DNA of 28,967 nucleotides from a virus, in the IMG/VR virus record IMGVR_UViG_3300028189_000045, positions 1-28,967 of that record; one strand, given 5' to 3'. The translations under genes and the position numbers were made by a program. Positions 1-28,967 of the stretch are shown piece after piece; the first letter of the stretch is position 1; each line of letters starts with the position of its first letter. The notes below the pieces were generated by a model that saw only the letters and a list, made by a program, of their open reading frames with translations, ran no database searches and was not told where the DNA came from.

Positions 1-113
1 GCTTTACCTTCTTTAGCTAAATCTAGGGCATGCTCTTCTGAGTCTGCTTCTACTTCTAACCAACATTTCTCGTATGTTACATTTTGCATGTAACCTATGA
101 TTTCATATCTCAT
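1..113 (-). CDS. Hypothetical protein, N-terminal part only (cut by window edge)
   Basis: Thirty-seven codons are visible, starting MRYEIIGYMQNV and running off the left edge. The start is an ATG at 113 with a good Shine-Dalgarno (AGAGGTGA) 4 nt upstream. The ATG overlaps the stop of the upstream 58-residue gene as ATGA, so translation is probably coupled. The visible part ends in EEHALDLAKEGK, a pattern common in small phage proteins in which an alpha helix follows a strand ('DSEEEALELA' style). No function can be assigned. Confidence 0.65.
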   Translation of the reverse strand, partial: MRYEIIGYMQNVTYEKCWLEVEADSEEHALDLAKEGK

Positions 114-286
114 GTTGTCACCTCTACACTTTCTAGTTCATAGTAATCATCTGATACGTGATCAACTGATGGATCATCAGGATTAAAGTACTCATCTATT
201 AAACCTTGATGACTTATTGTTAGTTCTAGTAGGTCATTAGGAACTTCCCACTCAAAATACTGTACATTCCTTACAAATAATATCAT
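110..286 (-). CDS. Small acidic hypothetical protein (58 aa)
   Basis: This is an open frame of 58 codons beginning MILFVRNVQYFEWEVP, with a strongly acidic C-terminal half (many Asp and Glu). It is linked by an ATGA overlap to the gene before it and the gene after it, which supports it as a real member of the leftward operon. Codon choice (TTA, AGA, GAT, AAT) matches its neighbours. I do not recognise a family; the fold and function are unknown. Confidence 0.65.
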   Translation of the reverse strand: MILFVRNVQYFEWEVPNDLLELTISHQGLIDEYFNPDDPSVDHVSDDYYELESVEVTT

Positions 287-462
287 AACACATCCTCTAA
301 TAAAGATTCTATGTATGCTGTATCATAATCCCAAGGTAAATCTAGTCTACCACCATCTAATTCTGTATATGTTGTATAATCAAGTTCATTATCAACAGTG
401 ATATGATATTTAACTATAGTTGTATCATCTACTATGTAGTAGTTTATGTCTGTATCAGTCAT
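283..462 (-). CDS. Small acidic hypothetical protein (59 aa)
   Basis: The frame is open further upstream to 498, but the best start is the ATG at 462, giving MTDTDINYYIVDD. This ATG overlaps the stop codon of the preceding gene as TAATG, and an AAGGGGG Shine-Dalgarno lies about 9 nt upstream. The product is rich in Asp, Tyr and Thr and ends in LLEDVL. It has no recognisable motif, membrane segment or signal peptide. Confidence 0.6.
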   Translation of the reverse strand: MTDTDINYYIVDDTTIVKYHITVDNELDYTTYTELDGGRLDLPWDYDTAYIESLLEDVL

Positions 463-647
463 TACATCATCCCCCTTACTACTGCGCCATTCATCCATGA
501 TGTTTTACATATTTTATATATTTGATTGTATGGAACTTCATCACCAAACGTTTCTTCTATAATTTCATCTGCCTCATTCTCCCACCATACTTCAAATCTT
601 GCTAATACATCTAAATCAATCTTTGTTTGTGCTTCTCTTTCAGTCAT
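462..647 (-). CDS. Hypothetical protein (61 aa)
   Basis: It begins MTEREAQTKIDLDVLARFE immediately after the stop codon of the nuclease gene, whose last codons supply the Shine-Dalgarno (GAGAGGAG). The N-terminal half is acidic and probably helical, with a WW pair followed by ENEADEIIEE. The C-terminus is neutral to basic. The family is not recognised. Its position directly behind the nuclease and its tight coupling make co-expression very likely. Confidence 0.6.
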   Translation of the reverse strand: MTEREAQTKIDLDVLARFEVWWENEADEIIEETFGDEVPYNQIYKICKTSWMNGAVVRGMM

Positions 648-1481
648 CTAAATCTCCTCTCTGTCTATAAATGGTGTATAACTACATGGCAGTAGTTTAC
701 ATCTGTTATCTTGAGCTAGTATACCTCTTAGTCTTGGTTCAGCTATATATGTTTCTACTGCTTCTGCTATTACCTCATGTATGTTCTTAATCATTTCTAA
801 GTCGTCAGGAGTGATAGGTTCAGTCAGTACAGTAACGTCAGATGGATAACTTTTTAAAGGTTTTTGAGTTTTCTCGCTGATACCTCCATCTATATATGCT
901 GACACATTTATAGTAGATATATAGTTAATGTTTATACCTTTGTCACGTAAGAGTTTTGCATAAGTTAGTAGTTGAATACGATATCCATACTGCATAGATT
1001 TAGGTTTAGTTTTTGAATTGTATGTTTTAAAGTCGTACACAGTATCTTGAGAGTACATATCACAACTTCCACCCACACCTATTCCAGGTAGCAGTTCTTT
1101 GTACATAAATTCTTCACTAGTTACTTGATTATTATCTATATTTCTGCTTAACCAATCTCTTAGTGCTTCCCACATCATAGGATACTGTTGATAGATGTAG
1201 TTAATGTCTAAGTCTGGTAGATTATCGTCTTGTTGCTGCACATATTTGGCTATAGTTTCTGTAGGTAGTTCGTCTCCTGTAAGGTAGGCTTCTGCCATTC
1301 CATGCACTAAAGTCCCTGTTACGGATCCTTTATTACCTTCAAATGGTGTACCTTGATTTGTTAGGTTCTCTTTAAACCAACTACTAGTTCCTGTGAAAAA
1401 GCGAGATATGCCTGATGCAGATATCCTAAACTCTCCTTCAGGTACTACGTTTTCTCCGTTGTTATATTCTAGGTTAATCAT
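648..1481 (-). CDS. RecB/Cas4-like PD-(D/E)XK exonuclease
   Basis: A 277-residue protein with the ordered motifs of the PD-(D/E)XK nuclease superfamily as found in RecB/Cas4-type phage exonucleases. GTLVHGMAEAYL carries the motif I His60. GGSCDMYSQDTVYDFKTYN holds Asp141 and the Asp150-x-Lys152 metal-binding and catalytic pair. YRIQLLTYAKLL (Gln170) is the QxxxY motif. No iron-sulfur cysteine cluster is visible, so it is not a full Cas4. In phages this family usually degrades or processes DNA ends during replication, recombination or host DNA breakdown; which of these applies is inference. The start has a strong AAGGAG Shine-Dalgarno and overlaps the upstream gene by 8 nt. Confidence 0.75.
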   Translation of the reverse strand: MINLEYNNGENVVPEGEFRISASGISRFFTGTSSWFKENLTNQGTPFEGNKGSVTGTLVHGMAEAYLTGDELPTETIAKYVQQQDDNLPDLDINYIYQQYPMMWEALRDWLSRNIDNNQVTSEEFMYKELLPGIGVGGSCDMYSQDTVYDFKTYNSKTKPKSMQYGYRIQLLTYAKLLRDKGININYISTINVSAYIDGGISEKTQKPLKSYPSDVTVLTEPITPDDLEMIKNIHEVIAEAVETYIAEPRLRGILAQDNRCKLLPCSYTPFIDREEI

Positions 1482-1653
1482 TTGTATCTCCTTGACATTT
1501 CTTAACTATCTTAAATGTGTAGTTGTTTATTGTTGTGTAACTATTCACTAGTTCCCATGATTCATCGTCTTCTAGGTATATAAATCTATCAACTATAAAT
1601 GCTGTTAGTTCCTCATCTGTAAATTTGATGTTTATTGTCTTTTCTATTTCCAT
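1474..1653 (-). CDS. Hypothetical protein (59 aa)
   Basis: The frame is open up to a TTG near 1770, but the ATG at 1653 (MEIEKTINIKFTDEELTAFI) has an AAAGGAA Shine-Dalgarno six bases upstream. The stretch before it is more G+C-rich and has codon use unlike the cluster, so the short form is preferred. The product starts with a beta-strand-like segment, then a helix with acidic residues, and ends in KCQGDTND. Its 3' end overlaps the nuclease gene by 8 nt. Function unknown. Confidence 0.5.
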   Translation of the reverse strand: MEIEKTINIKFTDEELTAFIVDRFIYLEDDESWELVNSYTTINNYTFKIVKKCQGDTND

Positions 1654-1871
1654 GTCAATTCCTTTGTTATTTGTTAGATTGATAATCCATTGATTACCTA
1701 TGTAATGAATAGGAGTAGTCGAGGCGCAAGCTATGTCGCCCCTAATTGTTTGTATATTTATAATAGCCAAGCTAAGGGAAGAGGAAGGAGGACCCCTATG
1801 AGCTAACCTTGTAGTTAGTCCCTATTATAGCACCACAAATACGGGTGGACTTATTGACGTTGCCACCTATC
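1654..1871 (-). other. Non-coding spacer with promoter-like box and hairpins
   Basis: A 218-bp gap in an otherwise packed cluster, between the GIY-YIG gene and the 59-residue gene. It contains a small hairpin (CTAAC, loop of six, GTTAG at 1803-1818), a perfect extended -10 box on the minus strand, and a G+C-rich patch around 1720-1745 that includes GGGGCGAC. The same octamer occurs in the plus-strand spacer at 12240-12247. I could not fold a tRNA here. It is probably a transcription restart point for the genes to the left. Confidence 0.4.
1824..1832 (-). promoter_or_regulatory. Extended -10 promoter box (TGCTATAAT)
   Basis: On the minus strand the spacer reads TGCTATAAT, a perfect match to the extended -10 consensus TGnTATAAT. 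It lies in a non-coding gap about 170 bp upstream of the ATG at 1653. No convincing -35 box is seen. It would serve the nuclease and the small genes to its left; use by the host polymerase is inferred. Confidence 0.4.
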
Positions 1872-2378
1872 TTATAGTAGCTTGTCTCTGAAGTACCTAT
1901 TTCCAATATTACGATTCAAGTATAATGGCTTTTCTAGTACGTCTAGTTGGAATTGCCACCACTCTTCTTTATAAGTGAGTGATCTCTTAGTTGGTAATAA
2001 CTCTAGTATTAACTTACGTGTAACTAGTGAAGTGTCTACGTGTTCTGATGAACCCATATACTCTCTCCAATCAGACTCTTTACTGATAGTTTCATATTTA
2101 CATCTAGTAGCTTTAATACCAGCTTTACGAACTCTAGCCTTGTCCTTTTTAGATACAGCTATGTTATCAGTGTCTGGATCAATAAGTACATTCTTGTTAA
2201 AGAAGTCTATATGACCTGGACGTTCTGATCCATCTTTCTTAGCTGGTTTAGTAGTTGTAGACATAATGTCACATTTACCTACATACATAGTACCATCTGA
2301 TAGGTATAGTTTGTAAATAAATCCATATACATTCTTATCTAACTTTGTGTAGTCACTACCATTAAACTGCCAATGCAT
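1872..2378 (-). CDS. GIY-YIG family endonuclease
   Basis: A 168-residue protein with the GIY-YIG nuclease pattern near the N-terminus: YGFIYKLYLSDGTMYVGK, where FIY and YVG take the places of GIY and YIG. This is followed by WREYMGSS, the 'Y-x-GS' segment typical of phage free-standing GIY-YIG enzymes, and later by LILELLPTKRSLTYKEEWW with the conserved Glu region. Such genes are often mobile homing endonucleases or DNA repair nucleases. The start is the ATG that overlaps the upstream stop codon as TAATG; an upstream GTG is less likely. The long spacer downstream is consistent with an inserted mobile gene, but this is inference. Confidence 0.65.
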   Translation of the reverse strand: MHWQFNGSDYTKLDKNVYGFIYKLYLSDGTMYVGKCDIMSTTTKPAKKDGSERPGHIDFFNKNVLIDPDTDNIAVSKKDKARVRKAGIKATRCKYETISKESDWREYMGSSEHVDTSLVTRKLILELLPTKRSLTYKEEWWQFQLDVLEKPLYLNRNIGNRYFRDKLL

Positions 2379-2695
2379 TACCACTCTACTCTTGATACTG
2401 CATGCATATCTATTTTCCAGGGTTGGCCATACTCTTCGGTTGCCCCATCTTCACCTATTACTATCATTCCTCTAATATCAGCAGTTTCATCCTCTGTATC
2501 AATGAAATCATTGATAGCTTTAACCTCTGGATATCTGTCATACCACTTTAGATGAGATGCATAGTAACCTACATAATCTTCATCTTCTAGCTGCTTCTCA
2601 AAACATTCATCTAATTCATGCTTAGCTAGTAAAGCTAATAGTTCTGGTTCATCTTTTACACTTACTTTGATGTATATCTCACTTCTGTAGCCCAT
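2378..2695 (-). CDS. Conserved phage hypothetical protein (MGYRSE type)
   Basis: A 105-residue protein starting MGYRSEIYIKVSVKDEPEL and containing LKWYDRYPEVKAINDFID. Small proteins that begin MGYRS(D/E) and carry a 'WY..YPEV..I..F' segment recur in many unrelated phages and host genomes, with no known function. The middle is acidic. It is joined to both neighbours by TAATG overlaps, so it sits inside the same translationally coupled operon. Confidence 0.65.
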   Translation of the reverse strand: MGYRSEIYIKVSVKDEPELLALLAKHELDECFEKQLEDEDYVGYYASHLKWYDRYPEVKAINDFIDTEDETADIRGMIVIGEDGATEEYGQPWKIDMHAVSRVEW

Positions 2696-2901
2696 TACTT
2701 ATCCTCTTTATAATCTTCATAGATTATTGTGTCTGGTTTAATTGAGGTATAACCCTTAGCATAAACTAGTTTGTTCTTAGCTAGATACTTTTCAAATTCA
2801 ATATTTGTTTGTATACCCCATACCATAAATAGCAGTACATTTGCACCAAATAGTACTACTATAACTCCTGTACCTGTCACATTTCTACTTAACCAATTCA
2901 T
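2695..2901 (-). CDS. Small single-pass membrane protein (68 aa)
   Basis: Begins MNWLSRNVTGTG, followed by a hydrophobic helix at about residues 13-31 (VIVVLFGANVLLFMVWGI), then a charged, Tyr- and Lys-rich tail ending YEDYKEDK. The likely topology is a short N-terminus, one transmembrane helix and a soluble C-terminal tail. It overlaps the MazG-like gene upstream by 4 nt and the gene downstream by TAATG. No family recognised; it may modify the host membrane or act as an accessory lysis factor. Confidence 0.6.
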   Translation of the reverse strand: MNWLSRNVTGTGVIVVLFGANVLLFMVWGIQTNIEFEKYLAKNKLVYAKGYTSIKPDTIIYEDYKEDK

Positions 2902-3206
2902 TCCGATTCCTTTATGAATTCACCTTGTGGTGTTAGAAAACCTTTACGATTCTCAATAACTCTGTATGCTTTCTCTGCACAGTAATCTAGCTGAGTACCA
3001 TTTAGATAAGCTCCAATTACTATCGTTATGAATATGTCGCCATACGCATCTACTATTTCATTTAAGTCTTTAGTATCAATAGCATATAATAGCTCTTGTA
3101 CTTCCTCTAATGTTTTAATAGCTTGAGTCATAGTATTACCGTTAGGTATGATACCTCTATCTACGGCCCATTCTATAATTACTTCAGCTGTTTGATCTAA
3201 TGTCAT
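2898..3206 (-). CDS. MazG-like nucleotide pyrophosphohydrolase
   Basis: A 102-residue all-helical protein with the metal-binding pattern of the MazG/dUTPase-type NTP pyrophosphohydrolases: LEEVQEL (Glu34, Glu35, Glu38) followed about 15 residues later by EIVDAYGDIFI (Asp53 and Asp57), then ENRKGFLTPQGEFIKE near the end, as often seen in phage members. The family removes pyrophosphate from (d)NTPs, and in phages it may adjust nucleotide pools or lower ppGpp. It lies directly upstream of the 2695-2901 membrane protein gene and just behind thyX (TAATG overlap), fitting a nucleotide metabolism module. The substrate cannot be read from the sequence. Confidence 0.75.
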   Translation of the reverse strand: MTLDQTAEVIIEWAVDRGIIPNGNTMTQAIKTLEEVQELLYAIDTKDLNEIVDAYGDIFITIVIGAYLNGTQLDYCAEKAYRVIENRKGFLTPQGEFIKESE

Positions 3207-4018
3207 TACTCTTCCTCATATAAAAATTCTGTAAACAGATATTTGTGATCTTCCGGGAGATTACTATAAATCTCGTAAGCTAGTTCTCTGATTTCTTGTA
3301 GTGCTGCTTTGTTAGTACGTAATGCTAAGAAGTTCTGTAACGATCTAGCATTAATAGTCCATACAAAACTAGTCTTGAATGATTCTGGTAGTGCGTACTT
3401 TGATACATCATTAGCTATACCACTAGCTACTAACTTACGAATACCATCTAGTGCAGCAATAATGTGATAGTTAACATCTGCATTATCTGTAAATACTACA
3501 TACTCTGATGCTCTATCATAGTTATCTTCTTCATCTGGTAAGAACGGTTGTTCACCTTTTAATTCTTTGAGAGTATATCTAGTAGACTTTACTGATATAC
3601 TTGCATGTCTGTGTCTAACTACTTCTTGTAAACAAGCTCTAGTAATACCATCTATATCAAATGAGTAGTTCAAATGTTCAAGAGTCGAAGCATGTTTATT
3701 CTTATTGCCAATTCTATGAATTAAAGCTTTATCATTTTTACCTACTAGTACCTGTTCTACACAAGTTCCTTTGTCGCATACATAAGTATCTGACTTACCC
3801 TCTGAAGCCCAACACTTTCGGATTCCCCTAGCTGCGACCCATAGGTCTGTTGCACTTAATAATTCTACTGTCATTTTATCCCCTTTTTGTTTATGGTTAA
3901 CACACTGTGCTACTTCTCTAAAATCTAGATGGTTTATACCTTCTGTACATACCATCACTGCTGTTGTTTTTGGAGACATCTTCCAATACCTACATGTTTC
4001 ACATATTTGTGTTCCCAT
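3206..4018 (-). CDS. thyX: Flavin-dependent thymidylate synthase ThyX
   Basis: Makes dTMP from dUMP using methylene-tetrahydrofolate and FAD, freeing the phage from host ThyA. The diagnostic RHRx7S motif is present as RHRHASISVKSTRY. Two starts are possible in the same frame. From the ATG at 4018 (Shine-Dalgarno AAGGGAG) the protein is 270 aa with a 48-residue N-terminal extension bearing CETCRYW and two further cysteines, like a small zinc finger. From the ATG at 3874 it is 222 aa, the usual family length, and this ATG has an excellent AAAAAGGGG site. Both forms may be made. The gene precedes mazG in the operon with a TAATG overlap. Confidence 0.9.
   Translation of the reverse strand: MGTQICETCRYWKMSPKTTAVMVCTEGINHLDFREVAQCVNHKQKGDKMTVELLSATDLWVAARGIRKCWASEGKSDTYVCDKGTCVEQVLVGKNDKALIHRIGNKNKHASTLEHLNYSFDIDGITRACLQEVVRHRHASISVKSTRYTLKELKGEQPFLPDEEDNYDRASEYVVFTDNADVNYHIIAALDGIRKLVASGIANDVSKYALPESFKTSFVWTINARSLQNFLALRTNKAALQEIRELAYEIYSNLPEDHKYLFTEFLYEEE
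3872..3888 (-). promoter_or_regulatory. Strong internal Shine-Dalgarno and ATG inside thyX
   Basis: On the minus strand AAAAAGGGG stands five bases before an in-frame ATG. It marks a second start that yields the canonical 222-residue ThyX, while the upstream start yields a form with a cysteine-rich N-terminal extension. Confidence 0.55.
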
Positions 4019-4021
4019 CAA

Positions 4022-4156
4022 TCTCCCTTATTTAATACATAAACCTTTCTTCGAGGATGTTTATAGCTCGTATGTGTGTTTTTTAGGCTATTAAGCCCTA
4101 AGATGCCACTATAATAGCTTGAGTAAACTCAAAACAATAGAGTTTTAGAGTATTTT
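4022..4156. other. Non-coding spacer with competing hairpins
   Basis: A 135-bp gap between the YiiX-like gene and thyX. Inverted repeats seen are TTAGGCT-ATTA-AGCCCTAA (4083-4101, one bulge), a perfect TTGAG-TAAA-CTCAA hairpin (4119-4132), and an alternative AAACTC...GAGTTT pairing (4125-4145) that shares its left arm with the second hairpin, so the two are mutually exclusive. No U-run follows in the leftward direction, so a simple intrinsic terminator is not supported; an attenuator or RNA-processing site is possible. Confidence 0.35.
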
Positions 4157-4795
4157 CTATTTACTCCAAATAACTTTGCCATTTGTATTGTCTGTAGTCG
4201 GTAGAATATCATCGGGGAAAAATACATCTCTTTTGATTAATCCAAAAAGTACAGATGTCTCTTTTAATTTCCAATTCGTTATATATTGATAAGGCTTCAT
4301 TATGTAATAAATTAATTCACTGCATGAAAAAAATCTACTTACTTTATCTTCTTCTTCAAATATAAAATCATAATCGTACGGAACATCTATTTTTTCTTTA
4401 GCTCTTTGTAAAATGACCATAATATTTGAGTGTTCTAGTTGTGGAAACCTTATAACTGCAACTCTGTCGGCTCTCATAAAACTAACTAAATCAGTATATT
4501 GTACATCTGGTGTCATTGAGTGTATTATCTTTTCATCGACTCCACCAACATATAACGATGCATGGCTATACTTTCCGGCTATAAAATATCCATCAAGGTA
4601 CTTATCATAACCTCTAAGAATAATATCTCCTGCTTGAATAATGTCTCTCACTTCATAATAAGAATCGCCTTTTAGTTTAAAAGTCGTTGGTTCAACTACT
4701 ACCCAAAATGGGTATGGATGAATTTTTATATGAGCGAATATCTTTAAAAAACCTGATTGTAATTTATATCTCAGCTTGTCTAACTTTTTTAACAT
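4157..4795 (-). CDS. Permuted NlpC/P60-like hydrolase (YiiX/YebB type)
   Basis: A 212-residue protein with the pattern of the circularly permuted papain-like NlpC/P60 family (YiiX, DUF830). It shows QAGDIILRG near residue 57, then KYSHASLYVGG with catalytic His78, IIHSM, and FFSCSELIYY with nucleophile Cys158 and Glu160. The His-before-Cys order is the permuted one. No signal peptide is clear. Family members are amidases, peptidases or acyl-handling enzymes; the substrate is unknown. It lies among takeover genes, not in the lysis cassette. It is flanked by spacers on both sides (79 and 135 bp), starts with an AAAGGA site, and is somewhat richer in Lys and Phe codons than its neighbours, so it may be a separate acquisition. 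Confidence 0.65.
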   Translation of the reverse strand: MLKKLDKLRYKLQSGFLKIFAHIKIHPYPFWVVVEPTTFKLKGDSYYEVRDIIQAGDIILRGYDKYLDGYFIAGKYSHASLYVGGVDEKIIHSMTPDVQYTDLVSFMRADRVAVIRFPQLEHSNIMVILQRAKEKIDVPYDYDFIFEEEDKVSRFFSCSELIYYIMKPYQYITNWKLKETSVLFGLIKRDVFFPDDILPTTDNTNGKVIWSK

Positions 4796-4874
4796 ATTTA
4801 TAGTCCTTTTGTCAAGTCAATGAGGTGTATAAGTATATGCAAGTGTAAATACATAGATGCATTCTCTGTTAGAG

Positions 4875-5243
4875 TTAGAAGAAGATTTTTAGTAGTACAA
4901 TCGATAATACGATTAAGTACACATAGTTTTTATTTTTCTCAAACCACACCGCAGTATTCTTTTTTGCACTTAAATACCATCTATCCCATAAGTTGCCCAT
5001 GAAATTATATGTTACATCTTCTATTTTACCGCCTACATCAATCTTCTTAAAAGGATTAATTGTATCAATGATGTTAGATGTAGTATTCTTTACTGTCCCT
5101 GCTACTGTCTTTACTGTTCCTTTCACTGACCCTGTTGCTGGACTTACTACTTTCTCAGCTACTTCTTTAGTTTCATCAACTACTTCTTTTATTTCTGACA
5201 CCGTTTCTTTTATCTTTCTTCTAAACTTACTAAATATTCCCAT
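4875..5243 (-). CDS. Tail-anchored amphipathic-helix membrane protein (122 aa)
   Basis: The N-terminal 40 residues form a charged heptad-like helix (KIKETVSEIKEVVDETKEVA). A stretch of short repeats of the type GTVK follows (GSVKGTVKTVAGTVKN), then a hydrophobic C-terminal helix (YVYLIVLSIVLLKIFF) that ends the protein. This is the layout of a C-terminally anchored membrane protein with an amphipathic or coiled cytoplasmic part. No family recognised; a membrane-remodelling or superinfection role is only a guess. The start at 5243 has an AAGGGG site. Confidence 0.6.
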   Translation of the reverse strand: MGIFSKFRRKIKETVSEIKEVVDETKEVAEKVVSPATGSVKGTVKTVAGTVKNTTSNIIDTINPFKKIDVGGKIEDVTYNFMGNLWDRWYLSAKKNTAVWFEKNKNYVYLIVLSIVLLKIFF

Positions 5244-5256
5244 ATTTTCCCCTTTT

Positions 5257-5445
5257 TTATAGCTCGTACTTTCTAGAAGTCTTCTCTATTGCATCAGAAA
5301 CAACTATATCTGTAGCTTTATACATAGAAGATAATATCTCTTTTCTACTTGTTTCCCAAATCCTGTTAATATCATCAGGATCAACTATACCACTATTCCT
5401 TAAAGTCTTAACTACCAACTTTTTTATTATCTTCTTTGATTTCAT
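5257..5445 (-). CDS. Small basic hypothetical protein (62 aa)
   Basis: Starts MKSKKIIKKLVVKTL at the ATG at 5445, which has the sequence TAGGAGCAGAA directly before it. The same leader precedes the gene starting at 7148, confirming this start over the upstream alternative at 5463. The N-terminus is strongly basic; the rest is mixed and helical (RIWETSRKEILSSMYKATD). A nucleic-acid-binding role would fit the charge but no motif is recognised. Confidence 0.6.
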   Translation of the reverse strand: MKSKKIIKKLVVKTLRNSGIVDPDDINRIWETSRKEILSSMYKATDIVVSDAIEKTSRKYEL

Positions 5446-5477
5446 TTCTGCTCCTAATGCCATTACTTATCTTTTGT

Positions 5478-5846
5478 TTATTGTTTTTCACACCATATTT
5501 GTGCATCTTCCCAAGTCATCGGGTAATCACTTGATTTACCCCAAACAAGGTTACCATTTTCATCTGTTCTAACGCACCTGACATAACCCTCAAGTGTCTT
5601 ACTGTAGTTGTAGGAATAGCCATACTTAAAGTTTACATTCCAAGCATACTTAGAATTTGAAACATTTGACGAAGAAGACCAATAACCACTAGAAGTAAAT
5701 CCCTCCATACTTGTAGCAGGGTCATGTTTTCCATAGTCTACTGCACTGAGTAACTCTTCTATATTTGGCATTCTCCAAGAGAGAAGAGTACAATTCTCTC
5801 TCTTTACTAAATCGTATGTTATTCCATCTATTGTTATCTCTTTCAT
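5478..5846 (-). CDS. DUF1566 (Lcl_C) C-type-lectin-fold protein, permuted order
   Basis: A 122-residue protein with clear DUF1566/Lcl C-terminal-domain motifs: SWRMPNIEELLSAVDYGK (24-40), SSGYWSSSS (52-60), AWNVNFKYGYSYNY (68-81) and EGYVRCVR (86-93). In ordinary members the 'GLxW...TWEEAxxYCE' part precedes the WRLP motif. Here the equivalent segment, GNLVWGKSSDYPMTWEDAQIWCE (98-120, quoted in parts: GNLVWGK then MTWEDAQIWCE), follows YVRCVR at the C-terminus. The domain therefore looks circularly permuted. Such folds bind ligands or surfaces and include tail-tip and diversity-generating targets, but no reverse transcriptase is in this window. It has no signal peptide and lies among small leftward genes; AAAGGAT precedes its start. 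Confidence 0.75.
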   Translation of the reverse strand: MKEITIDGITYDLVKRENCTLLSWRMPNIEELLSAVDYGKHDPATSMEGFTSSGYWSSSSNVSNSKYAWNVNFKYGYSYNYSKTLEGYVRCVRTDENGNLVWGKSSDYPMTWEDAQIWCEKQ

Positions 5847-5872
5847 CTTTTATCCTTTAGTTACACATATTG

Positions 5873-6124
5873 CTATAGCATCTTGTATAGCATCATTTTT
5901 TTTTCTAACTCTACTGACAGCTTGTCTTTAAGCTTCTTGACCATATTGTCCCTAGCTTCTAGTTGTGCTAAGTGTCTCTTATCTAAAACTAGCTGTTTTT
6001 CTAAGTCAGCTATACTTTGTGATGTTCTATATACTCTGGACTTAGCTTCTTTTACTGAACAGAACGGGTCTGAATTATCTATAGCAATCTTCATAAACTG
6101 TATCTCATCTAACTCTAGTTTCAT
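5873..6124 (-). CDS. Coiled-coil hypothetical protein (83 aa)
   Basis: The chosen start is the ATG at 6124 (MKLELDEIQFMKIAID) because GAGGAG lies five bases upstream; the frame is open further but codes poorly there. After residue 35 the chain is a long heptad-rich helix (SIADLEKQLVLDKRHLAQLE and MVKKLKDKLSVELEKKM). Probably an oligomeric helical protein; no family recognised. Confidence 0.6.
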   Translation of the reverse strand: MKLELDEIQFMKIAIDNSDPFCSVKEAKSRVYRTSQSIADLEKQLVLDKRHLAQLEARDNMVKKLKDKLSVELEKKMMLYKML

Positions 6125-6171
6125 ACATATCTCCTCTATGACACAAGTTCTTACTCTTACACTAGGTATCT

Positions 6172-6261
6172 CTATCCTTTCGTTATTATTAATGCTCCAA
6201 TAGCTAGTACAGCTAAAACTACCACCCATGCTATATAAGTAAGCATATCTTGTTTAGACAT
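6172..6261 (-). CDS. Tiny single-pass membrane protein (29 aa)
   Basis: This open frame, which short-gene filters miss, reads MSKQDMLTYIAWVVVLAVLA and ends GALIITKG. It is a short polar head, one hydrophobic helix of about 20 residues and a lysine at the end. The ATG at 6261 overlaps the last codons of the upstream gene (GATGTCTAA), giving translational coupling, and GAGC lies just upstream. Size and make-up fit phage micro-membrane proteins (holin, antiholin or host-membrane effectors), but function cannot be read. Confidence 0.55.
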   Translation of the reverse strand: MSKQDMLTYIAWVVVLAVLAIGALIITKG

Positions 6262-6478
6262 CTACAAGCTCTTTAATCGTTACTTCCCAACCATATGATG
6301 CAAGCTTTACTGTTACCGTATGAAGTATATCTATAGCATCTTGTATATCATCTTCATGTTGTTCTAAAGCATAGTCATAAATACCATGTAGTTTAATCTC
6401 ATGCAATTCATCAGCTCTAGCCTCATCTAGCATCTCCTGTCTAAACTCAGCCATCTCTTCATCATTTCTCTTGCTCAC
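6254..6478 (-). CDS. Acidic helical hypothetical protein (74 aa)
   Basis: Starts at a GTG (6478) that overlaps the preceding TAG stop as TAGTG, with AAAGGAT upstream. The protein begins MSKRNDEEMAEFRQEMLDEA, is rich in Glu and Asp, and contains LEQHEDDIQDAIDILHTV. It is predicted to be all helical. No known family. Confidence 0.6.
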   Translation of the reverse strand: MSKRNDEEMAEFRQEMLDEARADELHEIKLHGIYDYALEQHEDDIQDAIDILHTVTVKLASYGWEVTIKELVDV

Positions 6479-6594
6479 TACTTATCCTTTGTACATTTCT
6501 TATGTAAATATGCTATTACGTCATAGTCTCTAGGATATACTCTAAAGTGGGTAAATCCATACCACATTGACCAGAGTCTTTTACATAGACTCAT
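6478..6594 (-). CDS. Very small hypothetical protein (38 aa)
   Basis: Thirty-eight codons from an ATG at 6594: it starts MSLCKRLWSMWYGFTHFRVY and ends AYLHKKCTKDK. It is basic and aromatic with two cysteines. The ATG follows the previous stop by three bases and its stop overlaps the next start. The ordered packing between two accepted genes and cluster-like codon use support it. Function unknown. Confidence 0.5.
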   Translation of the reverse strand: MSLCKRLWSMWYGFTHFRVYPRDYDVIAYLHKKCTKDK

Positions 6595-6597
6595 TAC

Positions 6598-6726
6598 TTA
6601 TCCCCGAGTCATATAGTTCAAACTACATATAGCTATAACTACAAATAGTAGTATTCCGTATATAACTTTCTTTTCGTGTGTTATATACCACTTATCTAAC
6701 TTGTTCTTTAGTATCTTGAATTTCAT
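6598..6726 (-). CDS. Tiny single-pass membrane protein (42 aa)
   Basis: An open frame from the ATG at 6726: a basic N-terminus (MKFKILKNKLDKWYITHEKK) and then one hydrophobic helix (VIYGILLFVVIAICSLNYM). The AAAGGATAGGT end of the upstream gene gives its ribosome site. The positive-inside rule places the N-terminus in the cytoplasm. It is one of at least three tiny membrane proteins in this part of the cluster. Confidence 0.5.
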   Translation of the reverse strand: MKFKILKNKLDKWYITHEKKVIYGILLFVVIAICSLNYMTRG

Positions 6727-6728
6727 AC

Positions 6729-6935
6729 CTATCCTTTACACTTTGCTCTTTTTACTATTTTATATACTGTAGATACATCTATATCATAAAGTCTAGCTAC
6801 TGTCTTTGCTTTTATCTTATTTATTACGATGTCTGTAACTACATCCATCCTAGCTTGACTACTAAGTCTAACCCTAGTCTTACGAACTACAACTTCTTCC
6901 TCTCCAATAAACAACTCTATTAACCATTTGAACAT
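6729..6935 (-). CDS. Small helix-turn-helix protein (68 aa)
   Basis: The start is the ATG at 6935, preceded by AAGGAG; a GTG two codons upstream is a weaker choice. After a hydrophobic beginning (MFKWLIELFIG) and a basic linker, the C-terminal half is a resolvase/transposase-like helix-turn-helix: VTDIVINKIKAKTVARLYDI followed by DVSTVYKIVKRAKCKG, where ARLYDIDVSTVYKIVKR is the turn and recognition helix. It is probably a DNA-binding regulator. A second small protein with the same kind of C-terminal motif and a matching KCKG is encoded at 10378-10530. Confidence 0.6.
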   Translation of the reverse strand: MFKWLIELFIGEEEVVVRKTRVRLSSQARMDVVTDIVINKIKAKTVARLYDIDVSTVYKIVKRAKCKG

Positions 6936-6944
6936 ATTCACTCC

Positions 6945-7148
6945 TTATATAGACATATCCGCTATGTCACCCATAGATATTTTACCCTCTTCTACTTGAG
7001 CTAAATAACGCTTTGGTGAGAGTCTCTCATCAATTGCTCTAATAGCTACCTCTTTTTCATCTTTTGGTCCATCTGAAACCATAAGCCGTGATCTTAATGC
7101 TGGTAAAGCACTAATCTTTATACGGCTAATTCGATCTAATATATGCAT
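6945..7148 (-). CDS. Hypothetical protein (67 aa)
   Basis: Begins MHILDRISRIKISALPALRS with the same TAGGAGCAGAA leader as the gene starting at 5445. It has a basic first third, an acidic middle (DGPKDEKEVAIRAIDE) and an acidic C-terminus (GKISMGDIADMSI). No membrane segment or motif is recognised. The 58-bp gap upstream carries a 7-bp hairpin (ATATTTC, loop of nine, GAAATAT, 7185-7207) directly after the stop of the next gene. Confidence 0.55.
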   Translation of the reverse strand: MHILDRISRIKISALPALRSRLMVSDGPKDEKEVAIRAIDERLSPKRYLAQVEEGKISMGDIADMSI

Positions 7149-7206
7149 TTCTGCTCCTAGTTAGTATATAACCGACCTATAAGTATATTTCCTATATAGT
7201 GAAATA

Positions 7207-7416
7207 TTAGGGTTTAAGGTTTTGCTTTTGGTGACCTGGTGTAATTCCATCACATTCTTTAGGTTCTGAGTCTGAGTATAATCCATCTCTCCAACCATCT
7301 TTCGCTGCTTTTGGGATTGCTATTATATCCTTTTTCACAACTTTACCCACTATAATAGATGAGTCAACTAATATTGCTGTAGCACTTGCTACTTTCTTGG
7401 TTATATAACTTAACAT
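7207..7416 (-). CDS. Hypothetical protein (69 aa)
   Basis: Starts MLSYITKKVASATAILVDSS with a strong AAGGAG site. The first 40 residues are amphipathic and moderately hydrophobic; the tail is polar (DGWRDGLYSDSEPKECDG). It might bind membranes through its first part, but no clear transmembrane helix is seen. It is the first gene after the structured spacer behind the RNA polymerase gene. Confidence 0.55.
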   Translation of the reverse strand: MLSYITKKVASATAILVDSSIIVGKVVKKDIIAIPKAAKDGWRDGLYSDSEPKECDGITPGHQKQNLKP

Positions 7417-7664
7417 TTTATCTCCTTATTGACAAATATATACCCACTTAGATATCTGTGTATCCTAAAAGCGTAGATTGAGACCGCTCGATATGGACAT
7501 ATATTCATCAATATACTAGATCTCTTTTGTACCGAGATGGACTCTCACCCTCAGTCTAGTATTAATACTATCACTACTTTATAAAGTAAAAGAAAAGAAA
7601 AAAAGAAGCTAAATGGTATGCCTATAATATCCATCCCTCTATAAGAAAAAAAGAGCCTACAGCC
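7417..7664 (-). other. Structured non-coding spacer with paired palindromes
   Basis: This gap of 248 bp lies between the RNA polymerase stop and the next leftward gene. It contains two perfect 14-bp palindromes four bases apart (TAGTATTAATACTA at 7557-7570 and TACTTTATAAAGTA at 7575-7588), an ACTAGA...TCTAGT pair enclosing TCTC...GAGA and GACT...AGTC hairpins (about 7515-7560), a pyrimidine-rich run on the minus strand, and a TGGATATTAT promoter-like box near 7625. No tRNA could be folded and no ORF with a ribosome site is present. It may be an operator, a small RNA or an origin element. Confidence 0.45.
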
Positions 7665-7676
7665 CTATTTCAGGGC
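7646..7676 (-). terminator. Possible weak terminator after the RNA polymerase gene
   Basis: On the minus strand GCCCT-GAAAT-AGGGC forms a five-pair hairpin that includes the polymerase stop codon, and a run of seven U follows. Nine bases separate the stem from the U-run, so it is not a classic intrinsic terminator; the call is tentative. Confidence 0.3.
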
Positions 7677-9446
7677 CGTAAGTTCACACTTGAAGTTCTT
7701 TATTGGAGTAATCTTATCTTGTAGCTTCTTCCATTGCTTTGCAGCTCCGTTAGTCTGCTTGATACCTATACTATCAAAGTAGTTAGCTAGAATCTCTGTT
7801 CTATCACTATTTATATCATCTATCTTAGATGCATACTTTGTTCTAGCTGTCATTGCTTCATTTGGCATTACTATTACTGCGTCATAGATTGGTATGCTCC
7901 AGCTTAGTACTTCTACAGTACTGTCCATAACTTGACTATCTAGGTTGTGAACTAGTAACGTAATGAAGTATCTCTTAAACTGCTCTAAGTCCGGTATTCT
8001 AGATGTATGCGTATGGTTAATAGTTAGTACATTACCACTAGCTGAATCATATACTGGGTACTTCTTCATATAGTCACCTAAGTTTCTATACTTATTACAG
8101 TTTATCGTAAACTCTTCATTCCATATCTTAACTTTCATTACTGGTTTAGGCGTTACATTAGCTATGATGTAGTCTTTGAAATCATTAGCTAAACCTAGTA
8201 CACCACTAGCTAGTTCATTACCATGTAACTTTACTTGCTCTGCTGTATACTTAATCTTCTTCTTCTTCCATAACGTTGTACAATCTTGAGTTGAACCGTA
8301 TAATAGAGGCGTTGAAGCCAATTTAAACTGTTTCCTAGGCATTCCTTTAGACCATACATCTTTAAGGCTGTCAGCGTTAAGTACATTAGTCTCATCACAC
8401 ATGTTATAATCATTTAACAATGCTCCTTCTATCTGAATAACTGAAGCTGTAGCATCTATCTCAATAGGTACAGTCCAATTACTACCATCATAACAATCTA
8501 AGTTGTCATACAATCTCTCTAACCATATATTCTCATGCAGATCAGCTAAGTCATCTTCATTAGTTAGATCTAGGTTATGTACTGATCTACCTTCATATGC
8601 TAACTTACCGTATGCTTTCTTAGACTCTATTGTCTCTGTCTTACAACCTAGTAACTCTGCTATAAACAGGTATACTTGGCCATATCCACTAAATCCTAGT
8701 GACGTAGCAGGTCCAACTATTAGAGCTCTTGCATCCTTATAACCTATCGGATTAAATACTTTAGATAGGCTACTGCTAATAGCTCTACCTCTACTATCTG
8801 ATAGGCTATCTCCCATAGTCATTATCTTATCTTCACTATACATGTGCATCTCTACAATTGATCTAGATACTGACTCGTAATCAGCTCCATCTATAGTTAG
8901 GTTATGCTTCTCTGCTGCAGCTCTAATAGACTTAGTTGTATTTAGTACTATCCCTTCAAAGTACTTAGTTATATACTTAGTATCATACTTAAAATTACTA
9001 TTACCTGACTTAGCTATACCTCTTCTAGTTATACCTACATCCATAATACCTTTCGGTGTCTTAGTCTTATGAGCTTCTGTTGAAGTTGTTCCAACCATCA
9101 TATAACTCATAAACTTAAACTCTGTTCTTATAGCTAGTAGCTGATCTTCTGATACCCACTGAAGTAGCTTACGACTATCTAGCTGTATTGTTCCCCAGTT
9201 TCTACCAGGTATTACATTAGTTATAATCCAACCTGCTTGACTTAGGTGATACAGTGCTGTATTGAATGCTTTGTTATCATCAAATCTATCTGACCAATAT
9301 GCAGCTGATGTCGTTGCACTTGCCTTCATAAGGTAGTTATGCCATAAAGCTTGGAACATATTATCTAACTCTGGGTGCTGCACTATATCTACTATCTGAC
9401 TTGGTGTATAACACTTTCCATTTATTAATTCTAATCTTCTTGACAT
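7665..9446 (-). CDS. Single-subunit DNA-dependent RNA polymerase (T7/N4 type)
   Basis: A 593-residue phage RNA polymerase with a full catalytic core. The DxRGR motif is at 217-221 (SDSRGR). Motif A is DATASVIQIEGALL with catalytic Asp331. Motif B is RKQFKLASTPLLYGS, with Arg371, Lys375, Tyr383 and Gly384 matching T7 Arg627, Lys631, Tyr639 and Gly640. VHNLDSQVMDS precedes motif C, YDAVIV, with catalytic Asp522; the usual His before this Asp is Tyr. At 593 residues it is much shorter than T7 polymerase (883) and lacks most of the promoter-recognition N-terminal domain. In length it is closer to the combined N4 RNAPII subunits, but here in one chain. It likely transcribes middle or late phage genes, perhaps with an accessory factor. 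AAGGATT precedes its ATG. Confidence 0.92.
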   Translation of the reverse strand: MSRRLELINGKCYTPSQIVDIVQHPELDNMFQALWHNYLMKASATTSAAYWSDRFDDNKAFNTALYHLSQAGWIITNVIPGRNWGTIQLDSRKLLQWVSEDQLLAIRTEFKFMSYMMVGTTSTEAHKTKTPKGIMDVGITRRGIAKSGNSNFKYDTKYITKYFEGIVLNTTKSIRAAAEKHNLTIDGADYESVSRSIVEMHMYSEDKIMTMGDSLSDSRGRAISSSLSKVFNPIGYKDARALIVGPATSLGFSGYGQVYLFIAELLGCKTETIESKKAYGKLAYEGRSVHNLDLTNEDDLADLHENIWLERLYDNLDCYDGSNWTVPIEIDATASVIQIEGALLNDYNMCDETNVLNADSLKDVWSKGMPRKQFKLASTPLLYGSTQDCTTLWKKKKIKYTAEQVKLHGNELASGVLGLANDFKDYIIANVTPKPVMKVKIWNEEFTINCNKYRNLGDYMKKYPVYDSASGNVLTINHTHTSRIPDLEQFKRYFITLLVHNLDSQVMDSTVEVLSWSIPIYDAVIVMPNEAMTARTKYASKIDDINSDRTEILANYFDSIGIKQTNGAAKQWKKLQDKITPIKNFKCELTALK

Positions 9447-9455
9447 ATCTAATCC

Positions 9456-9608
9456 TTATCTAATAACTACTAAATGTAGTTTATGGTCTGTGTCATCATA
9501 TACACAACTAGTTACTCTATAACTTTTGTAATCTTTATCTAGCTCTTCTAATAGAGCAGGTAACTCTGTTGGTAAACATGCTAAATGCATAACTCCACCT
9601 ATAACCAT
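9456..9608 (-). CDS. Small hypothetical protein (50 aa)
   Basis: This open frame just upstream of the RNA polymerase starts MVIGGVMHLACLPTELPALL and ends DHKLHLVVIR, with a good AAGGAT site. Its layout is strand, helix (LLEELDKDY), strand, strand. The stop lies nine bases before the polymerase start, so both are probably made from one message. No known family. Confidence 0.6.
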   Translation of the reverse strand: MVIGGVMHLACLPTELPALLEELDKDYKSYRVTSCVYDDTDHKLHLVVIR

Positions 9609-9644
9609 AATCTTATCCTTATTTAATATAGAGCAGGAGTTAAC

Positions 9645-10256
9645 CTACTCTTTGTATATAGTTGCAGCTGTTATATACTCATTAGTATTATCTAACATCT
9701 CATCTGCGTTCAGCTGGCTTCTCTTATACTGGTAATCTACATTTGCTGGGTTGAATTTACATAGATCTAAGTCTGATACTAACTTCATATCTATTGCTAC
9801 CATCTCTAGCAATTCTTTTACTCTTGGTATATCCATTGGCATTGCTGGAATTACCTCTACAGCAGTCTTACTGAAGTATGCCGTATTTCCGAATGCATCT
9901 AGCGTATCCTCAATTACTTGCTCATCTAAGCCTGTCATTAACAGTAGATCTTCCTTTAACTGAGCCTTACTAAACTGAATTGCTTTCAGTAGCGTAATGA
10001 TCTTGTTTGGTATTATTCCATAACCGAATGTCTGAGATATCTTACGGTCATCTTTAGCATACTCTTCTTCTACTTGAACTAGTAACACATCTAATGCAGT
10101 ACTATCTATCTTAGTTAACTCTCTCTTAGCATATAGTGGACTATCTAACTTAGTAAGCTCATGATTTAGCTTTGCTATCTCTACTATCTCTGCCATTTCG
10201 GCTACTTTCGCTGCTCTTGCTACTTCTAACTTGTTGATTAATTCTTGCTTGTTCAT
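9645..10256 (-). CDS. Hypothetical protein with N-terminal helix (203 aa)
   Basis: It begins MNKQELINKLEVARAAKVAE, a long helix with alternating Ala, Glu and Lys. A mostly helical domain with TFGYGIIPNKIITLLKAIQF and a C-terminal acidic part (NADEMLDNTNEYITAA) follow. It is the largest unknown in the leftward cluster and lies directly upstream of the small 50-residue gene and the polymerase. That position would suit a polymerase partner or DNA-binding factor, but this is inference from location only. AAAGGATC precedes the ATG. Confidence 0.65.
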   Translation of the reverse strand: MNKQELINKLEVARAAKVAEMAEIVEIAKLNHELTKLDSPLYAKRELTKIDSTALDVLLVQVEEEYAKDDRKISQTFGYGIIPNKIITLLKAIQFSKAQLKEDLLLMTGLDEQVIEDTLDAFGNTAYFSKTAVEVIPAMPMDIPRVKELLEMVAIDMKLVSDLDLCKFNPANVDYQYKRSQLNADEMLDNTNEYITAATIYKE

Positions 10257-10340
10257 TATTGATCCTTTGTTTGTATTGAGTTTGTTCTATCTAAGCACTT
10301 TCTTTATGATACTATCTTATTCCCATCTTAATGACTGAGC

Positions 10341-10391
10341 CTAAGCCCAGTGCGGAGTTACATAACTACCGTCTTCACTATCGTAATTCAT
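10341..10391 (-). CDS. Possible 16-residue peptide
   Basis: ATG at 10391 with an excellent AAAGGAG site seven bases upstream encodes MNYDSEDGSYVTPHWA. It overlaps the end of the small HTH gene. No other gene occupies 10257-10340. It may be a leader peptide or a chance frame; the strong ribosome site is the only evidence. Confidence 0.3.
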   Translation of the reverse strand: MNYDSEDGSYVTPHWA

Positions 10392-10530
10392 AACTAACTC
10401 CTTTGCATTTGTTTGTGTGCACTATACATATTACTGCCTTGACACTTGTACTAAATAACATTGCTATGTCTTCTGAGGTTATACCTTTATCCCATGCTCT
10501 AACTATTGCTTTCATTTTGTTTATGTTCAC
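10378..10530 (-). CDS. Small helix-turn-helix protein (50 aa)
   Basis: Starts at GTG (10530) with AAAGGCTAAGTA before it, the same spacing and wording as at the GTG-started gene at 6478. The product begins MNINKMKAIVRAWDKGITSE and continues DIAMLFSTSVKAVICIVHTN, a helix-turn-helix like that of sigma-region-4 or resolvase-type proteins: IVRAWDKGITSEDIAMLFSTS followed by a recognition helix. Its tail KCKG matches that of the 68-residue HTH protein encoded at 6729-6935. Likely a small DNA-binding regulator. Confidence 0.5.
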   Translation of the reverse strand: MNINKMKAIVRAWDKGITSEDIAMLFSTSVKAVICIVHTNKCKGVSYELR

Positions 10531-10551
10531 TACTTAGCCTTTAATGTATGT

Positions 10552-10815
10552 TTAAGAGTCATCAGCGTTTGCTATGTTCATTTGCTTAATCATTTCTTTA
10601 ACTGAACCCCTTGTATGGGCACTTTCCTCGAGTACTTTGTTCAATCTATTACCTAAATCGTTGTACTGTTTTGCAATACGAACTTCTTGTTCATCTTTAA
10701 GCATATCGAACTCTTTTCCAGCCATTTCACCAGAACCTTTTACCACTGAATTGATAACTCCACCGAAATACCAAACTACTGCGATTAACCCTACTGCTAT
10801 TACTATACTTTCCAT
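10552..10815 (-). CDS. N-terminally anchored coiled-coil membrane protein (87 aa)
   Basis: Begins MESIVIAVGLIAVVWYFGGV, a transmembrane helix at about residues 3-22, then a long charged helix (MLKDEQEVRIAKQYNDLGNR and LNKVLEESAHTRGSVKEM). This is the general plan of inner-membrane spanin or holin-accessory proteins, yet it lies in the leftward cluster away from the lysis genes. Function unknown. The gap of 107 bp upstream of it holds repeats of GTGTTAGAGTGTT type and no gene. Confidence 0.6.
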   Translation of the reverse strand: MESIVIAVGLIAVVWYFGGVINSVVKGSGEMAGKEFDMLKDEQEVRIAKQYNDLGNRLNKVLEESAHTRGSVKEMIKQMNIANADDS

Positions 10816-10922
10816 TACTAAGCTCCTGTGCTTTAAAATATTGTGAGATGATATGGATGGGTTACGAGGAGTGAGTGTTCTCTCTTGCTTAAAGTGTTAG
10901 AGTGTTAAAAAGAACTAACGAG

Positions 10923-11123
10923 CTAAAGCACTAATGCCTTAACGTCTTTAGTCTGATGCATAATAGCCATAATACGGCTTGCATATACACTATACTGTAC
11001 ACCCTCGAGCTCAATTATAAAGTCGTGGTCTTCTAACAATGTATACGCAGCCTTAGGTTCTAGCCCCTTAGCGATAAGTTTGTCAGCAACAGTTTGGTAT
11101 TGGTCTCTGTTTAATCTAGTCAT
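10923..11123 (-). CDS. Hypothetical protein, first gene of the leftward cluster (66 aa)
   Basis: Starts MTRLNRDQYQTVADKLIAKG with an AAAGGAC site. It is a helical protein of mixed charge with HDFIIELEGVQYSVYASRIM in the middle. As the first gene from the divergent promoter region it is probably among the earliest expressed and may act on the host, but no motif is recognised. Confidence 0.6.
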   Translation of the reverse strand: MTRLNRDQYQTVADKLIAKGLEPKAAYTLLEDHDFIIELEGVQYSVYASRIMAIMHQTKDVKALVL

Positions 11124-11420
11124 TATAAGTCCTTTGGTAGTGCCAGCTTAAGCCGTCAAATACTACTAGGATGATGTGGATGATGTCCTGAGGGCTCAAC
11201 TGCATGTCAACAGCTCTAACCTAAACCTTAAAAGACACCCATAGCCCTACAGACTCCGGGGGGTACTCTACTTTTTGTGTTGTAAGTGGTAAGTATTGAA
11301 CTGAGACTAAAAAATAATAATTTTCAAAAACCAATTTAAGAAAACTTTAAGAAATTATTATTAGAGTTTTAAAAGCTTTTTAGATACAATAACTCTATAC
11401 TATATATAAGGGGTTCCGAA
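11124..11420. other. Divergent control region between leftward and rightward genes
   Basis: A spacer of 297 bp at which the direction of transcription switches. The right part (11320-11400) is almost pure A+T, with two TTTAAGAAA direct repeats (11335-11354) and the -10 box for the rightward genes. The left part is richer in G+C and includes CTCCGGGGGGTACTC near 11250-11265, a TTGACA-like box on the minus strand near 11205, and the AGCTTAAGC palindrome near 11145. Leftward promoters are likely but none is clear. No ORF is supported. Confidence 0.5.
11385..11390 (+). promoter_or_regulatory. -10 box of the first rightward promoter (TACAAT)
   Basis: TTTTTAGATACAAT stands 30 bp before the ATG at 11421, with an A/T-rich upstream tract containing repeated TTTAAG. 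This is the T-rich, -35-poor promoter form expected in Campylobacterota-like hosts. Confidence 0.45.
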
Positions 11421-11615
11421 ATGGGCTTGAATTTAACAGAGTATATGAACGAAATCAGCGATTTGTGCGAAGAGTATGGAGACAATGATGATACACTAGA
11501 TACAATTATCTTTAGTATGATAGCTGTAGCCGGGCAAATGGGTTGGGAATTAGATGTTATAGATACGTCTGAGCTAGATTGGGACGAAGAGTATTTAGAT
11601 ACCGTTCCGCCATAG
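11421..11615 (+). CDS. Hyper-acidic small protein, candidate DNA mimic (64 aa)
   Basis: Begins MGLNLTEYMNEISDLCEEYG. It has 18 Asp or Glu residues and no Lys, Arg or His, a net charge near -18 in 64 residues. The acidic residues are spread along the chain, with a short hydrophobic middle (TIIFSMIAVAGQMGW). Phage proteins with such charge, for example T7 Ocr and other DNA mimics, block restriction, CRISPR, nucleoid or repair proteins. It is the first rightward gene next to the control region, which fits early expression. DNA mimicry is inferred from charge and position only. AAGGGG precedes the start. Confidence 0.65.
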   Translation: MGLNLTEYMNEISDLCEEYGDNDDTLDTIIFSMIAVAGQMGWELDVIDTSELDWDEEYLDTVPP

Positions 11616-11634
11616 GGAGGTGATCTATCTGTCT

Positions 11635-11645
11635 TATGATATAAT
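11635..11645 (+). promoter_or_regulatory. Rightward promoter box TATGATATAAT
   Basis: An extended -10 (TATGATATAAT) in the 49-bp gap before the T5orf172-like gene. It is one of four sites of form TATG(A/G)TATAAT in the window, all in gaps before rightward genes. Confidence 0.5.
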
Positions 11646-11664
11646 ATGCAAAAAAGGGAACTAG

Positions 11665-12057
11665 ATGAGTTTATTACAAGCTATGGCTGATAAATATGAT
11701 GGTGTTGAGTGTGGATATGTTTATGTGATGGAGTTTAGGTTTAGGAAAGGTGATGGGTATAAGACTTTGTATAAGGTTGGAGTTACTATTAATAAGCCCA
11801 TAGATAGGATGTTACAGATTAGTAGATCATTTTTTATGGGTAGAAGGTATGTCCCTGAGTGTTCACTAGTTAGATTTAGAAACTTACCGAATTATTATCA
11901 GAGAGAGAAGACTGTTCACACTAGATTGGAAGAATTTAATTATAAGTTTAAGACTGGCTTTGATGGAAGTACTGAGTTCTTTGATATACCACTAGATGAT
12001 TTACTAGCTATATATGAAGAAGAGTGTCCACTTATTAAAAAGGAAGATCGGATATGA
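11665..12057 (+). CDS. T5orf172/MUG113-like GIY-YIG superfamily protein
   Basis: A 130-residue protein with the T5orf172-type GIY-YIG nuclease pattern: CGYVYVMEF (GIY part), then TLYKVGVTINKPIDRMLQIS (YIG part with Arg), then YYQREKTVHTRLEEF with Glu and His, and GFDGSTEFFDIPLDDLL at the end. This family is common in phages and is thought to cut DNA; roles range from homing to host DNA attack. AAAGGGA precedes the start. It is a second, unrelated-looking GIY-YIG protein besides the one at 1872-2378. Confidence 0.7.
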   Translation: MSLLQAMADKYDGVECGYVYVMEFRFRKGDGYKTLYKVGVTINKPIDRMLQISRSFFMGRRYVPECSLVRFRNLPNYYQREKTVHTRLEEFNYKFKTGFDGSTEFFDIPLDDLLAIYEEECPLIKKEDRI

Positions 12058-12187
12058 ACCTCTCCTCTCTAGGTGTTTTTACACTGATGCCGAGTGGATT
12101 AGTATTCACAGAGATTATAATAGTGATGACGATGGTTTTATAGATACTAATCCAGATCCGATACTTTATTCAGGTTATTATAGATGA
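12014..12187 (+). CDS. Possible small protein or gene remnant (57 aa)
   Basis: An open frame overlapping the end of the T5orf172-like gene reads MKKSVHLLKRKIGYEPLL, continues SRCFYTDAEWISIHRDYN and ends ILYSGYYR. The part beyond 12057 has codon use like the rest of the phage and looks protein-like. However, the ATG at 12014 has no ribosome site, while the only good site (AAAAGGAAG) serves an ATG at 12054 in another frame that yields only 29 residues. A frame break or an unrecognised start is possible. Confidence 0.3.
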   Translation: MKKSVHLLKRKIGYEPLLSRCFYTDAEWISIHRDYNSDDDGFIDTNPDPILYSGYYR

Positions 12188-12312
12188 TTTGATATAGATT
12201 TGTTAGAGTTTTGTCTAGGCTCTGTCCGCCATTCAACAGGGGCGACCCCTTCGCCATTCTGGCTTACCCCCTAATGTAGCATACAAAACCGCAATCCAAG
12301 TTATATATAAAG

Positions 12313-12328
12313 ATATAATACCCAAATA
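12313..12328 (+). promoter_or_regulatory. Promoter-like box ATATAATACCCAAATA
   Basis: First of two near-identical 16-mers (the other at 12360) with a -10-like TATAAT followed by ACC. It may be a host promoter or a site for the phage polymerase, since TAATAC also begins T7-type promoters. Confidence 0.35.
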
Positions 12329-12359
12329 ACATAATAAATGTCAATAAGAACATTTGTTC

Positions 12360-12375
12360 ATATAATACCTAAATA
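12360..12375 (+). promoter_or_regulatory. Promoter-like box ATATAATACCTAAATA
   Basis: Second copy of the 16-mer, differing from the first in one base and set 47 bp downstream. It lies 97 bp upstream of the terminase small-subunit-like gene. Confidence 0.35.
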
Positions 12376-12427
12376 CCCCTCATATTAGCTATATACTTAT
12401 ACAGATCTTATATACTAACCCACTTTT

Positions 12428-12438
12428 TATGGTATAAT
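12428..12438 (+). promoter_or_regulatory. Promoter box TATGGTATAAT before the terminase operon
   Basis: CACTTTTTATGGTATAAT lies 18 bp upstream of the ATG at 12457. It has the T-run plus extended -10 form without a -35 box, and shares its 11-mer with the sites at 16206 and 23175. Confidence 0.55.
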
Positions 12439-12456
12439 ACTTCAAAAGGATATAAT

Positions 12457-13149
12457 ATGTTAACACTAGATGTGCTAAAAGATGTAGCACCTAAGAAATC
12501 AAGAGGTATGATTACTCAAGATTTAGTAGATCAGTTAAATGGATGGAATGATGATCCTAAGTTACTAGGTGGATTCAAAGATAATGTACTATCTTACATA
12601 GGTGTATTAAAATCAGGTAGATTCAAAATAACAGATTATATGAATGCAGTTAGATTTGTATCATACTGTTTAATAGGTCATAATGATATAGATGCTTATG
12701 CTATTACATTCCCTGAAAGATACCAGAGACTTATAAATGAAGGTGAAGATCGTAATAGTATTGCCCCTTATGTATCTATGTATAAGAAGAATAAGTTAGT
12801 TGTACAGATATTTGAACAAACTATTGTTCCTAGTCATGTACTAAATGCTCCTATGCATCAAGAAGCTTTAAATGAACTTATGAGAATAGGTTTAAATGGT
12901 AGATCGGAAGTAGCAAAAGTAAGTGCACTAACAGCTGTAATGGCTAACACCAAAGCACCTGAAGCAGCTAAAATAGAGATAGATATGACTATAGACACTG
13001 GAAGTGTTGTAGATGATTATGAACAAGCTATGAGAGCATTTGCAGATAAACAACTAGCTATGATTGGAGATGGTGTAGATTTAAAAGCAGTAACTAATGC
13101 TTCTATTAAAAGACCTGAAGAAGTTATAGAGGCTGAACTAGATGAGTAA
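12457..13149 (+). CDS. Probable terminase small subunit
   Basis: A 230-residue, mostly helical protein starting MLTLDVLKDVAPKKSRGMIT and placed two genes upstream of the large terminase, the usual place for the subunit that recognises phage DNA for packaging. The N-terminal part (about 1-60) could hold a helix-turn-helix-like DNA-binding domain (LVDQLNGWNDDPKLLGGF); the middle is helical (RIGLNGRSEVAKVSALTAVM) and the tail is acidic (EEVIEAELDE), as is common for small terminases. The call rests on position, size and general layout rather than on a signature motif. Promoter and AAAGGA site stand just upstream. Confidence 0.6.
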   Translation: MLTLDVLKDVAPKKSRGMITQDLVDQLNGWNDDPKLLGGFKDNVLSYIGVLKSGRFKITDYMNAVRFVSYCLIGHNDIDAYAITFPERYQRLINEGEDRNSIAPYVSMYKKNKLVVQIFEQTIVPSHVLNAPMHQEALNELMRIGLNGRSEVAKVSALTAVMANTKAPEAAKIEIDMTIDTGSVVDDYEQAMRAFADKQLAMIGDGVDLKAVTNASIKRPEEVIEAELDE

Positions 13150-13309
13150 GCAAAGAATTCCTTATAAGAAGGTAGTTGTTAAACCTGATAGAGGCAGTTA
13201 TGTTGATAGACTAAGTAAAGCACTAGATGTAGCCTCTAAAGATACAAGTACGCCTAGAAACGTTAGAGCTCTAGCTAGAAGACTAATGGGTATCGACAAT
13301 GGCTACTAA
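13142..13309 (+). CDS. Small basic hypothetical protein (55 aa)
   Basis: The frame starts MSKQRIPYKKVVVKPDRGSY and ends ALARRLMGIDNGY. It overlaps the end of the small terminase gene by 8 nt and the start of the large terminase gene by 11 nt, which is strong evidence for a coupled real gene. It has 13 Lys or Arg against 5 Asp residues. A packaging accessory or DNA-binding role would fit charge and position, but no family is recognised. Confidence 0.6.
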   Translation: MSKQRIPYKKVVVKPDRGSYVDRLSKALDVASKDTSTPRNVRALARRLMGIDNGY

Positions 13310-15971
13310 GTACCTAAAACTTCCAGTCGAGCAACACCTGAATCTTACTGACTATGAAATGAAAGGCTATATGCCTACAGTTGAAGCTCTTATGTTTGTT
13401 AACTTTATTAAAGAGGTTAATAATGGACAAGAAGAGAATGAGACACCACTAGTTCACTTAAAGATGATGGACAATGTATTTAACAATGATAAGCGTTGTG
13501 CGATCTTATGTCATCGTGGTATAGGAAAACTAGAGACAGAGAATAGTCCTATATTGACTCCTGGTGGATGGACTACTATGGGAGCTATATCTGTAGGAGA
13601 TTCTGTAATAGATAGGCATGGGAAAGCTACTGTAGTTACTTATAAGACAGAGGCTCAGTATCCTGAAACATACCTAATGACTCTTACTGATGGTACTACT
13701 ATGGAAGTAGGAGACGAACATAAACATGTAGTATGGAGAGATAGAAGAACTCCTACTGTAAAACGTAATAGTGAAAAAGTTATGACTACTCTAGAGCTTA
13801 TAGAGTCTGGACTTGTTACTACATCTAAAAGATCTAGTGTTAAAGATTCCAAGTGTTCTTATAGGTTTGGGATACCGCTAGTATCTCCTATAGAGTTTTC
13901 GTATAAACCTGTAGGAATAGACCCATATGTGTTAGGTTTAGGTTTAGCTAACGGCTACTACCCTAAAGGACAGATTAGCTGTCATGCAGATGATATGGTA
14001 GAGTTGTGTAAGTATGTAGGAGACTCTGGATACTCTATTAATAGTATGCGTATAGAAGGTGGTAATGCTGGTCAAATATATATAGGTAGTAAAGTATTTT
14101 CAGAATACTCTGAGCTAAGAAGTGGTAATAAGTACATCCCTAAAGAGTACATGTTAGGTAGTATAGGTCAAAGAGTCCTACTACTTAGAGGTCTTATGGA
14201 TGGAGATGGGCACATAGCTAAAAATGGAGGATGTAGTTACAGTTCGTACAATAGAAGACTGGCTACAGATGTAAGGGATTTAGCTAGAAGTTTAGGTGCT
14301 ATAAGTTATGTAAAAGAGTACATTAGGTCAGATAAAAACTTCGAGACTGAGTATAGAACTATAGTAAACATAAAGGTAAATCCTTTCAGACTAAATAGAA
14401 AGGCATCTAAGTGGAAACCCACTAAGAAGATGACTAAAGGCATAGTAAGTTTAGAGCCTCTCGGTAAGAAGAAAGGTTACTGCATAGAAGTATCTTCTGA
14501 AAGTCATACCTATATAGCTAATGGGTACACGGTAACGCATAATACTACCGTATTTGCAGAGTATTTAATACTTTTCTGTGCAGCATTTGGTTATATACCT
14601 GGATTTGGTAAAACAAACCTTATACTTTACGTTACTGACTCAATTGAGAATGGTGTAAAGAATCTTAGACGTAACGTTGAGTTTAGATATGCTAACTCTG
14701 AGTTTTTACAGAAGCTTATTCCAGATAAGAAGATTAGTGTAGGCGATAATGGTGGATATGTAGATCCTGATGAGTATGAGAGACAATCAGGTGGAGGTAG
14801 AAAGTTTACTGACATTAGATTAGAGTTTAAAAATAATAAGGGTCATACTACTATTGTAAAAGGGTATGGTGCTAAAACAGGAGTTCGTGGTGCTAAAGAA
14901 ATGGGACAACGACCTACTATGGCTATTCTTGATGACCTGGTTTCTGATACAGATGCTGAATCGCCCACTATTATAGCTACGATAGAGAATACAGTATACA
15001 AGGCCGTTTCTAAGGCTCTTAGCCCTACGAAACAAAAGATGATCTGGTTAGGTACTCCATTTAATGCTAGAGATCCATTATATAAAGCAGTTGAGTCTGG
15101 AGCATGGAGAGTATCTGTGTATCCTATCTGTGAAGAGTTTCCTGTAGAGAAGAAAGATTTCAGAGGTAGTTGGGAAGATAGATTTACTTATGAGTATGTA
15201 AGAGATGAGTATGAAGAGGCTCAAGCCCTAGGTATGCCAGCTAACTTTAATCAGGAGCTTATGTTGAGAATTATGTCAGAAGAGGATCGTTTAGTCAAGG
15301 ATTCAGATATTAGATGGTATGATAGCAGTATCATAGATGATAACAAAGCTAACTATAATTTCTATATAACTACAGACTTTGCAACTAGTGAAAAGCAAGC
15401 AGCTGACTTTAGTGTTATATCTGTATGGGCATATACTAATAATGGTGATTGGTTATGGGTTGATGGTACGATTAAACGTCAATTGATGGATCAGACTATG
15501 AATGATGTCTTTAGATTTGTAACTACGTACAAACCAGAGAAGGTAGGTATAGAAGTGTCAGGTCAACAAGGTGGCTTCATTAAATGGATTGAAGATCTGA
15601 TGCTACAACGTAATATATTCTTTAACCTAGCTAGTGATAAGAATAGTGGTGAACCTGGTATAAGACCTAATGGTAATAAGATGATTAGGTTTCAAACTAT
15701 ACTTCCACAGTTCAAGTTAAAGAAGATTAGATTTCCAGAAGATCAGAAAGATAGTGAAGAAGTTAGGGAGATTATCAATGAGTTAAGTAATGCCTCTAAG
15801 AGTGGTTTTAAGAGCAAACATGACGACTTTATTGATACTGTGAGTATGTTATCAGTAATGGATCCGTGGAAGCCTAGCGAAGGCACAACGGTTAGTGTAG
15901 ATAAGGAAGATGGTATATACAAGAGTGATTATGTACCTGAAAGTGAAGACTCGTCATACGACGTAATATAA
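13299..15971 (+). CDS. terL: Terminase large subunit (TerL) with in-frame intein
   Basis: The 890-residue precursor is the ATPase and nuclease that drives DNA into the prohead. Residues 78-415 are an intein; the mature protein would be 552 residues, normal for the family. The Walker A motif HRGIGK|TT is split by the intein and reforms on splicing. Walker B is AILDDLVSD. The C-terminal RNase H-like nuclease has TTDFATSEKQAADFSVISVW (first Asp), KVGIEVSGQQGG (Glu) and SKHDDFIDTVSM (last Asp). GVRGAKEMGQRP and MIWLGTPFNARDPLYKAVES follow the style of N4-like terminases. No product can package DNA unless the intein is removed. The gene overlaps the small basic gene upstream. Confidence 0.92.
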   Translation: MATKYLKLPVEQHLNLTDYEMKGYMPTVEALMFVNFIKEVNNGQEENETPLVHLKMMDNVFNNDKRCAILCHRGIGKLETENSPILTPGGWTTMGAISVGDSVIDRHGKATVVTYKTEAQYPETYLMTLTDGTTMEVGDEHKHVVWRDRRTPTVKRNSEKVMTTLELIESGLVTTSKRSSVKDSKCSYRFGIPLVSPIEFSYKPVGIDPYVLGLGLANGYYPKGQISCHADDMVELCKYVGDSGYSINSMRIEGGNAGQIYIGSKVFSEYSELRSGNKYIPKEYMLGSIGQRVLLLRGLMDGDGHIAKNGGCSYSSYNRRLATDVRDLARSLGAISYVKEYIRSDKNFETEYRTIVNIKVNPFRLNRKASKWKPTKKMTKGIVSLEPLGKKKGYCIEVSSESHTYIANGYTVTHNTTVFAEYLILFCAAFGYIPGFGKTNLILYVTDSIENGVKNLRRNVEFRYANSEFLQKLIPDKKISVGDNGGYVDPDEYERQSGGGRKFTDIRLEFKNNKGHTTIVKGYGAKTGVRGAKEMGQRPTMAILDDLVSDTDAESPTIIATIENTVYKAVSKALSPTKQKMIWLGTPFNARDPLYKAVESGAWRVSVYPICEEFPVEKKDFRGSWEDRFTYEYVRDEYEEAQALGMPANFNQELMLRIMSEEDRLVKDSDIRWYDSSIIDDNKANYNFYITTDFATSEKQAADFSVISVWAYTNNGDWLWVDGTIKRQLMDQTMNDVFRFVTTYKPEKVGIEVSGQQGGFIKWIEDLMLQRNIFFNLASDKNSGEPGIRPNGNKMIRFQTILPQFKLKKIRFPEDQKDSEEVREIINELSNASKSGFKSKHDDFIDTVSMLSVMDPWKPSEGTTVSVDKEDGIYKSDYVPESEDSSYDVI
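13530..14543 (+). mobile_element. Intein with LAGLIDADG endonuclease inside terL
   Basis: A 338-residue in-frame insert between Lys77 and Thr416 of TerL. Block A is LETENSPILTPGGWTTMGAI with SVGDSVID. Block B is EVGDEHKHVVW. Block F/G is GYCIEVSSESHTYIANGYTV ending THN. The first residue is Leu instead of Cys or Ser. Block F has Cys395 where Asp is usual, and the first C-extein residue is Thr, so it resembles class 3 inteins, which use an internal Cys nucleophile; Trp146 lies near but not exactly at the expected block B site. The homing domain has LAGLIDADG motifs at 211-219 (VLGLGLANG, with Asn in place of Asp) and 296-304 (LRGLMDGDG). Confidence 0.88.
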
Positions 15972-15981
15972 AGGGTTAAAA

Positions 15982-16197
15982 ATGAGAGATGTAATAATTG
16001 TAGCAATATGGGATATGGAAAATAGTACAGCAACTAGATCAGTAGTTGTAGATAATAAGAGTAAAGAACTTAAGCTGAATGGTAAGAAACCTAATAAAAT
16101 GATTGTACCTGAGAGCCTTATAGATGTAAAGTTACTTAGAAAAGTAAAGAGTTTAGGTGCGTATAATTGTAAAATTGTAAAAGCAGTAGGAAAGTAG
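15982..16197 (+). CDS. Small basic hypothetical protein (71 aa)
   Basis: Starts MRDVIIVAIWDMENSTATRS with an AAAGGG site 10 bp after the terL stop. The layout is beta strands followed by a lysine-rich stretch (KSKELKLNGKKPNKMIVPES), and the protein ends KIVKAVGK. It lies between the terminase and adaptor genes, where small head-completion or accessory proteins are common, but no family is recognised. Confidence 0.6.
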   Translation: MRDVIIVAIWDMENSTATRSVVVDNKSKELKLNGKKPNKMIVPESLIDVKLLRKVKSLGAYNCKIVKAVGK

Positions 16198-16205
16198 CAC
16201 TAAAC

Positions 16206-16216
16206 TATGGTATAAT
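16206..16216 (+). promoter_or_regulatory. Promoter box TATGGTATAAT before the adaptor/tail fibre genes
   Basis: CTATGGTATAATTTTAAA lies in the 45-bp gap 26 bp before the ATG at 16243. It is an exact repeat of the 11-mer at 12428 and 23175. Confidence 0.55.
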
Positions 16217-16242
16217 TTTAAAAACTATACTGGAGTACGTCC

Positions 16243-16857
16243 ATGACTGTAGATGAAGTAGTAACACAACTAAAGTATGGGGAACTCCGATCTCTTGCAG
16301 CTAGGGAGGATATCCCTGCAATGGTCTCTTATATGAACCTAGCTCTAATCGCCTTGTACGGTAGATTCAAACTTCTACGTAGCGAACAAATTATAGATCT
16401 TCAAGATAACATAGCAACATACAACCTAGCTTCAGACGTCTTATCTATAGAGGCGGTATATACTGAAGTAGCAGAAATTGGTGTAAATGATGACAATGCT
16501 CTCAATGGCGTATTTACTCCTAGCTTTGATACAATCCAATTACCTAATGCAAAGACAGGTAATCAGTTAAGTGTTTTATACGTGGCTACACCTGCTAAAC
16601 TTTTAGTTGATGCTACGGATTCAGTAACTCTTGCACAAAATGTTAGGTTACCTGAACAACTGATGGAACCATTTTTACACTACATAGGCTATAGAGCTCA
16701 TGGTAGTATGAATGGGGATATTAAAGCAGAGAATAACACTCACTACATGAGGTATGAGGCTAGTTGTAAACGTGTATTAGACCTAGGTTTAATTAGAGTT
16801 GACGCAGTTCCTGCGTTCGTTAATAGACAAGAAGGAATTTCAGATGCAGAGGATTAG
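16243..16857 (+). CDS. Head-tail adaptor-like protein (204 aa)
   Basis: Begins MTVDEVVTQLKYGELRSLAA. The N-terminal helices, the LALIALYGRFKLLRSEQIID segment, a beta part (DLQDNIATYNL, DVLSIEAVY) and a long C-terminal helical bundle with LPEQLMEPFLHYIGYRAHGS follow the layout of phage adaptor (DUF6682-like) proteins, which join the portal to the tail. That call is from pattern memory and remains probable. It has a GGAG ribosome site and its own upstream promoter box. Its end overlaps the tail fibre start by 14 nt. Confidence 0.6.
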   Translation: MTVDEVVTQLKYGELRSLAAREDIPAMVSYMNLALIALYGRFKLLRSEQIIDLQDNIATYNLASDVLSIEAVYTEVAEIGVNDDNALNGVFTPSFDTIQLPNAKTGNQLSVLYVATPAKLLVDATDSVTLAQNVRLPEQLMEPFLHYIGYRAHGSMNGDIKAENNTHYMRYEASCKRVLDLGLIRVDAVPAFVNRQEGISDAED

Positions 16858-19800
16858 TAGTTTTACAAGTGGCAAAACAGCTCAAGTAGTTGAGTCTGCG
16901 ATAAATGATAGTGCTTATGATGTAGTAAAAATAGTATCTGATGATATAGCACATGTAACAGCTGTAAGTACTGCGATAGGCAATGGTGCATTCACTAAAG
17001 TAGATATGGTAACTACAGAGCCTTTCAAGTCTAATATAGATATAGTATCAGGTATCAATGGTGCGGTTACAACTGTAGCTGGACTAAGTACTCAAGTAAC
17101 TGCATTAAGTGATGTAGCAACCTCAACCGCTTTAGAGAATCTTTCAGGTAACTCAGCAGATCTAGTAGCTTTAAGTGGGAATTCTGCAGATCTTACAGCG
17201 CTAGGCGGTAATTCTACTAACCTCAGCCTACTAGGTACCTTAGATGCTGTTTCAGATATGAACACTTTAGCAGTACCAGCTATTATAACAGATATGGATA
17301 TAGTATCTACTAATATAGCTAATGTTAATGTAGTAGGGTCTGCTATTGATAATGTAAATACAACAGCGACTAATATAGCTAGTATCAATACTGTAGCTAA
17401 TGTTGCAAATCTTGCTGACATAGTTACTGTAGCAGATGACCTAAATTCACTAGATCTAAATGGCATAGCAGATGTTGTTACAGTAGCTACTGACCTAAAT
17501 AAAGGATTAGTAGGGGGTACTCCTGATCCTTTACTATCAAGCGTCAATAATGTTAGTAATAGTATTGATAGTGTTAACACAGTATCTAGTGTATCTTCAC
17601 AGGTTACAACTCTCGCACCATTAAGTGCAGAGATTGCAGCTTTAGGTGATGTCACAACTTCAGTAGCCTTAGATAGACTTAATACAGGAGGCACTGCAGC
17701 TAGCATTGACAGGTTAAACACGTTAGGTACGGCTAATAGCATTGACTTACTAGGTACAGTGGATGTGGTAAGTGATATTAATATTCTCGGTACACTGGAC
17801 GCTGTGGCTGACATGAATACGCTAGCAGCAGTTAGTGGGGCGATTACTACTTCTGCAGCTAATATAGCAAGTATAAACACTGTAGCCGCAGATCTTAATG
17901 AATCAGTTTCTGAGATTAATACTGTTGCCGTTTCTATTGCTAATGTAGATACTGTAGGTACAGCTATTACTGCTGTCAACACTGTATCAACCGATATTGC
18001 TAATGTAAATACTACTGCAGCCTCGATAGCTAACGTTAATGCAGTCGGAGTGGACTTACTTGAACCGGTATCAGAAATCAATACTGTTGCAACATCTATA
18101 GCTAATGTTAACCTTACAGGTGGAAGTATTGCAGGTGTAAACACTGTAGCCGCAGACATAGTAAATGTTAATACTGTTGCAACTGACCTGAATGAACCAA
18201 TCTCAGAGATTAACACAGTCGCAGTAGATATAGCTAATGTCAATAAAGTTGGTACAGATATAGCTAATGTTAATACTGTTGCCACTAGTATTGCTAATGT
18301 AAATACTACCGTTGCTAATATAGCGAATGTAAATGCAGTAGGTCTTGATTTATTAGAACCTATATCGGAGATTAATACGGTAGCAGCCTCTATTGCTAAT
18401 GTAGATACTGTATCAGGATCAATCGCAAGTGTTACTACAGTAGCTACAGACCTAGATAAACTAATTGGTACTAATCAACCCACTGACAGTGCTATTCTAA
18501 ATGCATTGACGAACGCTACTGATTCTGCAAACTCAGCTACAAACGCTCAACTTTCCGAATGGGAGGCAGAAGCATCTAGGCTAACTGCTACTAGCTATGC
18601 GGTAGAAGCAGAAAACGTCCTAGTAAATCTGGTCACTTCCAATGGTGATGGTACCTACACGTATACACCACAAACAGGTGTGTATAGTTCATTACATTAT
18701 GAATCTAAATATACAGCATTTGATCCTGCTATCTATCAAACTAGAAATGAGGAGGGTGTAGCTAATGGTTACGCATCTCTTGATAATACAGGTTTGGTAC
18801 CAGCTAGCCAACTACCTAGTTATGTGGATGATGTAATCGAAGTAGCAACATATGCTGACTTACCGTTAGGTACTATAGGGTTTATTTATATAGTCGTAGC
18901 TGATGAGACTAAAGGTGGAGATACTTCTACTTATAGATGGACTGGAAGTGTCTATGCACTGGTGAGTAATACATTAACGTCACTAGACGTTAAGAACTTA
19001 TATGAAGGTAATACTGACACTAATGTGTATACAGATGCTGAGAAAGCCCAGGTAGTTACTAATACTTCAGGTATTGTGGTTCTAGACTCTAGAGCTACTT
19101 CACATGATGTGGATATAGCAGTTATAAAAGAAGATATAGGTAACTTAACAGATGCTATTGATGGTGGTGGAGATGTAGCTGGAGATACTCATGCTGCTCC
19201 AGCTAAAGCAACTCCAGTTGACCTAGACGAGATACCTCTTGTTGATAGTGCTGCTTCGTTTGGACTAAAAAAACTATTGTGGTCTGATTTAAAAGCAACA
19301 CTTGAAGCTAGATTTGACTCTCTCTATATGGCTCTTTCAACAAACCAAACAATAGCTGGTATTAAAACATTTACATCATTTATGGTTACCCCAGAGTTTC
19401 CACCTACAGCAGACTATCAAGTTGCTAATAAAAAATATGTTGATGATAACTTAACAGTTCAGATAGTTGCTGAAGCTAATAGCCAAGCTGAAGAAGATGC
19501 TGCATTTACTGCTGGAGCAGTTGTTGTTGTAAGAACAGATTTAATTCCAATACCTTATGTTGTTCAATTATTATTACACATGGATGGAACTGATGGTGGA
19601 ACTACTTTTATTGATAGTTCATATAATGGGTTCACTGTAACAGCAGAGTCACTTACTACTACTGAAACATTAGACCCAGCAGACGGAACAGCATTTATGC
19701 AATCTACTGCTACTCCTACTTCTAGTGCAGCTGGTGCAGATAGAGGGCTAAAAATAGCAGATGATGCAAACCTAAGAACTGGTACTGATGATTTTACTAT

Positions 19801-20896
19801 TGAAGCATACTTTAGATTAACAGATTCAGCAATAGGTACATACTCAGAACACCATACAATAGCTTCAAAATGTACTGTTGGTACAGAAGGAGATTTAAAT
19901 GGATGGTATTTAGGTGTTCTGAACGGTACTAATTTAGTATTCTCTATTAATAATGTTTCTCAATTGTCTGTTGACTGGGTTGGAGCATCTCTAAACTTGA
20001 CTGATTGGTTTCATGTATCTGTAAATAGAGTAGGGACAACTACTACTATGTATGTTAATGGTGTAGCGATGGATACTAAAGAGTCTATGGTTATGAGCGA
20101 GGGTGTTGGCGACTTGATGATTGGTAGATGGTATTACTATACAGACCATACTTATAATACAGATGTAGATGAATTTCAAATGGTAACTGCTGGAGCATTA
20201 AGAACTGAAGCATTTACACCATCGAGTACAGCTCTTGGAGAATATGTTGGTTCAGCAGAATTACTACTTCACATGGATGGTCTTGAAGGCGGTGCCGTAT
20301 TTGAAGATAGCTCAAAAAATGGGTTTACAATAACAAAAGTAGGTCTTCCTACAACCACAACTGCATCGCCAGTATTAGGGACAGCATCTATGCTTAATGC
20401 CAACTCTACAAACTACATAACTGTTGCAGATGACCCAGCACTAAGATTTGGTACTAATGATTTTACTATGGAATGTTTTTTCAAGCCTACTTCGATATCA
20501 ACAGCTGCACACCACTTTATAGCATCTAGTGGTGTAAGTGGAGGCTTGAATGGTTGGTACTTAGGCTTAATGAATGGTGCTAATATTACTTTTGCTGTTG
20601 ATAATACTGCTACACTAAGTGTTTCAACGGCATTTACTCCAGTATTGGGAGTGTGGTCACATATATCTCTAAATAGAGTTGGCGATGTATACAGCATATA
20701 CATTAACGGTGTTTTTGGTGGAAGCACAACATCAACATCAGTAATAACAGAAGGTGTATCTGAATTGCAAATTGGAAGATGGCACTACAGTACAGCAAAT
20801 ACACATAGTTCAAATCTAGATGAGTTTTACATACAGATAGGCTCAGCCCTTAGAACTGCCAATTTCACACCTCCAACTGTTCCATTCGTAAGATAG
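16844..20896 (+). CDS. Long repeat-rich tail fibre with two LamG-like domains
   Basis: The ATG at 16844 (AAGGAA site; MQRISSFTSGKTAQVVES) is preferred over the frame start at 16799, which lacks a site. The protein has 1350 residues. Residues from about 150 to 540 are repeats of the form IANVNTVA(T/S)(D/S), likely a trimeric stalk. Next comes ASLDNTGLVPASQLPSYVDD with a DLPLGTIGFIYIV domain, as in many fibres, then STNQTIAGIKTFTSF and VANKKYVDDN, another common fibre motif. The C-terminus has two concanavalin/LamG-like domains (LLLHMDGTDGG...; LLLHMDGLEGG...) that probably bind host surface sugars. It sits at the adaptor gene and is followed by the SGNH protein. Confidence 0.85.
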   Translation: MQRISSFTSGKTAQVVESAINDSAYDVVKIVSDDIAHVTAVSTAIGNGAFTKVDMVTTEPFKSNIDIVSGINGAVTTVAGLSTQVTALSDVATSTALENLSGNSADLVALSGNSADLTALGGNSTNLSLLGTLDAVSDMNTLAVPAIITDMDIVSTNIANVNVVGSAIDNVNTTATNIASINTVANVANLADIVTVADDLNSLDLNGIADVVTVATDLNKGLVGGTPDPLLSSVNNVSNSIDSVNTVSSVSSQVTTLAPLSAEIAALGDVTTSVALDRLNTGGTAASIDRLNTLGTANSIDLLGTVDVVSDINILGTLDAVADMNTLAAVSGAITTSAANIASINTVAADLNESVSEINTVAVSIANVDTVGTAITAVNTVSTDIANVNTTAASIANVNAVGVDLLEPVSEINTVATSIANVNLTGGSIAGVNTVAADIVNVNTVATDLNEPISEINTVAVDIANVNKVGTDIANVNTVATSIANVNTTVANIANVNAVGLDLLEPISEINTVAASIANVDTVSGSIASVTTVATDLDKLIGTNQPTDSAILNALTNATDSANSATNAQLSEWEAEASRLTATSYAVEAENVLVNLVTSNGDGTYTYTPQTGVYSSLHYESKYTAFDPAIYQTRNEEGVANGYASLDNTGLVPASQLPSYVDDVIEVATYADLPLGTIGFIYIVVADETKGGDTSTYRWTGSVYALVSNTLTSLDVKNLYEGNTDTNVYTDAEKAQVVTNTSGIVVLDSRATSHDVDIAVIKEDIGNLTDAIDGGGDVAGDTHAAPAKATPVDLDEIPLVDSAASFGLKKLLWSDLKATLEARFDSLYMALSTNQTIAGIKTFTSFMVTPEFPPTADYQVANKKYVDDNLTVQIVAEANSQAEEDAAFTAGAVVVVRTDLIPIPYVVQLLLHMDGTDGGTTFIDSSYNGFTVTAESLTTTETLDPADGTAFMQSTATPTSSAAGADRGLKIADDANLRTGTDDFTIEAYFRLTDSAIGTYSEHHTIASKCTVGTEGDLNGWYLGVLNGTNLVFSINNVSQLSVDWVGASLNLTDWFHVSVNRVGTTTTMYVNGVAMDTKESMVMSEGVGDLMIGRWYYYTDHTYNTDVDEFQMVTAGALRTEAFTPSSTALGEYVGSAELLLHMDGLEGGAVFEDSSKNGFTITKVGLPTTTTASPVLGTASMLNANSTNYITVADDPALRFGTNDFTMECFFKPTSISTAAHHFIASSGVSGGLNGWYLGLMNGANITFAVDNTATLSVSTAFTPVLGVWSHISLNRVGDVYSIYINGVFGGSTTSTSVITEGVSELQIGRWHYSTANTHSSNLDEFYIQIGSALRTANFTPPTVPFVR
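17290..18465 (+). repeat. Tandem protein-coding repeat of the tail fibre stalk
   Basis: More than 20 imperfect units of about 33-36 bp encode variants of ATxIANVNTVA and SEINTVA. Longer second-order units repeat (DLNEPISEINTVA appears several times, also as DLLEPVSEINTVA). The frame on the other strand is open for 397 codons only because of this repetition. Confidence 0.8.
19560..20896 (+). repeat. Duplicated LamG-like domain in the tail fibre
   Basis: Two copies of about 650 bp each, 19560-20215 and 20257-20896. Matching parts include LLLHMDG, FIDSSYNGFT/FEDSSKNGFT, GTDDFTIEAYF/GTNDFTMECFF, NGWYLGVLNG/NGWYLGLMNG, VNRVGTTTTMYVNG/LNRVGDVYSIYING, IGRWYY/IGRWHY and ALRTEAFTP/ALRTANFTP. The copies have diverged, so the duplication is not recent. 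Confidence 0.8.
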
Positions 20897-20906
20897 GAGT
20901 GGACAG

Positions 20907-22499
20907 ATGGCTTTAACACTTGCACAATTACAAGCGAAAGTTGTAAATAATGATGCTGTTAGCATTGGAGTAATAGGAGATTCTACTACTTGTGGTTATG
21001 GTGCAAATCCTGGGTCCGTAATATGGGCTGGAGATGATACTGCACATGGTTTTAACAATACTGGATGGGGTCCAAACTGGACAGATTTAGGGGAGGGATT
21101 ATTAATTACTATAATTAGTTATTTTACCTCCCCAGAGACCATGGCAAATGTTGACATTGGAAGTCCAGCAAGATTATTAAAGACTGCCTTGGTTGCAAGA
21201 AATGCTTCTTCTGAGGTATACAACTATGGGTATTCAGGATATGATGCTGACTTTGTTTTAAGTCAAGATACAGTTGGTAAGCTAGCACTAAGAGTCCCTA
21301 AGCCTGATGCAGTGTTTGTTAATATTGGGATAAACTCAGCAAAAGTTGGGTCTTCTGATTTGCCAGCACTAACTTCTATCATGGCAGATATAACAGCAAA
21401 CGATATGCTTCCAATACTCGTTCTTGGTCATAATGTAGGAAATTGGAATACTGGTGACCCATCCACATGGAGTCCAATGTCATTCTGGTGGTCTACTTAC
21501 AGACCTGATGTCAAAGGACTTAGAGACTCTGGAGGATATGACTTTCTTGATATGGGTACAGATATACAATCATTAGATACTACATTATTATATGACCCAT
21601 TTCATCCAACGAATAAGGGTTATGTTGATATAGCACAAGGGTACATTACAACCATTGGTGGTCAAGCAACAGAGATACCTGAAGTTGGTGTAGAGCCTCC
21701 TTTGCCTACTCCGACAGAAGATGCAGTTAGACTAAATGATGGAAGAACTTACTCATTAGCTATGGATGCAACAGAAGCATTTAAGTTTAAGGTTTCTGAT
21801 GGAAATACCTATTCATTACCTTTATCTATTATTACAGTGCTGTATACAAGACTTAAAGTTCAAGCATTAAATCTACTGGCTTCGTTTGGAGAAACTGTAG
21901 AAATTCCAACTGTTCCAACTGTTCCAACTGTTCCAACTGTTCCAACTGATGGATTAATATCTTATTATCCTTTAGAAAATGATGCAGTTGATGTAGTAAG
22001 TGCATTTAATGGTTCAGGGTCAGGTGTTACATACGATGGTGTTAGTGCATACTTTGGTGGTGCTGGAGCAATTACATTGGATTCTGGATTATCAATAGTT
22101 GGAGATTCAACAATTAGTCTATGGATTAAAGGAACAGTAGGTATGCCTATTGGTAGATATGATATAACTAGCTACCATATGTATTTTTCAGGTAGCACTG
22201 TATATGGTGGGTATACTGGTGCTTATTCATTTACACTAAATAACCCGACTGATACTTGGAGTAATATAACTATATTCACTAGCAGCACTGGCTCAAAGAT
22301 GTATCAAAATGGTGTTCTATGTACGGCACTTACTCAATCTACATTAGAGTCTCAATTAGGTAATATTAAACTAGGTTCAAATAGCACTGGTCTTTATGAT
22401 TTTGTAGGCAACATGGCAAGACTTAGATTTTATAACCGAGAGATAACAGAAGCAGAAGCATTAACTATATACAATACAGAGGCATCCCTATATGTATAG
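20907..22499 (+). CDS. SGNH-hydrolase tailspike-like protein with LamG domain
   Basis: A 530-residue protein. Residues 1-250 are an SGNH (GDSL) esterase: VIGDSTTCGYG with Ser26, YNYGYSGYDA with Gly111, VFVNIGINSAK with Asn143, and YDPFHPTNKGY with Asp230 and His233. These form the SGNH catalytic set. A linker of about 95 residues (including RLNDGRTYSLAMDATEA and SDGNTYSLPLSI) ends in an exact VPT repeat, followed by a LamG-like domain (349-530: ISYYPLENDAVD, MYQNGVLC, ARLRFYNREITEAE). In phages such enzymes deacetylate or otherwise modify capsule or O-antigen during adsorption. Its start (GGAGTGGACAG site) lies 10 bp after the fibre gene. Confidence 0.8.
   Translation: MALTLAQLQAKVVNNDAVSIGVIGDSTTCGYGANPGSVIWAGDDTAHGFNNTGWGPNWTDLGEGLLITIISYFTSPETMANVDIGSPARLLKTALVARNASSEVYNYGYSGYDADFVLSQDTVGKLALRVPKPDAVFVNIGINSAKVGSSDLPALTSIMADITANDMLPILVLGHNVGNWNTGDPSTWSPMSFWWSTYRPDVKGLRDSGGYDFLDMGTDIQSLDTTLLYDPFHPTNKGYVDIAQGYITTIGGQATEIPEVGVEPPLPTPTEDAVRLNDGRTYSLAMDATEAFKFKVSDGNTYSLPLSIITVLYTRLKVQALNLLASFGETVEIPTVPTVPTVPTVPTDGLISYYPLENDAVDVVSAFNGSGSGVTYDGVSAYFGGAGAITLDSGLSIVGDSTISLWIKGTVGMPIGRYDITSYHMYFSGSTVYGGYTGAYSFTLNNPTDTWSNITIFTSSTGSKMYQNGVLCTALTQSTLESQLGNIKLGSNSTGLYDFVGNMARLRFYNREITEAEALTIYNTEASLYV
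21906..21947 (+). repeat. Tandem 9-bp repeat coding for (Pro-Thr-Val)
   Basis: Four perfect copies of CCAACTGTT plus a partial copy encode the VPTVPT linker between the esterase and LamG domains. Identical codons in each copy suggest recent slippage and a length that can vary. Confidence 0.85.
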
Positions 22500-22534
22500 G
22501 TTGGTGTCTATAGATATTAATACTAGGGTTTAAA

Positions 22535-22693
22535 ATGAAATTATGTTCAAGATGTATTCAACTAACTGGCTTAACGATAGAATTTCCAATAGCACTTAAA
22601 GTTCACACTGGCTGTGATGTATGCAAGTCTGAAGTAAAGAAGAGTTTCGATATAATAGCTGTTATAGAACAAGCTGTAATAGTTAAAGGATAA
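22535..22693 (+). CDS. Small CxxC...CxxC zinc-ribbon-like protein (52 aa)
   Basis: The open frame starts MKLCSRCIQLTGLTIEFP, has a second pair in HTGCDVCKSEVK and ends VIEQAVIVKG. The two CxxC pairs 23 residues apart suggest a zinc ribbon. AGGG precedes the ATG, and AAAGGAT at its end serves the holin-like gene. Role unknown. Confidence 0.6.
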   Translation: MKLCSRCIQLTGLTIEFPIALKVHTGCDVCKSEVKKSFDIIAVIEQAVIVKG

Positions 22694-22696
22694 GAA

Positions 22697-23065
22697 ATGG
22701 GTTTCATGGATATATTTTCAACCAGCTCTATAGACACTGCGGTTAATGCAATAGTATCTACTGGTGATGCTTTGGTGTTTACGGAAGAAGAGAAGAAAGA
22801 GCTAAATAAGAAAGTTATAGAGTTCAAGTTTGAAACATTGACTAAGAATGGTAACTTCCAACTTGCTCAGAGATACTTAGCTGTATTGTTTGCTGTAAAC
22901 TTCTTTGCTGCATTCTGGGTAGGTGTATTTATATACTTCTTTAATGAGTCAAAACTAGATGGATATATGCAACTTGTAGCAGTCTTTAACTTAGGTTGGA
23001 TAGCAATGGCTATATTTAGTTTCTATTACTCTGGTGGATTTATTAAGTCATTCAAGAGTAAGTAA
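22697..23065 (+). CDS. Holin-like membrane protein (122 aa)
   Basis: It starts MGFMDIFSTSSIDTAVNAIV. A charged helix with TEEEKKELNKKVIEFKFETL is followed by two hydrophobic segments (YLAVLFAVNFFAAFWVGVFI at about 60-80 and LVAVFNLGWIAMAIFSFYYS at about 92-111) and a basic tail SFKSK. This plan resembles the holins related to gene-transfer-agent 3TM holins. It would open the inner membrane for the endolysin encoded 2 kb downstream. Family assignment is from layout; the gene order supports it. Confidence 0.6.
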   Translation: MGFMDIFSTSSIDTAVNAIVSTGDALVFTEEEKKELNKKVIEFKFETLTKNGNFQLAQRYLAVLFAVNFFAAFWVGVFIYFFNESKLDGYMQLVAVFNLGWIAMAIFSFYYSGGFIKSFKSK

Positions 23066-23174
23066 TGAATTTTGAAGCAATGGCAGCTATAGAGCTGATT
23101 TAGCTCACGAAGAGTACGCTAAAGAGATTAGAAATTGTAGAGAACGTATAATAGTTTTAGAAACCTTAAAATAA
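23065..23174 (+). pseudogene. Frameshifted tiny ORF after the holin-like gene
   Basis: An ATG overlapping the holin stop (TAATG) opens MNFEAMAAIELI and then stops. In the -1 frame the sequence continues in protein-like style as DLAHEEYAKEIRNCRERIIV and ends LETLK. One missing base would join them into a helical protein of about 36 residues. A perfect GAGCT-GATTT-AGCTC hairpin covers the stop (23092-23106). It could be a decayed gene, a frameshift signal or a sequence error. Confidence 0.4.
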
Positions 23175-23185
23175 TATGGTATAAT
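23175..23185 (+). promoter_or_regulatory. Promoter box TATGGTATAAT before the lysis/envelope genes
   Basis: Exact repeat of the 11-mer at 12428 and 16206, 27 bp before the ATG at 23213. It would give separate expression of the spanin-like, PstS-like, barrel and endolysin genes. Confidence 0.55.
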
Positions 23186-23212
23186 TACGATAATAAACCC
23201 AAAAGGTGTATC

Positions 23213-23599
23213 ATGAGTGATGAGACTAATTTAAAGATCCTTGAAGCATTAGGTAGGCTCGAAGGAACTATCGGTGAGCACAGAAAAGAAGAGAAACGTT
23301 CTCCAATCCCTAATGTTATTAGAGGGGAACTCCTAGCTGCATTAGTATTACCTATTGTATCAATCATAGGTGTATACATAGATATTAACACAAGGCTAGT
23401 TATTATAGAGTCTGCTGCAGATATCGCTAATAAAGAGATAGTCAGAAACTCAGATTACCATGATAGTATTGATACGAGAACAGCAGCATTAGATGCTGAA
23501 CTTATAAAACTGAATGCGAGTTTAGTAGACCTTACTTCAACAACTTCTCAATCAATGATGAATGTTGGTAGAAGATTAAGAGCACTGGAGAAAAAATGA
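23213..23599 (+). CDS. Membrane-anchored coiled-coil protein, possible spanin (128 aa)
   Basis: Starts MSDETNLKILEALGRLEGTI. After 35 polar residues comes one transmembrane helix (LLAALVLPIVSIIGVYI, about 40-57), then a long helical, heptad-rich part (ALDAELIKLNASLVDLTSTT) ending RRLRALEKK. The plan (short cytoplasmic head, one helix, coiled periplasmic domain) fits an inner-membrane spanin or a holin accessory. No partner lipoprotein is evident. It overlaps the next gene by ATGA. Confidence 0.55.
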   Translation: MSDETNLKILEALGRLEGTIGEHRKEEKRSPIPNVIRGELLAALVLPIVSIIGVYIDINTRLVIIESAADIANKEIVRNSDYHDSIDTRTAALDAELIKLNASLVDLTSTTSQSMMNVGRRLRALEKK

Positions 23600-24015
23600 T
23601 TAAGCTATTATTACCACTATTACTATCATTAAACTTATTAGCAGAATCTCTATCAGACTATATTGGCAGTACTGAAGCTGTAGCTAATGAGATGGATGCA
23701 ATTGAGCTATCTGTTTATGAACTCAACTATATGTACTTAGGTAAATTAACTCACTGGAGTGATGGAAGTGAAGTAACAATACTTGTTAGAGACTTGGATA
23801 GCTATACACAGAAGAACTTCATAGTATCAATGCTAGGTGTATCAATAGCTAGATACAAAGAGATAATAGCATCCACTAAGAGCATAAAGACAATTAGTAA
23901 TAAAGTGCTAGTACCTGAAATGATAAAGCATCAAGGTACACTCACTATAATAAGTAGTGATGAATTGTATCTATGTACAGAAAATGGGTTAGTTAAAGTG
24001 GAGATAATTGAATGA
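23596..24015 (+). CDS. PstS-like short periplasmic substrate-binding protein
   Basis: A 139-residue protein with a signal peptide (MIKLLLPLLLSLNLLAES) and a domain like the short phosphate-binding PBP proteins of proteobacteria: NYMYLGKLTHWSDGSEV matches 'IFLGK...WPDG', then RDLDSYTQKNFIVSMLGVS matches 'RxxFxxxxLGxS', and HQGTLTIIS matches the final 'GxIGYI'. Host relatives are usually about 140 aa and often neighbour porin-like genes. Here the next gene is an outer-membrane barrel, overlapping by ATGA. The usual phosphate-binding residues cannot be confirmed by eye, so ligand binding is uncertain. A phosphate-related or envelope-modifying role during infection is inferred. Confidence 0.6.
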   Translation: MIKLLLPLLLSLNLLAESLSDYIGSTEAVANEMDAIELSVYELNYMYLGKLTHWSDGSEVTILVRDLDSYTQKNFIVSMLGVSIARYKEIIASTKSIKTISNKVLVPEMIKHQGTLTIISSDELYLCTENGLVKVEIIE

Positions 24016-25157
24016 AACATTTATTACTCGCAACACTGCTAACACCAGCTATCCTTATAGCGAACGATTACCTAACAGGAAACCTAGAGCTTACAGCTGT
24101 TAATACATACTCCAAGCCTATCGAGAAGTCATTTCATGTAAATGAGAATCCATTAAGAGCTGTAATCACATTAAATGGGGGATACAGTCTAGGTAGCTTT
24201 GACTTAGAGGCTAGAGTATCAAACAGAATGGATGACACATACATAGAGAAAGCATCTATTGCTTATTCTGGAAGAAATGGTAACCATGTTTATAAGACAG
24301 AGGTTGGTACTATAGATACTTTCCAAGGTGTATTTGAAAATACTAAAACTGCTAACGAACAAAACCCTTTCATATTCAAGAATCATGGTGTATATAACAA
24401 TGAGTTCCTTGAAGGGTACTTATCTACTACATTAGGTATTCAACAAACATACTCATACCTACCCAATGGTAAGTATATACTTACTGCTAAATATTCACTT
24501 ACACAAGCTAGAGAGTTAGGTGAGGATAGAGCAGAAGGGTCATTCTACGGCTATAATAGCCAATATGTAGACCTAGATTATACCGAGTCTATTCAATCAA
24601 TAGATTTACATCTAATATACAAAGACCATTTCTCTTTATTTTTAAATAAGGCTAGAATACCTGTTGGAGTCAATCCTACTGAGGGTACTCCAACTAGTGA
24701 TTTTGATAGGTATATGTTATACCTCGCAGATAAAGACTCCTCCGTATTTGCTCCTAAGAGCGACTTCCTTATAGACATAGATAGAATAGGTATAATAGGT
24801 AGTAATAAATATCTTACATATGGGTATGAAGCATTCCATATGTACATGGAAAATGAAGACATAGATGTTAGTTACCACACTATAGGTCAAATGCATTATC
24901 TTGCTACGTACTTAACTGACACCATCACACCATACGTATCTTATGGTAGTTCTTTAAATAGTAAGAAATATTCTAGGTTATATGAAGATTACAGTGCAGG
25001 TGTTAGGTATGTGTATAATAAGCATGTAACAGGTCTTGTTGAATGGAAACAATCTAGTTGGATTCAACATAAGACTTTTAAGGAACACAAAGAGTACTTA
25101 TCCCAAGACTCAAGACATATAGAGCTTATTAGCGCTCGATTAATACTAAGTTTCTAG
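24012..25157 (+). CDS. Outer-membrane beta-barrel (porin-like) protein
   Basis: A 381-residue protein with a signal peptide (MKHLLLATLLTPAILIAND). The chain alternates polar and hydrophobic residues in strands typical of barrels (LRAVITLNGGYSLGSFDLEA; KYILTAKYSLTQARELG; LTYGYEAFHMYMENEDID; ITPYVSYGSSLNSKKYSRLY) and ends in LISARLILSF, the C-terminal aromatic signal for outer-membrane insertion. There is no plug domain or TonB box. It is translationally coupled to the PstS-like gene. Barrels of this type in bacteria move anions or small solutes; in a phage it might change uptake, block the receptor against rival phages or assist lysis. Confidence 0.7.
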   Translation: MKHLLLATLLTPAILIANDYLTGNLELTAVNTYSKPIEKSFHVNENPLRAVITLNGGYSLGSFDLEARVSNRMDDTYIEKASIAYSGRNGNHVYKTEVGTIDTFQGVFENTKTANEQNPFIFKNHGVYNNEFLEGYLSTTLGIQQTYSYLPNGKYILTAKYSLTQARELGEDRAEGSFYGYNSQYVDLDYTESIQSIDLHLIYKDHFSLFLNKARIPVGVNPTEGTPTSDFDRYMLYLADKDSSVFAPKSDFLIDIDRIGIIGSNKYLTYGYEAFHMYMENEDIDVSYHTIGQMHYLATYLTDTITPYVSYGSSLNSKKYSRLYEDYSAGVRYVYNKHVTGLVEWKQSSWIQHKTFKEHKEYLSQDSRHIELISARLILSF

Positions 25158-25165
25158 GAGAGTAA

Positions 25166-25582
25166 ATGAAAAGTAAGAAGTTTAAGATACATGAGTTAGT
25201 TCCACTACCACTATATAATAATATAAAAGAAGACATTCTTTGGAAGCTCCTAGATGATACTTTGCTTCTTACGATAGATGCTATTAAAGAAAAGTTCCCA
25301 AACGGTTCAATGACTATTAACAACTATAAGTGGGGTGGAGATAGAGGCTGGAGCGGTCTTAGAACTAAAGACTCTCAATACTATTCAGAAGGTTCTCAAC
25401 ACTCAATAGGTAAAGCTATAGACTGTATCTTCTCTGAGTATACTACAGATGAAGTTAGAGACTATATCCTGTATCATCAGGATGAGTTTCCATATATAGG
25501 TGGCATAGAGATGGGTGTATCTTGGTTACATTTAGATGTAAGACCAAGAACAAATGAGAAGATTAATCTCTTCTATAAATAA
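25166..25582 (+). CDS. Peptidase M15 family endolysin
   Basis: A 138-residue zinc peptidase with both M15 motifs: EGSQHSIGKAIDCIF (SxHxxGxAxD, zinc ligands His79 and Asp86) and VSWLHLDVRPR (WxHxD, with His122). The family cuts the peptide stem of peptidoglycan (D-Ala or L-Ala-D-Glu bonds). It lacks a signal peptide, so it should need the holin-like protein for release. GGAG lies before the start, eight bases after the barrel stop. Confidence 0.85.
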   Translation: MKSKKFKIHELVPLPLYNNIKEDILWKLLDDTLLLTIDAIKEKFPNGSMTINNYKWGGDRGWSGLRTKDSQYYSEGSQHSIGKAIDCIFSEYTTDEVRDYILYHQDEFPYIGGIEMGVSWLHLDVRPRTNEKINLFYK

Positions 25583-25591
25583 GGATAGGGT

Positions 25592-27535
25592 ATGGAAAAA
25601 GAGCAAATTAGTAAAGTACTATTACACGCAAAAGCTGACTATAAAGGCAGTGAAGTATCTAAGAATGAAAATGATAAACTAATTAGCAAATGGGAGAGTG
25701 TCAAAGACTCTAAACTCTATGGCACAGAAGTAGATCATAAAAGTAAGTATGTTAGTGATTTAACTGAAAATTTATTAGATTGGCAAATACCCTCTATTGT
25801 AGATCCATTTACTAGCTCTAAAGACCTTATTAATGCTAAAGCGTTTACTCATGAAGATGATGCAATTGCAGAGCAAGAAGAGGCTGTATTAAGTTATCAG
25901 GTTATACAAAGAATGGATCACTTTTCATTTATGACAGATCTAGTTACGTATATAGCTGAAAAAGGGACAGCGTTTGTTAAGACTGGTTGGAACTTTAAAG
26001 AAGAAGAACAAGAGATAGAACAACCAGTTATGGCTATTGATCCTATGACAGGTCAACCTGTACAAGTAGGTGTAGAATTAGTTAAGCAAATGGTTACTAC
26101 ATTAAATGAGCCTTTTAGAACGGTTATTGATCCTATAGATATCCGTATGGATCCTACATGTAGCGGTAAAGTTGCTAATGCTTCATTTGTTATTCATGAC
26201 TGGGAGACAGATCTATCTAGCTTACGTAAAGATGGTAGATATAAGAATTTGGATAAGCTAGTTAATCAACTAGAACGTGATGAAACTTATGAACAAAGAG
26301 ATTCAACTGATGATACTTTTAGATTCGAAGATGATATACGTAAGAAATTTATTGTACATGAGTATTGGGGTAACTATGACCTTAATGATGATGGTATTGC
26401 TGAACCTATCGTTATTGCTTGGGTTGGTGATGTTATTATTCGGGAAGAAGATAACCCTCTACCTGGTCAAGAGATACCATTTGAAAAAGCAGTATATAAG
26501 AAAGTACCTGGTTCAATTTGGGGTAAAGCATTAGCTGCTAAGACTGGTAAACGTCAACACATAGATTCAGTACTTCATAGAGGTATCTTTGATGATATGA
26601 AGCTAGCTAATAATGGTCAGACTGGAACTAAGAAAGGCTTCACTGATGAGGCTAACCTTAAGAAGATGAAACAAGGTAAAGACTTTGAGTACAATACTAC
26701 TATGGCAGAGGTATATCAGGATCAATATAGAGGTCTTAATGGATCAGTATTTACTGTACTAGATAGAAACACTCAATCAGCAGAAAGTTCTGTAGGTGTA
26801 AGCCTTATGAATCATGGAGCTGGAGGCAATGCTCTAGGTTCTAGTGCTGCAGCAGTAAATGCTACAACTACTTCATCTGCTAAGAGAGAGATGCACATTA
26901 CTCAAGGTATAGCTGAAGACTGTTTAATTCCTATGCTTAAGAAGTTTAGTACATATAATGCTGAGTTTTTAAGTCCTGAAGAAGTAATGGCTATTACTGA
27001 TAAACCTTATGTAGAGTCTAAGAATGGTAAGCAGTTTGATATTAAGCTTACGTTAGAGTCTGCAGAGACTAGAGCAGCTAAAGCACAGTCTACTGGATTT
27101 GTATTACAAACTATGGGACCTAACATGCCTCAAGCATCTCAACAGAAACTACTTGCTAGATACATGAAGCTCATAGGTGAACCAGATATTGCGTTTGCTA
27201 TTGAAAACCCTGAACCAGATCCTGCTCAAGAACAAGCTCAAGCGTTTGCTGAACAAATGCAGATGCTAGAGATGGAAAAACTTAAAGCACAAATTGCTAA
27301 TGAACAAGCAAAAGGTGAAGAGAATAGAGTTGATATTGAACTTAAGAGAGCTAAGACTAGAGAGATCATGAGTAATTCAGATCTTAAAGATCTTGACTAC
27401 CTTGAAAAGGAACAAGGTATCCCTCATCAAAGAGAGATGGAAAAACAAGGACAACAAGTTGATAAAGAGCTTACAAAGCAACAAATGGCGGATCAAGCTA
27501 GATTAGACGCTGTAAAAAGTAAAGTCGGAGCGTAG
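25592..27535 (+). CDS. Portal protein
   Basis: A 647-residue protein starting MEKEQISKVLLHAKADYKGS, with YVSDLTENLLDWQIPSIVDP, ITYIAEKGTAFVKTG-like text (VTYIAEKGTAFVKTGWNF), FRTVIDPIDIRMDPTCSG, FVIHDWETDLSSL and VHEYWGNYDLNDDG. The order of helical N-terminus, mixed wing and stem, and a long Gln- and Glu-rich C-terminal helix (EQAQAFAEQMQMLEMEKLKA) is that of podovirus portals such as N4 gp59. Portals form the dodecameric ring through which DNA passes and bind the terminase. AAGGATAG precedes the ATG. Confidence 0.75.
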   Translation: MEKEQISKVLLHAKADYKGSEVSKNENDKLISKWESVKDSKLYGTEVDHKSKYVSDLTENLLDWQIPSIVDPFTSSKDLINAKAFTHEDDAIAEQEEAVLSYQVIQRMDHFSFMTDLVTYIAEKGTAFVKTGWNFKEEEQEIEQPVMAIDPMTGQPVQVGVELVKQMVTTLNEPFRTVIDPIDIRMDPTCSGKVANASFVIHDWETDLSSLRKDGRYKNLDKLVNQLERDETYEQRDSTDDTFRFEDDIRKKFIVHEYWGNYDLNDDGIAEPIVIAWVGDVIIREEDNPLPGQEIPFEKAVYKKVPGSIWGKALAAKTGKRQHIDSVLHRGIFDDMKLANNGQTGTKKGFTDEANLKKMKQGKDFEYNTTMAEVYQDQYRGLNGSVFTVLDRNTQSAESSVGVSLMNHGAGGNALGSSAAAVNATTTSSAKREMHITQGIAEDCLIPMLKKFSTYNAEFLSPEEVMAITDKPYVESKNGKQFDIKLTLESAETRAAKAQSTGFVLQTMGPNMPQASQQKLLARYMKLIGEPDIAFAIENPEPDPAQEQAQAFAEQMQMLEMEKLKAQIANEQAKGEENRVDIELKRAKTREIMSNSDLKDLDYLEKEQGIPHQREMEKQGQQVDKELTKQQMADQARLDAVKSKVGA

Positions 27536-27537
27536 TA

Positions 27538-28590
27538 ATGACTACCTTAGATCAAGAGCTATTAGACGTAGCCCTCACAGGGCTTACTAACCAGAAGGTA
27601 ATAGTAGACAATACTTCTAAAACTGTTAAAACATTAGATAGTTCATTGTCTAAATTAACGGCTAAAACGGCTAAAGATCTAGCTGGTTTAGGTAGTAAGT
27701 TAGACGCTGTACAGGCTGAAATGCAGTCTACAGTAACTTCTGAGATGTCTAAGATACCTATACCTAAAGATGGTGTAGACGGTAAATCTATTACTGGTCC
27801 TAAGGGTGATACTGGTGCGTCTATAATAGGCCCAGTTGGTCCCAGTGGTAAAGATGGAAAGAGTATTGTAGGTAAGCAGGGTGTTCCTGGGAAATCTATT
27901 AAGGGTGATCCTGGTAAAGATGGTAAATCCATTAAAGGTGATAAAGGTAAGGCTGGAGCTACTGGTGTAGGTATTAAAGATATCACAGCTACTGAAGATA
28001 AGCTAAAGATCAAACTCACAGATGGTGAAGTCAAAGAAGTGGTTATACCTAAGTGGACTGCACCTGCTACTGGAGTATTTGGACCTACAACTACTAATCC
28101 TGAGATATCTACTCTACGTAACCTAGCTGATACAAATACTAATAATGCTAGTGAAGGTGATGTACTAAGTTTTGTAGGTGGTAAATGGACTAATACTTCT
28201 AGTACTGGCGGTAATGGTAATGGTGGTAATGGTGGTAATGGTGGTAATGGTGGTAATGGTGGTAACGGCAATGGCAATGGCGGTAATGGTAATGGTGGTA
28301 TTGACATAACTCTAAGAAGACGTACTGAGATTGAGAGTATGTTTAAAGTAGCACAATCTACAGCATATAAAGAGCTAACATATACAGGATCTAATATTAC
28401 TAATATAGATGTTTATACTGCAAATGATAAGCTTGTAAAGTTGTTCTCTAAAGTAATAGGGTATAATAACGGTAATATAAGTACAGTTTCCATTACTGAT
28501 GAAGTAAATGGTGGAACACTAAATAGAGTTATTGTTTACGTAGAGGGTAATATATCTAGCGTAACTTCTACTTACACGGAGGGTATCTAA
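27538..28590 (+). CDS. Collagen-like fibre protein with Gly-Asn repeats
   Basis: A 350-residue protein. Residues 1-75 are a helical head (TLDSSLSKLTAKTAKDLAGL). From 79 to 144 there are Gly-X-Y repeats (GKSITGPKGDTGASIIGPVG; GKDGKSIKGDKGKAGATG) that would form a collagen triple helix, then a globular part (KLTDGEVKEVVIPKW) with a 'GDVLSFVGGKW' motif common in phage fibres. A GGNG repeat (224-254) follows, then a C-terminal beta domain (ELTYTGSNITNIDVYT). It probably is a trimeric tail or head fibre. Its start follows the portal stop by two bases, and its stop overlaps the next start as TAATG. Confidence 0.75.
   Translation: MTTLDQELLDVALTGLTNQKVIVDNTSKTVKTLDSSLSKLTAKTAKDLAGLGSKLDAVQAEMQSTVTSEMSKIPIPKDGVDGKSITGPKGDTGASIIGPVGPSGKDGKSIVGKQGVPGKSIKGDPGKDGKSIKGDKGKAGATGVGIKDITATEDKLKIKLTDGEVKEVVIPKWTAPATGVFGPTTTNPEISTLRNLADTNTNNASEGDVLSFVGGKWTNTSSTGGNGNGGNGGNGGNGGNGGNGNGNGGNGNGGIDITLRRRTEIESMFKVAQSTAYKELTYTGSNITNIDVYTANDKLVKLFSKVIGYNNGNISTVSITDEVNGGTLNRVIVYVEGNISSVTSTYTEGI
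28207..28300 (+). repeat. Tandem GGTAATGGT repeat coding for Gly-Gly-Asn-Gly
   Basis: About ten units of 9 bp, some with GGC or AAC variants, encode a flexible Gly/Asn linker in the collagen-like protein. Such repeats change length easily by slippage. Confidence 0.85.
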
Positions 28591-28967
28591 TGGCATACAT
28601 AATTGACTATAAAACTCAATACACATCAAGTGCAGATGATTCAGGATTTACTATAGAAGAACCACCACTATCAAATGTTAAAGCTGGAGACTTACTGGTA
28701 ATGGCATGGGGAGCTAACACAGATGCAGAAGTTCAACTGCTTGATGGATTTAACCTTGCTACACACATAACATCAAATGAAACTATAACTTCAACAAGTT
28801 TTACAGTTGGTACTTCAAATATGTTCTTTCAAGATGGTGATGTACTACAAATAGGTGATGAAAAGATACTAATAACAAGTGGAGCTGGTGACAGGACATT
28901 TAATGTTCAAAGAGCATACGATGGTACAACAGCAGTAGCACATAGTGACAACGAAAATATATGGAAG
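28590..28967 (+). CDS. Structural or tail fibre protein, N-terminal part (cut by window edge)
   Basis: The first 126 codons are visible: MAYIIDYKTQYTSSADDSGF..., coupled to the collagen-like gene by TAATG. Residues around 75-115 (FQDGDVLQIGDEKILITSGA, then RTFNVQRAYDGTTAVAHS) match a small beta domain seen in many phage virion proteins ('GdxixIgxExxxVtsxxxtxxVxRgxxGTxaxxH'). It is likely a tail or head fibre or surface protein. The rest is outside the window. Confidence 0.6.
   Translation, partial: MAYIIDYKTQYTSSADDSGFTIEEPPLSNVKAGDLLVMAWGANTDAEVQLLDGFNLATHITSNETITSTSFTVGTSNMFFQDGDVLQIGDEKILITSGAGDRTFNVQRAYDGTTAVAHSDNENIWK

Follow-up and report, generated by a model that had tools for sequence, protein, structure and literature searches.

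Gene organization of the late block

The window analysed here covers an entire IMG/VR contig (28,967 bases). Its late block runs in the order GDSL/laminin-G protein, 52-aa ORF, 122-aa membrane protein, genes for proteins of 128, 139 and 381 aa, endolysin and portal. As the portal protein (25592..27535, + strand) is of the SU10/N4 type (PF23899, E=3.5e-93; phrog_1216, E=8e-127), we classify the source by sequence as an N4-like phage, whose genome is incomplete on the contig. Its nearest relatives in a search of phage records had portals of about 37% identity, and the portal gene was used as the anchor for comparing the window with related phages. The phage looks virulent. The contig also encodes ThyX, a terminase large subunit split by an intein that carries a LAGLIDADG endonuclease domain (13299-15971; PF14528, TIGR01443), and, on the strand opposite to the late block, a permuted papain-like amidase of the YaeF/YiiX C92 family (4157-4795, - strand; PF05708, E=7e-13).

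The 122-aa membrane protein (22697..23065, + strand) is holin-like by position and hydrophobicity, matches phrog_9646 at E=2e-5, and has a homologue adjoining the endolysin in the related phage L055. The 128-aa protein (23213..23599, + strand) has by inspection an i-spanin-like topology, with one central TM segment and a C-terminal coiled coil, and gave no significant family in Pfam, PHROGs or NCBIfam. It is followed by the genes for a 139-aa protein with a single PstS-like lobe, hereafter mini-PBP (23596..24015, + strand), and for a predicted 381-aa outer-membrane barrel with a C-terminal Phe (24012..25157, + strand), both predicted to be exported. The endolysin gene (25166..25582, + strand; phrog_894 type, E=5e-15), with weak similarity to M15 peptidases, adjoins the portal gene in related phages too.

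The initial annotation had described two exported proteins, coupled by ATGA, flanked by a spanin-like gene and the endolysin, and this arrangement was confirmed. Both ORFs are intact; one ATGA overlap joins the stop of the 128-aa gene to the start of the 139-aa gene (23596-23599) and another joins the 139-aa and 381-aa genes (24012-24015), so the three genes are translationally coupled. Codon use and GC of the pair resemble those of the rest of the phage. The pair had also been given a promoter box of its own. The box is real in that the promoter-like extended -10 sequence TATGGTATAAT (23175..23185, + strand) recurs exactly, with three copies in the window (23175-23185, 12428-12438 and 16206-16216), each about 27-38 nt ahead of a + strand gene, and two further copies with one mismatch at 11635 and 28457. 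However, it precedes the spanin-like gene, and thus serves the whole block rather than the pair alone. A sigma-70 promoter scan on its own was not above chance in the window; the repeats constitute a candidate promoter class of this phage. The style of the signal peptides together with the extended -10 promoters would suit Campylobacterota as host.

The 139-residue protein

The 139-aa protein begins with what by inspection resembles a signal peptide, MIKLLLPLLLSLNLLA followed by ES. No significant family emerged from Pfam, PHROGs or NCBIfam: the match to PF12849 (PBP_like_2; E=0.038) fails the Pfam cut-off, and that to a phage “phosphate transporter subunit” family is weak (E=0.12). Sequence searches of solved structures with this protein and the 381-aa protein returned nothing useful. 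A profile HMM was then built from 60 bacterial mini-PBP members, with the window protein left out. Among 3,744 phage ORFs it found the 139-aa protein at E=1e-3, and only this protein and its identical copies scored below E=0.6. When the protein was compared by phmmer with the ORFs of bacterial mini-PBP loci, family members came first (best E=6.7e-6).

The initial annotation had named dissimilarity to PBP folds in structure prediction as grounds for abandoning its reading; the prediction points the other way. In the AF2 model (pLDDT 80, pTM 0.69; 61-row alignment), which has a predicted PBP-type fold, the first 16 Foldseek matches are all PstS-type proteins (best E=6e-5), with TM-scores of about 0.6 by query length and 0.2-0.4 by target length. 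Among solved structures, phosphate-binding proteins come closest, and they include a cyanophage PstS.

The protein has the size (about 135-150 aa) and signal peptide of the mini-PBP family, and keeps the family core [FY]LGK...[FW].[DN]G and a conserved Phe (Y47-L48-G49-K50, W54, D56-G57 and F75). The family motif YWSKLIFTGKGxPPK is missing, with YKEIIASTKSIKTIS in its place, as is AIGYID, replaced by TLTIIS. Nor is the GSGT phosphate loop of PstS retained, the loop region reading RDLDSYTQ, and there is one lobe where PstS has two. By these sequence matches, the protein is classed with the bacterial mini-PBP family, as a diverged member that consists of one PstS-like lobe.

The 381-residue protein

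The 381-aa protein also starts with a signal-peptide-like segment (MKHLLLATLLTPAILIA followed by ND, by inspection). We found no significant family in Pfam, PHROGs or NCBIfam, no convincing sequence match in the databases, and no homologue at a convincing E-value in 150 Colwellia-family genomes. Its AF2 model (pLDDT 76, pTM 0.75) has 16 long strands and ends in Phe, and Foldseek matches it to OmpT, OmpF, OmpC and similar porins at E about 1e-10; the fold is partly conditioned by the input, because the 50-row alignment, which included the bacterial partner porins described below, consisted of porins. Independent support comes from the signal peptide, the C-terminal Phe and the strand alternation, whose level was reached by 27 of 2000 strand-wise shuffles. 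The porin-like barrel of the initial annotation thus stands, as a predicted 16-strand outer-membrane barrel of porin type.

Kinship with the bacterial partner porins in sequence is no more than suggestive. The HMM score between them is not significant, and hhalign gives a local single-comparison P=0.003. The barrel ranks partner porins above other ORFs with an AUC of 0.87-0.89, compared with 0.70-0.73 when its sequence is shuffled or reversed, a difference for which general barrel resemblance could suffice.

The bacterial mini-PBP and porin genes

A consensus probe, used as bait only, retrieved genuine mini-PBP members and with them a large bacterial family of about 135 aa that goes under the annotation “phosphate ABC transporter substrate-binding protein”. 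A genome scan gave 529 candidates, of which 80 were kept, almost all from Gamma- and Betaproteobacteria; these 80 are biased towards YWSKLIFTG members, because a similar probe was the first row of the scan alignment. As YWSKLIFTG was also the scan pattern, the motif is invariant in the set partly by design, and it may not be defining for the whole family.

Short PstS-like proteins beside porin-like barrels had been called a bacterial pattern, and they are one: a porin-type neighbour of 350-470 aa is present at 75 of 90 mini-PBP loci (just upstream in 66, just downstream in 13, absent in 15). The phage gene likewise has a porin-type barrel of this size next to it. Where the partner genes are annotated in plasmids, they are named porin or hypothetical protein, and several annotated pairs adjoin genes for methyl-accepting chemotaxis proteins, EAL proteins or diguanylate cyclases. 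Among the longest same-strand neighbours of 45 loci, raw counts were 17 for MCPsignal, 7 for GGDEF and 6 for EAL. Judging from these neighbours, the bacterial pair seems to be less a transport system than a companion of chemotaxis and c-di-GMP sensors. Seven loci (L092, L097, L100, L104, L107, L142 and L164) contain two mini-PBP genes, sometimes with several porin-type neighbours.

That the phage took up a host module, as had been proposed, appears largely right for the mini-PBP. For the barrel it is plausible, being backed by fold and gene order but not by sequence.

Distribution in phages and the lysis blocks of relatives

The identical pair was found in one further contig (IMGVR_UViG_3300025596_000016), and a comparison of 13.4 kb showed this contig to differ from the window by 1 base. 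A third contig, whose portal is 100% identical, starts inside the portal gene, the pair region lying outside it. The nearest different phages (L006, L007 and L010, at 73% portal identity, and L008, at 67%) carry different genes immediately ahead of the endolysin. The pair was in none of 50,697 phage records, and neither protein was found in the INPHARED phages. By tblastn the window proteins had no significant relative in phages and plasmids, and a scan of viral contigs with the bacterial mini-PBP motif produced no other mini-PBP. Since only the sister contig has the pair and the relatives lack it, the pair counts as accessory and, to date, as restricted to a single population. The conserved pairing in several phages to which the initial annotation had looked for support was thus not observed. 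Across the collections searched, the bacterial pair is widespread, and the phage version has turned up in a single phage population.

We scanned 39 cassettes (window, sister contig and relatives) within 4.5 kb of the portal gene. This crude scan found a lipoprotein, the o-spanin candidate, in 16 and a phospholipase-A2-like gene in 7. The window had neither, with no lipobox ORF in the 4.5 kb upstream of its portal gene. By its gene content, the late block of these N4-like phages is a site where envelope-acting genes vary. The phospholipase-A2-like genes have a CCxxHD-type motif and lie at L006 635-1003, L007 204-572, L010 8277-8645, L038 7600-7824, L044 7099-7338, L055 6639-7058 and L059 579-884; the L055 protein passes the PF09056 cut-off (29.6 vs 29.4 bits). 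These genes might serve outer-membrane disruption. Two lysis blocks encode related-looking proteins of 226-242 aa (L011 8979-9659, L015 1000-1728). They combine TM segments at the termini with an extracytoplasmic domain, have no Pfam family and look like sensor domains without an output.

Possible roles of the pair

The reading that we favour, at a probability of roughly 0.35, draws on an analogy with known phage porins and takes the pair to act in late outer-membrane remodelling and superinfection exclusion. A diverged phage version of the bacterial module would have been inserted in the late lysis block and would be made together with the lysis and structural proteins. The porin would insert in the outer membrane, with the mini-PBP staying beside it in the periplasm. 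Remodelling at this stage might displace, mask or deplete a receptor or a host porin, and the infected cell and its debris would stop taking up further phage, as is believed for the Lc and NmpC porins.

Besides the PBP and porin assignments, the bacterial pairing and the absence of the pair beside the endolysin in the nearest relatives, the grounds for preferring this reading are that phage porins adjoin lysis genes and that N4 depends on surface structures. In the PA-2 record the lc porin gene has Rz adjoining; in phage 434 the porin gene adjoins the holin, endolysin and spanins; in prophage DLP12, nmpC lies between Q and essD; and an NmpC-like porin is present in 42 phage records. Lc lowers OmpC, the PA-2 receptor, in lysogens; in the open-access literature we found no statement of an effect of Lc on OmpC. 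These precedents also qualify the view that no phage system with this pair has been described, which is right as to the pair, no other phage pair having been found, but not as to a porin beside lysis genes. Infection by N4 requires NfrA, an outer-membrane protein with a 16-strand barrel (PMC8669472; PMC8594841), and in E. coli depends on a surface glycan under c-di-GMP control (PMC8669472). Against late remodelling, Lc and NmpC act in lysogens from their own promoter, whereas this phage looks virulent and the window pair is transcribed with late genes; the precedent leaves the mini-PBP unexplained; neither Lc/NmpC nor the partner porins match the barrel significantly in sequence; and the pair is carried by one phage population only.

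Next in rank, though improbable, comes a part in the outer-membrane stage of lysis, with the pair and the coiled-coil membrane protein replacing the o-spanin or phospholipase of relatives. The coupling to the spanin-like gene, the position directly before the endolysin, and the absence from the window cassette of both a lipoprotein and a phospholipase-A2-like gene are consistent with this. However, porins normally leave the outer membrane unbroken, 18 other relatives likewise lacked both genes in the crude scan, and the bacterial homologues have no lytic context. As the contig is incomplete, an o-spanin could also lie elsewhere in the phage genome.

The bacterial gene neighbourhoods and the c-di-GMP control of the N4 glycan would fit interference with envelope sensing, in which altered input components of a porin/mini-PBP/sensor circuit change chemotaxis or c-di-GMP output. 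We regard this as less probable again: the phage pair has no sensor gene next to it, the late stage of expression is ill suited to rewiring signalling, and for the bacterial pair, too, a sensory role is deduced from gene neighbours. A bolder version deserves little weight: a virulent phage would have captured two envelope inputs of the circuit, its altered copies changing envelope signalling or receptor display. If true, bacterial sensing would be open to phage action from outside the cytoplasm.

Restriction to one population, with relatives lacking the pair, could also reflect cargo, an accidental host-derived insertion in one lineage without selected function. This is unlikely, as both frames are intact and ATGA-coupled, codon use and GC match the rest of the phage, and the large divergence from the bacterial relatives suggests long maintenance. 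Least probable of all is uptake of phosphate or another anion during infection in the manner of cyanophage PstS, a job proposed in the initial annotation and consistent with the closest solved structures, but left unsupported because the mini-PBP has only one lobe, with the TM-scores given above, and no GSGT loop, and because no ABC permease or ATPase was seen among the family-searched ORFs of this incomplete contig; expression within the late lysis block argues against it as well.

Comparison with known systems

The window resembles two-component spanins (Rz/Rz1) in its position in the lysis block and in the i-spanin-like topology of the upstream gene, but has a PBP lobe and a porin in place of the lipoprotein partner. 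The mini-PBP shares with PstS, including that of cyanophage Syn19 (PDB 7xg7), a PBP-type fold and periplasmic export, both predicted for the mini-PBP; unlike PstS, it has one lobe, has lost the phosphate loop and lies outside any transporter context. Lc of PA-2 and NmpC of DLP12 and 434 are, like the window barrel as modelled, general 16-strand porins encoded by phages beside lysis genes. In contrast to the window, they have no mini-PBP partner, belong to lambdoid, temperate phages and are oriented opposite to the lysis genes, and a tblastn search of all phage records with the barrel returned no PA-2 or 434 record, thus detecting no Lc/NmpC homology.

Compared with the bacterial pair, the phage copy is without the YWSKLIFTG and GYID motifs and an adjacent sensor gene, its barrel is not alignable with significance, and its genomic context is different. 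Gene sizes, export, adjacency, the PBP lobe and the porin-type barrel are common to both, and the phage order of PBP then barrel also occurs in bacteria, for example in Alteromonas (L076). Being stripped of the sensor, the phage copy would allow the action of the two envelope proteins to be studied without it. Phage-encoded porins are known from lambdoid phages; new, in the collections searched, are a porin with a periplasmic PBP-lobe partner and a porin in an N4-like phage.
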